Shown: one piece after another, positions 1 through 64,000 of the stretch
How the letters are laid out: each line of letters starts with the position of its first letter
Numbering within the stretch: the stretch's first letter is position 1
Origin: Pseudomonadota bacterium
GTDB taxonomy: Bacteria; Pseudomonadota; Alphaproteobacteria; Acetobacterales; Acetobacteraceae
DNA length: 64,000 nucleotides
Direction: 5' to 3'
NCBI GenBank assembly: GCA_021849425.1
Contig: JAJZSY010000001.1
Coordinates: forward strand, 186,001 to 250,000
Notes under the pieces: generated by a model
Database searches by the model: none
What the model saw: only the letters and a program-made list of their open reading frames with translations
Told to the model about the DNA's origin: nothing
Position numbers and translations under genes: made by a program

Positions 1-1529
1 TCGCGGCGGTGGAGGACGGGCGGGTGCAGTTCGTGCCGAAATCGTGGGAGAACACGTATTTCGCCTGGATGCGCAACATCGAGCCGTGGTGCATCTCGCG
101 CCAGCTCTGGTGGGGGCACCGGATTCCGGCCTGGTATGCGCCGGATGGGAGCGTGTTCGTCGCCGAGACCGAGGCGCAGGCCCGGGCGCAGGCCGAGGCG
201 CGGTTCGGCGCGGCGGTGGCACTGCGGCAGGACGAGGACGTGCTCGATACGTGGTTCTCCTCCGCGCTGTGGCCGTTCTCCACGCTCGGCTGGCCGGAGA
301 CGACGGCGGAGCTGGCGCGCTACTATCCGGGCGACGTGCTGGTGACGGGGTTCGACATCATTTTCTTCTGGGTCGCCCGGATGATCATGATGGGGATGTA
401 TGCGATGGGCGACGTGCCGTTCCGCACCGTCATGATCAACGGGCTGGTGCGCGACGAGCGCGGCCAGAAGATGAGCAAGACCAAGGGCAACGTGATCGAC
501 CCGCTGGCGCTGATCGACCAGTTCGGGGCGGACGCGCTGCGCTATACGGTGATCGCGCAGAGCGGGGCGGGGCGGAACATCAAGCTCGGACCGAACATGG
601 TCGAGGCGAATCGCAGCTTCGTCACCAAATTGTGGAACGCGGCGCGGTTCTGCGAGATGAACGCCTGCCGGCCCGTTCCGGATTTTCGGCCGGAGGCGGC
701 GGCGCTGCCGCTCTCGCGCTGGATTCTGGATGCGGCGAACCGCGCCATCGGCGAGGCGACCGAGGCGCTGGAGGGGTTCCGGCTCGCGGATTACGCGCTC
801 GCCTGCTACCGCTTCACCTGGGGCGATTTCTGCGACTGGTTCCTGGAGCTGGCGAAGCCGGGGCTTGCCGGCGACGATGCGGCGGCGCGCGAATTGCGCG
901 CGGTGGCGGCGCATGTGCTGGGCCTGTTGCTGCGGCTGCTGCATCCGGTGATCCCGTTCGTCACCGAGGCGCTGTGGGACGAGTTCGGCTATGGCGCGGC
1001 GGGATCGCTGATCCGCACGAGCTGGCCGGTGGCCGAGCCGGTGCGCGAGGCGCAGGCGGCGCGGGACGAGGTTTCGTGGGCGATCCGCGCGATTTCGGAG
1101 ATCCGCGCCGTGCGCAGCGAGATGAATGTGCCGGCGGCGACGCGGATCGACCTGCTGATCCGCGATGGCGCGCCGGAAACTCTGGCGCGGGCGACGCGCT
1201 GGCGCGAGGAGATCGGCCGGCTCGCCCGGGTGGAGACGCTGGCGCCGCTGGAGGGCGCGATGCCGCAGGGCGCGGCGCAGGCGATCCTGGACGAGGCGAC
1301 GCTGGTGCTGCCGCTCGCCGGCATCATCGATCTCGCCGCCGAGCGCAAGCGCCTCGCCGCGACGCGGGGGAAGACCGAGGCCGAGGCCGGCAAGCTGCGC
1401 GGCAAGCTCGGCAACGAGGATTTCGTCCGCCGCGCGCCGGAGGAGGTGATCGCCGAGACCCGCGAGCGGCTGGAGGCGGCCGAGGCGGAGATGGCGAGGC
1501 TGGACGCCGCCCTCGCCCGCATCGCATGA
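1..1529 (+). CDS. valS: Valyl-tRNA synthetase, C-terminal part (5' end outside window)
   Basis: Class I aminoacyl-tRNA synthetase that charges tRNA-Val in the cytoplasm. The reading frame is open from base 3, so the gene starts before the window and about 508 codons are seen. The end of the catalytic core is visible: a WWGHRIPAWY segment, DVLDTWFSSALWPFSTLGWP and the KMSKS-type loop written KMSKT near bases 468-482. The anticodon-binding domain follows, and the last ~65 residues form the basic/acidic coiled-coil tail typical of ValRS. The stop TGA is at 1527-1529. The missing part should hold the HIGH motif and much of the editing domain. Confidence 0.97.
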   Translation, partial: AAVEDGRVQFVPKSWENTYFAWMRNIEPWCISRQLWWGHRIPAWYAPDGSVFVAETEAQARAQAEARFGAAVALRQDEDVLDTWFSSALWPFSTLGWPETTAELARYYPGDVLVTGFDIIFFWVARMIMMGMYAMGDVPFRTVMINGLVRDERGQKMSKTKGNVIDPLALIDQFGADALRYTVIAQSGAGRNIKLGPNMVEANRSFVTKLWNAARFCEMNACRPVPDFRPEAAALPLSRWILDAANRAIGEATEALEGFRLADYALACYRFTWGDFCDWFLELAKPGLAGDDAAARELRAVAAHVLGLLLRLLHPVIPFVTEALWDEFGYGAAGSLIRTSWPVAEPVREAQAARDEVSWAIRAISEIRAVRSEMNVPAATRIDLLIRDGAPETLARATRWREEIGRLARVETLAPLEGAMPQGAAQAILDEATLVLPLAGIIDLAAERKRLAATRGKTEAEAGKLRGKLGNEDFVRRAPEEVIAETRERLEAAEAEMARLDAALARIA

Positions 1530-1601
1530 TCGGACCATCAGTCTTGGCCGCCTGACGGCCGCGGCACGGTGCGGCGGCGGGGCGGCGCAGGGAGACGCCG
1601 G

Positions 1602-2432
1602 ATGAACCGTTCCGCCGCGACCATCGCCATCATTCTCGTCGTGCTTGGCGTGCTCATCGCCGTGCCGCTGGGCCTGGTCGTTCCCGGCGCCGTGGTGGCG
1701 CTGCTCGGCATCGTCTGCGGGCTGACGCTCAGGACAGCGAACGAATGGGAGCGCGCGGTGGTGCTGCGGCTGGGCCGCTTCGCCGGCATTCGCGGGCCGG
1801 GCGTGTTCTTCATTATCCCCGTCATCGAGACGGTCTATGTGCTGGTCGATACCCGCAAGCAGAGCACGATCATCAGCGCCGAGAACACGCTGACGCTGGA
1901 TGGCGTTTCGGTTGCGGTGGATTCGGTGCTGTTCTGGAAGGTGGAGGATGTGCGGCGGGTGGCGACCGAGCTGACCGATTATCGGGCGATGATCGGCCAG
2001 GTGGCGCAGACCTCGCTGCGGGAGATCATCAGCGGGATGGTGCTGGGCGAGATTCTCGGCAATCGCGAGACGATGGATGCGAAGATCCGCGCCGCGATCG
2101 CCGCGAAGTCGCAGGATTGGGGGATCGGCGGGATCGCGGTGGAGATCCGCGACGTGCGGATTCCGGCCGAGCTGAACGACGCGATGAGCCGCAACGCGCA
2201 GGCGGAGAAGGAGAAGCAGGCGCGGGTGACGCTGGCGAGTTCGGAAGTGGCGATCGCGGAGCAGATCGTCCATGCCGGGGAGGTTTACGCCGCGAACCCG
2301 ATGGCGCTGAAGATCCGGCAGATGAACCTGGTTTACGAGATGAACAAGGACCGGGGGGCGACGATCCTGCTGCCGACGGAGCTGGCTGGGGCGATGAGCG
2401 CGGTGCTGAAGGGGCTGACGCCGGAGGGCTGA
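1602..2432 (+). CDS. Slipin / stomatin-like SPFH-domain membrane protein
   Basis: A 276-residue protein of the prohibitin/stomatin (SPFH, band 7) superfamily, whose members form membrane-anchored oligomers and are linked to membrane microdomains or proteolysis control. An N-terminal hydrophobic hairpin (about residues 5-45) is followed by NEWERAVVLRLGRF and GPGVFFIIPVIETVYVLVDTR, the slipin signature, and then a charged helix (NAQAEKEKQAR) near residue 195. The chosen ATG follows GCAGGGAGACGCC; an in-frame start 33 bases upstream has no ribosome site and adds only arginine-rich residues. No NfeD partner gene, common beside slipins, is adjacent. The cellular role cannot be read from context. 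Confidence 0.88.
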   Translation: MNRSAATIAIILVVLGVLIAVPLGLVVPGAVVALLGIVCGLTLRTANEWERAVVLRLGRFAGIRGPGVFFIIPVIETVYVLVDTRKQSTIISAENTLTLDGVSVAVDSVLFWKVEDVRRVATELTDYRAMIGQVAQTSLREIISGMVLGEILGNRETMDAKIRAAIAAKSQDWGIGGIAVEIRDVRIPAELNDAMSRNAQAEKEKQARVTLASSEVAIAEQIVHAGEVYAANPMALKIRQMNLVYEMNKDRGATILLPTELAGAMSAVLKGLTPEG

Positions 2433-2450
2433 GACGCCGGCGCCTGCCGC

Positions 2451-2469
2451 CCTGAGCCCTCGGCTCAGG
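2451..2469. terminator. Hairpin between convergent slipin and pmbA genes
   Basis: CCTGAGCC and GGCTCAGG form an 8-bp perfect stem with a 3-base loop in the 32-base gap between two converging genes, overlapping the pmbA stop codon. There is no clear T-run on either side, so it may be a weak or Rho-assisted bidirectional terminator. Confidence 0.4.
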
Positions 2470-3793
2470 CGCCTGCGATCGTCATGCCTTCGATGCGCAG
2501 CGTCGGCGCGTCGGTCCCGCGGCGGAATTCGAGGTCGTTCGCCGGGGTGAGGTGGCGGAACATCTCGCGCAGATTGCCGGCGACGGTGACCTCGGCGACC
2601 GGCTCGGCGAGCTGGCCGTCGCGGATCATGAAGCCGGCGGCGCCGCGCGAATAATCGCCGGTGATCCCGTTCACGCCCATGCCGATCAGCTCGATGACAT
2701 AGAGGCCGAGGCCGATATCGGCGATCAGCGCCTCGGGCGAGAGCGTGCCGGGCTGCATGTAGAGATTGCTCGGCGCCGGGGATGGCGGGCCGGAGGTGCC
2801 GCGCGCGGCGTGGCCGGTGGTGGCGAGGCCGAGCTGGGCGGCGCTGCGGGAATCGAGCAGCCAGGTGGTGAGCCGGCCATCCTCGATCAGGGCGCGGCGG
2901 GAGACGGGCTGGCCCTCGCCGTCGAAGCTGCGCGAGCGCAGGCCGCGGCGGCGCAGCGGGTCGTCGATGATGGCGATGCCGGGGGCGAAGATCGCCTGGC
3001 CCATCGCATCCTTGAGGAAGCTGGTGCCGCGGGCGATCGACGCGCCGTTGATCGCGCCGGCGAAATGGCCGAGCAGCGAGCCGGCGACGCGGGGGTGGTA
3101 GACCACCGGCAGTTTCGCGGTGGCGGGGCGGCGCGGGTCGAGCCGGCTGACCGCGCGCTCGGCGGCGGCGCGGCCGAGGCCGGCGGGGTCGGCGAGGTCG
3201 GCGCCGTGGACGGCGGCGGAATATTCATAGTCGCGCTGCATCGACACGCCCTCGCCGGCGATGGGCGAGACGGAGACGCCGTGATTGGAGCGCGAATAGG
3301 CGCCGGCGAAGCCGCGCGAGGTGGCCAGCGCGATGTGGCTGCGCGACCAGGAGGCGCCCGCACCCTCGGAATTGGTGATGCCCTTGACCGCGAGCGCCGC
3401 CTCTTCCGCCGCGGCGGCGCGGGCAAGCAGCGCCTCGACGCCGGGTTCGGCCGGATCGTCCATGTCGAGCGGGGCGGAATCGGGCGGCGGCGGCGCATCG
3501 GGGATGGTGGAGAAACGGTCTTCGGGGACGACGCGGGCCATCGCCACCGCCTGTTCGGCGAGGCGGGCGAAGCCCTCGGGGTCGATCGCGCCGGAGGAGA
3601 CGATGGCGCTGCGGCGTCCCACGAAGACGCGCAGGCCGATCGTGTTGCTTTCGGCGCGCTCGATCTCCTCGACCTTGCCGAGACGGCGGCCGACGGAAAG
3701 CGAGGCGCCGGAGCCCATCAGCGCGTCGGCGGCATCGGCGCCGGCGGCCTTGGCCGCGCCGAGCAGGGCTTCGAGCAGGTCGAGCCGGTTCAC
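2465..3793 (-). CDS. pmbA: TldD/PmbA family protein (PmbA/TldE-like)
   Basis: A 442-residue member of the TldD/TldE(PmbA) family, which in E. coli forms a metalloprotease complex that trims the microcin B17 precursor and degrades the CcdA antitoxin. No HExxxH zinc motif is seen, which fits the PmbA/TldE subunit rather than TldD. The family C-terminal signature GDYSRGAAGFMI is present near residue 390. The start is a GTG whose GTGA overlaps the stop of the upstream M16 peptidase gene, indicating translational coupling; a longer upstream frame reads arginine-rich shadow sequence. It is the last gene of the minus-strand run thrC > M16 peptidase > pmbA. No TldD gene is in the window. Confidence 0.88.
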   Translation of the reverse strand: MNRLDLLEALLGAAKAAGADAADALMGSGASLSVGRRLGKVEEIERAESNTIGLRVFVGRRSAIVSSGAIDPEGFARLAEQAVAMARVVPEDRFSTIPDAPPPPDSAPLDMDDPAEPGVEALLARAAAAEEAALAVKGITNSEGAGASWSRSHIALATSRGFAGAYSRSNHGVSVSPIAGEGVSMQRDYEYSAAVHGADLADPAGLGRAAAERAVSRLDPRRPATAKLPVVYHPRVAGSLLGHFAGAINGASIARGTSFLKDAMGQAIFAPGIAIIDDPLRRRGLRSRSFDGEGQPVSRRALIEDGRLTTWLLDSRSAAQLGLATTGHAARGTSGPPSPAPSNLYMQPGTLSPEALIADIGLGLYVIELIGMGVNGITGDYSRGAAGFMIRDGQLAEPVAEVTVAGNLREMFRHLTPANDLEFRRGTDAPTLRIEGMTIAGA

Positions 3794-5055
3794 GCCGCCA
3801 GCCTCTCGATGATTTTCGGCATTTGCGGCACGCGGCCGACCGGGCCGATCGCGGCCAGCGTGGGCTTGGCGCGGAAGATGCGGGCGGCGACGCGGGTGAT
3901 GTCGTCCACCGTCACGGCGTCGATCCTGGCGACGGTTTCGGCGGTGGGCACGATGCGGCCGAAGATCTGCCACTGGCGGGCGATCTGCTCGCAGCGGCTG
4001 CCGGTGCTTTCCAGCGACATCAGCAGCCCGGCCTTGACCTGGGCGCGGGCGCGGCGGAGTTCGGCCTCGGAGACGCTCTGGCGGACCTTGGCCAGCTCGC
4101 CGAGGGTGACGGGGACGAGTTCCGCCGCCTCGGCCTCGCCGGTGCCGGCATAGATGCCGAACAGCCCGGCATCGCGCGCCGGCAGGGCGAAGCTGTAGAT
4201 CGAGTAGACGAGGCCGCGCTTCTCGCGGATTTCCTGGAACAGGCGCGAGGACATGCCGCCGCCGAGCAGGGTGGAGAGCAGCATCGCGGCGTGGAAATCG
4301 GGATCGGCGTAGCCGACGGCGGGAAAGCCGAGGACGAGATGCGCCTGGTCGAGATCGCGCAGCTCGCGGTATTCGCCGCCGGCATAATCGGCCGGCAGCG
4401 GCTCGGCGCGGGTGGCGGCCGGCAGGTCGGCGAAATGGTTCGCCACGAGATCGACCACGCGCGCGTGGTCGAGATTGCCGGAGGCGGCGATGACGAGGTT
4501 CTCGGGTGTGTAATGCGCCTTCATGTAGCGGCGCAGCGCATCCGGCCCGATGGCGCGGATGATCTCCTCGGTGCCGAGGGTGGGCCAGCCCATCGGCTGG
4601 TCGGGATAGGCGGCGAGCTGGAAATGGTCGAAGACGATGTCGTCCGGCGTGTCGTTCGCCTGGCCGATTTCCTGCAGGATGACGCCGCGCTCGCGCTCGA
4701 ATTCCGCCGGATCGAAGGTGGAATGGCAGAGAATGTCGCCGATGATATCGATGCCGAGGGCGAGATCCTCCTTCAGCAGCTTGACGTAATAGGCGGTCTG
4801 CTCGCGCGAGGTGTAGGCGTTGATGTGGCCGCCGACATCCTCGATCGCCTCGGCGATGGCGGCGGCACTACGGCGCTCGGTGCCCTTGAAGGCCATGTGT
4901 TCGAGGAAATGCGAGACGCCGTTTTCCGCCGCGGTTTCGTGGCGGGTGCCGACGCCGGCATAGGCGCCGAAGGACACGGTCTCCACCCGGTCCATCCGCT
5001 CGGTCAGGATGGTCAGGCCGGAGTCGAGTTTCGTCACCTGCACTGTGTCACTCAT
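3790..5055 (-). CDS. M16 family zinc peptidase (mitochondrial processing peptidase beta-like)
   Basis: A 421-residue insulinase-family metallopeptidase. The inverted zinc motif HxxEH appears as HFLEH at residues 49-53, and the distal glutamate lies in the ERERGVILQEI stretch about 75 residues later. The two halves of an M16 peptidase follow in order, including the glycine-rich LLGGGMSSRLFQEIREKRGLVYSIYSF segment (about residues 264-290) typical of processing-peptidase subunits. Alphaproteobacterial relatives are close to the mitochondrial enzyme. The start ATG overlaps the thrC stop by 4 bases and its own stop overlaps the pmbA start, so the three genes are almost certainly one transcript. 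The zinc ligands are intact, so it should be active; its substrate is unknown. Confidence 0.93.
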   Translation of the reverse strand: MSDTVQVTKLDSGLTILTERMDRVETVSFGAYAGVGTRHETAAENGVSHFLEHMAFKGTERRSAAAIAEAIEDVGGHINAYTSREQTAYYVKLLKEDLALGIDIIGDILCHSTFDPAEFERERGVILQEIGQANDTPDDIVFDHFQLAAYPDQPMGWPTLGTEEIIRAIGPDALRRYMKAHYTPENLVIAASGNLDHARVVDLVANHFADLPAATRAEPLPADYAGGEYRELRDLDQAHLVLGFPAVGYADPDFHAAMLLSTLLGGGMSSRLFQEIREKRGLVYSIYSFALPARDAGLFGIYAGTGEAEAAELVPVTLGELAKVRQSVSEAELRRARAQVKAGLLMSLESTGSRCEQIARQWQIFGRIVPTAETVARIDAVTVDDITRVAARIFRAKPTLAAIGPVGRVPQMPKIIERLAA

Positions 5056-6455
5056 GCATCGTTCCTGTGCGCGAATTGGCGGACCAGGGCCTCGACCTCG
5101 TCGAGGCTGTTGCCCGCGCGTACGAAATGTTCATCACGCTCATATAGGTCGGCGAGCCGCTCTGGCAGCCCCGGGCGGATGCCGATCGCGCGGTGCATCG
5201 CATCGGGGAACTTGGCGGGGTGGGCGGTGGCGGCGGCGATGACCGGCACGCCGATGGGGGCGGCGGCGCGGGCGGCGGCGATGCCGATCGCGGTGTGCGG
5301 GTCGGCCATGTAGCCGGTTTCGGCGCGGATGCGGGCGATTTCGGCGAGGGTCGCGGCATCGTCGAGGGCGAGTCCGGCGAAGTCCCGCCGGAGCGCCTGC
5401 CAGACCTCGGCCGCCACCCGCATCGTGCCGCTGGCGCGGAAATCGGTCATGGTGCGGGCGGTGGCCGGCGCATCCCTGCCCAGCGCCTCGAACAGGAGGC
5501 GCTCGAAATTCGAGCTGACCTGGATGTCCATCGAGGGGGAGACGGTTTCGACGACGCCGGCGGTGCGCATGTCGTTGGCGGCGAGGAAGCGGGCGAGGAT
5601 GTCGTTGGCGTTGCTGCCGACGATGAAGCGCTCGATCGGCAGGCCCATCTGCCGCGCCGCCCAGGCGGCGAGGATGTTGCCGAAATTGCCGGTCGGCACC
5701 GAGACGGCGACCGGGCGGTCCGGCGCGCCGAGGGCGAGGGCGGCGGCGACGAAATAGGGGATCTGGCCGGCGATGCGGGCCCAGTTGATCGAGTTCACCG
5801 CCGAGAGTCGCAGTTCGGTGCGGAAGGGCGCATCGGCGAACATCGCCTTGACCAGGTCCTGGCAGTCATCGAACGTGCCGGAAAGGGCGATGTTGAGGAC
5901 GTTGCGGGCATCGACCGTGGTCATCTGCCGGCGCTGGACCTCGGAGGTGCGGCCTTCGGGGTGGAGGATCGCGATATCGACCCGCATCCGGTCGCGGCAG
6001 GCCTCGATCGCGGCGGAGCCGGTGTCGCCGGAGGTGGCGCCGACGATCGTCACCCGTTCGTCGCGGGCGGCGAGGACGTGGTCGAACAGGCGGCCGGCGA
6101 CCTGGAGGGCGAGATCCTTGAAGGCGAGGGTCGGGCCGTGGAAGAGTTCGAGCACGAAGAGCGAGGGGTCGAGCTGGACCAGCGGGACGACGGCGGGGTG
6201 GCCGAAGCCGCGATAGGATGCGCGGGTGATGGCCTGGAGATCGCCGAAGCCGATGGCGCCGCCGGTCATGAACGGGGCCATGACGCGGGCGGCCAGCTCG
6301 GCATAGGGCAGGCCGCGCAGGGCGCGCCATTCCGCCGGGGAGAAGACCGGCCAGGTCTCGGGGACGAACAGCCCGCCATCCTCGGCGAGTCCGGCGAGCA
6401 GGACGCCGTCGAAATCGCGGGACGGGGCCGCACCGCGGGTGGAGACGTAGCGCAT
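5052..6455 (-). CDS. thrC: Threonine synthase
   Basis: PLP enzyme converting O-phosphohomoserine to threonine, the last step of threonine synthesis. The 467-residue length fits the bacterial thrC family. It starts MRYVSTRG, typical of ThrC, and the PLP lysine is in FHGPTLAFKD (Lys113). The glycine-rich ATSGDTGSAAIEA phosphate-binding loop and VSVPTGNFGNILA follow. It is the first gene of a minus-strand operon with the M16 peptidase and pmbA, a pairing of thrC and M16 peptidase that is common in alphaproteobacteria. There is a 62-base gap to the secB stop upstream. No threonine leader peptide or riboswitch was seen before it. Confidence 0.96.
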   Translation of the reverse strand: MRYVSTRGAAPSRDFDGVLLAGLAEDGGLFVPETWPVFSPAEWRALRGLPYAELAARVMAPFMTGGAIGFGDLQAITRASYRGFGHPAVVPLVQLDPSLFVLELFHGPTLAFKDLALQVAGRLFDHVLAARDERVTIVGATSGDTGSAAIEACRDRMRVDIAILHPEGRTSEVQRRQMTTVDARNVLNIALSGTFDDCQDLVKAMFADAPFRTELRLSAVNSINWARIAGQIPYFVAAALALGAPDRPVAVSVPTGNFGNILAAWAARQMGLPIERFIVGSNANDILARFLAANDMRTAGVVETVSPSMDIQVSSNFERLLFEALGRDAPATARTMTDFRASGTMRVAAEVWQALRRDFAGLALDDAATLAEIARIRAETGYMADPHTAIGIAAARAAAPIGVPVIAAATAHPAKFPDAMHRAIGIRPGLPERLADLYERDEHFVRAGNSLDEVEALVRQFAHRNDA

Positions 6456-6517
6456 CGGCAGGTCGTTCCTGGAAAAGCGTCAGCGTGCGGCGCCGCGCGG
6501 GGCGGCGCCGCTGCGGA

Positions 6518-7018
6518 TCAGGCGTTGGCGGCCGGCTGGCCCTCGGCCTCGGCGCGGCGGGCCTGCCAGAGGCCGACGAAATCGACCGGGCCGAGCATCA
6601 CCGGCGGGAAGCCGCCATCGCGCGTGACATCGGCGAGGATGTTGCGGGCGAAGGGGAAGAGCAGGCGCGGGCATTCGACCAGCAGCACCGGCTCGATCTG
6701 GTTTTCCGGGATGCCGGTGAGGGTGAACACGCCGGCATAGGAGAGGTCGGCGATGAAGACGGTCATTTCCTTGCCGGCCTCGGCGCCGTTGCCGGATTCG
6801 GCGGGGGCGGGATGGGTCGCCTCGGCGCGGGTGGTCAGGGTGACCTCGAAGACGTCGGCGTCGTCCTGCAGGCGCTGGACCTGGACGTCGAGGTTGATGT
6901 TCACGTTCGGGGCCTGGCGGAGAAGCGTGTAGATCGAGGGCGCACCGGGCACCTCGAAGGACAGATCCTTGGTGTACTGGATGTTGAGGGTAAGCGGTGC
7001 GATCTGCGATTCAGACAT
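6518..7018 (-). CDS. secB: Protein-export chaperone SecB
   Basis: A 166-residue cytoplasmic chaperone that keeps preproteins unfolded and hands them to SecA. The core SecB sequence is visible: LNIQYTKDLSFEVPGAP near residue 11, then VNINLDVQVQRL, EVTLTTRAEA, YAGVFTLTGIPE and the LLVECPRLLFPFARNILADVTRDGGFPP segment (about residues 113-140) that lines the peptide groove. The middle has a low-complexity acidic/alanine insert. It is transcribed divergently from argC, with 83 bases between the two starts that should hold both promoters. Confidence 0.96.
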   Translation of the reverse strand: MSESQIAPLTLNIQYTKDLSFEVPGAPSIYTLLRQAPNVNINLDVQVQRLQDDADVFEVTLTTRAEATHPAPAESGNGAEAGKEMTVFIADLSYAGVFTLTGIPENQIEPVLLVECPRLLFPFARNILADVTRDGGFPPVMLGPVDFVGLWQARRAEAEGQPAANA

Positions 7019-7101
7019 GGGGGATGGCTCCGTTTGAATTGTGGCCCGCCTAGCACAGGGGCGCGTTTGGTGCCAGCATGCCCGGACGAGGAGTATGGAC
7101 C

Positions 7102-8049
7102 ATGGACAGGAGCGTGTTCATCGATGGCGAGGCCGGCACCACCGGCCTGCAGATCGTGGAGCGGTTGCGGCATCTGCCGGGGGTGACGCTGCGCAGCATC
7201 GACCCCGCGCGGCGCCGCGACCCGGCGGCGCGGCGGGCGATGATGGAAGCGGTCGATCTCGTGGTGCTGTGCCTGCCGGACGAGGCGGCGCGCGAGGCGG
7301 CTTCGCTGGTCGAGGGCATGGGCAGCGCGGCGCCGCGGCTGCTCGACGCCAGCACCGCGCACCGGGTCGCGCCCGGCTGGACCTATGGCTTCGCCGAACT
7401 GGCCCCCGGGCAGGCGGCGGCGATCGCGGCGGCGCCGCGCGTCGCCAATCCCGGCTGCTACGCCACCGGCGCGATCGCGCTGCTGCGCCCGCTGGTCGAT
7501 GCCGGGATCGTGCCGGAGGATCATCCGGTCGCGATCAACGCGGTGTCGGGCTATTCGGGGGGCGGCAAGGCGATGATCGCCGATCATGAACGTGAGGGCG
7601 GGCCGGCTTTCGAGCTGTATGCGCTGTCGCTCAACCACAAGCACCTGCCGGAGATCGCGGCCCATGCCGGGCTCGCGCGGCGGCCGATCTTCGTGCCCTC
7701 GGTCGGGCATTTCCGCCAGGGGATGCTGGTGTCGATCCCGCTGCATCTCGACGCCCTGCCCGGCCGGCCGACGGCGCGGGAGATCGGCTCGGCGCTGATG
7801 GAGCGCTATGACGGCGGCGGGCAGGTGGTGGTGCGCCGCACCCCGTGCGAGCAGCGCGTGCAGGCGGCGGTGGCCGAGGGATCGGACCTGATGGAGGTGT
7901 TCGTGTTCGAGAACGAGGCGGAGAGCCAGGCGGTGCTGGTGGCGCGGCTCGACAATCTCGGCAAGGGCGCCGCGGGGGCGGCGGTGCAGAATATCGGCCT
8001 GATGCTCGGGCTGGAGGCGCGGCAGGCGGCGGCACACGCCCGGGCCTGA
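7102..8049 (+). CDS. argC: N-acetyl-gamma-glutamyl-phosphate reductase (short, type 2)
   Basis: NADPH-dependent enzyme of arginine synthesis that reduces N-acetylglutamyl phosphate to the semialdehyde. The 315-residue length matches the short (type 2) ArgC family. The NADP loop is [13 protein letters not shown] at residues 7-19, and the catalytic cysteine is Cys119 in [21 protein letters not shown] and [10 protein letters not shown] are further family signatures. The chosen ATG has GAGGAG 8 bases upstream; an earlier in-frame ATG at 7078 lacks a ribosome site. The stop codon is followed one base later by a 26-bp tandem repeat. The gene stands alone, away from other arg genes. Confidence 0.95.
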
Positions 8050-8050
8050 G

Positions 8051-8180
8051 CGGCGATGGCCGCGCTTGAATCGTCGCGGCGATGGCCGCGCTTGAGCCGT
8101 CGCGGCGATGGCCGCGCTTGACCCGTCACGGCGATGGCCGCGCTTGACCCGTCACGGCGATGGCCGCGCTTGACCCGTCA
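8051..8180. repeat. Five-copy 26-bp tandem repeat after argC
   Basis: Five head-to-tail units of exactly 26 bases, each beginning CGGCGATGGCCGCGCTTGA and ending in a variable CGTCG or CGTCA tail. Copies 3-5 are identical; copies 1 and 2 differ at a few tail positions. A broken sixth unit (CGGCG) follows. Each unit carries ATGGCCGCGCTTGA, so five ATGs are spaced by 26 bases and fall in rotating frames; the last one (8160) is in frame with thpR. There are no spacers, so it is not CRISPR. Confidence 0.95.
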
Positions 8181-8222
8181 CGGCGGGCCGCCCACCATGC
8201 GCGCCGAGAGGAGGGCATTCCC

Positions 8223-8825
8223 ATGCGACTGTTCATCGCCCTCGACCTGCCCTGGGAGATCAGGCAGACGCTGGCCGGCTTCGCCTTCAACCTGCCGGGG
8301 GCGCGCTGGGTGCCGGCGCAGAACATGCACATCACGCTGCGCTTCATCGGCGAGACCGGGCGGATCGAGGCGGAGGAGATCGACCATGCGCTCGCGGCGA
8401 TCCGCGCGCCGGGATTTCCGCTCACCCTGGCCGGCGCCGGCTGGTTCGAGAAGGGGGGACGGGCGACGTCGCTCTGGATCGGGGTGGAGCGCAGCGCCGC
8501 GTTGCTGCATTTGCAGACCAAGATCGAGACCGCGCTGCGGCGGATCGGGCTGGCGCCGGAGCGGCGGCGCTACGCCCCGCACGTGACGCTGGCGCGGATG
8601 GACCTGCCGGTGGGGCCGCGCTTCGCCGAATTCGTCCAGAGCCACAATCTCTATCGCTCGCCGCCGATCGGGGTGGAGCACATGACGCTGTTCAGCTCGC
8701 AGCTCAGCGACGACCACCCGGCCTATACGGCGGAGGTGGAATATCCGCTCGGCGCCGTGGCGGCGGGGGCGGAGCCGGTTTGGGACGAGAGGGAGCCCGA
8801 CGGGCGGGACGAGGACGCGCGGTAG
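8223..8825 (+). CDS. thpR: RNA 2',3'-cyclic phosphodiesterase (2H phosphoesterase)
   Basis: A 200-residue member of the LigT/ThpR 2H phosphoesterase family, which opens 2',3'-cyclic phosphate RNA ends and can join some tRNA halves. The two catalytic HxTx motifs are HITL (residues 36-39) and HVTL (residues 120-123), with the expected MRLFIALDLP start. AGAGGAGGG precedes the ATG at 8223 by 8 bases, which sets the start. A longer frame opens in the last 26-bp repeat unit and would add 21 residues without homology to the family. The last ~15 residues are charged and variable. No partner gene is evident. Confidence 0.92.
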   Translation: MRLFIALDLPWEIRQTLAGFAFNLPGARWVPAQNMHITLRFIGETGRIEAEEIDHALAAIRAPGFPLTLAGAGWFEKGGRATSLWIGVERSAALLHLQTKIETALRRIGLAPERRRYAPHVTLARMDLPVGPRFAEFVQSHNLYRSPPIGVEHMTLFSSQLSDDHPAYTAEVEYPLGAVAAGAEPVWDEREPDGRDEDAR

Positions 8826-8922
8826 AGCACGCGATATCGACAAAGACGTTCTCGGGCGCGGCGTTGCCCCGCGCGGCCCGGATCGGGCGATCCGGACCGT
8901 TCGGGGTTGGGCGGGTGCCCGG

Positions 8923-10422
<1,500 letters not shown>

Positions 10423-10531
10423 GGGATGGTCCTCCGGTTGATTTGATGGCGAGGGTGTTTTCGCGCTTCGAATTCCGCATATCAACGCGCAGGATTGCGG
10501 CATCGATGTGCATGAAATAACGTCCGGCGCC

Positions 10532-11419
10532 ATGAACTGGGACCGGATCAGGATTTTCCTCGCGATCGCGCGGCAGGGCCAGATTCTCGGCGCGGCGCGG
10601 CAGCTCAGGCTCAACCACGCGACGGTGGGGCGGCAGCTTTCGGCGCTGGAGGCGGAGCTGGGGGCGACGCTGTTCGAGCGGCATACCGGCGGCTGCACGC
10701 TGACCGGGGCGGGCGAGGCGCTGCTGGTCGCCGCCGAGCGGGCGGAGTCGGAGTTCCTGCGCGTCGGCACCGCGCTGGCGGGAACAGCGGAGACGGTTTC
10801 GGGCGTGGTGCGCGTCGGCGCGCCGGACGGGCTCGGCAATTATTTCCTCGCCCGCGAGCTGGGCGCGCTGGCGGCGCTGCACCCGGAACTGACGATCCAG
10901 CTGGTGCCGCTGCCGCGCACCTTTTCGCTGTCGCGGCGGGAGGCGGACCTGGTGATCACGCTGGAGCGGCCGGTTCAGGGGCGGCTCGTGGTGCGCAAGC
11001 TCGCGGACTATACGCTCAGCGTCTATGCCGCCGCATCCTATCTCGCGCGCTGCGCGCCGATCCTGCGGCAGGAGGACCTCGCCGGGCATCTGTTCGTCAC
11101 CCATGTCGAGGAGCTGGCCTACAGCCCGGCGCTCGACTACGCGGCGACGCTGGGGCGGATCATGCAGCGGCATTTCGAGTGCGGCAGCGTGGTCGGCCAG
11201 ATGGAGGCGGTGCGGGCGGGGCATGGCATCGGCATCCTGCACGACTACGCCGCCGCCGGGTTTCCCGAGCTGCGACGGCTGGTGCCGGAGCTGCGCTTCA
11301 CCCGCAGCTACTGGCTGATCGCCCATCCCGATACCTACCGGACGCGGCGGGTGAGCGAGGTGGCGCGGCATATCGGCGCGCGGCTCGCGGCGGCGCGCGC
11401 GGAACTGGTGTCGCCCTGA
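10532..11419 (+). CDS. LysR-family transcriptional regulator, divergent from mmsA
   Basis: A 295-residue LysR-type regulator. The N-terminal winged helix-turn-helix is at residues 1-62 ([43 protein letters not shown]). A periplasmic-binding-like effector domain fills the rest. It starts at MNWDR; an ATG 24 bases earlier is possible but is not preceded by a better ribosome site. The 109-base gap to mmsA and the back-to-back arrangement imply that it controls mmsA and itself. No clear T-N11-A palindrome could be fixed in the gap, so the operator is unassigned. The effector is unknown; a semialdehyde or branched-chain intermediate would be logical. Confidence 0.9.
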
Positions 11420-11588
11420 TCCGGCGCAATAGCGCGGACCGATACAGTTCGCGCATGAATGTTATGGACAACCAGCATGTTCATCGAAGCGTCACAAAGG
11501 CCCATCTGCATCTCCGTAAGCCGGCTGCTCCCTGCCGGCGGAAACCGACGGAACGGCCGATGAGCCGTCCGCGACATGGAGAAGAGCA

Positions 11589-11813
11589 ATGACAAAGACG
11601 ATGAAGATCATGGCGGCGGTTGCAGGTTTGACGCTGATGACGGCGGGCAGCGCGATGGCTGGCCAGATGCAGGTGAACGGGCAGCCGATCGCCTCCGAGG
11701 CCTCGCACAACAGCACCGTGACGTTCGGCACCAGCGCGACCGCCGGCACCCCGGCCGGCACCCAGACGCCGGTGACGACCTCGCCGGGCTTCACCCCGTT
11801 CGCGGGTAACTGA
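11589..11813 (+). CDS. Small secreted protein, Thr/Ser/Gly-rich, unknown function
   Basis: A 74-residue protein with a clear Sec signal peptide (MTKTMK, a hydrophobic stretch to about residue 18, then GSAMAG with likely cleavage after Ala24). The mature part is about 50 residues, polar and rich in Thr, Ser, Gly and Pro, with no Cys and no recognised domain. GGAGAAGAGCA precedes the ATG. It has its own transcription unit, with about 170 bases upstream and a strong intrinsic terminator 42 bases downstream. That architecture suggests an abundantly made exported protein. No family is recognised. Confidence 0.75.
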   Translation: MTKTMKIMAAVAGLTLMTAGSAMAGQMQVNGQPIASEASHNSTVTFGTSATAGTPAGTQTPVTTSPGFTPFAGN

Positions 11814-11820
11814 CGCCCCG

Positions 11821-11887
11821 TCCCGGCCCGTCCAGGGCCGGGAGACCGACGAAAGGCGGACGTGGCCGGGGCCACGCCCGCCTTTTT
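11821..11887 (+). terminator. Double hairpin ending in a T-run, strong terminator
   Basis: First hairpin at 11821-11843: TCCCGGCCC pairs perfectly with GGGCCGGGA around a 5-base loop. Second hairpin at 11855-11882: GGCGGACGTGGCC pairs with GGCCACGCCCGCC (one A-C mismatch), followed by TTTTT. The second is a textbook Rho-independent terminator for the small secreted protein gene. Confidence 0.9.
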
Positions 11888-11906
11888 CGTGTGTGGGGCG
11901 CGCGCG

Positions 11907-11920
11907 TTGATCGGGATCAA
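11907..11920. promoter_or_regulatory. Perfect FNR/DNR-family box upstream of the efflux operon
   Basis: TTGATCGGGATCAA matches the FNR/ANR/DNR consensus TTGAT-N4-ATCAA at all ten positions. It lies 65 bases before the GTG of the HlyD-type gene and after the previous terminator, so it belongs to the efflux operon. A site centred at -41.5 would put the transcript start near 11955, about 30 bases before the GTG. No fnr/dnr gene is in the window. Confidence 0.7.
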
Positions 11921-11984
11921 TGCGGGCGTGCTGCGGGGCTCGCAGGATCGGCGTCACGACATGCCACCCTGAAGGAGCCGCAAG

Positions 11985-13034
11985 GTGCCGAAACCGCCGC
12001 CGCGAACCGCCCGCCTCGCTTTTGCGGCGGTGCTGCTGGCTGCCGCCCTTGCCACCCTGCTGCTCCGCCTCGACCGGCGGCGGCGCGACACCGCGCTGGT
12101 GTTTTACGGCAATGTCGATATCCGCGAGACGATGCCGGCCTTCGAGGTGAGCGGGCGGGTGAGCCGGCTGCTGGTGCAGGAGGGCGACCGGGTGCGGCGG
12201 GGCGAGGTGCTCGCCACGCTCGACGGCCGGAGCTACGCGGCGGCGCTGGCGCAGGCCGAAGCGGCGATGGCCAGCCGGGCGGCGACGCTGGCGCGGCTGC
12301 TCGCCGGCTCCCGCAAGGAGGAGATCGCCCAGGCCAGGGCGACGATGGACGCGCTGAAGGCGCAGGCGGACAACGATGACAGGGTGTATCGCCGGCTGGC
12401 GGCGCTGAGCCGCAAGCGCGCCGCGAGCGTGCAGGACCGCGACAATGCGCTGGCCGCGTTCCGTACGGCGCGGGACCAGTATCGGGCCGCGGTGCAGACC
12501 TATATCCTGGCGGTGAAGGGGCCGCGCGCCGAGGACATCGCCGCCGCCCGCGCCGGGCTGCGGGAGGCGCGCGCCGCCGTCGTCCTCGCGCGGCGCAACC
12601 TTGACGAGACCAGGCTGCATGCGCCGGCGGACGGCGTGATCGAGGATCGTATCCTGGAGCCGGGCGACATGGCCTCGCCGGCCACGCCCGTCTTCACCAT
12701 CGCCCTGCCCTCCCCGCTCTGGGTGCGCGCCTATGTGCCCGAAACGGCACTCGGGCGGCTGCGCCCCGGCATGGCGGCCACCGTGAGCACCGACAGTTTT
12801 CCGGGCACGCGCTATCGCGGCTGGGTCGGGTTCATCTCGCCCACCGCCGAGTTCACGCCGCGGACGATCGAAAGCCCGGACCTGCGGACGGCGCTGGTCT
12901 ATCGCATCCGGGTGTTCGTCTGCGATCCGCGCGGGCAGTTGCGGCTGGGCATGCCGGCGACGGTGCGGATCGGGCCGGCGGCGCCCGATGCCGGCGCGGC
13001 CGGCTGCGGGGGCGGGGATGACGGCGGAGACTGA
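11985..13034 (+). CDS. HlyD/YbhG-type periplasmic adaptor of an ABC efflux system
   Basis: A 349-residue membrane fusion protein. It has one N-terminal transmembrane anchor (residues 8-27), then a biotinyl-lipoyl-like half (FYGNVDIRETMPAFEVSGRVSRLLVQEGDRVRRGEVLATLD). A long alpha-helical hairpin spans about residues 85-195, and the second lipoyl half (LHAPADGVIEDRILEPGDMASPATPVFTI) and a beta-barrel domain follow. This is the order of E. coli YbhG. It starts with GTG after AAGGAG. Its 3' end overlaps the ATPase gene by 17 bases, and two permease genes follow, matching the ybhGFSR layout. It should couple the inner-membrane pump to an outer-membrane channel; none is encoded nearby. A perfect FNR box precedes it. 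Confidence 0.9.
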   Translation: MPKPPPRTARLAFAAVLLAAALATLLLRLDRRRRDTALVFYGNVDIRETMPAFEVSGRVSRLLVQEGDRVRRGEVLATLDGRSYAAALAQAEAAMASRAATLARLLAGSRKEEIAQARATMDALKAQADNDDRVYRRLAALSRKRAASVQDRDNALAAFRTARDQYRAAVQTYILAVKGPRAEDIAAARAGLREARAAVVLARRNLDETRLHAPADGVIEDRILEPGDMASPATPVFTIALPSPLWVRAYVPETALGRLRPGMAATVSTDSFPGTRYRGWVGFISPTAEFTPRTIESPDLRTALVYRIRVFVCDPRGQLRLGMPATVRIGPAAPDAGAAGCGGGDDGGD

Positions 13035-14772
13035 CGGGGCGGCGCTGCGCCTCGACCGGGTCTGCCGGCGGTTCAGCGCCGGCGGGCGGGAAATCGCGGC
13101 GGTGGAGGAGGTCAGCGCCGTGGTCGCGCAAGGCGGGATCACCGGGCTGATCGGCGCCGATGGCGCGGGCAAGACCACGCTGATGCGGCTGATCGCCGGG
13201 CTGCTGCGGCCGGATCGCGGCGCGATCGAGGTGCTCGGCATCGATGTGCGGCGCGATCCGCTCGCGGTGCAGGGGCGCATCGGCTACATGCCGCAGCGCT
13301 TCGGGCTGTACGAGGAGCTGACGGTTCGGGAGAATCTCGACCTCTACGCCGATCTGCACGGGGTTGCGCCGGCGGCGCGGGCGGCGCGCTATGCCGGGCT
13401 GATGGCGATGACCGGGCTCGAACCCTTCACCGCGCGGCGGGCGGGGCGGCTTTCGGGCGGGATGAAGCAGAAGCTCGGCCTGGCCTGCACGCTGGTGCAG
13501 CCGCCGCGCCTGCTGCTGCTCGACGAGCCGACCGTGGGCGTCGATCCGGTCTCGCGGCGGGAATTGTGGGAGATCATCGACCGGCTGACCACGGACGAGG
13601 GGGTGACGGTGCTGTTCAGCACCGCCTATCTCGACGAGGCGGCGCGCTGCCGCGACGTGTTGCTGCTGCATGAGGGGCGGCTGCTGGCGCAGGGGAAGCC
13701 GGCGCGCTTCACCGCGCCGATGGCGGGGCGGACCTTTCGCGTCGCCGCGCCCGAGAGCGGGCGGCGGCGGCTGCAGGCGCGGCTCGCCGCGGCACCGGGG
13801 GTGATCGACACCGTGATCGAGGGGCGGTTCGTGCGGGTGGTGAGCGAGGCCGCCCCCTGGACGCCGCCGCCGGGGATCGAGGCGGTGGCGGTGGCGCCGC
13901 GCTTCGAGGACGGGTTCGTCGACGAACTGCTTCGCCTGCGCGGGGGGGCGGCAACGCCTTCGGCCACCTCCCCTGCCCCGCCGACGCCGCCCCCAGAGCC
14001 AGCGAAGACCGTCATCGCAGTGGAGCGGCTGACGCGGCGGTTCGGCGATTTCACCGCGGTCGATGCCGTGAGTTTCGAGGTGCGGCGGGGCGAGATTTTC
14101 GGCCTGCTCGGGGCCAACGGGGCGGGAAAATCGACCACGTTCCGCATGTTGTGCGGCCTGCTGCCGGCGAGCGGCGGGCGGCTCGACGTCGCCGGCTACG
14201 ATCTGCGGCGCGCGCGGGCGGCGGCTCGCGGGCGGATTGGCTACATGGCGCAGAAATTCTCGCTCTATGGCGACCTCACCGTGGCGCAGAACCTGGCGTT
14301 CTTCGCCAGCGCCTATGGGCTGCGCGGCGGGCGGCGGGCGGCGCGGATCGGCTGGGCGCTGGCGGAATTCGGGCTTGGCGGGATGCGCGAGGCCGCCGCG
14401 CGCGACCTCGCGCTCGGCTATCGCCAGCGCCTCGCTCTTGCCGCGGCGCTGATGCACGCGCCGGACATCCTGTTTCTCGACGAGCCGACCTCGGGCGTCG
14501 ATCCGCTGGCGCGGCGGGAGTTCTGGCGGCGGATCGGCGCGCTGGCGGAGGACGGGGTGACGGTGCTGGTCACCACCCATTTCATGGAAGAGGCCGAGTA
14601 TTGCGACCGGCTGGTGATCATGGCGCAGGGGCGGATTCTGGCCGAAGGCACGCCGGGCGAGATCCGCGCCGGGGCGGCGGATGCGGCGCGGCCCGACCCG
14701 ACGATGGAGGACGCGTTTGTCGCCGTGATCGGGGCCGCGAGTGGGGCCGTAGCCGCGGAGACGGTCGCATGA
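13018..14772 (+). CDS. Tandem-domain ABC transporter ATPase (YbhF-like)
   Basis: A 584-residue cytoplasmic ATPase with two fused nucleotide-binding domains. Domain 1 has Walker A GADGAGKTT (near residue 49), signature LSGGMKQKLGLA and Walker B LLLLDEPTVGVD. A linker rich in Pro/Ala (about residues 318-335) follows. Domain 2 has Walker A GANGAGKST, a degenerate signature (LALGYRQRLALA in place of LSGGQ) and Walker B ILFLDEPTSGVD. E. coli YbhF has the same fused layout. The ATG lies inside the end of the adaptor gene and its stop overlaps the next permease start (ATGA), so all are co-translated. The altered second signature may make that site slow or regulatory. Confidence 0.92.
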   Translation: MTAETDGAALRLDRVCRRFSAGGREIAAVEEVSAVVAQGGITGLIGADGAGKTTLMRLIAGLLRPDRGAIEVLGIDVRRDPLAVQGRIGYMPQRFGLYEELTVRENLDLYADLHGVAPAARAARYAGLMAMTGLEPFTARRAGRLSGGMKQKLGLACTLVQPPRLLLLDEPTVGVDPVSRRELWEIIDRLTTDEGVTVLFSTAYLDEAARCRDVLLLHEGRLLAQGKPARFTAPMAGRTFRVAAPESGRRRLQARLAAAPGVIDTVIEGRFVRVVSEAAPWTPPPGIEAVAVAPRFEDGFVDELLRLRGGAATPSATSPAPPTPPPEPAKTVIAVERLTRRFGDFTAVDAVSFEVRRGEIFGLLGANGAGKSTTFRMLCGLLPASGGRLDVAGYDLRRARAAARGRIGYMAQKFSLYGDLTVAQNLAFFASAYGLRGGRRAARIGWALAEFGLGGMREAAARDLALGYRQRLALAAALMHAPDILFLDEPTSGVDPLARREFWRRIGALAEDGVTVLVTTHFMEEAEYCDRLVIMAQGRILAEGTPGEIRAGAADAARPDPTMEDAFVAVIGAASGAVAAETVA

Positions 14773-15893
14773 ACGGCGCGGCGTGGCGGCGGGTGCGCGG
14801 GCTGATGCGCAAGGAGGCGGTGCAAATTTGGCGCGATCCGTCGGCGCTGGCCATCGCCTTCCTGCTGCCGGCGATCCTGCTCTGGCTGTTCGGCTATGGC
14901 GTGACGCTGGATGCGCGGCGGGTGCCGCTCGGCATTGTGGTGGAGCGGCCGGGCGCGCTGGCGGCGAGCTTCACCGCCGGGTTCGACCGCTCGCGCTATT
15001 TCGCGCCGCATCGCTACCTGAGCGGGCGGGACGCGGAGCAGGCGATGGCGGCGGGCAAGGTGAGCGGCATCGTCTGGCTGCGCGCCGATTTCGGGCGGCA
15101 GGCGCGCACGGCGCGGGGCGCGCCGGTCGGCGTCGTCATTGACGGGGTCGATGCCAACACCGCGCGGCTGGTCGAGGGCTATGTCCAGCAGGTGTGGGCC
15201 GGATGGGTCGCAGCGGCGGCGGCGCGGCAGGGCGAGCGCGACGCCTTGCCGCTCGACATCCGCCCGCGCGTGCGGTTCAACCCCTCGGTCAACAGCCGGC
15301 ATTATCTGATCCCCGGCCTGATCGCGCTGATCATGACGCTGACCGGCGCGCTGCTGACCGCCCTCGTCATCGCCCGCGAATGGGAGCGCGGGACGATGGA
15401 GGCGCTGATGGTCACACCGGTGACGCTGCGCGACATCCTGGTCGCCAAGCTGGTGCCGTATTTCGCGCTCGGCATGGGCGGGATGTTCGGCTCGGTCGGC
15501 ATCGCGGTGTTCCTGTTCGGCGTCCCGCTGCGCGGCTCGATGCTGGTGCTCAGCTTCTGCGCCGCGCTGTTCATGCTCGCCGCCCTCGGCATGGGGCTGC
15601 TGATCTCGACGGTGGCGCGCAACCAGTTCGTCGCCGGGCAGCTCGCGCTGATCACCACCTTCCTGCCGGCCTTCATCCTGTCCGGCTTCGTGTTCGACCT
15701 GCACAGCACGCCGGGCTTCGTGCAGGCGATTTCGCATGTGGTGGCGGCGCGATATTTCATTGCGATATTGCAATCTGTTTTTCTCGCCGGCGATGTCTGG
15801 GCGGTGATCCTGCCGAACGCGGCGGCACTCGCACTGCTCGCGGCGATCTTTCTCGCGCTCGCGCGGGCGCTGTCGCGCAAGCGGCTGGACTAG
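14769..15893 (+). CDS. ABC-2 type permease (YbhS-like)
   Basis: A 374-residue inner-membrane subunit of the ABC-2 family. It has an N-terminal helix (LAIAFLLPAILLWLFGYGVTL, residues 28-48), a large periplasmic domain (about residues 50-175), then five C-terminal helices starting at LIPGLIALIMTLTGALLTALVIAREWERGTMEALMVTP, the hallmark of YhhJ/YbhS/YbhR permeases. Its ATG overlaps the ATPase stop by 4 bases, although the frame is open much further upstream inside the ATPase. It forms a heterodimer with the next permease. Relatives export drugs, cations or unknown compounds, so the substrate cannot be read. Confidence 0.92.
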   Translation: MNGAAWRRVRGLMRKEAVQIWRDPSALAIAFLLPAILLWLFGYGVTLDARRVPLGIVVERPGALAASFTAGFDRSRYFAPHRYLSGRDAEQAMAAGKVSGIVWLRADFGRQARTARGAPVGVVIDGVDANTARLVEGYVQQVWAGWVAAAAARQGERDALPLDIRPRVRFNPSVNSRHYLIPGLIALIMTLTGALLTALVIAREWERGTMEALMVTPVTLRDILVAKLVPYFALGMGGMFGSVGIAVFLFGVPLRGSMLVLSFCAALFMLAALGMGLLISTVARNQFVAGQLALITTFLPAFILSGFVFDLHSTPGFVQAISHVVAARYFIAILQSVFLAGDVWAVILPNAAALALLAAIFLALARALSRKRLD

Positions 15894-15899
15894 CCACGC

Positions 15900-17006
15900 A
15901 TGGCGCGCATCATCGCCCTCATCGTCAAGGAGTTGCAGGCGATCCTGCGCGACCGCAGGGGACGGGTGGTGCTGTTCGCCGCCCCGCTGATCCAGCTGAT
16001 GGTGTTCGGCTATGCCGCGACCTTCGACCTCAACCGCGTGCCGGTCGCGATCTATGACCAGGATGGCAGCGAGGCCTCGCGGCAACTGGTGGCGCGGTTT
16101 CTCGGCGCGCCCGCCTTCGCGCTGGCCGACACGCTGCGCTCCGACCGCCGGATCGACGCGCTGATCGATTCCCGCGCGGTGCAGATGGTGCTGGTGATCG
16201 GCCGGCATTTCACCCGCGATCTGCTGCGCGGGCGTGCGGCGCCGGTGCAGGTGATCGTGGATGGGCGGAATTCCAACACCGCGCTGATCATCGTGGGATA
16301 TGCGAACACGATCCTCACCGGCTTCGGCGATGACTGGCGGGCGGCGCGCGGCGGGCGGGGGCCGCCGGCGCATCTGGTGATGCGGGCGCGCTACAATCCG
16401 GCGCTGCGCTCGCAATGGTTCGTCGTGCCGGGGATCGTGGCGCTGCTCACCCAGGTGGTGACACTCGTGGTGATCGGGCTGTCGGTCGCGCGCGAGCGCG
16501 AGGCGGGGACGTTCGACCAGTTGCTGGTGACACCGCTCACACCGCTCGACATCCTGATCGGCAAGAGCGTGCCGGGGCTGCTGATCGGCATGGTGGAGGC
16601 GAGCGTGATCGTGCTGGCCGCGGTGTTCTGGTTCCATGTGCCGCTGCGCGGGAGCATCGGCGCGCTTTATGCCGGGCTGCTGCTGTTCGTCACCGCCGTC
16701 ACCGGCGTGGGGCTGGCGATTTCGGCGGTGTCGGCAACCCAGCAGCAGGCGCTGCTCGGCGCGTTCCTGTTCATGGTGCCCTCGGTCATTCTCTCGGGCT
16801 TCGCGACGCCGATCGCCAACATGCCGCTCTGGGTCGAGCGGATCACGCTGGTCAATCCGCTGCGCTACATGCTGGTGATCGTGCGCGCCACCTTTCTCGA
16901 AGGCGCCGGATTCGCGACGCTCGCCGGCCAGTTCTGGCCGATGGCGGCGATCGGCGCGGTCAATCTCGGCCTCGCCGCCTGGCTGTTCCGCAAGCGGAGC
17001 ACATGA
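15900..17006 (+). CDS. ABC-2 type permease (YbhR-like)
   Basis: A 368-residue partner of the preceding permease, with the same topology: a first helix near VVLFAAPLIQLMVFGYAATF (residues 22-41), a periplasmic domain, and a C-terminal membrane domain beginning QWFVVPGIVALLTQVVTLVVIGLSVAREREAGTFDQLLVTPL. It starts 6 bases after the YbhS-like stop. It ends the efflux operon: 15 bases after its stop an FNR-like box opens the promoter region of hcp. Read-through into hcp is possible since no terminator hairpin is seen between them. Confidence 0.92.
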   Translation: MARIIALIVKELQAILRDRRGRVVLFAAPLIQLMVFGYAATFDLNRVPVAIYDQDGSEASRQLVARFLGAPAFALADTLRSDRRIDALIDSRAVQMVLVIGRHFTRDLLRGRAAPVQVIVDGRNSNTALIIVGYANTILTGFGDDWRAARGGRGPPAHLVMRARYNPALRSQWFVVPGIVALLTQVVTLVVIGLSVAREREAGTFDQLLVTPLTPLDILIGKSVPGLLIGMVEASVIVLAAVFWFHVPLRGSIGALYAGLLLFVTAVTGVGLAISAVSATQQQALLGAFLFMVPSVILSGFATPIANMPLWVERITLVNPLRYMLVIVRATFLEGAGFATLAGQFWPMAAIGAVNLGLAAWLFRKRST

Positions 17007-17020
17007 TTTTCCGCCCGCAT

Positions 17021-17034
17021 GATCCAGATCAAGG
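17021..17034. promoter_or_regulatory. FNR/DNR-family box in the hcp promoter region
   Basis: ATGATCCAGATCAA matches TTGAT-N4-ATCAA at nine of ten positions. It is centred at 17027.5, 32.5 bases before the centre of the NsrR-like box. If it sits at -41.5, transcription starts near 17069, right under the NsrR box. Confidence 0.6.
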
Positions 17035-17048
17035 CGGCCCGGAATTCT

Positions 17049-17071
17049 AACATGCATTTGAAATACACCTT
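17049..17071. promoter_or_regulatory. NsrR operator candidate before hcp
   Basis: An 11-1-11 imperfect palindrome whose halves are AACATGCATTT and AAATACACCTT, close to the enterobacterial NsrR consensus built from AAGATGCATTT half-sites. It lies 58 bases before the hcp start, and an NsrR gene lies two genes downstream. It would cover the -10 region and start point if the FNR-like box is at -41.5, a typical repressor position. Confidence 0.7.
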
Positions 17072-17129
17072 TTGACGCCGGCCCGACGGCCCCGCGCGGG
17101 AGGACCACCAGCGAAGGGATTTCAGATTC

Positions 17130-18803
17130 ATGTTTTGCTTTCAGTGCGAACAGACGATGCGCTCCGAGACGGGGGCTGCCGGTTGCGGCGGGCCGAAAGG
17201 CGTGTGCGGCAAGGACGAGGCGACGGCCGATCTGCAGGATGTGCTGATCCATCAGCTCAAGGGCATCGGCCAGTACGCCGTGCGGTTGCAGGCGCTGGGG
17301 CGGCGGGATGCCGAGGCGGACAGTTTCGTTCTGTATGCCCTGTTCACCACGCTCACCAACGTGAATTTCAACCGGACCCGCTTCGTCGAGATGATCGCCA
17401 CGGCGGCGCGGCTGCGCGATCGGCTGCGCGACGCCTATGCCGAGGCGGCGCGCGAGGCCGGGCGGACGCCGGAGGCGCTGGGCGGGCCGGCTTCGTTCGT
17501 CCCCGCCGACTCGCTGGTGGGGCTGCTGGCGCAGGCGAATCTCGCCGGCGTGCGCGCCGGGGCGGAGGCGGTGGGCGAGGACGTGATCGGCATGCGCGCG
17601 CTGCTGCTCTATGGGCTCAAGGGGGTTGCCGCCTATGCCCATCATGCCGAGGTGCTGGGCGAGACCCGCGCGGCGATCGCCGACGGGGTGGCGAGGGTGC
17701 TCGACCTGCTGGCCGGCGAGCCGGTCGATCTCGAAGCGATGCTGGAGGAGGCGCTGGCGCTCGGCCGCGTCAATTTCACCGTGATGGAAGCGCTCGATGC
17801 GGCGAATACCGGCGCCTATGGCACGCCGGCGCCGACGCCGGTGCGGATCACGCCGGTCGAGGGCAAGGCGATCCTGGTGTCGGGGCACGATCTGCGCGAC
17901 CTGCACGCGATTCTGGAGGCGACGAGGGATACCGGCATCAACGTCTATACCCATGGCGAGATGCTGCCGGCGCACGGCTATCCGAAGCTGCGCGCCTATC
18001 CGCATCTCGCCGGCAATTACGGCACCGCCTGGCAGAACCAGCAGATCGAGTTCGCCGCCTTCCCCGGCCCGATCGTGATGACCTCGAACTGCCTGATCGA
18101 GCCGCAGCCGCTGTATCGCAACCGCATCTTCACCGCAGGGCCGGTGGGCTGGCCGGGGCTGCGGCATATCGCCGATGGCGATTTCGCGCCGGTGGTGCAG
18201 GCGGCGAAGGCGCTGCCGGGCTTCACCCGCAGCGAGCCGGAGCGGACGGTGACCACCGGCTTCGGGCGCGCGGCCGTGCTGGGGACGGCGGAGCAGGTGA
18301 TCGGGGCGGTGAAATCCGGCGCGATCCGGCATTTTTTCCTGATCGGCGGCTGCGACGGCGCGGCGCCGGGGCGCAATTATTACACCGAGTTCGCCGAGCA
18401 GGCGCCGACGGATACGGTGGTGATGACGCTGGGCTGCGGCAAGTACCGGTTCAACACGCATGAGTTCGGCACGATCGGCGGGCTGCCGCGGCTGCTCGAT
18501 ATCGGCCAGTGCAACGACGCCTATTCGGCGCTGGTGATCGCCCAGGCGCTGGCCGGCGCGTTTGGCTGCGGGGTGAACGAGCTGCCGCTGTCGCTGGTGG
18601 TTTCGTGGTTCGAGCAGAAGGCGGCGGCGGTATTCCTGACGCTGCTCGCCCTCGGGGTGCGGAATGTGCGGCTCGGGCCGACGCTGCCGGGCTTTCTGAC
18701 TCCGGCGCTGCTCGACATTCTGGTGACCCGCTTCGGGGTGCGGCCGATCACCTCGGCTTCGGCCGACCTTGCCGACGCGCTGGCGCCGAAGGCGGCGGCC
18801 TGA
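17130..18803 (+). CDS. hcp: Hydroxylamine reductase / hybrid-cluster protein (prismane)
   Basis: A 557-residue iron-sulfur protein. In E. coli Hcp acts as a high-affinity NO reductase and protein S-nitrosylase and reduces hydroxylamine in vitro. The N-terminal cluster cysteines are Cys3, Cys6, Cys19 and Cys26 (CX2CX12CX6C), the wide spacing of the E. coli-like group rather than the tight spacing of clostridial/Desulfovibrio types. Hybrid-cluster ligands are recognisable in the C-terminal half: GGCDGA, the LGCGKYRFN cysteine, and CNDAYSA. Full length. A reductase gene follows after 64 bases and nsrR after that, giving a self-contained NO-response operon. FNR-like and NsrR-like boxes lie in the 123 bases upstream. 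Confidence 0.96.
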
Positions 18804-18867
18804 GCTTATCCATGCCGGGGCGCGCACCCGCCGCCCCGGCTCCCGCATCCGAACCTGGACCCGAGCG

Positions 18868-19878
18868 ATGAACGATATCACCCTGCTTACCCGCGACGGC
18901 GCGAGTCTCGATGTTGGCTGCCCGCCGGGCGAGACCGTGCTCGCCGCCGCCGAAGCCGCCGGGCTGTTCCTGCCCTCGATGTGCCATGAGGGCAGTTGCG
19001 GCCTGTGCCGGGCCGAAATCACGGCGGGCGAATACGATGCGGGCGGGCGGACGGGCGAGACGATCACGCGCGACGTGCTGCTCTGCCAGTGCCGGCCGAC
19101 CTCGGACATGACGGTGGCGCTGCCTTATGCCGAGGCGGCGATCCTGCGGCACCGCGCGCCGACGCGCGAGGCGGTGATCGAGCGGATCGCGCCGGCGGGG
19201 GCGAGCGCGGTTTCGCTCGGCCTGCGCCTGCGCCCCGACGCGGAACGCGGCGAGGCCGCCGATTTCGTGCCCGGGCAATATATGGAGGTGGCGATTCCGG
19301 GCACCGATATCCGCCGCGCCTATTCGCTGGCCAACCTGCCGAACTGGGACGGGCGGCTGGAGTTCCTGATCCGGCTCGTGCCGGGCGGGGCGTTCTCCAC
19401 CTGGCTCGGCACCGTGGCGAAGCCGGGCGACGCGCTCTCGCTGCGCGGCCCGCTCGGCCGCTTCGTGCTGGACGAGGCAAGCCCGCGGCCGCGCTGCCTC
19501 GTCGGCGGGGGCTGCGGCCTCGCGCCCCTGCTCGCGATGCTGCGGCACCTCGCCGAATTTCAGGACACGCAGGAGACGCATCTGATTTTCGGCGCCAATC
19601 GCGAGGACGAGCTGTTCGCGACCGCGGAGATCGAGGCGCTTGCCGCGCAACTGCCCGGCCTTACGGTGACCACCGCGATCTGGCATCCGCAGGCGGCGTG
19701 GCGCGGGTTTGCCGGCACCGCGGCGGAGGCGCTCGACCGGCTTCTGGCCAGCGCCGCCGGCGCGCCGGACATTTATGTGTGCGGCCCGCCCCGGCTGGTG
19801 GAGGCGGTGATCGCGACGGCGCGGCGGCATGGCGTGCCGGAGGCGCAGATTCTCGCCGAGCATGTGCAATTGCGTTGA
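18868..19878 (+). CDS. Fe-S/FAD/NAD(P)H reductase, probable electron donor to Hcp
   Basis: A 336-residue electron-transfer flavoprotein. An N-terminal plant-type [2Fe-2S] domain has Cys39, Cys44, Cys47 and Cys75 (CX4CX2CX27C). An FAD domain with the RxYS motif (RAYSLANL, residues 150-157) and an NAD domain with GGGCGLAP (213-220) and a terminal CGPP motif follow. This Fe-S-first order is that of aromatic-oxygenase reductases; E. coli Hcr has the reverse order (FAD/NAD first, Fe-S last). The position after hcp argues that it fills the Hcr role. The ATG at 18868 starts right before the Fe-S fold; the upstream open frame overlaps hcp and is not family-like. Confidence 0.88.
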   Translation: MNDITLLTRDGASLDVGCPPGETVLAAAEAAGLFLPSMCHEGSCGLCRAEITAGEYDAGGRTGETITRDVLLCQCRPTSDMTVALPYAEAAILRHRAPTREAVIERIAPAGASAVSLGLRLRPDAERGEAADFVPGQYMEVAIPGTDIRRAYSLANLPNWDGRLEFLIRLVPGGAFSTWLGTVAKPGDALSLRGPLGRFVLDEASPRPRCLVGGGCGLAPLLAMLRHLAEFQDTQETHLIFGANREDELFATAEIEALAAQLPGLTVTTAIWHPQAAWRGFAGTAAEALDRLLASAAGAPDIYVCGPPRLVEAVIATARRHGVPEAQILAEHVQLR

Positions 19879-19909
19879 TCCGGCGCGGCGGCAGCGTTAG
19901 GGATGGTGA

Positions 19910-20353
19910 ATGCATCTCACAATGTTCACCGATTACGGCCTGCGGACGCTGATCCTGCTGGCGCTGCGGCCGGACGGCCAGGCGTCGATCCCGGAAGTGG
20001 CGGCGGCCTACGGCATTTCGGAGAACCATCTGACCAAGGTGGCGCACGCGCTCGGCCAGAGCGGGCTGGTCGAGACCATTCGCGGCCGCAAGGGCGGCAT
20101 GCGCCTCGGCCGGCCGGCGGCGAAGATCGGGCTCGGCGAGGTGGTGCGGGCGATGGAGCCGAGCCTGGCGCTGGTGACCTGCCAGGAGGGCGGCGCCTGC
20201 GCGATCGGCGGATGCTGCGGGTTGCAGGGGGTGATGAACGAGGCGCAGGCGGCGCTGCTGGCGGTGTTCGACCGCTACACGCTGGCGGATGTCGTAACAC
20301 CCGGGGATGCGAGGCTGCTGGCGCGGCTGGGGCTTGGCGAGCCCGCGCGGTGA
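19910..20353 (+). CDS. nsrR: Rrf2-family NO-sensing repressor NsrR
   Basis: A 147-residue winged-helix regulator that binds an NO-sensitive Fe-S cluster and represses NO-detoxification genes. It starts MHLTMFTDYGLRTLI, very close to E. coli NsrR, with the HTH around residues 28-65 (EVAAAYGISENHLTKVAHALGQSGLVETIRGRKGG). Cluster cysteines are Cys91, Cys97 and Cys102/103, matching the three-cysteine pattern of NsrR rather than IscR. It is the third gene after hcp and the reductase, 31 bases from the latter, so probably in the same operon and autoregulated through the hcp promoter. A 26-bp tandem repeat begins inside its last codons. Confidence 0.92.
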   Translation: MHLTMFTDYGLRTLILLALRPDGQASIPEVAAAYGISENHLTKVAHALGQSGLVETIRGRKGGMRLGRPAAKIGLGEVVRAMEPSLALVTCQEGGACAIGGCCGLQGVMNEAQAALLAVFDRYTLADVVTPGDARLLARLGLGEPAR

Positions 20354-20431
20354 CGCGCGGAAAGCCATACACGCGGTGACGCGCGGGAAGCCATACGCGC
20401 GGTGACGCGCGGAAGGTCATACACGCGGTGT
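20346..20431. repeat. Three-copy 26-bp tandem repeat across the nsrR stop codon
   Basis: Three units of exactly 26 bases starting CGCGGTGACGCGCGG and ending near CCATACA, plus a truncated fourth (CGCGGTG). The first unit contains the nsrR stop TGA. Unit length equals that of the argC array, but the sequence is different. Confidence 0.92.
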
Positions 20432-20501
20432 GGCGCATTTCACCCCGCGCGGCGGCGGCGATTGTGAAGCGGGAGCCTCTCCTGTTACGCTAGACGTGAC
20501 G

Positions 20502-20529
20502 CCGGCGCGCCGCGCCGGGCGGGGTTTTT
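20502..20529 (+). terminator. GC-rich hairpin followed by T-run before the ABC importer genes
   Basis: CCGGCGC and GCGCCGG form a 7-bp stem with a 3-base loop; after GCGGGG comes TTTTT. It lies about 150 bases after nsrR and 21 bases before the importer gene start, so it may end the nsrR transcript or act in the importer leader. Confidence 0.4.
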
Positions 20530-20549
20530 GACGGAGCCGGGACAGCAAG

Positions 20550-21602
20550 ATGCCGCAGACAGACCGAGTTTTGACATCACGACGCCAGATGATGGCGGGC
20601 GCCGCAGCCCTGGCCGCGGCGGCCGGGGGCGCGCGGCCGGCGCTGGCGGCGGGGACGACGGCGCTGCGGGTCGCTTATATTCCGATCCTGCCGATGGCGC
20701 AGCTCTTCGTCATCGAGGCGGAGGGCTGGGCGCGGCAGGCGGGGCTGGCGCTGCACGGCACCAGTTTTTCCTCGGGCCCGGCGATGGTGCAGGCGCTGGC
20801 CTCCGGGCGGTTCGACGTCGCCTATATCGGGATCGGCCCGGCGATGGTGGCGCAGGCGCATGGCGTCGATCTGCGGATCGTCGCGGCGAATGGCGAGGGG
20901 CAGATCGCCCTGCTCGGGCGCGGCAAGCTCGCCGGGATGTGGCCGCACGCCGCCTCCCCCGCCGCCGCCTTCGCCGCCTTCCGCAAGGCGACCGGGCGCA
21001 AGGCGCGGATCGGCAGCCTGCCCCGCGGCTCGGTGCCTGATACGGTGCTGCGCTACTGGCTCAACGAGGTCGCGCATGTGCCGCGGGATGCGGTCGAGGT
21101 GATGGGGTTCGGCGCCAGCGCGTTGCAGCAGGCGCTGCTCTCGGGGTCGCTCGACGCCGCATCGACGCTGGAGCCGACCCTGACGATCGTGCAGGAGCGC
21201 GAGCCCGATGCGCGGATTCTGGCGCGCGGCGATGCGATGTTCCCCGGCCAGCCAGGGGCGGTGCTGGCGGTGACGCAGCGCCTCGCGCATGAAAACCCGG
21301 CCGCGGTGCAGGCCATGGTCGATCTGCATGTGCGGGCGACGCGCTTCCTGCGCACGCATCCGCACCGCGCCGCCGCCGATCTGGCCAAGACGCTCGGCAA
21401 GGGGCTGATTCCGGAGGCGACGCTGCTGCGGGCGGTGCAATCGCCCTCGCTCAACCCGATCGCCGATCCGCGCCGGATCATCGCGGCGACGGAAAAGCTC
21501 AACGCCTATCAGGCGAAGATCGACCATATCGGGAAGGTCGCGGATGTGGGGGCGATGTTCGACGCCTCGTTCTACATGCACGCGGTGAAATCGGCCGGAT
21601 GA
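20550..21602 (+). CDS. ABC importer substrate-binding protein (SsuA/TauA/NrtA family)
   Basis: A 350-residue periplasmic binding protein of the aliphatic sulfonate/taurine/nitrate group. The N-terminus looks like a Tat signal: SRRQMM at residues 10-15, then an alanine-rich hydrophobic stretch ending near ALAAG (residue 35). The mature start LRVAYIPILPMAQLFVIEAEGWARQAGL and the ASGRFDVAYIGIGPAMVA motif are typical. It overlaps the permease gene by 4 bases (ATGA) and the ATPase follows, giving a complete importer. The ligand cannot be decided: sulfonate, taurine, nitrate, thiamine precursor and bicarbonate systems share this fold, and no sulfonate monooxygenase or nitrate reductase gene is nearby. 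Confidence 0.88.
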   Translation: MPQTDRVLTSRRQMMAGAAALAAAAGGARPALAAGTTALRVAYIPILPMAQLFVIEAEGWARQAGLALHGTSFSSGPAMVQALASGRFDVAYIGIGPAMVAQAHGVDLRIVAANGEGQIALLGRGKLAGMWPHAASPAAAFAAFRKATGRKARIGSLPRGSVPDTVLRYWLNEVAHVPRDAVEVMGFGASALQQALLSGSLDAASTLEPTLTIVQEREPDARILARGDAMFPGQPGAVLAVTQRLAHENPAAVQAMVDLHVRATRFLRTHPHRAAADLAKTLGKGLIPEATLLRAVQSPSLNPIADPRRIIAATEKLNAYQAKIDHIGKVADVGAMFDASFYMHAVKSAG

Positions 21603-22363
21603 GGCCGGTCACGCCACGCCGGCCGGCGCTGCTCTCGGCGGCAGGACTCGCGGTTTTCCTCGGCGCCTGGGAGGCGGCGGTGCGCGGCGGGGTGCTGCCG
21701 GCGAATTTCGTGCCGGCGCCGAGTGCCATTCCGCAGGCGCTGATCGGCGAGATTCGCAATGGCAACTGGTTCACCGCGATCGGCGAAAGCCTCGGGCATT
21801 ACCTGATCGGTGTCGGCCTTGGCAGCCTGCTCGGCATCGTCACCGGGGCGGCGGTGGCGCTGCTGCCGCGCTTCGCCGCGGCGCAAGCCTGGGTCGCCCG
21901 GCTGCTGCGGCCGATTCCGCCGCTGGCGTGGATACCCTTCACGCTGATCTGGTTCGGCCCCAGCCAGGCGGCGGCGGCGTTCATCATCGGCGTCGGCGTG
22001 TTCTGGCTGAACTATTTCGCGACGTGGTCCGCCGTCGAGGCGGTCGATGAGGGGCTGGTGGAACTCGCGGCGGCGTTCGGCCAGGGTGGGTTCGCCCGCC
22101 GGCTCGTCAAGGTGATCCTGCCGGCGGCGCTGCCGGGGATGCTTTCGGGCGTGCGCTCGGGGCTCGGCCAGGGCTGGATGGCGGTGGTGGCGGCGGAGCT
22201 GTTCGGGATTCCGGGGATCGGCCAGCGGATGAACGAGGCGGCCGGGGTGCTCGCGACCAATGTTCTGGTGCTGTACATGCTGACGATCGCGCTGCTCTAC
22301 GGCATGACCGACCTGGCGTTCGAGCGGGTGACGCGGCGGTTTCTGGCGTGGACGCGGGCATGA
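21599..22363 (+). CDS. ABC importer permease (SsuC/TauC family)
   Basis: A 254-residue inner-membrane permease with about six helices. It carries a full binding-protein-dependent transport loop for ATPase contact: EAVDEGLVELAAAFGQGGFARRLVKVILPAALPGMLSGVRSGLGQGW, with the EAA-like region around residues 150-165. The starting ATGA overlaps the substrate-binding gene stop and its own stop overlaps the ATPase start, so the three are one tightly coupled unit. Length is normal for the family. Confidence 0.92.
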   Translation: MRPVTPRRPALLSAAGLAVFLGAWEAAVRGGVLPANFVPAPSAIPQALIGEIRNGNWFTAIGESLGHYLIGVGLGSLLGIVTGAAVALLPRFAAAQAWVARLLRPIPPLAWIPFTLIWFGPSQAAAAFIIGVGVFWLNYFATWSAVEAVDEGLVELAAAFGQGGFARRLVKVILPAALPGMLSGVRSGLGQGWMAVVAAELFGIPGIGQRMNEAAGVLATNVLVLYMLTIALLYGMTDLAFERVTRRFLAWTRA

Positions 22364-23133
22364 GCGGCGCGAGGGAGCCGATCGTCGAGCTGAGCGGCCT
22401 CGCCTTCGGCCATCCGGGCGATGCGAGCGGACGCAACGTGCTGGAGGGGCTCGATCTGAGCCTGAAGCGGGGCGGGTTCACCGCGATTGTCGGGCCGTCC
22501 GGCGTGGGCAAGTCCACCCTGTTGCGGGTGGTGGCGGGGCTGGTCGCGGCAAGGCGCGGCGAGGTGCGGCTGCTGGCCCGCCCGGCGCCCGACCGCAGGA
22601 CGGCGGCGCTGGTGTTTCAGGACGCGCGGCTGATGCCGTGGCGGCGGGTGCTCGGCAATGTCGAGTTCGGGCTGGAGGGGCTGGCGCTGGACGCGGCGGC
22701 GCGGCGGCGGCGGGCCGAGGCGGCGCTCGCGCTCGTTGGCCTCGCGGATGCGGCGGGGCGCTGGCCGGGGCAGCTTTCCGGCGGCCAGCGGCAGCGCGTG
22801 GGCATTGCCCGCGCCCTCGCCGTTTCGGCCGACCTGCTGCTGATGGACGAGCCGTTCAGCGCGCTCGACGCGATCACAAGGCAGGCGTTGCAGGACGAGC
22901 TGCTGCGGATCTGGCGGGAGACCGGGACCACGATCCTGTTCGTGACGCATGACCTGGACGAGGCGACCTATCTGGCCGAGCGGGTGGTGCTGCTGGCCGG
23001 CAGCCCGGCGCGGATCGCGCGGGATGTGGCGATCCGCACGCCGCATCCGCGCGCGCGCAACGGGCTCGATGGCTATGTGAGCGATCTGCGCCGGGCCCTC
23101 GGGGAGACGTTCATCGGGGGCGCGGGCATCTGA
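22360..23133 (+). CDS. ABC importer ATPase (SsuB/TauB family)
   Basis: A 257-residue ATPase with Walker A GPSGVGKST (near residue 45), signature LSGGQRQRVGIARAL, Walker B LLLMDEPFSALD and the H-loop VTHDLDEA. The chosen ATG overlaps the permease stop (ATGA); a GTG 12 bases earlier is the alternative. The sequence is complete. A perfect 11-bp hairpin 8 bases downstream separates it from the converging ssb gene. Confidence 0.93.
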   Translation: MSGAREPIVELSGLAFGHPGDASGRNVLEGLDLSLKRGGFTAIVGPSGVGKSTLLRVVAGLVAARRGEVRLLARPAPDRRTAALVFQDARLMPWRRVLGNVEFGLEGLALDAAARRRRAEAALALVGLADAAGRWPGQLSGGQRQRVGIARALAVSADLLLMDEPFSALDAITRQALQDELLRIWRETGTTILFVTHDLDEATYLAERVVLLAGSPARIARDVAIRTPHPRARNGLDGYVSDLRRALGETFIGGAGI

Positions 23134-23140
23134 GCGGTAT

Positions 23141-23166
23141 CCGGCCGGATGGCATCATCCGGCCGG
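23141..23166. terminator. Perfect 11-bp hairpin between convergent importer and ssb genes
   Basis: CCGGCCGGATG pairs perfectly with CATCCGGCCGG around a GCAT loop. It lies between the ends of two converging genes, so it can serve both directions. No T-run follows on either strand. Confidence 0.55.
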
Positions 23167-23179
23167 GAATTAGCGTGGT

Positions 23180-23671
23180 TCAGAAGGGGATTTCGTCGTC
23201 GAGATCGCTGGCGCGGCCGGAATCCCAGCCGCCGCCGCGCGCGGGGCTGGAGGCGGGCGAAGCGACCGGGGCGCGCGGCGCGGGGCGGGGCATGTCATCG
23301 CCGCCGCCGGCGCCGGCGCCGGCGCGGTCGAGCAGGACCAGCTCGGCGCCGATCCGGCCGAGCATCACCTCGGTCGTGTATTTCTCCTGGCCCGACTGGT
23401 CGGTCCATTTGCGGGTTTGCAGCTTGCCTTCGAGATAGATCTTGGAGCCCTTGCGCAGATAACGCTCCGCCACATCGGCCAACCGGTCGTTCATGATGAC
23501 GACGCGGTGCCACTCGGTGCGCTCCTGGCGCTCGCCGCTCGCCTTGTCGTTCCAGGTTTCCGAGGTGGCCACGGCGAGATTGACGATCTTCATGCCGGAT
23601 TGCGTCGTCCGCGTTTCGGGATCGCGCCCGAGATTGCCGACCAGGATTACCTTGTTCACACTACCCGCCAT
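23180..23671 (-). CDS. ssb: Single-stranded DNA-binding protein
   Basis: A 163-residue SSB. The OB-fold spans residues 1-110 ([51 protein letters not shown]). A Gly/Pro/Ala-rich disordered linker follows, and the conserved acidic tip DLDDEIPF recruits replication and repair proteins. The ATG is set by the family start MAGSVNKV and a GGAAAGG 8 bases before it; the frame is open 30 codons further without homology. Single gene, essential for replication, recombination and repair. Confidence 0.96.
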
Positions 23672-23796
23672 TGTCCAACCTTTCCGCTCCGAGACCGCGC
23701 CACGGCGTTCTGCCGCGGCGGACCATCGTATCAACACGGCTTGGCGATGCTGTCCAGCCATCCGCCCGGACCCGCAATGCGGGCCAGGCGCCGGGC

Positions 23797-24822
23797 TCAG
23801 TGATCGAAGGCCGCGTGATCCACCTTGCCATGGAAGACGCGGTAGGCGAAGGCGTTGTAGGCGATGATGACGGGGATCATCACCACCGCGCCGGCCAGCA
23901 GGAATTCCTGCGAGCCGACGGGGGAAGCGGCCTGCCAGATGGTCACGCCAGGCGGGATGATGTTCGGGAACAGCGAGAAGCCGAGGCCGAGAAAGCTGAC
24001 CAGGAACAGGCCGAGCGCGCAGAGGAAGGCGGTGCTGTCATGCACCGCGGCGCCGCGGCGCAGGGCGCGGAACAGGAAGAAGGCGAGTGCTGCCACCGCG
24101 AGCGGGGCGAGGCCGGTGACGGCGAGGCCGGGCCAGGTGAACCAGCGCACGGCGTAGGCGTGGTCGAGCAGCGGGGTCCAGACGCTGACGGCGAGGATGC
24201 AGGCGAGCATGCCGAGGGCGAGCCGGGCGGTTTCGTGACGCATCCGCAGTTGCAGCCCGCCTTCGGTGCGCCAGACCAGCCAGGCGGCGCCGAGCAGCGC
24301 GTAGCCGCAGACCACGGCGAGGCCGGTGAACAGCGAGAAGGCGGAGACCCAGGCGAAGGGCCCGCCGGCGAACTGGCCGCCGGCGACCTTCGTGCCGTGC
24401 AGCACGGCGCCGAGGATCGCGCCCTGGCAGAAGGCGGCGATGACCGAGCCGAACCAGAACCCGTAATCCCAGTTGAGCCTGTGCCGCTCGGTATGCGCGC
24501 GGAAGCGGAACTCGAAGGCGACGCCGCGCAGGATCAGGCCGATCAGCATGGTGATCACCAGCGGATAGACCGCCGGCAGGATCACGCTGTAGGCCTCGGG
24601 GAAGGCGCCGTAGAGGCCCGAGCCGCCGAGCACGAGCCAGGTTTCGTTGCCATCCCAGACCGGGGCGATGGAGTTCACCATCACGTCGCGCTCGGTGCGG
24701 CCGCGCTCGGCCGCGAACAGGATGCCGACGCCGAGATCGAACCCGTCGAGCACGACATAGGCGAAGATCACGAAGGCCATGATGCAGCCCCAGATGATCG
24801 GCAATGTGTGGGCGTTGAGCAT
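23797..24822 (-). CDS. cydB: Cytochrome bd-type quinol oxidase subunit II
   Basis: A 341-residue membrane protein with about eight or nine helices, beginning with the family signature [28 protein letters not shown] and then [28 protein letters not shown]. With CydA it forms a terminal oxidase that reduces oxygen with quinol and resists NO and cyanide. It starts 5 bases after cydA. No CydX-like small subunit is apparent downstream; cyanide-insensitive (CIO) types often lack one. The gene ends the gbsR-like > cydA > cydB operon. Confidence 0.95.
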
Positions 24823-24827
24823 GGCCC

Positions 24828-26246
24828 CTACTCCGCCGGGCTGGGGGTTGCGGCGGGATCGTGCAGGCGGTGCGGGCCGTGGCTGCGCAGCGGCTTGTCG
24901 TCGCGCAGCGGCGGTTCGCCGATACTCGGCTCCTGCGCCATCAGGCCGAGCACGTAGCGGATGCCGACGCCGAAGACGAGCGTGTAGAGCACGATGATGA
25001 CGCCGAAGGACCAGACGATCTCGCCCAGGGTGAGCGGCGAGACGCTCTGCACGGTGCGCAGCACGCCATAGACCGTCCAGGGCTGGCGGCCGGTTTCGGT
25101 GACCACCCAGCCGGCGATGATGGTGAGGAAGCCGGCCGGCCCCATCGCCACCGCGAAGCGCTTGAACCAGGCGTTTTCATAGAGCCGTCCGCCGCGGCGC
25201 AGGGCCAGCGCGCCGAGGGCGAGGACCAGCATCAGCGACCACAGCCCGACCATGACCCGGAAGCCCCAGAAGGTGGGGATCAGCACCGGCCAGTCGGATT
25301 TCGGGAAGGCATCCAGCCCCTGCACCACGCCGTGCAGGTCGTGGGTGATGATGAGCGAGCCGAGATCGGGGATTTTGACGTCATACAGCAGACGGCCGAG
25401 GCTGCGGCTGGGCCAGCCGAAGAGGTGCAGCGCCTGGCCGGCGCGGGTGTGGAAGTCGCCCTCCATCGCGGCGAGTTTCAGCGGCTGGTCGGTCATCGTG
25501 GCGCGGCCGGCTTCATCGCCGACGAAGCCCTGCACCGGCACGGCGATGGTCAGCAGCCACATCGCCATCGAGAACATCAGCCGGCTGACCGGGTTCTTCG
25601 GGTTGCGCAGCAGGTGGAACGCGCCGACCGCGCCGACGGCGAGCGCCGTCGCGATGAAGGCGGCGAGCACCATGTGCAGCCACATATAGGGGAAGGTCGG
25701 GTTGAAGATGATGGCGAGCCAGTTCTTCGGCACGAAATCGCCGTTCGGGGCGATGGCGTAGCCGCGGGGCGTCTGCATCCAGGAATTCGCGGCGAGAATC
25801 CACGAGGCCGAGATCAGCGTGCCGATCGAGACCAGCGCGGTCGCCGCGAAATGCAGTTTCGGGCCGACGCGCGACATGCCGAACAGCATGATGCCGAGGA
25901 AGCCGGCCTCGAGGAAGAAGGCCGTCATCGTCTCCCAGGCGAGGAGCGGCCCGAGGATCGGCCCGACCTTTTCCGAGTAGCCCGCCCAGTTGGCGCCGAC
26001 CTCGTAGGCCATCACCAGGCCGGAGACGACGCCGATCGCGAAGATGACGGCGAAAATCTTCAGCCAGTAGCGGTAGGCATCGAGATAGACCGGGCGGCCG
26101 CTGACCAGCCACATGAGTTCGAGCACCGTCAGATAGGCGGCGAGCCCGATCGAGAAGGCCGGGAACATGATGTGAAACGCGATGGTGAAACCGAACTGGG
26201 CGCGTGCGAGCACGAGCGCCAGCCCGCCGGCATGCATGCTTGTCAT
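24828..26246 (-). CDS. cydA: Cytochrome bd-type quinol oxidase subunit I, CIO-like
   Basis: A 472-residue, about nine-helix subunit that binds hemes b558, b595 and d. His25 in QFGFTIAFHIMFP matches the E. coli His19 heme ligand, and WVVTETGRQPWTVYG is the conserved bd motif. The short length (E. coli CydA has 522) and compact periplasmic loop fit the cyanide-insensitive CioA branch with a short Q-loop. The ATG overlaps the upstream regulator stop by 4 bases, so regulator and oxidase are co-translated. It should help respiration at low oxygen and under NO. Confidence 0.95.
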   Translation of the reverse strand: MTSMHAGGLALVLARAQFGFTIAFHIMFPAFSIGLAAYLTVLELMWLVSGRPVYLDAYRYWLKIFAVIFAIGVVSGLVMAYEVGANWAGYSEKVGPILGPLLAWETMTAFFLEAGFLGIMLFGMSRVGPKLHFAATALVSIGTLISASWILAANSWMQTPRGYAIAPNGDFVPKNWLAIIFNPTFPYMWLHMVLAAFIATALAVGAVGAFHLLRNPKNPVSRLMFSMAMWLLTIAVPVQGFVGDEAGRATMTDQPLKLAAMEGDFHTRAGQALHLFGWPSRSLGRLLYDVKIPDLGSLIITHDLHGVVQGLDAFPKSDWPVLIPTFWGFRVMVGLWSLMLVLALGALALRRGGRLYENAWFKRFAVAMGPAGFLTIIAGWVVTETGRQPWTVYGVLRTVQSVSPLTLGEIVWSFGVIIVLYTLVFGVGIRYVLGLMAQEPSIGEPPLRDDKPLRSHGPHRLHDPAATPSPAE

Positions 26247-26881
26247 TCTCTGTCCGTATCGTTGTTGTCGTTGGCGTCGGCGCCGGCGAGGGCGTCGGCT
26301 TCGGTGGTCTCGGGCCGGGAGCGGCCGGCCTTGCCGCGCCCGAGCAGCGGCAGGCGGTTCTTCAGTTCCAGCAGCGCCACGACGCGGCCGCCGAGGCGGA
26401 GGAGCTGGACCAGATCCTTGTTGTCGAGCTTCTGCACGTCTTCCGACCAGCGCATCAGCAGCTCGATCAGGTCGTGCATCTCGGCGAGACGGCGCTGGGC
26501 GAGACGGTCCGCCTCGGAGCGGGGCGGCTCCATCAGCAGGTCGCGCAGCACGGTGAGGGTGGGGTCGATCTCGCGGCGGCGGCGCTCTTCGGCCAGGGTG
26601 CGGACGATCTGCCAGATGTCGTCCGGGGTCGAGAAATGCTCGCGCCGATCACCCGGCAGGTGTTGCAGCCGCACGAGGCGCCAGGATTGCAGCTCCTTCA
26701 ACCCCATCGACACGTTCGAGCGCGAGAAGCCGAGGGTTTCGGCGATCTCGTCGGCCGGCAGCGGACGGTCGGACACGTAGAGCAGCGCGTAGATCTGCCC
26801 GACCGTGCGGTTGATGCCCCAATGGCTGCCCATCTCGCCGAAATGCAGCACGAAGGCCTCGATGATGGGGGTGAGCGGCAT
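26243..26881 (-). CDS. GbsR/MarR-family transcriptional regulator of the cyd operon
   Basis: A 212-residue winged-helix regulator. The start PLTPIIEAFVLHFGEMGSHWGINRTVGQIYALLYVSDRPLPADEIAETLGFSRSNVSMGLKELQSW is characteristic of the GbsR/CosR/YvaV branch, known from choline/osmolyte control. The C-terminal ~40 residues are charged and disordered. I place the start at 26881: an upstream in-frame ATG (26938) would put an 18-bp perfect palindrome inside the coding region, while this start leaves it 9 bases upstream as an operator. It is the first gene of an operon with cydAB, overlapping cydA by 4 bases, so it most likely regulates the oxidase and itself. Confidence 0.88.
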   Translation of the reverse strand: MPLTPIIEAFVLHFGEMGSHWGINRTVGQIYALLYVSDRPLPADEIAETLGFSRSNVSMGLKELQSWRLVRLQHLPGDRREHFSTPDDIWQIVRTLAEERRRREIDPTLTVLRDLLMEPPRSEADRLAQRRLAEMHDLIELLMRWSEDVQKLDNKDLVQLLRLGGRVVALLELKNRLPLLGRGKAGRSRPETTEADALAGADANDNNDTDRE

Positions 26882-26890
26882 TGCCTGAAC

Positions 26891-26908
26891 TTTCAGAAAT
26901 TTCTGAAA
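26891..26908. promoter_or_regulatory. 18-bp perfect palindrome, operator candidate for the regulator-cydAB operon
   Basis: TTTCAGAAATTTCTGAAA is a perfect palindrome of 18 bases, AT-rich in a GC-rich genome, 9 bases before the regulator start codon. This position suits autorepression by the dimeric GbsR/MarR-type protein encoded just downstream. Confidence 0.75.
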
Positions 26909-26953
26909 TCCAAGTAGCCAGCGACGCGGCCATGTCAACCCGGCGGCGGGCGC

Positions 26954-27865
26954 TCACGACAGGACGTGATCGACCGGCAACAGCGGCGGCGGCAGTTCGG
27001 CGGCGCCGAGGGCTTCGAGCACCGCGATCTCGATCGTTCGCGCGAAAGCATTGAGCGGCAAGGCATTTTGCGAGAGGGCGAACGGCTCCTCAAGCTCGTC
27101 GCCCAGCGCGTCGAGGCCGAAAAACGCATAGCCGAGGATCACCGTGACGATGGGTGTGGCGAGGCCGAGCGTTTGCACGAAGCCGAAGGGCAGGAAGACG
27201 CAGAACAGCCATGCGGTGCGGTGCAGCAGCAGGGAATAGGTGAAGGGTGTGGGCGTCGAGCGCAGGCGTTCGCAGGCGGCCTGGATGCCGGTCATCGCGG
27301 CGATGCGCTCGGCGAGGATGCGGTAGAGCATGTCGCTCAGCCGCCCGGCGGCGACGAGGCCGGCAAGCTCGGCGGAGAGACGGCGCAGCGCCGCATCCGG
27401 CCGGTTGCGCTGGCCGGCGATCCAGGCGCGCTCGGCCGGGGCGAGCCAGTCCTGCCAATCCGCCCCCGAACTCCCGCGCAGATGGTCGCGCAGCAGGTGG
27501 GCGAAGGCGGCGATGCGGCCGCCGAGGCGCTGGGCGAGCGCCGGATCATCCGGCAGGAGCGCGGTGATTTCGCGGATCAGGGCGCGCGACTCGGCGATCA
27601 GCAGTCCCCATTGCTGCCGCCCTTCCCACCAGCGGTCGTAACAGGCGCTGTTGCGGAAGCCGAGAAAGATCGACAGGCCGAGGCCGAGCAGGGTGAAGGG
27701 CACGGTGGCCAGCGGCCAGTCCGGCAGCTTGTGCGTGGCGTGGACGAGGGTGACGCCGAGGGAGAGCAGCAAGAGCGCCAGCAGCCTGGGGGCGACGCGC
27801 TGCAGGATCGAGCCGCGCAGCGTGGTCAGCAGGGTCAGCGTGGTGGCACGGTCGCGCACGATCAT
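26954..27865 (-). CDS. Bestrophin-family (UPF0187) membrane protein
   Basis: A 303-residue membrane protein of the bestrophin/RFP-TM family, anion-channel relatives found in many proteobacteria. Family marks are VPFTLLGLGLSIFLGFRNSACYDRWWEGRQQWG (about residues 57-89) and the C-terminal PFGFVQTLGLATPIVTVILGYAFFGLDALGDELEEPF, with the acidic DELEEPF end that forms the calcium-clasp region in eukaryotic homologues. Four hydrophobic stretches are visible. The start is MIVRDRAT; earlier codons in the open frame are arginine-rich and unlike the family. It lies between the cyd operon and a LysR gene on the same strand. Ion selectivity is not predictable. Confidence 0.82.
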   Translation of the reverse strand: MIVRDRATTLTLLTTLRGSILQRVAPRLLALLLLSLGVTLVHATHKLPDWPLATVPFTLLGLGLSIFLGFRNSACYDRWWEGRQQWGLLIAESRALIREITALLPDDPALAQRLGGRIAAFAHLLRDHLRGSSGADWQDWLAPAERAWIAGQRNRPDAALRRLSAELAGLVAAGRLSDMLYRILAERIAAMTGIQAACERLRSTPTPFTYSLLLHRTAWLFCVFLPFGFVQTLGLATPIVTVILGYAFFGLDALGDELEEPFALSQNALPLNAFARTIEIAVLEALGAAELPPPLLPVDHVLS

Positions 27866-27915
27866 GGCTTGTCTTTCGCGGGCTTGTTTGTCTCGGGTGG
27901 GGCGGGCGGGCCGGG

Positions 27916-28848
27916 TCAGCCGGCCTCGGCATCCCAATAAGGCGGGCGGCCGAATTTCGCCTCGATGAAGTCGAGGAAGGCGCGCACCTTGGGGGAAATG
28001 CGGGCATGCGGCGGATAGATGCCATAGATGCCGCCGGGGCGGGTCGAGATCATCGCGAACCAGTCGGGCAGCAGGCGGACCAGCCGGCCGCGGGCGATAT
28101 CCTCGCCGACCAGCCAGACCGGCAGCAGGGCGATGCCGACGCCGGCCAGCGCGGCATCGAGCAGCGCCTCGGAATCGTCGGAGCGGAGGATGCCGGCGAT
28201 CGGCACCTCCTCCTCCGGCTCGCCCGCCTCGGCGCCGCGACGGAAGAACCAGCGGTCGGTCGGTTGCAGCGTGTAGATCAGCGCGTTGTGGCGCAGCAGG
28301 TCGCGCGGGGCGGCGAGCGGCGGGGCGGCGGCGAGGTAGGACGGGCTCGCGCAGACGACGCGGCGATGACCGGCGAGCTTGCGGGCGATGAGTGTCGAGT
28401 CGATCAGCGGGCCGATGCGGATGGCGAGGTCGGCGCCGCTGGCCAGCAGGTCCATCCGCACATCGGTGAAGGAGAGTTCGAGCCTGAGGCCGGGATAGAG
28501 CTTCAGGAAGTCGGGGATGAAGGGCACGACATGGCGGCGGCCGAAGGCGCCGGGCAGGTTGAGCCGCAGCAGGCCCTGCGGCCGCGCCTGCAACGCCGCG
28601 ACCGAATCGCGCGCCTCGTCGAGATTGCGGAGGATGGCCTGCACCTGGGCGTAGAACTGCTCGCCCGGCTCGGTGAGGTGGAGGCGGCGGGTCGAGCGAT
28701 GGAACAGGGCGACGCCGAGATCGGCCTCAAGCCCGGCGACGGCGCGCGAGACGGTCGAGACTTTCGCGCCCTGCGCCTCGGCCGCCTTCGAGAAACTGCC
28801 AAGCTCGACCGCGCGGCCGAACAGGCGCAAGGCTCCCAGGTAATCCAC
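27916..28848 (-). CDS. LysR-family transcriptional regulator, divergent from ydeP homologue
   Basis: A 310-residue LysR-type regulator. The HTH is at residues 1-60 (DYLGALRLFGRAVELGSFSKAAEAQGAKVSTVSRAVAGLEADLGVALF), followed by the effector domain (GLLRLNLPGAFGRRHVVPFIPDFLKLYPGLRLEL). It begins with GTG, preceded by GGAGG at 8 bases; the open frame extends 38 codons further without an SD. It reads away from the ydeP-like gene across a 321-base gap, so it may control that gene. The bestrophin-like gene starts 51 bases after its stop and may be co-transcribed. The effector is unknown. Confidence 0.9.
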   Translation of the reverse strand: MDYLGALRLFGRAVELGSFSKAAEAQGAKVSTVSRAVAGLEADLGVALFHRSTRRLHLTEPGEQFYAQVQAILRNLDEARDSVAALQARPQGLLRLNLPGAFGRRHVVPFIPDFLKLYPGLRLELSFTDVRMDLLASGADLAIRIGPLIDSTLIARKLAGHRRVVCASPSYLAAAPPLAAPRDLLRHNALIYTLQPTDRWFFRRGAEAGEPEEEVPIAGILRSDDSEALLDAALAGVGIALLPVWLVGEDIARGRLVRLLPDWFAMISTRPGGIYGIYPPHARISPKVRAFLDFIEAKFGRPPYWDAEAG

Positions 28849-29169
28849 GTTGCAACCTCCGGCGCGGGGCGACGCCCTGCAGCAGACGCCGATCAGGCGT
28901 GATGTCGGCCTTGCGCCGCCGCGCCGCAAGAGGGGCTGCGCGCCCTGCCCCGCGCTGCACAAATGTTTTGCCGCCAGAGGGGTTGCGGCGCGAGGCGCGC
29001 GGGCTCACGTGCGAGGCGCGCAGGGCGTCCCGGGCCGGCGCGACCAGACCACGGCATCACCCGCGCGGATGTAAACATCCGGCGCGGTAACGTTGCCTTA
29101 ATGAACACCATCATAGAGACCAGGGCCGGTCCGGGCGGACCGGATGGCGCTCTAGCGGAGATGCAGCCC
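28849..29169. other. 321-base divergent intergenic region, LysR gene / ydeP homologue
   Basis: No credible gene is seen. It holds the LysR ribosome site at its left edge, a GC-rich stretch with many GCGCG runs, a perfect inverted repeat at 29066-29081, and a GCGGAG ribosome site before the ydeP start. Two earlier in-frame ATGs for ydeP (29101, 29161) lie here. Confidence 0.6.
29066..29081. promoter_or_regulatory. Inverted repeat before the ydeP homologue
   Basis: CGGATGT and ACATCCG flank an AA centre, a perfect 7-2-7 inverted repeat, about 90 bases before the chosen ydeP start and in the gap between it and the divergent LysR gene. It is the only clean dyad in the gap and therefore the best operator candidate. 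Confidence 0.45.
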
Positions 29170-31458
29170 ATGACCACGCGACGTCGCATCGTGCCCGATC
29201 ACAACCTGAAGGGCATCCGGCCCTATGGCGCGCCCGCCGGCGGCTGGGGCGCGCTGCGCGCCACCGCCAAGGCGATCCGCACCCAGATGGATGCCGGCGA
29301 CGCCGCCCGCCTGCTGCTGCGCACCAACAAGCCCACCGGGTTCGACTGCCCCGGCTGCGCCTGGCCGGACAAGGAACATACCTCGACCTTCCAGTTCTGC
29401 GAGAACGGCGCCAAGGCGGTGACCTGGGAAGCGACGCGCAAGCGCGTCGGCCCCGATTTCTTCGCCGCCCATACGGTGAGCGAGCTGCTCGGCTGGTCGG
29501 ACCACGCGCTGGAGGATGCCGGGCGGCTGACCCACCCGCTGGCCTATGATCACGCGAGCGACACCTATCGCGAGATCGGCTGGGACGACGCCTTCGCCCG
29601 CATCGGCGCGGTGCTGCGCGCCCTGCCCGACCCCAACATGGTGGAGTTCTACACCTCCGGCCGCGCCTCGAACGAGGCGGCGTTTCTCTATCAGTTGTTC
29701 GCCCGCGAATATGGCACCAACAATTTCCCCGACTGCTCGAACATGTGCCACGAGGCGACCAGCGTGGGGCTGCCGCAGTCGATCGGGTTCGGCAAGGGCA
29801 CCGTCTCGCTCGATGATTTCGACCATTGCGACCTGATCATCGCGATGGGGCACAACCCCGGCACCAACCATCCGCGGATGATGGGCACGCTGCACGAGGT
29901 GGCGCGGCGCGGGGTGCCGATCATCGTGTTCAACCCGATGCGCGAGCGGGCGCTGGAGCGCTTCGCCGATCCGCAGAACGCGGTGGAGATGGCGACGATG
30001 GGGGCGACGCCGATCGCCTCGACCTATCTCAAGGTGCGGGTCGGCGGCGATGCCGCCGCACTCTCGGGCATCATGAAGGCGCTGCTCGAACGCGACGCCG
30101 AGGCGGGGCCGGAGGCCGGCATCATCGACCGCGACTTCATCGCAGCACACACCAACGGGTTCGAGGACCTCGCCGCCGACCTGCGCGCGACGCCGTGGGA
30201 CCGGATCGAGGCGGCGAGCGGGCTGTCGCGCGCCGACCTCGCCACCGTGGCGGAGCATTACGCGCGGGCGAAATCGACCATCGTCACCTATGGCATGGGC
30301 ATCACCCAGCACTCGACCGGCACGCAGAATGTGCGGCAGATCGCCAACCTGCTGCTGCTGCGCGGCAATTTCGGCCGGCCGGGCGCGGGGATCTGCCCGC
30401 TGCGGGGGCATTCCAACGTGCAGGGCGACCGCACCGTGGGGATTACCGAGAAGCCGGGCGAGGCGATGCTGGAGCGGATCGCGCAGCGCTTCGGCTTCAC
30501 CCCGCCGCGCGCCCACGGGCATGACGCGGTCGCGGCGATGGAGGCGATGCTGCGCGGCGACTCCCGCGCGCTGCTGGCCCTCGGCGGCAATCTCGCCATC
30601 GCCATGCCGGACACGGAGAATTGCGCGGCGGCGATGCGGCGGCTCGATCTGGCGGTGCATGTCGCCACCAAGCTCAACCGCTCGCACCTGCTGATCGGCC
30701 GGGAATCGATCATCTTGCCCTGCCTCGGCCGGACCGAGGAGGACATCCAGGAGAGCGGGCCGCAGGCGATCACCGTCGAGGATTCGATGTCGATGGTGCA
30801 TGCCTCGGCCGGCAGGCTCGCGCCGGCCTCGCCGCTGCTGCGCTCGGAGCCGGCGATCGTCGCCGGGATGGCGATGGCCACCCTGCCCCGCAGCACCGTG
30901 CCGTGGCGCGAGATGGTGGCCGATTACAGCCTGATCCGCGACGCGATCGAGGCGGTGTTCCCCGATTTCGCCGATTTCAACGCGCGGGTGGCCGTGCCGG
31001 GCGGCTTCCGCCTGCCGATCCCGCCGGCCGAGCGCGTGTGGCGCACCGAATCGGGCCGCGCCGAGTTCATGCCGCCGGGCGGCGCCGGCGCGGAACAGGG
31101 GACCCTGCTGCTGACCACGATCCGCAGCCATGACCAGTACAACACCACGATCTACGGGATGGATGACCGCTATCGCGGCGTGTTCGGCCGGCGCGACGTC
31201 GTGTTCATGAACCGCGCGGACATGGAGCGGCTCGGCATCGAGCATGGCGGGCGCATCGACGTTGCCCATGCCGAGGACGGAGCACATCGCCTCGCCGGGT
31301 TCACCGCCATCGAATACGACATCGCGGAAGGCTCGGTCGCGGCTTATTACCCTGAGGCCAACGTGCTGATGCCGCTGGCCCGACATGACCGGCAGAGCGG
31401 CACGCCGACTTACAAATCGGTGCCGGTGACGGTGGCGCCGGGCGCGGCCGGGGCATAG
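29170..31458 (+). CDS. ydeP: FdhF/YdeP-family molybdopterin oxidoreductase
   Basis: A 762-residue molybdoenzyme very close to E. coli YdeP (about 759 residues), which is linked to EvgA-dependent acid resistance; its substrate is not settled. Shared signatures are FDCPGCAWPD near residue 55, NPGTNHPRM, GMGITQHSTGTQNVRQIANLLLLRGNFGRPGAGICPLRGHSNVQGDR, and TIRSHDQYNTTIYGMDDRYRGVFGRRDVVFM near the end. I choose ATG 29170, since GCGGAG lies 9 bases upstream and the length fits YdeP; ATGs at 29161 and 29101 are alternatives. Its TAG stop is the first three bases of a 65-bp repeat. No FdhD or small Fe-S subunit is adjacent, as with YdeP. Confidence 0.9.
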   Translation: MTTRRRIVPDHNLKGIRPYGAPAGGWGALRATAKAIRTQMDAGDAARLLLRTNKPTGFDCPGCAWPDKEHTSTFQFCENGAKAVTWEATRKRVGPDFFAAHTVSELLGWSDHALEDAGRLTHPLAYDHASDTYREIGWDDAFARIGAVLRALPDPNMVEFYTSGRASNEAAFLYQLFAREYGTNNFPDCSNMCHEATSVGLPQSIGFGKGTVSLDDFDHCDLIIAMGHNPGTNHPRMMGTLHEVARRGVPIIVFNPMRERALERFADPQNAVEMATMGATPIASTYLKVRVGGDAAALSGIMKALLERDAEAGPEAGIIDRDFIAAHTNGFEDLAADLRATPWDRIEAASGLSRADLATVAEHYARAKSTIVTYGMGITQHSTGTQNVRQIANLLLLRGNFGRPGAGICPLRGHSNVQGDRTVGITEKPGEAMLERIAQRFGFTPPRAHGHDAVAAMEAMLRGDSRALLALGGNLAIAMPDTENCAAAMRRLDLAVHVATKLNRSHLLIGRESIILPCLGRTEEDIQESGPQAITVEDSMSMVHASAGRLAPASPLLRSEPAIVAGMAMATLPRSTVPWREMVADYSLIRDAIEAVFPDFADFNARVAVPGGFRLPIPPAERVWRTESGRAEFMPPGGAGAEQGTLLLTTIRSHDQYNTTIYGMDDRYRGVFGRRDVVFMNRADMERLGIEHGGRIDVAHAEDGAHRLAGFTAIEYDIAEGSVAAYYPEANVLMPLARHDRQSGTPTYKSVPVTVAPGAAGA

Positions 31459-31625
31459 AGCATCATCCGATCAGATGGTGTTCGTCTGATCGGATAAAGA
31501 TGCTCTGATTATCAATGTCATAGAGCATCATCCGATCAGGTGGTGTTCGTCTGATCGGATAAAGATGCTCTGATTATCAATATCATAGAGCATCATCCGA
31601 TCAGGTGGTGTTCGTCTGATCGGAT
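31456..31625. repeat. 65-bp tandem hairpin repeat (2.6 copies) after ydeP
   Basis: Units start at 31456, 31521 and 31586, each beginning TAGAGCATCATCCGATCAG. Within a unit AGAGCATC+ATCCGATCAG pairs with CTGATCGGAT+GATGCTCT, with an 11-base loop and a small AAA bulge, giving a long hairpin. Copies 1 and 2 differ at two positions; copy 3 is cut after the inner arm. The repeat lies between the ends of two converging genes, so it may also act as a terminator. The first TAG is the ydeP stop. Confidence 0.95.
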
Positions 31626-31637
31626 GCGTCTCTCGAC

Positions 31638-32713
31638 TCAACCGCGGTTCGGATAGGCGCGGCTGCGCGCGGCGAGGGTTTCGATCGTCGCGGTATCGGG
31701 CGCGTCGTCGGGGATTTCGGCGACCTTGCGGGCCAGCACCCAGGTGCCGACAAAACCGTGATGGCGGGTCAGTTCCATGTCGGCAAGGCCGCGGCCGGGG
31801 AACAGCCGCACCAGGTTCGCCGGGTTGCGCATGCCGACATCGACGATCTCGAAGCCGCGCGCCGGGCCGAACAGGATGCGCATCGCCTCGTCCGAATAGC
31901 GCCAGAAATCGTTCGGCGTCTCGTGCAGCGGGAAGGTGTGGTGGGTGATGTGGAAGGTCAGGCCGCCCTGGCTGAGCGCGCGGTTGATTTCGGCGGCGAC
32001 GCGCCAGGGCTCGGCGATGTGTTCCATCACCGCGATCGAGAAGATCCCCTCGAAGGCGGCCCTGCCGGTGGCGGCGGAGAGGGTGTGCGCGTCCGCCACC
32101 AGGTCGACGCCGGGGGCGGGGTGGATGTCGCAGCCGACATAATGGCAGTCGGGCGCGAATTCGCCGATCCGCGCATAGCTCTCGGGGCCGACGATGCGGG
32201 CGCCGATTTCCAGCACCCGGCCGCGCCGCTGGCGCATTTCGTCGATGAAGGGCTGGATCACGCGGCGCGACGGCGGCGGCGGCGGCAGCGGCGGCGGCGC
32301 GAGCGGGAGGGAGATTGTGCCGGCATCGGTCTCGATGTCGAGGCAGGCGGGCTGGAAGGGCGGGGTTTCGAGATAGAGGGCGAAGCCGCTATCGGCGATG
32401 TCGGGGTAGTGGGACTGCACATCCGGGCGGGGCGCGGGCGGCACCGGATCGGTCCGGCGGTCGCCCACGCGAAGGGAGAGCGCGCGCACCTTCACCGCGT
32501 GGGCGTGAACCCAGCCGCAGACATGGACGCCATAGGCGTCGCACCAGAAATGCTCGACCGCGTGGACGAGCGGGAGGGATGGCGCGGGCGGCGGGCGCAG
32601 GGCGGCAAGCTCGGATTCCAGTGCCGCGACGCGGTTGTGCAGCGCGCCCTCGCGCGCGGCGATGCGCGCCAGCGGCGGCAGGCGCAGCAATGTTTGCTTC
32701 CAGGCCGGCAGCA

Positions 32714-32714
<1 letters not shown>
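31638..32714 (-). CDS. Class I SAM-dependent methyltransferase domain protein
   Basis: A 358-residue protein. Residues 1-45 form a short helical segment. A middle region (about 50-150) has a proline-rich linker, including a run of prolines near residue 145. A C-terminal Rossmann methyltransferase follows: VLEIGARIVGPESYARIG as motif I, YVGCDIHPAPGVDLVADAH as the acidic loop, and FSIAVMEHIAEPWRVAAEINRALSQGG. The methyl acceptor is unknown; similar proteins occur beside polysaccharide genes. Its ATG overlaps the uvrA stop by one base (TGATG), suggesting reinitiation, although the two functions look unrelated. A 65-bp repeat ends 12 bases beyond its stop. Confidence 0.75.
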
Positions 32715-35587
<2,873 letters not shown>

Positions 35588-35659
35588 GAACCGCCTCTGA
35601 GACCCCGTTTGTGTTGCCGGATATGGCCCCGCCGGCGCGGGCTGGAAAGAGGCGATCGA

Positions 35660-36673
35660 TCAGGATGACGCCCCGCGCGCGGCGCGCTGGGCGAGGCCGA
35701 GCAGCGTCTGCCGGGCGATCAGCTCGGGCATCGCGCCGGTGCGCTTGCAATCGGCCTCGGCGCGCAGGACGCGCTCGATCGCGGCCATGATGGCGGGCTC
35801 GCGCCAGCGGGCGGCGGCGGCGAGGGCGGCCGGCTGGCGCTTGAAGAAGACCGGCGGGCGGCGGGCGGCGAGCGCATCGCGCGGGCTGGCGCCGCGGCCG
35901 ATCGCCTCGGCGACGAGGCGCAGCGCCGCAAGCTCGGAGAGCAGCACCCGCATCACCGCGACCGGCGCGGCCCCTTCCTCGAGGGCGAGGCCGATCGCAT
36001 GGTCGGCGGCGGCGATGTTGCCGGCGAGCGCCGCATCGATCGCATCCTGCATCGAGGCGGAGCCCTGATCGTCCAGCACCGCCTCGACCGCGGCGAGATC
36101 GACCGCGCCGCCCGGCCCGGCATAGAGGGCGAGCCGCTCGGCGGCGTCGCGCAGCGCGCCGGTTTCGCCGCCGAGCCGGCTGGCGGCGAGCGCCAGCGCC
36201 TCGCGGCCGATGCCCACACCGGCGGCGCGCAGGGCGGCCTCCAGCGCCGGGCCGCGCGCCGCCCCCTCCGGCGGGTAGCAGGCGATGGCGGCGGCTTCGG
36301 GGTGTTTTTCGGCGAGCGCGCGCAGCTTCGAGCGGGCGGCGAGATCGGCCGCCATGCCGATCACCAGCGCATCCCCCCTGCCCTCCAGCGCCGCCTCGAC
36401 GATCGGGGCCTGACGGTCGGCCGCATCGCGCAGCAGCACCACGCGGCGGCCGCCGCCGAAAGCCTGCGCGCCGGCCTCTTCGGGCAGGCGCTCGGCGGTG
36501 TCGGCATCGAGTTCGGTGAGGCGGAACGGATCGTCGAGCGCGCCGGCGACACGTTTCGCAAGGCGCCGCGCCCGCTCGGCGACGAGCGAGGTGTCGGGGC
36601 CATAGACGAGGACGAATCGCGCCGCACCGGGATCGGCCAGAAACCGCTCGACGTTGCGGGCGTCGATCTTCAA
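35660..36673 (-). CDS. holA: DNA polymerase III subunit delta
   Basis: A 337-residue clamp-loader subunit that opens the beta clamp. The N-terminal AAA+-like domain has RFVLVYGPDTSLVAERARRLAKRV (about residues 18-42), a vestigial P-loop as usual for delta. The helical collar domain follows, with PVAVMRVLLSELAALRLVAEAI, RPPVFFKRQPAALAAAARW and the final ADCKRTGAMPELIARQTLLGLAQRA. It lies 4 bases after lptE, in the conserved order DUF3576 > leuS > lptE > holA. Confidence 0.93.
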   Translation of the reverse strand: MKIDARNVERFLADPGAARFVLVYGPDTSLVAERARRLAKRVAGALDDPFRLTELDADTAERLPEEAGAQAFGGGRRVVLLRDAADRQAPIVEAALEGRGDALVIGMAADLAARSKLRALAEKHPEAAAIACYPPEGAARGPALEAALRAAGVGIGREALALAASRLGGETGALRDAAERLALYAGPGGAVDLAAVEAVLDDQGSASMQDAIDAALAGNIAAADHAIGLALEEGAAPVAVMRVLLSELAALRLVAEAIGRGASPRDALAARRPPVFFKRQPAALAAAARWREPAIMAAIERVLRAEADCKRTGAMPELIARQTLLGLAQRAARGASS

Positions 36674-36677
36674 GCGC

Positions 36678-37199
36678 CTAGCCCCGGTCGGGGTGATTGC
36701 GGAAATAGGCGGCGAGCTGTTCGGTGATCTGCCGGGCGAGGCGCTGGGCGAAGTGGTGGCGCAGCACGCCCTGGTCGAGGGTGGCGGCGAAGTTCTGGTT
36801 GTCGATGATGTTGAGCGCGTCCATCGCCTGGGCGGAGCCGCGGGCGATCACCCTGGCGCGGTTGCCTTCCGCCGTCAGCACCCAGCGCGCCGAGGCGATA
36901 TAGCGGTTGCGGGTGTTGGAGCTGTCGGGCTGGACGCCGATCGGCTGGCCGTACCAACCGCCATAGCTGACCTTGAGGTGGTAGCGGTAGAAGCCGGGCG
37001 CGCCGGCGCGCTGGAGATCGGCCTCCAGCGCCTGACGGAGGAGCTGGCCCTGGCGGTCCGGCAGGAGGCCGACATCGATCTGGTCGAGCTGGGCGGAGAC
37101 CGCGGCGCCGGCGGGGCCGCCGCCGTAGAGCGGGCGGAAGCCGCAGCCGGCGAGCGCGAGCAGCCCGGCGAAGGCCAGGATTTTAGGGCCGGACGACAA
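36678..37199 (-). CDS. lptE: LPS-assembly lipoprotein LptE
   Basis: A 173-residue outer-membrane lipoprotein that plugs the LptD barrel and is needed to put lipopolysaccharide on the cell surface. The lipobox is LALAGC with the lipidated Cys19, followed by GFRPLYG, the usual start of mature LptE. The gene overlaps the leuS end by 17 bases and is followed 4 bases later by holA. No LptD is in the window. The leuS-lptE-holA order is the standard one and supports the assignment beyond the weak sequence conservation. Confidence 0.9.
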
Positions 37200-39777
37200 A
37201 GTTCACGATCCGGTCGGGCACGTGGATGCGCTTGACGATGGTCGCGCCCGCCAGCAGTTGCGCGATTCGCGGCTCGGCCAGCGCCTGCGCGATGGCGGTT
37301 TCGGCATCCGCCCCCGGCGGCAGCTCGATCGTGCCGCGCAGCTTGCCCATGATCTGCACCGCCAGCGTCACCGAATCGCGCTTGAGCAGGTCGGGGTCGG
37401 CCACCGGCCAGGGCTGGTTGACGACCAGCCCGGCCTCCGGCGCGACCAGCGCGTTCGCCTCCTCGGCGACATGCGGGATGATCGGGGCGGCGAGGCGGAT
37501 CAGCGCCGACATCGCCTCGCGCCGCGCCGCCGCAAGGCCGGGGGCGGTGCGGCCCTCGGACTCGGCGATGGCGTTGGCCAGCTCGTAGAGCCGGGCGATG
37601 GCGACGTTGAAGGCGAAGCCGTCGATCGCCTCGGTCACCGCGGCGATGGTGCGATGCGTCGCCTGGCGCAGCGTGCGGGCCGCGCCCTCGGCGCGTTCCA
37701 GCGCCACGTCGTCCGCCCGGTCGGCGGCGACGCTGCGGGCGAGGCGATACAGACGCTGGACATAGCGGAACGCACCCTGGGCGCCGGCCTCGGTCCATTC
37801 CACGTCGCGCTCGGGCGGATTGTCCGACAGGACGAACCAGCGCGCGGTGTCAGCGCCGAAACGGGCGATGACGGCCGAGGGATCGACCGTGTTGCGCTTC
37901 GATTTCGACATTTTTTCGATCGGGCCGACAATGACCTTGCGGCCATCGAGCGTCGTCGCGTGGTCGGCGTGGCGGATCACCTCCTCGGGGTAGAGCCACT
38001 TGCCGTCTTCGGTGCGGTAGCTCTCATGCGTCAGCATGCCCTGGGTGAACAGGCCGGCGAAGGGCTCGGCGACGCCGACCTGGCCGAGCCGGTGCATCGC
38101 CCGGGTGAAGAAGCGGGCGTAGAGCAGGTGCAGGATCGCGTGCTCGATGCCGCCGATATAGTGATCGACCGGCATCCAGTGCGAGGTCGCCGCCGGATCG
38201 GCCGGCACGGGCGCGTGCGGCGCGCAGAAGCGGGCGAAATACCACGAGGAATCGACGAAGGTGTCGAACGTGTCGGTCTCGCGCTGGGCGGCGGCGCCGC
38301 ATTGCGGGCAGGCGACGTGTTTCCAGCTCGGGTGATGGTCGAGTGCGTTGCCCGGCCGGTCGAACGGGAGATCCTCCGGCAGGCGCACCGGCAGGTGCTT
38401 TTCCGGCACGGGAACGGTGCCGCAGACCTCGCAATGGATCATCGGGATCGGGCAGCCCCAGGCGCGCTGGCGGGAGACGCCCCAGTCGCGCAGGCGCCAG
38501 TTGACCACGCCCTTGCCGGCGCCGCGCGCCTCAAGCTCGGCGATGGCGCGGGATTTCGCCGCCGTGACGGCGAGACCGTCGAGAAAGCCGGAATTGACGA
38601 TCGCGCCATCGCCGGTGAAGGCGACATCGCCCACCGCCATGCCGGGGTCATCCTTGGGTGCTACGACGACGGTAACGTCCAGCCCGTATTTGCGTGCGAA
38701 ATCGAGGTCGCGCTGGTCGTGCGCGGGGCAGCCGAAAATCGCCCCGGTGCCGTAATCCATCAGCACGAAATTCGCGATCCAGACCGGGTGGGTGCGCGCG
38801 GGGTCGAACGGGTGGACGACGCGCAGGCCGGTATCGAAGCCGCGCTTCTCGGCCGCCTCGATCGCGGCTTCGGAGGTGCCCGCACTCTGGCAGGCGGCGA
38901 TGAAGGCGGCGGCCTCGGGATTGGTGGCGGCGATGGCGGCGGCGAGCGGATGATCCGGCGCGAGGGCGACGAAGCTCATGCCGAACAGCGTGTCCGGCCG
39001 GGTGGAGTAGACCGGCACGCTCTCGATCCCGGCGCAGGGTTCCGTCAGGCGGATCGAGAATTCCGCGCCTTCGGAGCGGCCGATCCAGTTGCGCTGCATG
39101 GTGCGCACCCGCTCGGGCCAGTTCTCCAGCGTGTCGAGCCCGGCGAGCAGGTCGTCCGCGAAGTCGGTGATGCGGAAGAACCATTGGCGCAGCTTGCGCT
39201 TTTCCACCGGCGCGCCGGATTTCCAGCCCCGCCCGTCGATCACCTGTTCGTTGGCGAGGACGGTCATGTCCACCGGGTCCCAGTTCACCGCCGATTCGCG
39301 GCGATAGGCGAGGCCGGCGCGCCAGAGATCGAGGAACAGCTTCTGCTGGTGGCCGTAATATTCAGGGTCGCAGGTGGCGAATTCGCGCGACCAGTCGACC
39401 GAGAGGCCGACGCGCTTGAGATCGGCCTTCATCGCCGCAATGTTGTCTCGGGTCCATTTGGCGGGATCGACATTGCGCTCGCGCGCCGCGTTCTCGGCCG
39501 GCAGGCCGAACGCGTCCCACCCCATCGGGTGGAGAACGTCGTAGCCCTGGGCGCGGCGGGCGCGGGCGATCACGTCGCCGATCGCGTAGTTGCGGACATG
39601 GCCCATGTGGATTTTCCCCGACGGATAGGGGAACATTTCCAGCACGTAGCATTTGCGCCGGCCGCCCTGCGGGGCGTCGGCGGTGGCGAAGCTGTTCCGC
39701 GCCTCCCATTCGGCCTGCCAGCGCGCCTCGGCGGCGGAAAAATCGTAGGCGCCGGACTCGTGCGTGGTCTGGTCCAT
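37183..39777 (-). CDS. leuS: Leucyl-tRNA synthetase
   Basis: An 864-residue class I synthetase. The HIGH motif is HMGH in [20 protein letters not shown] (near residue 58), and the KMSKS motif is [12 protein letters not shown] in the C-terminal third. The CP1 editing domain contains [23 protein letters not shown], with the conserved threonine-rich editing loop. A zinc-type CEVCGTVP...CPQCG segment is present. Full length for bacterial LeuRS. It is 3 bases after the DUF3576 lipoprotein gene and overlaps lptE, within a four-gene minus-strand operon. Confidence 0.97.
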
Positions 39778-39780
39778 CGA

Positions 39781-40317
39781 TCAGCCGTTCAGCTGGCCGG
39801 CGGCCTTGAGCTGGGCGGCGCGGGCGAGGATGCGGTCCTCGATGCCGCTGGCGACCGCCGGGTCCACCGGCTGATCGACCCAGGCGCCGCCGCTGCGGCC
39901 CTGCTCGAACACCGAGACCTTGAGGTTGTTGGCGGCGAGGGTGGTGCCGAGCACGTAGGCGGTGACCTTGAAGCGCTGGCCGGTGGTGCCGGGCGGGGAA
40001 TACCAGTCGGAGATGATGACGCCGGCGAAGGGATCGGCCGAGGCGAGCGGCATGAAGCTCAGCGTGTCGAGCGAGGCGCGCCAGAGATAGGCGTTGACCG
40101 CAACACCGGTCTGCCCGGCCGGGCTCTTGCCGCCGAGGCTGAACAGCGAGCCGAGGCCGCCGCCATTGCCGCTCGACGCCATTGCCTGGGGCACCCGGTA
40201 GGACTGCATGCTCGGCAGGTTGGGCTGCTGCGCGTTGCTGCACGCCACGAGCGCCAGGGCGGAGGCCAGCGACGCGGCTTTCAGGGCGGTCCGCAGGAAA
40301 TGGTTCGGGCAGGTCAT
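39781..40317 (-). CDS. DUF3576 putative lipoprotein
   Basis: A 178-residue protein with a lipoprotein signal (LASALALVAC, lipid-modified Cys26) and a DUF3576 domain (VNAYLWRASLDTLSFMPLASADPFAGVIISDWYSPPGTTGQRFKVTAYVLG). This family is restricted mainly to alphaproteobacteria and sits upstream of leuS-lptE-holA, which suggests an envelope role. The ATG at 40317 gives a normal signal peptide; a GTG 15 bases upstream is possible. The molecular function is unknown. Confidence 0.85.
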   Translation of the reverse strand: MTCPNHFLRTALKAASLASALALVACSNAQQPNLPSMQSYRVPQAMASSGNGGGLGSLFSLGGKSPAGQTGVAVNAYLWRASLDTLSFMPLASADPFAGVIISDWYSPPGTTGQRFKVTAYVLGTTLAANNLKVSVFEQGRSGGAWVDQPVDPAVASGIEDRILARAAQLKAAGQLNG

Positions 40318-40433
40318 GTCTGGAAAGCGCACATTCGTCTCCGCAGTTCGGACCGGAGGATCCGGCCGGCAACGATGGTCTTTAACCCTGCGGCGCGGCC
40401 GCGCCAAGGGCTGCGCGGCGCTGGGGGCCGGGC

Positions 40434-40466
40434 AAAAGAAAAGGGCGGCGGATCGCTCCGCCGCCC
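40434..40466 (-). terminator. Intrinsic terminator of the porin gene
   Basis: Read on the minus strand, GGGCGGCGGA and TCCGCCGCCC form a perfect 10-bp stem with a 4-base loop, followed by TTTTCTTTT. It starts 24 bases after the porin stop codon. Confidence 0.92.
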
Positions 40467-40490
40467 CATCTGAACACCTTGCGGGTCAGA

Positions 40491-41762
40491 TTACCACTTC
40501 AGAGCGGCACCGAGGCTGATCGCCTGGGACTGCACGTTGTTCTTCAGAGCCGTCGTGCTGTTCGACGCGAAGGTGTAGCCAGCCTGGTGACGGTGACCAT
40601 AGAGGTAGGTCGCATACAGGCCGAGGTTCTTGCTGAGCGCGTAGTTGGCGCCGACGGCAACACCGTAGTCGGTCTCGGTGCGGCCGAGGCTGGAGCCCCT
40701 CGTGTAGGCGCCAGCGGACTGGTTGTTGAAGTAGTAGGCGCCGACCGTGTAGGGGCCCATGTCGTAGATGCCGGTCACTTCATAGAAGGTCAGGTCGCGC
40801 TGGCCGGCCATCAGGAAGTGCATGCCGTTGTTGACCTGGCCGGACTTCGCGTTCACGCCGAGGGTGAAGCCGGCATACTTGACCTGGCCGGACAGTTCGT
40901 TGATGCCCATCGACTTGTAGTTCACGCCGAGACCGGTGCTGTTGCCGATCGGCGCGGCGTGCAGGTAGTCATACGCGAGGGTGACGCCGACGCCGTTGAA
41001 CTCGCCGGAGTATTCGATGCCGCCGGTGACGGTGTTCTTGCGGCGGGAAGCATCGCCAGCAGCGCTCGCCAGCGTGGCGCAGTTGGTGCTGCCGATGGCG
41101 CAAATCTCGCCCTGCTTGAAGCCGTTCGAGTTCGGCTCATAGTCGAAGCCGGCCTGGAAGCCCGCGATCTTCGGCGAGATATAGACGATCTTGTTGGTGG
41201 TGTAGAGCGCGCCGGTCGAGGTGAAGAGGCCCGAGGGAGCGTCCGGCGAGGGAACGGCGGCGCCGACGCCACCATCGGAGTTCCACAGGTTGCCGTCACC
41301 GAAATTGTAGTATTCGCCGGTGGAGAGCAGCCACCAGATGCCGTCGGTCTGGCCGAAGCGGACGAAGCCGGTCTGCGGCGTGCCGACATAGGCGAAGGCG
41401 CGACGGACCGCGAGGCCGGTCAGGCTGCCGCTGGCGCTGTTCTCGACGATACCGGTGCCGGCATTGCTGTAGGCCGTGCGCAGCTCGATGTGCGCGCCGT
41501 ACTGGATGCCGTTCTCGGTGGTGCCGTCGAAGCCCGGATACAGGCGGATGAAGCCGGACATGCCGACCGGGTTCAGCTTGGTGCCGCCCTGGACGCTGTC
41601 GCCGGAGGCGCCGATCATGTTGATCTGGTCGTTGATCAGGCCGTTGAGATAGACGTGGATCGAGCCCGGGGCCGGAGCCTTGGCAGCCTGGGCGTGGGCG
41701 GCGCCGGACGCCGCGACCATCAAGCCGAGCGACGCGGCAGACGCCAGAAGATACTTGCGCAT
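40491..41762 (-). CDS. Outer-membrane porin
   Basis: A 423-residue general porin. A Sec signal peptide (MRKYLLASAASLGLMVAASGAAHA, cleavage near residue 24) is followed by a beta-barrel with alternating hydrophobic residues, many Gly/Tyr/Asn, and a C-terminal aromatic (SLGAALKW) needed for BAM insertion. Marks include GFIRLYPGFDGTTENGIQYGAHIELRTAY, RRAFAYVGTPQTGFVRFGQTDG and GGIEYSGEFNGVGVTLAYDY. Codon use is less GC-extreme than that of its neighbours (more CAGAAC, GGCGTG and AAG choices), fitting a highly expressed gene. It has its own perfect terminator and about 170 bases upstream. Substrate selectivity is not known. Confidence 0.93.
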   Translation of the reverse strand: MRKYLLASAASLGLMVAASGAAHAQAAKAPAPGSIHVYLNGLINDQINMIGASGDSVQGGTKLNPVGMSGFIRLYPGFDGTTENGIQYGAHIELRTAYSNAGTGIVENSASGSLTGLAVRRAFAYVGTPQTGFVRFGQTDGIWWLLSTGEYYNFGDGNLWNSDGGVGAAVPSPDAPSGLFTSTGALYTTNKIVYISPKIAGFQAGFDYEPNSNGFKQGEICAIGSTNCATLASAAGDASRRKNTVTGGIEYSGEFNGVGVTLAYDYLHAAPIGNSTGLGVNYKSMGINELSGQVKYAGFTLGVNAKSGQVNNGMHFLMAGQRDLTFYEVTGIYDMGPYTVGAYYFNNQSAGAYTRGSSLGRTETDYGVAVGANYALSKNLGLYATYLYGHRHQAGYTFASNSTTALKNNVQSQAISLGAALKW

Positions 41763-41932
41763 TCAAACCTCCATTGTGCCGGCGAAACCGGCGTGAACCC
41801 TGCGCCGCCTGTGCCGTATCAGAAACCGGGATTGATCGCGGCCGGGCAGCGGACAAGCGGATAAAAGGCATTTCAGTCTCAGGAAGCAACATGCGCGCGG
41901 CCGGAGCCGGGCTATTTAGGTGCGCTGTTGTA

Positions 41933-42538
41933 TCAAGGCCACAGTGTATGGCGCTGAATTGCCAGCGCTCCGATGGCGCCCCCGCCGGCGCAGGAGGGGC
42001 CGAGCGCGCGCAGACGGCGGCCGCACACGCCGCCGAGCGCGATCACCGGCAGCCCCGCCCCGCGGGCCAGCGCCGCCCAGCGCACCGGGCCGAGGGCGGG
42101 CGCGCCGGGATGGCTCGCGGTGGGAAAGGCCGGCGAAAGAAACACCAGATCGGCGCCGGCGCGGCGGGCGCGGACAAGCTCCGCCCGGTCATGCGCGGAG
42201 GCGGTAATCCAGCCGCCGCCGGGGGATCGGGGGGCGGCGGGGAGCGCGCGCGCGCCGCGGCGCAGATGCACCCCGGCATGCAGGCGCGCGGCGAGGCCGG
42301 GTGCTGCGGCGACCACCAGCGCGATCCGCCGCGCGCGGCAGAGCCGGGCGATGGCGACGGCGCGCGCCGCCACGGGTTCATCGCGCAGCACCACGCCGGA
42401 CAGGCCGGGCGGGAGCGCCGCGATCGCGGCCAGCGGGTCGGGCAGGCGGGCGGGGTCGGTGAACAGCCACAGCGTGGGGTGGCGGGCGCGGCGGCGGCGC
42501 TTGACCGCCCGCGCCGCCGCGATCAGTTGTTCATCCAT
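41933..42538 (-). CDS. Thiamine-phosphate synthase-like (ThiE/TenI fold) protein
   Basis: A 201-residue TIM-barrel protein of the ThiE/TenI group. Recognisable parts are RRARHPTLWLFTDPARLPDPLAAI near residue 18, VVLRDEPVAARAVAIARLCRARRIALVVAA, and AHDRAELVRARRAGADLVFLSPAFPTASHPGAPALGPVRWA. The ASAHD and SPxFxTxSHPG motifs are those of ThiE. It is shorter and more Ala/Arg-rich than canonical ThiE and lacks several pyrophosphate-binding residues of the true synthase, so it may be a TenI-like paralogue. The start ATG overlaps the divergent yggS ATG by two bases, so each promoter must lie inside the other gene. Confidence 0.7.
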   Translation of the reverse strand: MDEQLIAAARAVKRRRRARHPTLWLFTDPARLPDPLAAIAALPPGLSGVVLRDEPVAARAVAIARLCRARRIALVVAAAPGLAARLHAGVHLRRGARALPAAPRSPGGGWITASAHDRAELVRARRAGADLVFLSPAFPTASHPGAPALGPVRWAALARGAGLPVIALGGVCGRRLRALGPSCAGGGAIGALAIQRHTLWP

Positions 42539-43211
42539 GAGCGAATTCAGCCCCGAGACGATCAGGCCCGCCCTCGACTCGATCCGCGCGCGGATCGCCC
42601 GCGCCGCGCAGGGACGCGCGGTGACGCTGATCGCGGTGTCGAAGACCAAGCCGGTCGCGGCGATCGAGGCGGCACTCGGCGCCGGGCAGATGGTGTTCGG
42701 CGAGAACCGGGTGCAGGAGGCGGCGGCGAAGTTCCCACTGCTGCGCCCGGCGCATCCGGGCCTCGCGCTGCACCTGATCGGGCCGTTGCAGACCAACAAG
42801 GCGCGCGAGGCGGTGGAGTTGTTCGACTGCATCGATTCGCTCGACCGGCCGAAACTCGCCGATGCGCTGGCGGCGGCCGCCGAGCGCGCCGGGCGGATGC
42901 CGCGGCTGCTGGTGCAGGTGAATGTCGGCGACGAGACGCAGAAGGCCGGGGTGAGCATGGCCGAGGCGGATGGCTTCATCCGCGCGATGCGCGCCCGGTT
43001 CGGCGAGCGGGTGCAGGGGCTGATGGCGATTCCGCCGCTCGGCGCCGATCCCGCGCCCTATTTCCGCACCCTCGTCGCCATGGCCGACACGCACGGGCTG
43101 GCGGTGCGCTCGATCGGCATGTCCGACGATTTCGAGACCGCGATCGCCTGCGGGGCGACCGAGGTGCGGGTCGGCTCGGCGCTGTTCGGCGCGCGCCACG
43201 CGCCTCAATAG
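42537..43211 (+). CDS. yggS: YggS-family PLP homeostasis protein
   Basis: A 224-residue pyridoxal-phosphate-binding protein (PLPHP) that buffers PLP and amino-acid pools. The PLP lysine is Lys36 in LIAVSKTKP, the same position as in E. coli YggS. FGENRVQEAAAKF, LHLIGPLQTNKAREAVE, VQVNVGDETQKAGV, GLMAIPPLG, SIGMSDDFETAIACGATEVRVGSALFG follow in the usual order. The start ATG shares two bases with the start of the opposite ThiE-like gene. Its 3' end overlaps the converging hydroxyacid dehydrogenase gene by 7 bases. Confidence 0.93.
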   Translation: MSEFSPETIRPALDSIRARIARAAQGRAVTLIAVSKTKPVAAIEAALGAGQMVFGENRVQEAAAKFPLLRPAHPGLALHLIGPLQTNKAREAVELFDCIDSLDRPKLADALAAAAERAGRMPRLLVQVNVGDETQKAGVSMAEADGFIRAMRARFGERVQGLMAIPPLGADPAPYFRTLVAMADTHGLAVRSIGMSDDFETAIACGATEVRVGSALFGARHAPQ

Positions 43212-44185
43212 CCCGCGGCGAAATCGACCAGCGTGGGCGGGACGCGCCCGGCGGCGAGTGTGCGCAGCGACGCGAAGAAGCTGGCCAGCGTCGCCGCGTT
43301 GTAGCGGGCCGGATCGTCCGACGAGATATGCGGCGTCATGATCAGGTTGGGCGTGTCCCAGACCGGATCGTCCGGCGGGACCGGCTCGGTGGCGAAGACG
43401 TCGAGCACCGCGCCGGCGATGGCGCCATCGCGCAGCGCGGCGCAGAGCGCGGGCTGATCGAGCAGCGCGCCGCGGCCCATGTTGATCACCCCGGCATGCG
43501 CGGGCAGCAGCGCCAGCCGCCGCGCATCGAGCAGGTTGCGCGTCGCCGCGGTGAGCGGACAGGCGAGGAGCAGGAAATCGGTGTGGGGCAGGATCAGGTC
43601 GAGATCGGCGACCGGCCTGGTCGCGTCGCAATCGGGATGCGGGGCGGCGCCGTTGCGGACACCGGTGACATGGATGCCGAATTGCCGCGCCCGGCGCGCC
43701 GCGCCGCCGCCGAGCCCGCCGACGCCGACGATCGTCGCGCGCATGCCGGCCACCGTGCCGGAGGCGCGGCGCTGCCAGCGATGGGCGCGCTGGTCGGTCG
43801 CGAAGGCGGGCATGTGGGTCGCCAGCATCAGCATCGCCATGATCGCGAACTCGCCGGCGCGGTCGGCGTGCACGCCGCGATTGTTCAGCAGCATCACCCC
43901 CTCGGGGATCATGTCGAACGGGGCGAGCGGGTCGACGCCGGCGGAGGTGGACTGGATCAGGCGCAGCTTTGGCGCGATCGAGAGATCGAGCCGGCGGATG
44001 GCGGCAGGGGTGGCGATCAGCGCCTCGATCCCGGGGGCGGCGGCGGCGAAATCGGCCTCGGTCTCGCCCACGGTCAGGGTGTGGCCCGCGCCGATCTCGC
44101 CGGCGAGGGCGGCGGCCTCGTGAAATTCGGGCGCCGTCAGCTTGAGATAGGGGCTGTCGGCGAATTCCTGGATGTGGATGTGCAT
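43205..44185 (-). CDS. D-isomer-specific 2-hydroxyacid dehydrogenase
   Basis: A 326-residue NAD(P)-dependent dehydrogenase of the glyoxylate/hydroxypyruvate-reductase type. The Rossmann motif is GVGGLGGGAARRARQFG (about residues 148-164). Catalytic residues are visible: Arg in INMGRGALLDQ, Glu in FATEPVPPDDPVW and His in MTPHISSDD. The start MHIHIQEF is chosen over the long open frame upstream, which runs into the DUF445 gene and is shadow sequence. It begins 2 bases after the DUF445 stop, so the two are probably co-transcribed. The substrate is not determinable from sequence. Confidence 0.9.
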   Translation of the reverse strand: MHIHIQEFADSPYLKLTAPEFHEAAALAGEIGAGHTLTVGETEADFAAAAPGIEALIATPAAIRRLDLSIAPKLRLIQSTSAGVDPLAPFDMIPEGVMLLNNRGVHADRAGEFAIMAMLMLATHMPAFATDQRAHRWQRRASGTVAGMRATIVGVGGLGGGAARRARQFGIHVTGVRNGAAPHPDCDATRPVADLDLILPHTDFLLLACPLTAATRNLLDARRLALLPAHAGVINMGRGALLDQPALCAALRDGAIAGAVLDVFATEPVPPDDPVWDTPNLIMTPHISSDDPARYNAATLASFFASLRTLAAGRVPPTLVDFAAGY

Positions 44186-44187
44186 GC

Positions 44188-45456
44188 TTACCCCGGCTGG
44201 TGAAATCCGAAATGCAGGAGAAGGAAGATCAGCCCGCCGGCGAGGAAGCCGACCAGCGTGCCGTTGACGCGGATATATTGCAGGTCCTTGCCGACGCGCA
44301 GTTCGAGCCGCTCGGTGATCGTCGCGGCGTCCCAGTTGCCGATGACGCGGCCGATGAAGCCGGCGATCTCGGCCTGCGCGCCAGGCATGAGGCGGGTGAC
44401 GACCATGCCCGCGCCGGCGGAGATGCGCGCGCGCATCGTGGGGTCCTCGGCGAGCAGGGCGCCGAAATTGGCGAGGGCGCCGGCGATCAGAAGCTGCGCG
44501 TGGCCGCCCGGCCGTGCGGCGTCCGCCGCGATCGCCGCGCGAAGCCGCGCCCACAGCTCCGCCCCCCAGGCGCGCACGCTCTCATGCCCGACCACGCCGC
44601 GCAGGGCGGCGCCGAGTTCGGCGGCGCGGGCGGGATCATCGGTGAGGCGGACGATCTCGCGGCGGACCCATTCATCGAAGGCGGCGCGCAGCTCGGAGCC
44701 ATCGGGGTCGACGCGCTCCAGCTCGGTGTTGAGCGCGGTGACGACGCGCGCGGCGATATTCGCGCCGACCGCCCAGCCGACCAGCGCGCCGCCCTGCTCG
44801 CGGACGCGCTCGCGCACCGCCTGTTTCAGCTCGGCCTCGCGGCTTTGCAGCAGCAGGCGGAGCTGGCCGAGGATGAAGCTGAACACCTCCTGATGGCGTC
44901 CGCTCTCGACCAGCGAGGCGAGCGCGCGGGCGACGAGGCGGCCGGCGGTCGGCCCGCCCGCCATGCGCGGCAGCAGGCGGCCGAGCACCCGCCGCGCGCG
45001 GCCATCCTCGACCGAATCGAGCAGGCGCGGCAGTGCCCCGGCGATGGCTTCCGCCAACGGCGCCGACATCGCCGGATCGGCGAGGAAGCGGCCGAGCAGG
45101 GCCGGAATGTCGAGCCCGGCGAGAAACCGCGTCACGTCGGCGCCGGTGAAGACATGGGTGGCGACGAAGCGGCCCAGCGCGGCGCCGAGCCGCTCCTTCT
45201 GCGCCGGCAGGATGGCGGTGTGCGGAATCGGCAGGCCGAGCGGGTGGCGGAACAGCGCGGTGACGGCGAACCAGTCGGCGAGGCCGCCGATCAGCCCGGC
45301 CTTGGCGGCATCGCGCAGGAACAGGGCGGCGGGGCCGGGCTTCAGCGCGTATCCCGCCGCCATCAGCGCCGCCATCAGCGCGAGCAGGCCGGTCGCGAAG
45401 GCGCGGTGCCGGAACAGCGAGCGGCGGAGTGCGGCGTCGGGGTCGGGTGTGGTCAT
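44188..45456 (-). CDS. DUF445 (YjiN-like) membrane protein
   Basis: A 422-residue protein with membrane segments at both ends: FATGLLALMAALMAAGYAL plus LIGGLADWFAVTALFRHPLGLPIPHTAILP near the start (DUF445 signature), and VGFLAGGLIFLLLHFGFHQ at the extreme C-terminus. Between them is a long helical region rich in Ala/Arg/Glu. The family is widespread and uncharacterised. The stop is 2 bases before the hydroxyacid dehydrogenase start. Function unknown. Confidence 0.88.
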   Translation of the reverse strand: MTTPDPDAALRRSLFRHRAFATGLLALMAALMAAGYALKPGPAALFLRDAAKAGLIGGLADWFAVTALFRHPLGLPIPHTAILPAQKERLGAALGRFVATHVFTGADVTRFLAGLDIPALLGRFLADPAMSAPLAEAIAGALPRLLDSVEDGRARRVLGRLLPRMAGGPTAGRLVARALASLVESGRHQEVFSFILGQLRLLLQSREAELKQAVRERVREQGGALVGWAVGANIAARVVTALNTELERVDPDGSELRAAFDEWVRREIVRLTDDPARAAELGAALRGVVGHESVRAWGAELWARLRAAIAADAARPGGHAQLLIAGALANFGALLAEDPTMRARISAGAGMVVTRLMPGAQAEIAGFIGRVIGNWDAATITERLELRVGKDLQYIRVNGTLVGFLAGGLIFLLLHFGFHQPG

Positions 45457-45512
45457 GGCGCTGGTGTGGCCCGATCCGCCGCGGCGGGCAACCCGTGCGC
45501 CACGGCGCGGGA

Positions 45513-46700
45513 TCAGCCCAGCAGGCGCAGGAGCACGAGGCCGGACGCGGCGAAACCGGCGCTGGCGAGGAAGGTCGCCGCCGGGCCGGCGACGCTCCAG
45601 GCGAGGCCGGCGATCAGGCTCGCGGCCAGCAGGGCGAGACCGCCGGCGAGGTGGAACACGCCGAACGCCGTGCCGCGCGCGGCCGCGGGTGCGGCATCGG
45701 AGACCAGCGCCGAGAGCACGCCCTGGGTCAGCCCCATATGCAGGCCGAACAGGGCGATGCCGAGCAGGCCGACCACGAGGCCGGGGGCGAAGGCGAGGCA
45801 GAGATCGGCGAGGATGAGCACGCCGAACCCGGCGGCGAGCACGCCCCGCCGATCCAGCCGGTCGGCCAGGCGGCCGGCCGGATAGGCGGCGAGGCCGTAG
45901 ACCACGTTCATCACCACCAGCACCGCCGGGGTGAGCGCCAGCGGCAGGCCGAGGCTGCGGGCGCGCAGGACGAGGAACGCCTCGCCGAAGCGGGCGAGCG
46001 TGAGCACCGCGCCGGCCAGCACGACGGCGCGAAAGCGCGGGCCGAGGGCGGCGAATTCGCGGGCGCGCAGCGGCAGGCGGGCGGGCGGGCGATCCGGCTT
46101 CGGCGGCGGCTCGCGCACCGCGACCGCGAGCAGCGCCACGGCGGCGAGGCCGAAGGGCAGCGCCAGCCAGAAGACGAGGCGGATATTGTCGCCGCTCGCC
46201 GCCATCAGCGCGATCGCGAGCAGCGGGCCGGCGAAGGCGCCGACCGTGTCGAGCGACTGGCGCAGGCCGAAGGCGGCGCCGCTCATGCCGGGCGGCGCGA
46301 GGTCGCCCACCAGCGCATCGCGCGGGGCGCCGCGCACGCCCTTGCCGATCCGGTCGAACACGCGCGCGCCCAGCACCACGCCCGCCACCGGTGCCAGCGC
46401 GAAGACCGGCTTCGACAGCGCGCCCATCGCATAGCCGGCGATGGCCAGCGGCTTGCGCCGGCCGAGCCGGTCACTCAGCCAGCCGGAGAACATCTTGACG
46501 ATCGAGGCCGTGCCCTCGCCCAGCCCCTCGACCAGCCCGACCATTTCGGTGCCGGCGCCGAGCGTGACGACGAGGAAGACCGGCAGCAGCGCGTGGACCA
46601 TCTCGGACGAGATGTCCATCAGCAGGCTGACGCAGCCGAGCGCCCAGATGGCGCGCGGCAGGCGCGGGCGCGCAAGGCCCGATTCGGCCGGGGCGCTCAT
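45513..46700 (-). CDS. Major facilitator superfamily transporter
   Basis: A 395-residue, 12-helix MFS carrier. The loop 2-3 motif appears as GWLSDRLGRRKPLAIAGYAMGA (about residues 73-94), with DRIGKGVRGAPRDALVGDLAPP between helices 4 and 5 and a second-half counterpart PAGRLADRLDRRGVLAAGFG. It resembles drug/unknown-solute exporters of proteobacteria with the VSLLMDISSEMVHALLPVFLV start. The substrate is unknown and no neighbour gives a clue; about 140 bases with no gene separate it from the transketolase gene. Confidence 0.9.
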   Translation of the reverse strand: MSAPAESGLARPRLPRAIWALGCVSLLMDISSEMVHALLPVFLVVTLGAGTEMVGLVEGLGEGTASIVKMFSGWLSDRLGRRKPLAIAGYAMGALSKPVFALAPVAGVVLGARVFDRIGKGVRGAPRDALVGDLAPPGMSGAAFGLRQSLDTVGAFAGPLLAIALMAASGDNIRLVFWLALPFGLAAVALLAVAVREPPPKPDRPPARLPLRAREFAALGPRFRAVVLAGAVLTLARFGEAFLVLRARSLGLPLALTPAVLVVMNVVYGLAAYPAGRLADRLDRRGVLAAGFGVLILADLCLAFAPGLVVGLLGIALFGLHMGLTQGVLSALVSDAAPAAARGTAFGVFHLAGGLALLAASLIAGLAWSVAGPAATFLASAGFAASGLVLLRLLG

Positions 46701-46840
46701 GCCGCCCGCGCGTCAGTCGAGGCGTCGTGCCGCCCGCGCGGGCGCCGCCAGGCCCAATCCGTCATCGCCGGTCCTCCTGATCCGCAGGTAGGACGATCTG
46801 CGGGACGATGCCAAGCCCGGCCCTGGTCAGCCCGGCCGGC

Positions 46841-49225
46841 TCAGCCGGCGGCGGCGCGGGGACGGGCCGGGAAGGCCAGCACCGGGCGGCCGCTGGTGAA
46901 GGCGCCGACGCGCTCGATGATCGCGGCGGCGTCGATGCCGTTGGCGCGGTAGAGATCGGCGATGGTGCCGGTCTGGCCGAAGCGCTCGACGCCGAGCGGC
47001 AGCACTGCATGGCCGGCGACGCCGCCGAGCCAGGACAGGGTGGCGGGATGGCCGTCGATCACCGTGACGATGCGGCAGCCGCGCGGGAGCGGGGCGAGCA
47101 GGCGCTCGGCGAGCGAACTCGCCGCCGCGCCGCGGCAGCGCGCGCGCTGGGACGCGCTCCAGCCGGCGTGCAGGCGGTCGGCCGAGGTGATGGCGAGCAC
47201 GCCGATATCGCGCCGGCTTTCCGCCAGCGCCCCGGCGGCGCGGATCGCCTCCGGCGCCACCACCCCCTGATAGGCGATGACGAGTTCGGCGTTCGGCCCC
47301 GGCTCGCGCAGCCAGTAGGCGCCGTCGGTCGCCCCCTGCCGCCAGGCGGCGCCGCGCCGGCCCGGCTGCTCGACCGGGTTGGTGGACAGGCGCAGATAGA
47401 CCGAGCCGCCCGCCGCATCGGCAAGGCCAGTGGCCGGATCGGTCATCTCGCCGCCGTCGCGCTGGAGATGCTCGAACGCCCATTCCATGATGACGGCCAG
47501 CTCGTCGGCGAAGGCCGGCTCGAAGGCGGCGAGGCCGGGCTGGGTCATGCCGATCGCCGGCGTGCCGATCGACTGGTGGGCCCCGCCCTCCGGCGCGAGG
47601 GTGACGCCCGAGGGCGTGCCGACCAGCAGGAAGCGGGCATCCTGGTAGCAGGCGTAGTTCAGCGCATCGAGCCCGCGGGCGATGAACGGATCGTAGACGG
47701 TGCCGATGGGGATGAGGCGGCGGCCGAACAGCGAACGGGCGAGGCCGGCGGCGGCGAGCAGCAGCATCAGGTTGGTCTCGGCGATGCCGAGTTCGAGATG
47801 CTGGCCCTCGGGCGCGAAATCCCAACGCGCGGTCGAGGGGATTTTCTCGGCGCGGAACAGGTCCGCCATCGCCTCGCGGGCGAACAGGCGGCGGCGGTTC
47901 ACCCAGGGGCCGAGCGAGGTGGTGCCGGTGACGTCGGGCGAGGTGGTGAGGATGCGCGCGGCGAGCGCGCTGTCGCCGCGGGCGAGATCGTCGAGGATGC
48001 GGCCGAACGCGGCCTGGGTGGAGATCTCGCGCTCGCCGGGTGCGGCGAGGGGGGGGACCGGCAGGTGCGCATCATCGTGCCGGCGGCGGCCGGCGGCGAA
48101 GAAGGGCACCGCGTCGAGCCAGGCGCGGAAGCCTTCCACGTCCGCGACCGCGGCGAAACGCTCCCATTCCTCGCCCGGCCTCACGCCCATGTGGCGCTGC
48201 CAGGCCCGCATCTGCTCGACCGTCATCACCCCGCCGTGATTGTCCTTGTGCCCGGCGATCGGCGTGCCCCAGCCCTTGATCGTGTAGGCGAGGAAGCAGG
48301 TCGGGCGGTCGTGATCGATGGCGGCGAAGGTGTCCGCCATGGTCTGCACGCAATTGCCGCCGAGATTTTCCATCAGCGCGGCCAGCTCGGCATCGCTGCG
48401 CCGGGCGATCAGCGCCGAGACCGCGCCCTGGTCGCCCAGCTCGTCGAGCAGGCGCCGGCGCCAGGCGGCGCCGCCCTGGAAGGTGAGTGCTGCGTAGCGC
48501 TGGTTGGGGCAGGAATCGATCCAGCATCGCAGCGCCTCGCCGCCCGGCTCGGCGAAGGCCGCGCGCTGCAACGCGCCGTATTTGATCCGCACCACGTCCC
48601 AGCCAAAGGCCTCGAAGATCTTCTCGATGCGCTGCCACAGCCCCTCGCGGGCCACGCCGTCGAGCGACTGGCGGTTATAGTCGATCACCCACCAGACATC
48701 GCGCAGCCCGTTCTTCCAGCCTTCCTGGAGGCATTCGTGGATGTTGCCCTCGTCGATCTCGGCATCGCCCATCAGCGCGACCATGCGGCCGCGCCGCAGA
48801 TCCCGCCCCCAGGGCTTCGCCGCGATATAGTCCTGAACCAGGGAGGCGAAGGAGGTGATGGCGACGCCGAGCCCGACCGAGCCGGTGGAAAAATCGACAT
48901 CGTCATCGTCCTTGGTGCGGCTCGGATAGCTCTGGGTGCCGCCGAAGCCGCGGAAAGTCTCCAGCCGCGCGCGCGTGGTGTTGCCCATCAGGTATTGCAT
49001 CGCGTGGAACACCGGGGCGGCGTGCGGCTTGACCGCGACGCGGTCTTCCGGGCGGAGCGCGGTGAAATAGAGCGCCGCCATGATACTCACCATCGAGGCG
49101 GAGGAGGCCTGGTGCCCGCCAATCTTGATGCCGTCCGCCTTCGGCCGGAGGTGGTTGGCGTTGTGGATCATCCAGTGCGACAGCCAGAGCAGGCGCTGTT
49201 CGGCGGTTTTCAGATGCGGCGTCAT
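46841..49225 (-). CDS. Transketolase-like / homodimeric 2-oxoacid dehydrogenase E1-type enzyme
   Basis: A 794-residue thiamine-diphosphate enzyme. The ThDP motif is GDAEIDEGNIHECLQEGWKNGLRDVWWVIDYNRQSLDG (about residues 152-190), which resembles AceE-type pyruvate dehydrogenase E1 more than classical transketolase; HLELGIAETNLMLLLAAAGLA is the acceptor-domain signature. It is annotated as transketolase in many alphaproteobacteria, yet shorter than AceE (about 890). A divergent Lrp/AsnC gene 114 bases away recalls mdeR-mdeB of Pseudomonas putida, where MdeB is a 2-oxobutyrate dehydrogenase E1. No E2 or E3 subunits are in the window, so the reaction is uncertain. Confidence 0.8.
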   Translation of the reverse strand: MTPHLKTAEQRLLWLSHWMIHNANHLRPKADGIKIGGHQASSASMVSIMAALYFTALRPEDRVAVKPHAAPVFHAMQYLMGNTTRARLETFRGFGGTQSYPSRTKDDDDVDFSTGSVGLGVAITSFASLVQDYIAAKPWGRDLRRGRMVALMGDAEIDEGNIHECLQEGWKNGLRDVWWVIDYNRQSLDGVAREGLWQRIEKIFEAFGWDVVRIKYGALQRAAFAEPGGEALRCWIDSCPNQRYAALTFQGGAAWRRRLLDELGDQGAVSALIARRSDAELAALMENLGGNCVQTMADTFAAIDHDRPTCFLAYTIKGWGTPIAGHKDNHGGVMTVEQMRAWQRHMGVRPGEEWERFAAVADVEGFRAWLDAVPFFAAGRRRHDDAHLPVPPLAAPGEREISTQAAFGRILDDLARGDSALAARILTTSPDVTGTTSLGPWVNRRRLFAREAMADLFRAEKIPSTARWDFAPEGQHLELGIAETNLMLLLAAAGLARSLFGRRLIPIGTVYDPFIARGLDALNYACYQDARFLLVGTPSGVTLAPEGGAHQSIGTPAIGMTQPGLAAFEPAFADELAVIMEWAFEHLQRDGGEMTDPATGLADAAGGSVYLRLSTNPVEQPGRRGAAWRQGATDGAYWLREPGPNAELVIAYQGVVAPEAIRAAGALAESRRDIGVLAITSADRLHAGWSASQRARCRGAAASSLAERLLAPLPRGCRIVTVIDGHPATLSWLGGVAGHAVLPLGVERFGQTGTIADLYRANGIDAAAIIERVGAFTSGRPVLAFPARPRAAAG

Positions 49226-49339
49226 TCGCGGTCTCCCGGCGTGAGGGCGGTGCGCCGAGTGTAGGAAGCCAGCGGGAGCGAATCCTTGCGATTCACGCGC
49301 GTGAAGGCGATATTGTGGTGAAATTTTTCATGGATTTTT

Positions 49340-49816
49340 ATGATCATGGTGAAATCCGGCAGCATCGACGATTTCGATAGGGAAATTCTGTCCGCTCTGC
49401 GGAGCGACGCGCGGATCTCCATGCTCGACCTCGCCGAGCGGGTCGGGCTGAGTGCGACGCCGGTGGCGCGCCGGGTGCGCCGGCTGGAGCGGGAGGGCAT
49501 CATCCGCGGCTATACCGTGATGATCGACGAGGCGGCGCTCGGCTACGATGTCTCGGTGTTCGTCTCGGTGAAGCTGGACAAGCAGGTGGACGACGCGCTG
49601 GTGCGCTTCGAGGCGGCGATCGCCTCGTTTCCGGAAGTGGTCGATTGCTGGCTGATGACGGGCAGCCGCGACTATCTGCTGCGGGTGGTGACGACGAGCC
49701 TTGCCGGGTTCGAGCAGTTCCTGGTCGGGCAGCTGACGCGGGTGCGGGGTGTGGCCTCGATCGAGAGTTCGATCCCGCTGCGCCGGGTCAAGGCCGGGGT
49801 GTCGCGCGCGGCCTGA
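49340..49816 (+). CDS. Lrp/AsnC-family transcriptional regulator
   Basis: A 158-residue regulator with an N-terminal HTH (FDREILSALRSDARISMLDLAERVGLSATPVARRVRRLEREGIIRGYTVMID) and a C-terminal RAM ligand-binding domain (VSVFVSVKLDKQVDDALVRFEAAIASFPEVVDCWLMTGSRDYLLRVV). Divergent from the transketolase/E1 gene, its likely target. The gap holds an unusually AT-rich patch at about 49308-49345 with two GGTGAAAT copies, suitable for Lrp binding. The start is ATG 49340 or ATG 49346; neither has a strong SD. Ligand: an amino acid, by family. Confidence 0.9.
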   Translation: MIMVKSGSIDDFDREILSALRSDARISMLDLAERVGLSATPVARRVRRLEREGIIRGYTVMIDEAALGYDVSVFVSVKLDKQVDDALVRFEAAIASFPEVVDCWLMTGSRDYLLRVVTTSLAGFEQFLVGQLTRVRGVASIESSIPLRRVKAGVSRAA

Positions 49817-49841
49817 AGGGGCGGCGCGAACGGCGCGCCGG

Positions 49842-51947
49842 TCAGGTGCCGGCGAAGGCGGAGACGGGGGGCAGGCGCGGCAATGCGTCTGCCCGGGCGC
49901 GCAGCCAGCCGGCGACATCCTCCTCAGGCATCGGCCGGCTGAACAGGTAGCCTTGCAGCGAGCCGACGCCGAGTTCGACGAGGTGGCGGTTCTGTTCCGT
50001 GGTCTCGACCCCCTCGGCCGTGACTTGCAGGCCGAGGGCACGGGCGATCGAGAGGATCGCCTCGATCGTGGCGTAGCCGTTGCGCCCGGCATCGCGGACG
50101 AAGGACTGGTCGATCTTGATGACGTCGATCGGCAGGTTGCCGAGGAAGGACAGCGAGGAGAAGCCGGTGCCGAAATCGTCGAGCAGGATGCCGATCCCCT
50201 TGCGGCGCAGGCTGTCGAAAAGCTGCGCCGAGCGTTCGGCGTCGTGCAGGAACATGGTTTCGGTGATCTCGATCTTCAGGCGCGAGGGCGGCAGGCCGGA
50301 GACCGCGAGCGCGTGCTCGACATCCTCCATGAGATTGCCGACCAGCACATGGGCGACCGAGATGTTGACGGTGACGGCGATCGAGGGATCGGGCCAGCCG
50401 GCGGCGGCGAGGCAGGCCTGTTCGAGCACCCAGCCGCCGATCCGCTGGATCTGCCCGCTCTGCTCGGCGACGGGGATGAAGGTGGCGGGGCTGATCGCGC
50501 CGCGCAGCGGATGCATCCAGCGGAGCAGCGCCTCGAACGCGGTGCAGGCACCATCGCGCGCGGAGATGATCGGCTGGAATGCCAGGCTGAACTGGCCGCC
50601 GCGGATCGCGTCCCGCAGCCCCTGCTCGAGGTCGTAGCGGTCCGCCATGTCTTCGGCGAGGGCGGGGTCGAACCGCTTGGCCCGGCTCTTGCCCTCGCGC
50701 TTGGCGGCATACATCGCGACATCGGCGGCGCGGATGACGATGTCGGCGGACTGGCCGTTATCGGGATAGAGGGCAACCCCGACCGACGCCTCGATCCGGC
50801 AGATATCGGCGCCGACGGTGATCGGCGGGCGGATCGCGTCGATCAGATTTCCGGCGAGGCGCAGCGCCGCGTCGCCATCGCAATCGGGAAGCGCGATCAG
50901 GAACTCGTCACCGCCCCAGCGTGCCACGTCGCCCCTGCCATCCACCGCCGCGGCCACCCGCGCGGCGGTCTGGCGCAGCACCTGATCACCGATTTCGTGG
51001 CCGCGCAGGTCGTTGATCTGCTTGAAATTGTCGAGATCGAGGAAGAGTAGCGCGACACCGGACGGCGATTGCGCGGTGCCGCCAAGCATTGCGGCGAGAC
51101 GGCTGTTGAAGGTCGCGCGGTTGGAAAGCCCGGTCAGCGGGTCGATCGAGGCGAGGCGGCCGAGCGCCTCGGCATAACGTTCGCGCTCGGCAACCTCGTG
51201 GGCCAGTTCCGACGTCCGCTCCGCGACACGGCGCTCCAGCATCGCGTTGGCCTCGGCGAGATCGAGCCGGACCCGTTCGAGTGTCTTGCGCTCCTCTTCG
51301 GCGCGGATCGTCAGGACCTGGTTCCAGCGGGTGAGCCGGAGCCCGTTCAGCACGGTGCGCGAGGTGCGCCGGGCGAACACGAAGGAGGCGATGAAGCCGA
51401 AAATGCCGAATACCGCGAATCTGCCGCCGTCATCCGGCCGCGCGAACAGCACGAAGGCGACGCCCGGCAGCATCACCGCGGCGCAATAGCCGACGATCAG
51501 CCGGAAGCTCGCGCTCAGCACCGTGACGCTGCCGCCGGCCATGGCGAAGAACACCATGAAGGCATAGGCTTCGGAGAGGGGGGGCAGGCGCCAGAAGAAC
51601 AGCCAGGAAAAACTGCCGAGCAGCAGGGCGAGCGCCATCGTGCCGGCGCCGAACCGGCGGATCTGCCGCCGCCCGTCGAACGCCTGCTGGCGAAGCCGGG
51701 GAAACAGGATGAACATGTCGACGAAGCGGATCGCCGAGATCAGCAGGATACCGGCGTACCACGCATAGAGGCCGGGCGACAGCTCAGGTGTTCGCACCAC
51801 GACGATCAGGATCGCGGAGACCGCGATGGTGACGAAAACGCTGCTGCTGCCCATCGAATAGAGCAGCGATGCGCGATCACGCTGGATCAGCCGCTCAAGC
51901 TCGGGGTCTGGCGGGGCATCCGGGCTCGGGTGCGGGGTTGTCCACAT
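49842..51947 (-). CDS. Membrane-bound GGDEF-EAL cyclic-di-GMP enzyme
   Basis: A 701-residue protein. Six hydrophobic helices (about residues 28-195) form an N-terminal membrane sensor, followed by a coiled-coil (about 205-255) and a GGDEF domain with an intact RWGGDEF motif near residue 344. No RxxD inhibitory site precedes it at the usual distance. The EAL domain starts with AFEALLRW near residue 470. All key EAL residues are visible: NIS, IEITET, LLDDFGTGFSSLSFLG, VIKIDQSFV and AEGVETTEQ. Both activities look possible, with the phosphodiesterase likely dominant, as in most such fusions. It stands alone; a CtrA-like TTAA dyad lies 126 bases upstream. Confidence 0.93.
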   Translation of the reverse strand: MWTTPHPSPDAPPDPELERLIQRDRASLLYSMGSSSVFVTIAVSAILIVVVRTPELSPGLYAWYAGILLISAIRFVDMFILFPRLRQQAFDGRRQIRRFGAGTMALALLLGSFSWLFFWRLPPLSEAYAFMVFFAMAGGSVTVLSASFRLIVGYCAAVMLPGVAFVLFARPDDGGRFAVFGIFGFIASFVFARRTSRTVLNGLRLTRWNQVLTIRAEEERKTLERVRLDLAEANAMLERRVAERTSELAHEVAERERYAEALGRLASIDPLTGLSNRATFNSRLAAMLGGTAQSPSGVALLFLDLDNFKQINDLRGHEIGDQVLRQTAARVAAAVDGRGDVARWGGDEFLIALPDCDGDAALRLAGNLIDAIRPPITVGADICRIEASVGVALYPDNGQSADIVIRAADVAMYAAKREGKSRAKRFDPALAEDMADRYDLEQGLRDAIRGGQFSLAFQPIISARDGACTAFEALLRWMHPLRGAISPATFIPVAEQSGQIQRIGGWVLEQACLAAAGWPDPSIAVTVNISVAHVLVGNLMEDVEHALAVSGLPPSRLKIEITETMFLHDAERSAQLFDSLRRKGIGILLDDFGTGFSSLSFLGNLPIDVIKIDQSFVRDAGRNGYATIEAILSIARALGLQVTAEGVETTEQNRHLVELGVGSLQGYLFSRPMPEEDVAGWLRARADALPRLPPVSAFAGT

Positions 51948-52287
51948 GGAATGCTACCGTGCAGGCGTCGGTCTGCTGAAATGCGGTTTCGAATGCAAGA
52001 CGGCATTGCTTTCAACTGTTTCGGGCGAGCGCCGGGACCGCCCTCCTGCGTCCCGAATTATGCACGATCCGGTTAACGAAACATTATCGAAACGGCTTTG
52101 CCCCGGGACCCTACCTTGCGCGGGAGGAATGACCGTCGCCTCGGGATCTGGACCATCCCCCTCCCCTTCCCCTCCCCTTCCTCGCCGCACGGGGGGATCA
52201 TCCGATCTGGTGATTCCATTTGACCGGCAACGCCGCCAGGCTCGGGACCGGCGCCGGGAGAGATTGCCGGGCGCGGGAGCGGAGACG
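51948..52287. other. 340-base divergent intergenic region, GGDEF-EAL / phosphoribosyltransferase
   Basis: No credible gene. It contains a TTAA-N7-TTAT dyad (52073-52087), a pyrimidine-only tract at about 52157-52180 made of CCCCTT-type runs, and at 52197-52216 a stretch (ATCATCCGATCTGGTG) resembling the left arm of the 65-bp repeat found after ydeP. The GCGGAG ribosome site of the phosphoribosyltransferase is at the right edge. Confidence 0.55.
52073..52087. promoter_or_regulatory. CtrA-like dyad upstream of the GGDEF-EAL gene
   Basis: TTAACGAAACATTAT resembles the CtrA motif TTAA-N7-TTAA with one mismatch. A close match (TTAACGAAACGCTAA) lies before the second c-di-GMP gene at 61785-61799. 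The shared TTAACGAAAC core suggests common regulation; the CtrA assignment is tentative. Confidence 0.35.
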
Positions 52288-52947
52288 ATGTTTCAGGACC
52301 GTCATGAGGCCGGCCTGCGCCTTGCCGCGCGGCTGCGCCGGTTCAGGCGCGCGCGGCCGGTGGTGCTGGCGCTGCCCCGCGGCGGCGTGCCGGTCGGTTT
52401 CGAGGTGGCCGCGGCACTGGAGGCGCCGCTCGATGTGCTGCTGGTCCACAAGCTCGGCGCGCCGCACCAGCCGGAGCTGGCGATCGGCGCGCTCGGCGAG
52501 GGAGAGACGGCGGCGCCGTATATCGACACGGCGCTGGTGCGGCGGCTCGGCGCCCCGGCGGCGTACATCGCCGGGGAGCAAACGCGGCAGGCGGCGGAGC
52601 TGGCGCGCAGGCGGTCGGTCTATTGCGCCGGGCGGGCGGCGGTTGCGATCGGCGGGCGGACGGCGATCGTCGTCGATGACGGGATCGCCTCGGGGGCGAC
52701 GATGCGGGTGGCGCTGGAAATGGCGCGGGCGCGGCACCCAAAGCGACTTGTGCTGGCGGTGCCGGTTGCCGGGCAAGACGTGATCGCGCGGCTGCGCCCG
52801 CTGGCCGACGAGGTGGTCTGCGTCGAGATGCCGGCGAGCCTTGGCGCGGTCGGCGAATGGTATGCCGATTTCGGGCAGGTCGGCGATGACGAGGTGGTCG
52901 ACACCCTCGCCCGCGCCGCGGCGCGGCCGGGCGCGAACCGCGGATGA
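52288..52947 (+). CDS. Phosphoribosyltransferase family protein
   Basis: A 219-residue type I phosphoribosyltransferase-fold protein. The PRPP-binding loop is AIVVDDGIASGATMRVAL (about residues 127-144). RPVVLALPRGGVPVGFEVAAALEAPLDVLLVHKLGAPHQPELAIGALGEG is the N-terminal signature of the group seen in proteobacterial stress clusters and of unknown acceptor base. The ATG at 52288 has GGAG just upstream; an earlier frame is proline/arginine-rich and unlikely. It converges on prs, 18 bases away, and belongs to a four-gene PRPP-centred cluster. Confidence 0.88.
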   Translation: MFQDRHEAGLRLAARLRRFRRARPVVLALPRGGVPVGFEVAAALEAPLDVLLVHKLGAPHQPELAIGALGEGETAAPYIDTALVRRLGAPAAYIAGEQTRQAAELARRRSVYCAGRAAVAIGGRTAIVVDDGIASGATMRVALEMARARHPKRLVLAVPVAGQDVIARLRPLADEVVCVEMPASLGAVGEWYADFGQVGDDEVVDTLARAAARPGANRG

Positions 52948-52965
52948 CGCGCCGGGCCGGCGCGG

Positions 52966-53925
52966 TCATGCCGCGTCGTGGCAGGTCGCGATGGCGCGGG
53001 CGATCGTTTCAGCGGCATCGATGATGGCAAGGCGGCGCGGCGCCCCCGCGCCGGCATCGCCGGGCGGCACGGTGTTGGCGATGACGATGCCATCGAGCAG
53101 CGGCGAGGCGAAGAGTTCGGGCGCGCCGCCCACGAACAGGCCATGCGCGGCGGCGGCGTGCACCGCGACGGCGCCGGCCTCGCGGCAGGCGCGGGCGGCG
53201 CGCAGCAGGGTGCCGCCGGTGCTGACGAGATCGTCGATGATGATCGCCGCCCGGCCGCGCACCTCGCCGGCGAGGAGCGCGCCGCTGACCACGCCGCCCG
53301 AGCGGTGTTTCTCCATGCAGGCGCTGCCCACATCCGCGCCGGTGGCGGCTTCGAGCGCCTGGCGGAACTGTTCGGCCCGCTTGGCGCCGCCGGCATCCGG
53401 CGAGACCGCGACGACGCGGGAGCGGCGCGGCAGGGCGGCGAAATGCGCGGCGAAGAGCGGCGCCGCCGGCAGGTGGATCGTGGGGCAGCGGAACGCGTTC
53501 TCGAAGGCGGCGAGGTTGTGCACCTCGAGCGCGATCACCCCGGCGATGCCGACCGCCTCGAACAGGGCGGCGACGTAGCGGGTGGTGATCGGGTCGTTGG
53601 GCTTGGTCCGGCGATCCTTGCGGGCGTAGCACAGATAGGGGGTGACGGCGGTGACGCGGGCGGCGCCGGCATCGCGCAGCGCGCCGCAGAAGAACAGCAG
53701 GCGGCAGAGCCTGTCGTTGGGCGAGGCGCCGGGGCCGCCATGCAGGCTGTGCAGCACGAACGCGTCGTGGCCGCGCACATCCTGCAGCGGCCGCGCCTTG
53801 TGCTCGCCGTCCTCGAACTCGCGCTCCTCGTGGCGGGCGAGCGCGATTTCGAGACGGGCGGCGACCCGGCCGGCCAGCGGCGCGCTGCCCTGGAGGCCGA
53901 ACAGCGAGAGCGGGGCGCGGGTCAT
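52966..53925 (-). CDS. prs: Ribose-phosphate pyrophosphokinase (PRPP synthase) paralogue
   Basis: A 319-residue PRPP synthase-family enzyme that makes PRPP from ribose 5-phosphate and ATP. The flexible loop YARKDRRTKPNDPITTRYVA (about residues 97-116) and the ribose-5-P loop AAIIIDDLVSTGGTLL (about 219-234) are present, and EVHNLAAFENAF keeps the catalytic histidine region. N-terminal sequence LFGLQGSAPLAGRVAARL differs from housekeeping Prs, so this is likely a second, specialised copy. It is the last gene of the operon pncB > APH-like > prs, 25 bases after the middle gene. It probably feeds PRPP to nicotinate phosphoribosyltransferase and to the neighbouring PRTase. Confidence 0.85.
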   Translation of the reverse strand: MTRAPLSLFGLQGSAPLAGRVAARLEIALARHEEREFEDGEHKARPLQDVRGHDAFVLHSLHGGPGASPNDRLCRLLFFCGALRDAGAARVTAVTPYLCYARKDRRTKPNDPITTRYVAALFEAVGIAGVIALEVHNLAAFENAFRCPTIHLPAAPLFAAHFAALPRRSRVVAVSPDAGGAKRAEQFRQALEAATGADVGSACMEKHRSGGVVSGALLAGEVRGRAAIIIDDLVSTGGTLLRAARACREAGAVAVHAAAAHGLFVGGAPELFASPLLDGIVIANTVPPGDAGAGAPRRLAIIDAAETIARAIATCHDAA

Positions 53926-53950
53926 GGCGGCATCCTTTCACCCATCGGGG

Positions 53951-55333
53951 TCATGCGGGCGGGGCGTCGTTGGTATCGGTGTCGGTGTCGGCATCCGCAT
54001 CGAGCCGCATGCCCTGCCCCGCGGCGAGGGCGGCGGCGCGGGCGCGGGCGGGCGCATCGCCGGGTGACGCGACGAGCAGGACGCTACCGCCGGCGGCGAG
54101 CGTGGCCGCGGCCTCGCGCCAGCGCGGCCCCTCGGCCCCGGCGAGACGAAGGATGCGCGCGCCGGGCGGCGAACTGGCCGCCGCGGCGCGGCGCGCGGCG
54201 CGGGCGCGGGTCGCCGCGTCGTCCGGCCCGGCAAGGAACATCAGGCGCGGCGGGGCGGGGTCGAGAAACCGGCGCGAAGCGGCAAGGTGAGCCCGCGCGG
54301 CGGCGGCGAACGCGGGCATTTCGGCCGGGTCGGTCTGCCGGCAGGCCTTGCCGGCCAGGGCGTAGCAGCGGGTCGCGGCGCGCAGGGACAGGAAGAGCGG
54401 CAGGGCGCGCGGCCAGTCGGGATCGGGGGCGGCGTCCTGATCGGCGTTGAACAGCGCGTTGGCGAGATCGCGCCGGCCGCGCAACTCGAGGTCCATCAGC
54501 AGGAAGGCGAGATCGTGCAGCGTGTCGATGCAGCCGATCTCGTCGCTGAACTCGATGCAGTCGAACAGGGTCGGCCGGCCGCGGAAGAGGCAGATATTGG
54601 CAAGCCGGAGATCGCCGTGACAGCGCCGCACCCAGCCGGACGCGCGGCGCCGGTCGAGCAGCGGCGCGAGGGAGGCGAGGGAGGCTTCGGCGCGGCGGCC
54701 GAGGGCGGCGACCGCTTCGCCATCGAGCAGGGGGCCACCAGGCGCGGGACCGCCAGGCGCGGGACCATCGGCTGGCCGGGTGAAGCGGGCGAGTTCGCGG
54801 GCGTTGTCGGCGATGACGCGGGCGACCGCGGCGCTGCCGCCATGATCGGGCCGGCGCGCGGCGGCGAGATGGAAGCGGGCGATCCCGGCGCCGAGGGCGC
54901 GCATCAGCGCCGGGGTGAGCGCGCCGGCCGGCGCCATCGCGTCCAGCAGGTCGGCCTGGGCGAAGCGGCGCATCATCACCACGCAGTCGAGCGTCTCGCC
55001 CGGACCATCGAAGGCGAGGCGGCCGGCTTCATCGCGGGTGATGCGGCGGACCGCGAGATAGAGCGCGGGCGCGGTGCGGCGGTTCAGCGTCAGCTCCGCC
55101 TCGCAGGCGGCGCGGCGGGCGGCGAGCGTGGTGTAGTCGAGTGCGGCGTAGCGGATCGCCCGCTTGAGCTTGTAGGCGCGGTCGGCGGCGAGAAAGACGA
55201 TCGAGCAGTGGCTGGCGATGCGCTCGACCCGCCCGCCGGCGAGGCCGTAACTCGCCGGCCGCGAGAGGAAGGCGATCGCCGCCTGCTGGTCGGGCGGATC
55301 GGCGGGAAGCGGATCGGCGGGTGGCGCGGTCAC
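53951..55333 (-). CDS. Aminoglycoside-phosphotransferase-like kinase with degraded P-loop domain
   Basis: A 460-residue protein. The N-terminal two thirds match the APH/choline-kinase fold: ASHCSIVFLAADRAYKLKRAIRYAALDYTTL, the catalytic loop CHGDLRLANICLF (near residue 235) and the metal-site LFDCIEFSDEIGCIDTLHDLAFLLMDLELRG. In related two-domain proteins the C-terminus is a P-loop kinase with a GLSGSGKS-type Walker A; here the matching place (RLMFLAGPDDAATRARAA) lacks the lysine and glycines, and the remainder is short and Ala-rich with a DADTDTDTN tail. The second domain is therefore probably inactive. The gene overlaps pncB by 4 bases. The substrate is unknown; resistance is not implied. 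Confidence 0.78.
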   Translation of the reverse strand: MTAPPADPLPADPPDQQAAIAFLSRPASYGLAGGRVERIASHCSIVFLAADRAYKLKRAIRYAALDYTTLAARRAACEAELTLNRRTAPALYLAVRRITRDEAGRLAFDGPGETLDCVVMMRRFAQADLLDAMAPAGALTPALMRALGAGIARFHLAAARRPDHGGSAAVARVIADNARELARFTRPADGPAPGGPAPGGPLLDGEAVAALGRRAEASLASLAPLLDRRRASGWVRRCHGDLRLANICLFRGRPTLFDCIEFSDEIGCIDTLHDLAFLLMDLELRGRRDLANALFNADQDAAPDPDWPRALPLFLSLRAATRCYALAGKACRQTDPAEMPAFAAAARAHLAASRRFLDPAPPRLMFLAGPDDAATRARAARRAAAASSPPGARILRLAGAEGPRWREAAATLAAGGSVLLVASPGDAPARARAAALAAGQGMRLDADADTDTDTNDAPPA

Positions 55334-56685
55334 GCAAGCCCCGCGGCGCGGGCGAGGCGCTCCGCGAGGGCGCGGTCGACCTCCCTCGCGAGGGCGCGCA
55401 GGCCGGGGCTGATCGTCACCTCCGCGCGGCCGGGGTCGAGGCGGCGCAGCGCTTCGGGCAGGCGCGCGAGGGCGCGGCGGGCATGGCCCCGCGCCGCCTC
55501 CAGCCCCGGCAGCCCGGCGACGCGGCTGCCGCCCCGCATGGCCGGGCGCAGCAGATCCTCGCCGGGGACCGCCTCGTCGAGCCGGGCGATGGTATCGGCC
55601 TCGATCGTGCCGCCGGGCCCATGGCGACGGACCACCCGCTTGCGCCCCGGCCAGGTCGCCTTGCCTTCGCTGCGCTTGCGCCGGGGGAGTCCGGCGTATT
55701 CCTGGAGCTTGTAGGCGCAGTCGAGCGCCGGCGCGTCCGCGGCGGTGGCGAGCGCGGTGCCGACGCCGTACCCATCGATCGGCGCGCCGGCGAGGGAGGC
55801 GATCTTCGCCTCGTCGAGCCCGCCGCTGGCGAAGATGCGGATCGCCGCGCAGCCGGCGGCATCGAGAATGCCGCGCACCGCCCTGGCATGGGCGCCGAGA
55901 TCGCCGCTGTCGATCCGCACGGCGGCGATCGTGACGCCTTCGGCGGCGAGGCGCGGGGCGAGGGCGGCGACGAGGCGGGCGGCGGCCTCGGTGTCGTAGG
56001 TATCGATCAGCAGGGTGAGGCCGGCCGGGCGGCTGCGGGCGAAGTGGCGAAAGGCGGTCGCCTCATCCGCATAGGCCTGGACGAAGGCATGGGCCATGGT
56101 ACCGAAGAGCGGGATGCCGAAGGCGCGGCCGGCGGCGACGGTCGCCGTGCCGTCGAACCCGGCGAGGTAGCCGGCGCGCGCGGCGAGCAGGCCGGCCTCG
56201 GCGCCATGCGCGCGGCGCAGGCCGAAATCGACGAGCTGCCGGCCGCCGGCGGCGAGCACCATGCGCGCAGCCTTCGAGGCGATCACGGTCTGGAAATGAA
56301 TGAGGTTGAGCAGGCGGGTCTCGACCAGCTGGGCCTGCGGCAGCGGGGCGGTGACGCGCAGCACCGGCTCATCGGCGAAGAAGACCGTGCCTTCCGGCAT
56401 CGCATCGACATCGCCGGTGAAGCGGAAGGCGGCGAGACTGTCGATGAAAGTGCGGTCGAACCGGGCGGTGGCGCGCAGCCAGTCTAGCTCGTCGGCGCCG
56501 AAGCGGAGGGTTTCGAGAAACTCCACCGCCTGTTCGAGCCCGGCGGCGACGAGGAAGCCCCGCCCGGGCGGCAGCGCGCGGAAGAACAGCTCGAAGACCG
56601 CGATATCGTCCATGCCGTCGGCCGCGTAGGCGTCCAGCATCGACAGCTCGTAGAGGTCGGTCAGCAGGGGGCTGGGGTCCGACAT
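55330..56685 (-). CDS. pncB: Nicotinate phosphoribosyltransferase
   Basis: A 451-residue enzyme that joins nicotinate and PRPP to nicotinate mononucleotide in NAD salvage. It starts SPLLTDLYELSMLDAYAADGM and has FFRALPPGRGFLVAAGLEQAVEFLE, LVDFGLRRAHG, LIDTYDT, RIDSGDLGAHARAVRGILDAAG and IFASGGLDEAKI, all core NAPRTase motifs, plus a C-terminal YKLQEYAGLPRRKRSEGKATWPGRK. Full length. First gene of the operon pncB > APH-like > prs. No clear SD precedes the ATG. An FNR-like dyad is centred 42 bases before the start codon, which would put a transcript start almost at the ATG. Confidence 0.93.
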   Translation of the reverse strand: MSDPSPLLTDLYELSMLDAYAADGMDDIAVFELFFRALPPGRGFLVAAGLEQAVEFLETLRFGADELDWLRATARFDRTFIDSLAAFRFTGDVDAMPEGTVFFADEPVLRVTAPLPQAQLVETRLLNLIHFQTVIASKAARMVLAAGGRQLVDFGLRRAHGAEAGLLAARAGYLAGFDGTATVAAGRAFGIPLFGTMAHAFVQAYADEATAFRHFARSRPAGLTLLIDTYDTEAAARLVAALAPRLAAEGVTIAAVRIDSGDLGAHARAVRGILDAAGCAAIRIFASGGLDEAKIASLAGAPIDGYGVGTALATAADAPALDCAYKLQEYAGLPRRKRSEGKATWPGRKRVVRRHGPGGTIEADTIARLDEAVPGEDLLRPAMRGGSRVAGLPGLEAARGHARRALARLPEALRRLDPGRAEVTISPGLRALAREVDRALAERLARAAGLA

Positions 56686-56720
56686 GGCCGAACCATGCGC
56701 GGGACCGCGCCCCGGCGTCG

Positions 56721-56734
56721 ATGATCCTGGTCAA
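56721..56734. promoter_or_regulatory. FNR-like dyad upstream of pncB
   Basis: On the pncB strand TTGACCAGGATCAT matches TTGAT-N4-ATCAA at eight of ten positions (TTGA-N6-TCAT). It is centred about 42 bases before the pncB ATG. It is weaker than the boxes at 11907 and 17021. Confidence 0.35.
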
Positions 56735-56772
56735 GCGGCGGCGCGGGGCGATCCGTCCGATCGTGGACGTAT

Positions 56773-56810
56773 CCTCATCCGGTCGGGCGTTGCCGGCCGA
56801 ACGGATGAGG
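56773..56810. terminator. Hairpin between pncB and a small secreted protein gene
   Basis: CCTCATCCG pairs perfectly with CGGATGAGG, with a further TCGG/CCGA inner stem and a loop of about 10 bases. It lies 13 bases after the stop of the minus-strand gene at 56824 and upstream of pncB. No T-run follows. Confidence 0.45.
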
Positions 56811-56823
56811 CGGGGGTGCGCGC

Positions 56824-57108
56824 TCAGTTTGCGGGCCGAGGCGCGGCGGGGCAGGCGGAATGCGCGGCCAGCAGGGTGACGACGCCACGGCATGTGGTGA
56901 CGTGATCGGCCCTGGCGATGCCGGCCAGGTTGACCGCCGACTCCGGCGAGACGGCGGGGGCTTGCAGATATGGCGCGATGGCAACCTCGTCCGCGGTGGA
57001 GACCACCCTGCCCCCGGCGGCGAGCGCCACGGCGCCGAGGCCCGACAGCGGCGCCAGCACGACGAGGGCGGACGCGATGCGACGATGCGCGATGATAAAC
57101 CTTTTCAT
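56824..57108 (-). CDS. Small secreted protein of unknown function
   Basis: A 94-residue protein with a signal peptide (MKRFIIAHRRIASALVVLAPLSGLGAVALA, cleavage near residue 31). The mature part of about 64 residues has two cysteines (CRGVVTLLAAHSAC) that could form a disulfide, and no recognised domain. AGGAAACAAG before the ATG is a good ribosome site. A stable hairpin follows its stop. It reads away from the ECF sigma factor region. The family is unknown; that it is a gene is supported by the SD, signal peptide and hairpin. Confidence 0.6.
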   Translation of the reverse strand: MKRFIIAHRRIASALVVLAPLSGLGAVALAAGGRVVSTADEVAIAPYLQAPAVSPESAVNLAGIARADHVTTCRGVVTLLAAHSACPAAPRPAN

Positions 57109-57327
57109 CTTGTTTCCTATCGAGTCGGTGATGTGACGAAAAGATTTTTTCTCGGGAAGGATTTTCGCTTGTTATTGTTTTTGTTGATGTTGTTGTTCGT
57201 GATCTTGTTAGTTCAGCTCGGGTTTTTCCGACGCCTGTTCATTTTCAGCCCGCATCGGGCGCTGCGCCGATCGGTGGCGCGCCGCACGGGAGAGGGGGTG
57301 GAATTGTTATTAGGGGCGGATGGTTAA
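57085..57327 (+). CDS. Possible small membrane protein in an AT-rich gap (doubtful)
   Basis: In the 454-base gap between the secreted-protein gene and the sigma factor, bases 57109-57260 are much more AT-rich than the rest of the window. On the plus strand they encode an in-frame transmembrane stretch LLLFLLMLLFVILLVQLGFF, in an 80-residue frame (or 64 residues from a GTG at 57133) with a basic tail. Neither start has a convincing SD and the longer version overlaps the opposite gene start by 24 bases. It may be a real small membrane protein or only an AT-rich promoter stretch. Bases 57328-57562 show no gene. Confidence 0.25.
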   Translation: MRDDKPFHLVSYRVGDVTKRFFLGKDFRLLLFLLMLLFVILLVQLGFFRRLFIFSPHRALRRSVARRTGEGVELLLGADG

Positions 57328-57562
57328 CAAGTCGTTTTGATATCTGGCCGTTCGCAAAACCGGTTGGCCGATCGGGTAGCCGCGATCGTGCCGGCCGGTG
57401 GCGATCAACGGCGCGGCGTCGTGTCTTGAGCCGGTTTGTGAAACGACGCACGGGCTGGACCTCGCCTGTTGAATTCCGCATCATCCCGCAGCCCGGAGGT
57501 ATTTTGCCGATCGGGAACAATGTCCGATTTACACGCGCTTCATGAATGATAGGTATTGCGCC

Positions 57563-58126
57563 ATGAGCGAGCAGGGCGACTGGGCGCGGTGGCTGAGCGA
57601 GGCGCAGGCCGGGAATCGCCGGAGCTACGAGGCGTTGCTCAGGGCGGCGCTGCCGTGGCTGCGCGGCATGGCCCGCAGGCGGTTCCCCTGGGCCGATGCG
57701 GCCGAGGCCGAGGCTATGGTGCAGGATACGCTGCTGGCGCTGCACCGCAACCTGCATCTCTACGATCCGGGCCGGCCGGCGGAGCCTTTTCTGCTCGGGA
57801 TCCTCAAGCTGCGGGGGGCCGACCGGCGGCGGATGCGGGCGCGGCACCAGGTCCGCGAGACGCCGCTCGACGATGTGCCTGTAACCTCGATGGCCCTGGC
57901 GACGAAAGAGACGCAGGAGGTCGCGATCGATGCCGGGCGCGTGTCATCCGCGGTGGGCGCGCTGCCGCCGCGCGACAGGGAGATTCTGGAGATGCTGAAG
58001 CTGCGCGAGATGTCGCTCGCCGAGACCTCGGCGGCGACCGGGATGAGCGTGGGCGCGCTGAAGGTGGCGACGTTCCGGGCCATCCGGCGCCTGCGGGCGA
58101 AACTGGGAGTGACCGATGAGGAGTGA
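57563..58126 (+). CDS. ECF-type RNA polymerase sigma factor
   Basis: A 187-residue sigma-70-family factor with sigma2 (about residues 22-90: LRAALPWLRGMARRRFPWADAAEAEAMVQDTLLALHRNLHLY) and sigma4 (about 130-180: LPPRDREILEMLKLREMSLAETSAATGMSVGALKVATFRAIRRLRAKL). The linker and the NrsF-type partner place it near the group of Caulobacter SigF, which answers to chromate/cadmium and oxidative stress. The start at 57563 has AGG 9 bases upstream; ATG 57542 is an alternative. The stop overlaps the anti-sigma start by 11 bases, so the pair is co-translated. Confidence 0.9.
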   Translation: MSEQGDWARWLSEAQAGNRRSYEALLRAALPWLRGMARRRFPWADAAEAEAMVQDTLLALHRNLHLYDPGRPAEPFLLGILKLRGADRRRMRARHQVRETPLDDVPVTSMALATKETQEVAIDAGRVSSAVGALPPRDREILEMLKLREMSLAETSAATGMSVGALKVATFRAIRRLRAKLGVTDEE

Positions 58127-58790
58127 GGACCTGATCACGTCGCTGGCGCAGGATCTGGGCGCCGTCAGGCCCCTGCCCTCGCCCGCGCGGCTGCTGGCGG
58201 TCTGGCTTGGCGTCAGCGTTCCGGTTCTCGCCGCGATCACCCTGATGATGGGGCCGCGCCCCGATCTTGCCGGGAAATGCGGCGAGGCGGGGTTCGTGAT
58301 TTCGCAGGGTCTCGGCGTCGTCACGGCGGTGGTCTCGGCCTATGCCGCGTTCTGCGCCGGCCGCCCGGACCAGCCGGGGTGGAAACTCTGGGCGCCGATG
58401 CTGGCGATGCTGGTCTGGCTCGGCGATCTTGGACGGCAATGCGCGGTTGTGAGCCTGCAGGACGCCGGCGGCGTGCTGCGCCTGCAGCTCGACCCGATGT
58501 GCGTGCCGGCCATCGTCATCGCGGGCGTGATTCCGGCCGGCTTGATCGTGGCGCTGATGCGCCGCAGCGCGACGTTCCGGCGCGACCATGCCTGCCTGTG
58601 CGGCGCGCTCGCCGCGGGCGCGGCGGCGGACGTGGCGCTGCGCCTGTTTCACGGCTCGGTCAACATCGCCACTCTGCTCCTGTGGCAGATGGGAAGCGTG
58701 ATGCTGTTCACCTCCACCGCCTGGTTCATCTCGAGCACGATCCTGCGCAATGTCGCGCGGGCGCCGCGCCGCCGGCAGCTGGCCGGCTGA
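58116..58790 (+). CDS. NrsF-family (DUF1109) membrane anti-sigma factor
   Basis: A 224-residue integral membrane protein with six hydrophobic helices, of the DUF1109/NrsF family. Caulobacter NrsF holds SigF at the membrane and releases it when conserved cysteines sense metal or oxidant stress. Six cysteines are seen, including CGEAG near residue 55, RQCAVV, DPMCVP and HACLCG. The start MRSEDLITSLAQDLGAVRPLPSPARLL is typical of the family. It overlaps the sigma gene by 11 bases. About 180 bases without a gene follow before nrtS. Confidence 0.88.
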   Translation: MRSEDLITSLAQDLGAVRPLPSPARLLAVWLGVSVPVLAAITLMMGPRPDLAGKCGEAGFVISQGLGVVTAVVSAYAAFCAGRPDQPGWKLWAPMLAMLVWLGDLGRQCAVVSLQDAGGVLRLQLDPMCVPAIVIAGVIPAGLIVALMRRSATFRRDHACLCGALAAGAAADVALRLFHGSVNIATLLLWQMGSVMLFTSTAWFISSTILRNVARAPRRRQLAG

Positions 58791-58971
58791 TGCGCCGCCG
58801 GGCCGGGCAGGCATCCACCCGTGACCGGACCGATCGCGCCGTGGCGCCGAACCGCGAGGCGCGGGGCGCCGTCGGAAATGCACACGGCGTCCGAACCGGA
58901 TACCAAATATTAAGAGAAGCGCCGGTACACCGCGCCGATGCTCCCTTCGCCTTGCCCATGACCCTGAACAG

Positions 58972-59250
58972 ATGACGCAGATGGCACCGGCAGACGACGG
59001 CCCGCCCGGGATGGTCGCGATGGCGCGGCGGGCGATCCGGCTCAGCCTCGCAGACGGCATTCCGGCGCGCTCGCTGCGCGTCGCCATCGTGGTCGGGATC
59101 ATCCTCAATCTGATCAACCAGGGCGATGCGCTGCTCGGCCTCGCCCGGCCGCACTGGCTGAAGATGATCCTCACCTTCATCGTGCCCTATTGCGTGGCGA
59201 CCTATGGCGCCGTGTCGTACCGGATGCGGGAGGGCGGAGGGGCGGAATGA
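58972..59250 (+). CDS. nrtS: NrtS-like nitrate/nitrite transporter family protein
   Basis: A 92-residue membrane protein with two helices (SLRVAIVVGIILNLINQGDALLG and MILTFIVPYCVATYGAVSY). The NLINQGD and VPYCVATYGA motifs match the NrtS family, first described in marine cyanobacteria as a nitrate/nitrite transporter. The ATG at 58972 directly follows a TTAAGAG-containing region with no strong SD. It lies behind the sigma/anti-sigma pair and could be in its regulon. Assignment rests on the motifs; transport has been tested in only a few members. Confidence 0.7.
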   Translation: MTQMAPADDGPPGMVAMARRAIRLSLADGIPARSLRVAIVVGIILNLINQGDALLGLARPHWLKMILTFIVPYCVATYGAVSYRMREGGGAE

Positions 59251-59281
59251 CGCCAAGCCAGCACAAGCACGGAGCGTGCCG

Positions 59282-59365
59282 ATGACCGCCGGAAGACCCG
59301 GACCCCTCGCCGCGCTGGCGACGCTGTCGCTCGCGATGGCGGGAAAAATACTCTCGCGCCTGTAA
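59282..59365 (+). CDS. Possible 27-residue peptide (doubtful)
   Basis: ATG at 59282 follows ACGGAGCGTGCCG (GGAG at 7 bases) and opens a 27-residue frame with a hydrophobic core (PLAALATLSLAMAG) ending in TAA. It lies between nrtS and the next small secreted protein. It could be a small membrane or leader peptide; length alone makes it weak. Confidence 0.25.
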   Translation: MTAGRPGPLAALATLSLAMAGKILSRL

Positions 59366-59441
59366 CCAACAGGTCGGTCGCCGCGAAATACGGAGCAGCG
59401 GCCTCGCTGGATGCCGCCACACATCGACACAGGAGTTTGCC

Positions 59442-59630
59442 ATGCGCGGCACCTATCGCCGGCTTCTTCTCGCGGCCTCGCTCGCGGTTTTCGCAACCGC
59501 CGGCACCGCGTTCGCGCTGCCCGGATGCACCCCGCACGACCGGCTGATCCAGAAGGTCGATACCAGCTACAAGACGCAGTTCCACACGAAATGCGCGACA
59601 CCGGGCGCGACCGCGCAGACGGGGCGCTGA
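59442..59630 (+). CDS. Small secreted protein, two cysteines, unknown function
   Basis: A 62-residue protein with a signal peptide (MRGTYRRLLLAASLAVFATAGTAFA, cleavage near residue 25). The mature part has about 37 residues with two cysteines (GCTPHD and TKCATP) about 22 apart, likely a disulfide, and several histidines/aspartates. ACAGGAGTTTGCC is an excellent ribosome site. It lies between nrtS and a DUF3047 gene downstream of the ECF sigma pair. No family is recognised. Confidence 0.65.
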   Translation: MRGTYRRLLLAASLAVFATAGTAFALPGCTPHDRLIQKVDTSYKTQFHTKCATPGATAQTGR

Positions 59631-59635
59631 CCCCG

Positions 59636-60358
59636 GTGCGCAGGCGTTCGCATGCCGGCCGGCGCGATGCCATCACGGCGCTGACCGTTTTTGGTGTGCT
59701 GGTGACGGCACTCGGCCTGCCCGCCACGGCGCCAGCCGGCGCCGCGGCGGCGCAACCGCCCGCGTTTTCCTCGGGGTCGCTGGCGGGATGGACGGTCAAG
59801 CGGTTCGATGGCCGCCATGTCACGCATTATGCGCTCGCCGCCGCGCGCGGCGGCGACGTGCTGCGGGCGGTCTGCAACGATTCGGCCTCAGGCCTGATCT
59901 GGAAGCACCGGATCGATCTCGACGAAACCCCGGTGATGAGCTGGCGCTGGAAGATCGCCCATGTCTATCCCGGGCTCGACCCCCATGCGAAGTCCGGCGA
60001 CGATTATCCCGCGCGCGTCTATGTCGTCGCCGGCAATCCGCTGTTTCCCTGGACGCTGCGCAGCCTTGTCTATGTCTGGGCGAACGGCCCGGTCACGGCG
60101 GCGAAGCACGGGCCGCACGGCACGAGTTTCTACCCCGACCCGTATACCTCGCAGGCCGAGATCGTCGCGCTCCGGCAGGGCCCTGCCGGCGCCGGCCAGT
60201 GGGTTGCCGAGCAGCGCAACGTGAAGGCCGACCTCGCCCGCGCCTTTGGCGGCCATCGGCACATCATCGGCGCCATCGCGGTCATGACCGATTGCGACGA
60301 TTCGCACACCCATGGCCGTGCCTGGTACGGCGATATCGGTCTGCGGGCCGGCGGGTAG
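59636..60358 (+). CDS. DUF3047 exported protein
   Basis: A 240-residue protein. An N-terminal hydrophobic stretch (ALTVFGVLVTALGLPATAPAGAAAA) serves as a signal peptide. The DUF3047 domain follows: PVMSWRWKIAHVYPGLDPHAKSGDDYPARVYVVAGNPL, YVWANGPVTAAKHGP, and VTDCDDSH-like MTDCDDSHTHGRAWYGDIGL at the C-terminus. The fold is a beta-jelly-roll-like domain of unknown function. The start is GTG 59636, 5 bases after the previous stop; ATG 59591, inside the previous gene, is an alternative. Probably co-transcribed with the small secreted protein. Confidence 0.8.
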   Translation: MRRRSHAGRRDAITALTVFGVLVTALGLPATAPAGAAAAQPPAFSSGSLAGWTVKRFDGRHVTHYALAAARGGDVLRAVCNDSASGLIWKHRIDLDETPVMSWRWKIAHVYPGLDPHAKSGDDYPARVYVVAGNPLFPWTLRSLVYVWANGPVTAAKHGPHGTSFYPDPYTSQAEIVALRQGPAGAGQWVAEQRNVKADLARAFGGHRHIIGAIAVMTDCDDSHTHGRAWYGDIGLRAGG

Positions 60359-60404
60359 AGCGGGCCTGCTTGCCTCGCACCGGGCAGGTTCCCATTTCCG
60401 CAAC

Positions 60405-60881
60405 ATGGTCACGGAACGACAGCCGCACGGCCTCGGTGTCATGGCGCTGCGGCGCTATATCCTGAGCGTGGCGGCGGGCAATCTCGCGTGGGAGATCGTG
60501 CAGCTCCCGCTCTATCGCATCTGGTATCACGCCGGCGCGCTGCGCCTGGCCGGCATCGCCCTTGCCGGTACCTGCGGCGATATCCCGATCGCGATCGTGT
60601 CGCTGGTCTGCGCCTTCAGCCTGTTCGGCAGGGATGGTGCCGCGCCCTCCATCGGCCCGTCCGTCGCCTGGGCGACCGTCGCCATCGGGTTGGTTTACAC
60701 GATCGGCAGCGAAATGGTGCATCTGCGGCTTGGCACATGGCACTATGCGGCGCTGATGCCGCGCCTGCCGTTTCTCGGCGTCGGCCTTGGCCCGACGCTC
60801 CAGTGGCTCGCCATTCCGCCGCTGGCGCTGCGCGCCGCGGGTGGGCGGTTCGGCCAGCCGCGCCAGGCGCGCGCGGCGTGA
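60405..60881 (+). CDS. Small integral membrane protein, unknown function
   Basis: A 158-residue protein with about four hydrophobic segments (LRRYILSVAAGNLAWEIVQLPLY, GIALAGTCGDIPIAIVSLVCAFSLF, SVAWATVAIGLVYTIGSEMVHL, GVGLGPTLQWLAIPPLAL). No domain is recognised with confidence; the motif WEIVQLPLYRIW and GTWHYAALMPRLPFLGVGLGPTLQW suggest a conserved family. The start is ATG 60405 or ATG 60441. It follows the DUF3047 gene by 46 bases and ends the group behind the ECF sigma factor. Confidence 0.65.
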   Translation: MVTERQPHGLGVMALRRYILSVAAGNLAWEIVQLPLYRIWYHAGALRLAGIALAGTCGDIPIAIVSLVCAFSLFGRDGAAPSIGPSVAWATVAIGLVYTIGSEMVHLRLGTWHYAALMPRLPFLGVGLGPTLQWLAIPPLALRAAGGRFGQPRQARAA

Positions 60882-60909
60882 GGCCCGGCCCTCCGAAGGG
60901 CGCGGCGGT

Positions 60910-61701
60910 TCAGGACGCGGGAGGCGCGCGATCGGGCCAGTCTGGCGCGGGCAGGCTGCGAAAACCCGGCCTCGCGAAGACATAGCCCTGCATGAGCGTG
61001 ATGCCGAGATCGGCCAGCGCGGCGCTCTCATCGCGCGTTTCAACGCCTTCGGCAACGATGGTGATCGCCATTTCGCGGCACATCGCGGCGCAATGGCCGA
61101 CGATGCTCCGCCGCCCTCTGTCCGTGTCGATCCCGCGGATCAGCTCCATGTCGAGCTTGACGAGGTCGGGGCGGAATTTGGCGAGCAGGTTGAGGTTGGA
61201 ATATCCCGACCCGAAATCGTCGATGGCGGTGCGAAAGCCCATCGCCGCGTATTCGGCGACGATGTTGGCCAGATGGTCGGGGGCGGCGAGAAGCTCACCC
61301 TCGTTGATCTCGAAGATGAGCTTGCCGGTGGGAAACCGGGAGCGGGCGGCGGCCTGCAGCGTGGTGCGGATGCAGGCCCGCGGCTCGTAGACGGCGTTGG
61401 GCAGGAAATTGATCGAGAGATCGGACGCCATGCCGCCAAGGCCGAGCGATGCGGCGGTCTCGATCGCGGTGACGCGGCAGGCCTGGTCGAACGCATAGAG
61501 TTCGGCCTTGCCGACGCTGCGCAGGATGCTCGCCGCGGACTCGCCGGCGGGGCCGCGCACCAGAGCCTCGTAGGCGAAGACCGATCGCGCCGCGATATCG
61601 ACGATCGGCTGAAACGCCATGGCCAATGGCCGGTCGAACAGCCCCTGCCGGCAGCCGGCGCAGGATTTCGTGATTTCGGGACGTGTTTCAGTCATCCCCA
61701 T
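60910..61701 (-). CDS. Stand-alone EAL-domain cyclic-di-GMP phosphodiesterase
   Basis: A 263-residue protein that is almost only an EAL domain. Key residues are intact: YEALVRG (EAL), SINFLPN, FEINEGE, IDDFGSGYSNLNLL, LVKLDMELIRG, VAEGVETRDE and LMQGYVFARP, so it should hydrolyse c-di-GMP to pGpG. The N-terminus has a CAGC pair (residues 14-17) that could bind metal or sense redox, and no membrane segment. It stands alone. A TTAACGAAAC dyad like the one before the GGDEF-EAL gene lies 84 bases upstream. Confidence 0.9.
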   Translation of the reverse strand: MGMTETRPEITKSCAGCRQGLFDRPLAMAFQPIVDIAARSVFAYEALVRGPAGESAASILRSVGKAELYAFDQACRVTAIETAASLGLGGMASDLSINFLPNAVYEPRACIRTTLQAAARSRFPTGKLIFEINEGELLAAPDHLANIVAEYAAMGFRTAIDDFGSGYSNLNLLAKFRPDLVKLDMELIRGIDTDRGRRSIVGHCAAMCREMAITIVAEGVETRDESAALADLGITLMQGYVFARPGFRSLPAPDWPDRAPPAS

Positions 61702-61784
61702 GCCGACATCGTCATCATTGATACGCCCTCAAGCCAAGCATCCGGAAAGACAGATTTAAGCTTCGGCAGGATGCGACCAATTAT

Positions 61785-61799
61785 TTAACGAAACGCTAA
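61785..61799. promoter_or_regulatory. CtrA-like dyad upstream of the EAL gene
   Basis: TTAACGAAACGCTAA shares TTAACGAAAC with the dyad at 52073-52087 upstream of the other c-di-GMP gene and approximates TTAA-N7-TTAA. The surrounding gap (61702-61971) contains no gene. Confidence 0.35.
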
Positions 61800-61971
61800 A
61801 ATGCTCCGGCACATCGGGCTTGCGGTTCTGCCCCGTGGCGGCGGCGCTGCGAAAATCCGCAGCCGACGCAAAAGGGCGCCAACGGCCGGACTGTTCAGCA
61901 GATAGCCAATGTATTTGTGACGATCGGATATTGGGAACCGGTCACCACCCTGTTTCGACATCGCGAAAGGA

Positions 61972-62046
61972 TGGTGGGTGCGACAGGGATTGAACCTGTG
62001 ACCCCCGCCGTGTGAAGGCGATGCTCTCCCGCTGAGCTACGCACCC
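61972..62046 (-). tRNA. tRNA-Val (anticodon CAC)
   Basis: A 75-base cloverleaf on the minus strand: acceptor GGGTGCG/CGCACCC, D-arm GCTC-AGCGGGA-GAGC, anticodon stem TCGCC/GGCGG with loop TTCACAC (anticodon CAC, reads GTG), T-arm ACAGG-TTCAATC-CCTGT, discriminator A and an encoded CCA. It follows a minus-strand membrane-protein gene after 70 bases. No integrase or duplicated 3' end was seen nearby, so there is no sign of use as an attachment site. Confidence 0.97.
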
Positions 62047-62116
62047 GGTCCGCTCGTCTCTAGCGGCGCGGCGCGGCGAAGGCAAGAGGCCCCACAGAGG
62101 CGGGGCGCGGTTCCGC

Positions 62117-62683
62117 TCAGCGCCGCGCCGGGGGCACCGCGGGACGGACGGTGGCGAAGGCAAGACCGAGGAAAAATGTGAGGCAGGCGACGCTGAAGCC
62201 GTTCAGCGTTGCGAGCGATGCGGCGGCGGCGGCCGGATAGGTCGCGACCGGCGGCATCGGGGCGAGGCGCAGCGCGGCATAGGCCAGGAAGGGCAGCCCG
62301 GCGAGGGCGAACATCGTCCGCCGTTCGGACTGGTGGAAGCCGAGCGTCGCCAGCATCACGCAGGGAATGAGGAACAGCGCCACCCCGGAGGAGAAGCCGA
62401 GCACGTGGTTGCACCATGCGGTGTTCAGCGTCGCCACCGTGCAGAGCAGGGCGCGCGCGGCGTAGCCGCTGCGCCGGGCAAGCAGCGGCACCGCGAGCCA
62501 GAACGGCAGCGAGGCCAGGGTGAGCAGCACGAACGGGCCGGCATCGCGCCCGAGCACGGCCCAGAGATAGAGCGGGTAGAACGGCGTGTTGCCCGCCAGC
62601 ACGAGGGCGATCGTGTTGCAGGTCGCGGTCAGCCCGTCCTCATGCGCGACGAAACCGGCAAGGGCGCGGGCGGCGGCGCGCAT
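62117..62683 (-). CDS. Hydrophobic membrane protein, unknown function
   Basis: A 188-residue protein with about five helices (LTATCNTIALVLAGNTPFYPLYLWAVLG, PFVLLTLASLPFWLAVPLL, AALLCTVATLNTAWCNHVLGFSSGVALFLIPCVMLATLGF, MFALAGLPFLAYAALRL, NGFSVACLTFFLGLAFA). The start ATG overlaps the stop of the Cfa-like gene by one base (TGATG), so the two are co-translated and may share a role in membrane-lipid modification. No family is recognised with confidence. Confidence 0.7.
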   Translation of the reverse strand: MRAAARALAGFVAHEDGLTATCNTIALVLAGNTPFYPLYLWAVLGRDAGPFVLLTLASLPFWLAVPLLARRSGYAARALLCTVATLNTAWCNHVLGFSSGVALFLIPCVMLATLGFHQSERRTMFALAGLPFLAYAALRLAPMPPVATYPAAAAASLATLNGFSVACLTFFLGLAFATVRPAVPPARR

Positions 62684-63708
62684 CAGACCGGCCGCAGCCG
62701 GTAGTGGCTGACCCCCCAGGACTCGCCGCCGGCATGGCCGAACAGCCCCTCGGTGGCGAGGAAGAACAGCCGCCAGCGGCGCTTCCACAGCGCGGCCTCG
62801 GCACCATAGACGCGGCTCAGGATCTCGCCGATCGGGCCGGCGTTGCGGTCGTAATTCTCCAGCCAGAGGCGCGCGGTGCGGGCATAATGCGTGCCGTTCC
62901 AGCGCCAGTCGGCCTCCAGCGCGAACAGGTCGGAAAACTGGCCGATCAGCCCGTGGCTCGGCATGATGCCGCCGGTGAAGAAATGCCGGGCGATCCAGTC
63001 CGCCGGATCGTCGTGATCGAAGCGGTAGGGGCCGGTGCGGTGCGAGAACACGTGCAGGAACAGCGCGCCGCCGGGGGCGAGCCACTGGCGGACGCGCCCG
63101 AGCAGGCCCTGCCAGTTGGCCATGTGCTCGAACATCTCGACCGAGACCACCCGGTCGAATGTCCGCTCCGGGGTGAATGCGTTCATGTCGGCGGTGACGA
63201 CGCAGAGATTGGCCAGGCCAAGCCGCGCGGCCTCCGCCTCGATATGCGCGCGCTGCGAGGCGGAATTGGAGACGGCGGTGATGGCGGCGGCGGGGTAGCG
63301 CTCGGCCATGAACAGGCTGAGCGAACCCCAGCCGCAGCCGAGTTCGAGAATCGACTGCCCGTCGGCGAGGCCGGCATGCTCGCAGGTCTGAAAGAGCGCC
63401 TGGATTTCCGCCGTCTCCAGCGTATCGGCCGGAGAGCGGAAGAAGCAGCTCGAATATTTGCGGCGCGGCCCCAGCACCTGACCGAAAAACGCCGCCGGCA
63501 CCTCGTAGTGCTGGGCATTCGCCGCATCGGTGTGCAGGGCGATCGGCAGGCTTGCCATGTCGCGGGCGAAGGCGCGTTCGGCATCCGCCGTCAACGAGGC
63601 GAGCTTGCGGTCGGTCCGCCCGACCAGCCCGGCGATGCCGCGGCGGGTCAGCGCGTCGGGGATCGGCAGGCGCTCGGCCATTCCGGCCATGGTGGCGGCG
63701 AGGTTCAT
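62683..63708 (-). CDS. Cyclopropane-fatty-acyl-phospholipid synthase family methyltransferase
   Basis: A 341-residue SAM-dependent enzyme of the Cfa family. Motif I is ILELGCGWGSLSLFMAERYP (about residues 119-138), preceded by AQHYEVPAAFFGQVLGPRRKYSSCFF and followed by VSVEMFEHMANWQGLLGRVRQWLAPGGALFLHVFSH and WLENYDRN. It is shorter than E. coli Cfa (382) and lacks its N-terminal region, as in the coclaurine N-methyltransferase-like subgroup. True Cfa enzymes add a methylene to membrane lipids, which aids acid tolerance; for this short form the acceptor is less certain. It is coupled to the membrane-protein gene downstream. Confidence 0.85.
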   Translation of the reverse strand: MNLAATMAGMAERLPIPDALTRRGIAGLVGRTDRKLASLTADAERAFARDMASLPIALHTDAANAQHYEVPAAFFGQVLGPRRKYSSCFFRSPADTLETAEIQALFQTCEHAGLADGQSILELGCGWGSLSLFMAERYPAAAITAVSNSASQRAHIEAEAARLGLANLCVVTADMNAFTPERTFDRVVSVEMFEHMANWQGLLGRVRQWLAPGGALFLHVFSHRTGPYRFDHDDPADWIARHFFTGGIMPSHGLIGQFSDLFALEADWRWNGTHYARTARLWLENYDRNAGPIGEILSRVYGAEAALWKRRWRLFFLATEGLFGHAGGESWGVSHYRLRPV

Positions 63709-63776
63709 GCGTTCGCTCCGGGGCTTGGTTCAGACCCTAGGGTTACGGCGCCGTGGGGCATACGGATGCACCGCGC

Positions 63777-64000
63777 TCAGCCGCGCCGCCGCTTCGGCCA
63801 CGGCACGATCGGGCTGACCCGCGCCTGGTAGTCGCGATAGGCGTCGCCGCGCGAGGCCAGCATCTCGCGTTCGAGCGGCGGCACGCCGGAGATTTTCGCC
63901 AGCAGCCAGTACATGAACAGCGGCGCGGCGAGGCCGGCGAGGCCCGGCCACCACGGCCCGGCGAGCCCGATCAGCGGATAGGCGAGCCAGACCAGGATCT
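63777..64000 (-). CDS. DUF1295 (steroid 5-alpha-reductase-like) membrane protein, C-terminal fragment
   Basis: An open minus-strand frame with no start in the window, because its 5' end lies beyond base 64000. The last ~74 residues are visible: two hydrophobic segments (LVWLAYPLIGLAGPWWPGLAGL and LFMYWLLAKISGVP) and the C-terminal signature PLEREMLASRGDAYRDYQARVSPIVPWPKRR, typical of the DUF1295 family. In other bacteria such genes often neighbour Cfa-type methyltransferases, as here, suggesting a lipid-modification cluster. Confidence 0.85.
   Translation of the reverse strand, partial: ILVWLAYPLIGLAGPWWPGLAGLAAPLFMYWLLAKISGVPPLEREMLASRGDAYRDYQARVSPIVPWPKRRRG

Follow-up and report, generated by a model that had tools for sequence, protein, structure and literature searches.

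FNR-type and NsrR-type sites ahead of an hcp-reductase-nsrR gene row suggest two-input control in an acidophilic member of the Acetobacteraceae

Three consecutive genes on the forward strand of a 64,000-nt stretch of an Acetobacteraceae genome (from here: the window) encode a hybrid cluster protein (Hcp), a flavin/2Fe-2S reductase and an Rrf2-family repressor of the NsrR type. This order confirms an earlier note on the same DNA, in which nsrR had been placed two genes downstream of hcp. The region ahead of hcp contains an FNR-type box followed by a candidate NsrR operator. The features are, in order along the window:

17019-17032, no strand assigned: FNR-type box ATGATCCAGATCAA, centre at 17025.5, matching the consensus TTGATN4ATCAA at 9 of 10 positions
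17049-17071, no strand assigned: candidate NsrR-type operator AACATGCATTTGAAATACACCTT, an 11-1-11 dyad with its centre at 17060, matching AAGATGYATTTNAAATRCATCTT at 20 of 22 positions
17055-17060, forward strand: putative -10 hexamer CATTTG, a weak match at the position expected with the FNR box at -41.5
17067, forward strand: predicted transcription start, obtained by arithmetic if the FNR box lies at -41.5
17130-18803, forward strand: hcp, hybrid cluster protein of 557 aa (NF003658, 746 bits, cut-off 367; TIGR01703, 719 bits, cut-off 361)
18868-19878, forward strand: hcr-like reductase, with an N-terminal 2Fe-2S domain followed by FAD and NAD domains (MmoC/BenC order) according to Pfam
19910-20353, forward strand: nsrR, Rrf2-family repressor of 147 aa, with PRK11014 NsrR as the best NCBIfam model

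FNR and NsrR-type sites were predicted before enterobacterial hcp in a comparative study from 2005 (PMC1274295), the accessible part of which also predicts NsrR control of hcp for B. cepacia and R. capsulatus E1F1. In the same accessible part, NsrR is recorded for one alphaproteobacterial strain only and for none of the other alphaproteobacterial genomes that were surveyed (PMC1274295). Because the combination of FNR and NsrR was thus already predicted for enterobacterial hcp, at least in this part of the study, only the lineage and the compact spacing of the sites are new here (PMC1274295). A literature search for NsrR in Acidiphilium, conducted largely without subscription papers, returned nothing, and searches for the NsrR regulon or hcp in Alphaproteobacteria, for Acetobacter and for hcp promoters with FNR yielded nothing on this promoter.

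Methods

The FNR consensus TTGATN4ATCAA and the NsrR consensus AAGATGYATTTNAAATRCATCTT, which is of the E. coli type, were entered by hand, with the motif shape as given in the accessible part of PMC1274295. For searches of whole genomes, the NsrR pattern was built to fit the window box and at most two mismatches were allowed.

The hcp loci consisted of the best 80 of 582 from the genome collection plus the loci from searches of the genus and the family. Rows were kept when the hcp match began at residue 1, covered at least 400 residues at an identity of at least 60% and was preceded by at least 120 bases, yielding 55 rows. The identity limit removed 40 rows and the requirement for a complete match another 6, L066 and L109 among the latter. 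The 200 bases upstream of hcp are identical in L018, L038 and L106, and L111 is the same place as L106. Locus L022 was binned as Geothrix, a label that is doubtful since its promoter is nearly identical to that of the family genome G257 (L098). Within the family, G260 is a fragment, and the second hcp of G178 (L110, 51%) fell under the identity limit and was not scored.

The assembly of the window genome (G000) is 94% complete, so that a gene absent from it could be missing data. The congener G007 was recognized from its contig C1 as Acidiphilium multivorum AIU301.

Results

The hcp product scores above the cut-off of both Hcp equivalog models and is therefore a hybrid cluster protein; its best solved relative is 7de4. 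The reductase contains the Pfam domains Fer2 (10-78), FAD_binding_6 (130-199) and NAD_binding_1 (211-314), and its best NCBIfam model is MmoC with 357 bits, under the cut-off of 500. It does not belong to the E. coli type of Hcr, in which the FAD and NAD domains precede a C-terminal 2Fe-2S domain, since its own 2Fe-2S domain is N-terminal and the respective score is 104 bits against a cut-off of 383. Relatives of this reductase are located at the hcp locus in 50 of the 55 rows with at least 60% Hcp identity.

The NsrR protein reaches 132 bits with PRK11014 and does not attain the cut-off of 182, yet this is its top NCBIfam model, and NsrR 5n07 is its best solved relative (E 5e-19). The ligands of the [4Fe-4S] cluster, which we take from Streptomyces NsrR to be Asp8 and three cysteines, have counterparts in D8, C91, C97 and C102/C103, all aligned with 5n07. 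D8 is present in all 16 aligned NsrR proteins and the cysteines in those reaching that far (L101 is cut).

Both palindromes that the earlier note had reported ahead of hcp, a 9/10 FNR-family box and an 11-1-11 dyad of the NsrR type, are present at the positions listed above. The distance between their centres had been given there as 32.5 bases and has to be corrected to 34.5. A class II activator is centred at -41.5. If the FNR box occupies this position, as we infer for a class II FNR-activated promoter, the start point would be 17067 and the -10 element 17055-17060, inside the NsrR box, which would span about -18 to +5; the arithmetic hence agrees with the former suggestion that the NsrR box covers the -10 region and the start point. 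The hexamer CATTTG at that place shares only two of six bases with TATAAT. A scan of 16800-20600 for sigma-70 consensus promoters returned none, and the -10 element is therefore placed by geometry only. The empty scan and the poor hexamer are compatible with an activator-dependent promoter, though no proof of one.

With up to three mismatches, the NsrR pattern occurs once in the 64-kb window and in none of 100 shuffles, with 0 occurrences expected, and the leave-one-out matrix score of the window box (28.4) was reached by none of 1000 resampled sequences. The FNR pattern is more frequent: with up to one mismatch it has three occurrences in the window, where 0.38 would be expected, and 58 in the window's genome, against 3 for a backward control, which makes the FNR box alone weak evidence that requires support from relatives.

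The presence of hcp is rare in the genus (2 of 13 genomes, the window genome included) and was detected in 15 of 299 sampled genomes of the family; the closest named hcp among the best 80 of 582 loci is that of Acidocella aquatica (79%). In 17 of the 55 rows, corresponding to 14 distinct upstream sequences, a distance of 33.5-35.5 bases separates the top-scoring FNR and NsrR sites, and the box pair is found behind dissimilar upstream sequences. The commonest spacing is 34.5 bases (14 rows), followed by a value represented in 4 rows. Such a spacing of 33.5-35.5 is lacking in 36 of the 55 rows (at least 60% identity), L101 and L102 not counted. These two loci have a site at 34.5 and in addition a higher-scoring dyad on the upstream side of the FNR box, at a centre-to-centre distance of 18.5 bases, and their FNR box is flanked by two NsrR-like dyads.

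For a closer comparison 16 loci were chosen, in which the FNR box matches at 9-10 of 10 positions. When NsrR scores are averaged at each distance from the FNR box, the maximum lies at 34.5 (14.6 compared with an overall mean of 5.8; z 6.7); second comes +4.5 (z 3.3), a position that overlaps the FNR box. Symmetry of the dyad, a measure free of any consensus, has its maximum at 34.5 as well in the same 16 loci, with 6.1 out of 11 possible pairs compared with 2.9 (z 6.1). A symmetrised leave-one-out matrix located the best site at 33.5-35.5 in 13 of 15 loci and at -18.5 in L101 and L102, and each of the best scores was reached by 0 to 2 of 1000 resampled sequences. All three tests show the strength of the arrangement and not its frequency, because these loci were selected for showing it.

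Within the family, 10 of the 15 hcp-bearing genomes carry the box pair at 33.5-35.5 (G000, G007, G112, G257, G067, G104, G288, G175, G221 and G314), four are without it and one could not be judged. In nine of these ten, nsrR is the third gene after hcp and the reductase gene, and in G314 the contig ends first. Genome G224 has an NsrR box of 20/22 and nsrR directly after hcp, with no FNR box, and in G316, G290 and G178, which lack the pair, nsrR was not found in the fetched flank of at most 1.5 kb. The earlier note had named the loss of both dyads from close relatives that keep hcp and nsrR as an outcome that would speak against it; the ten pair-bearing genomes show otherwise, and together with the 17 rows that keep the spacing they support its activator/repressor reading. 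Outside the family search, an Rrf2 gene is located upstream of hcp in the opposite direction in Acidocella aquatica (L017, 48%) and in a metagenome-assembled genome (L019, 52%), and upstream in the same direction in L025 (37%).

In A. multivorum, the hcp FNR box is identical to that of the window genome at 14 of 14 positions and the spacing is identical too, while the 16 bases between the boxes agree at 9. The NsrR dyad at hcp (L002) is weaker there, matching the E. coli-type consensus at 17 of 22 positions, with 4 of 23 bases changed. The NsrR pattern occurs at four places in this genome, at hcp, once before hmp and twice elsewhere; with a second one recognized by eye, two hmp dyads (L137) are found at positions like those in the window genome, matching at 14/22 and 15/22. 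The left arm reads AACAGG both at hcp and in the upstream hmp dyad of A. multivorum, compared to AACATG and AACACG in the window genome. The NsrR proteins of the two genomes are 79% identical and the Hcp proteins 94%.

The hcp leader (17072-17129) is identical at 57 of 58 positions in the window genome and A. multivorum, which exceeds the third codon positions of hcp (460 of 557). An RNA element was considered because of this near identity and was rejected for now: folding gave a z of 0.11 relative to shuffles, no Rfam family reached the gathering score in 16900-17250, and a ten-sequence alignment contained no conservation of the leader beyond the two congeners.

In the window genome, the NsrR pattern was detected at four places, against one for the backward control: at hcp, twice before hmp and once on contig C13. 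The two boxes before hmp are 35 bases apart (L130:1466-1523, G000:C48:41882-41939) and match at 17/22 and 18/22. The gene was identified as encoding flavohemoglobin by PRK13289 (549 bits, cut-off 432). Being a classical NsrR target, hmp provides a second such gene with NsrR-type boxes.

Two proteins of the window genome, L112 and L115, match PF13545 above the cut-off; weaker matches were dropped by eye as Lrp- or GntR-like proteins, and L115 also reads by eye as a GntR-type protein. L112 is FnrL-like: it contains an ETVSR stretch and four candidate cluster cysteines, C24, C27, C35 and C123. Its best model is FnrL (NF045989) with 163 bits, below the cut-off of 300. An FNR box upstream of its gene (L112:824-837) suggests autoregulation. 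A. multivorum possesses an extra Crp/Fnr protein, L114, that by eye has no N-terminal cysteines. Apart from NsrR, there are two further Rrf2 matches in the window genome, one of 40% and one of 43% that is interrupted by one stop, the products of which could bind. Of the denitrification genes, nirK and narG were searched for: nirK gave no match in the window genome or A. multivorum, and narG exceeded its cut-off in A. multivorum and not in the window genome.

Upstream of hcp, a perfect FNR box, TTGATCGGGATCAA, was found at 11907-11920, 64 bases before the GTG start (11985) of a HlyD/ABC efflux gene. Its counterpart in A. multivorum is the aligned TTGATCCCGATCAA (L153:810). The efflux gene row extends to 17006, leaving 12 bases between its end and the FNR box of hcp.

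Discussion

Very probably, the promoter of the hcp-reductase-nsrR operon is under two-input control, by activation through an FnrL-type protein and by NsrR repression that nitric oxide (NO) relieves, with feedback through nsrR. Evidence that can be read in the DNA itself comprises the boxes and their spacing, the partial conservation of both in hcp-bearing relatives, the gene order, the presence of FNR- and NsrR-type proteins and the boxes at hmp. At low oxygen, the FnrL-type activator would bind to 17019-17032 and recruit RNA polymerase; a class II arrangement, in which its box is near -41.5, is the most likely. NsrR carrying a [4Fe-4S] cluster is predicted to bind to 17049-17071, over the -10 element and the putative start point, and to block initiation. 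The predicted polarity of both effects is that of an activator gated by a repressor. NO would damage the cluster and NsrR would leave the DNA, so that Hcp and the reductase could be made and remove the NO. With nsrR as the third gene of a presumably shared transcript, repression would then be restored in a negative feedback.

A different activator appears unlikely. A DNR- or NnrR-type, NO-responsive protein could occupy the upstream box instead of an oxygen sensor, in which case both inputs would be NO. Its motif would fit, as the DNR motif resembles the FNR box according to the accessible part of PMC1274295, and the lack of N-terminal cysteines, judged by eye, in L114 of A. multivorum favours such a protein. 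However, L112 and L115 are the only proteins of the window genome that pass the PF13545 cut-off, the former with FNR-type cysteines and FnrL as its best model, albeit below cut-off, the latter of the GntR type by eye, and the lack of a nirK match in either genome and of narG above the cut-off in the window genome also argue against it, with the reservation that a 94% complete assembly may miss a gene.

We consider it improbable that the boxes are of little weight and that hcp is mainly transcribed from the upstream efflux operon with the FNR box at 11907-11920. Since that operon has its own FNR box and ends 12 bases before the one of hcp, read-through could feed hcp too; the perfect box is aligned in A. 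multivorum, and the scarcity of hcp in the genus points in the same direction. The hcp FNR box itself is nevertheless identical in both genomes next to a spacer that has kept 9 of 16 bases, and the pair recurs behind unlike upstream sequences, including L019 with its oppositely directed Rrf2 gene, both of which speak against such a supply. A RirA- or IscR-like Rrf2 protein on the downstream dyad, as an iron or cluster-assembly switch, is very improbable: the two additional Rrf2 matches would provide candidates and the NsrR protein of the window also scores 110 bits with the RirA model, but the linked protein has NsrR as its top model and as its best solved relative, the box is present at two genes for NO detoxification, hcp and hmp, and nsrR belongs to the row in nine of the ten pair-bearing family genomes.

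The proposed FnrL/NsrR control resembles in part that of E. coli hcp-hcr, which FNR activates and NsrR represses. As the earlier note had assumed, the same two kinds of site are present, with an FNR-like site (8/10) upstream and an NsrR-like dyad (18/22) downstream, before hcp and a reductase gene; the spacing does not carry over, because the best E. coli sites are 77.5 bases apart compared to 34.5 here, with a second, weaker dyad (16/22) at 27.5 from the E. coli FNR site. E. coli FNR acts on hcp from about -72.5. Moreover, the 2Fe-2S domain is at the C end in E. coli Hcr and at the N end in the reductase of the window, and E. coli hcp is followed by hcr and poxB, with nsrR not next, unlike here. 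Among Burkholderiales, the hcp loci L039, L040, L046, L048, L051 and L058 likewise combine FNR-like (7-9/10) and NsrR-like (14-19/22) sites with a related reductase, whereas their spacing is 49.5-50.5 (6 of 8 labelled rows, not L043 and L044). This wider spacing occurs in 6 of the 55 rows, all of them Burkholderiales, and a search of their fetched flanks at E 1e-6 gave no nsrR for any of the six loci. Rhodobacter capsulatus E1F1 offers an alphaproteobacterial hcp predicted to be under NsrR, with nsrR nearby, but according to the accessible part of the study, which names no FNR box for it, this hcp sits in a nitrate assimilation cluster, unlike here (PMC1274295).

If two-input control applies, the FNR-plus-NsrR logic of NO defence would extend to acidophilic Acetobacteraceae of the Acidiphilium type, and hcp and hmp would constitute a candidate NsrR regulon with precisely placed operators in an environmental genus. 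Nitrite in acid water can become NO on its own, and NO defence would therefore be sensible in a genome with no nirK match and no narG above the cut-off. A further idea, at present rather doubtful, is that of a compact, length-locked FNR/NsrR module in acidophilic Acetobacteraceae, with its sites 34.5 bases apart and the repressor on the -10 element, in a layout unlike those of E. coli and Burkholderiales, the NsrR half of which may be drifting along with the repressor within one genus. If this is true, the genus could be used for watching the co-evolution of a repressor and its operator.

A variant dyad, GGTATT...AATACC, was noticed by eye in the hcp promoters L104, L108 and L029 and perhaps reflects another Rrf2 specificity; L104 and L108 belong to two of the three genomes G316, G290 and G178.
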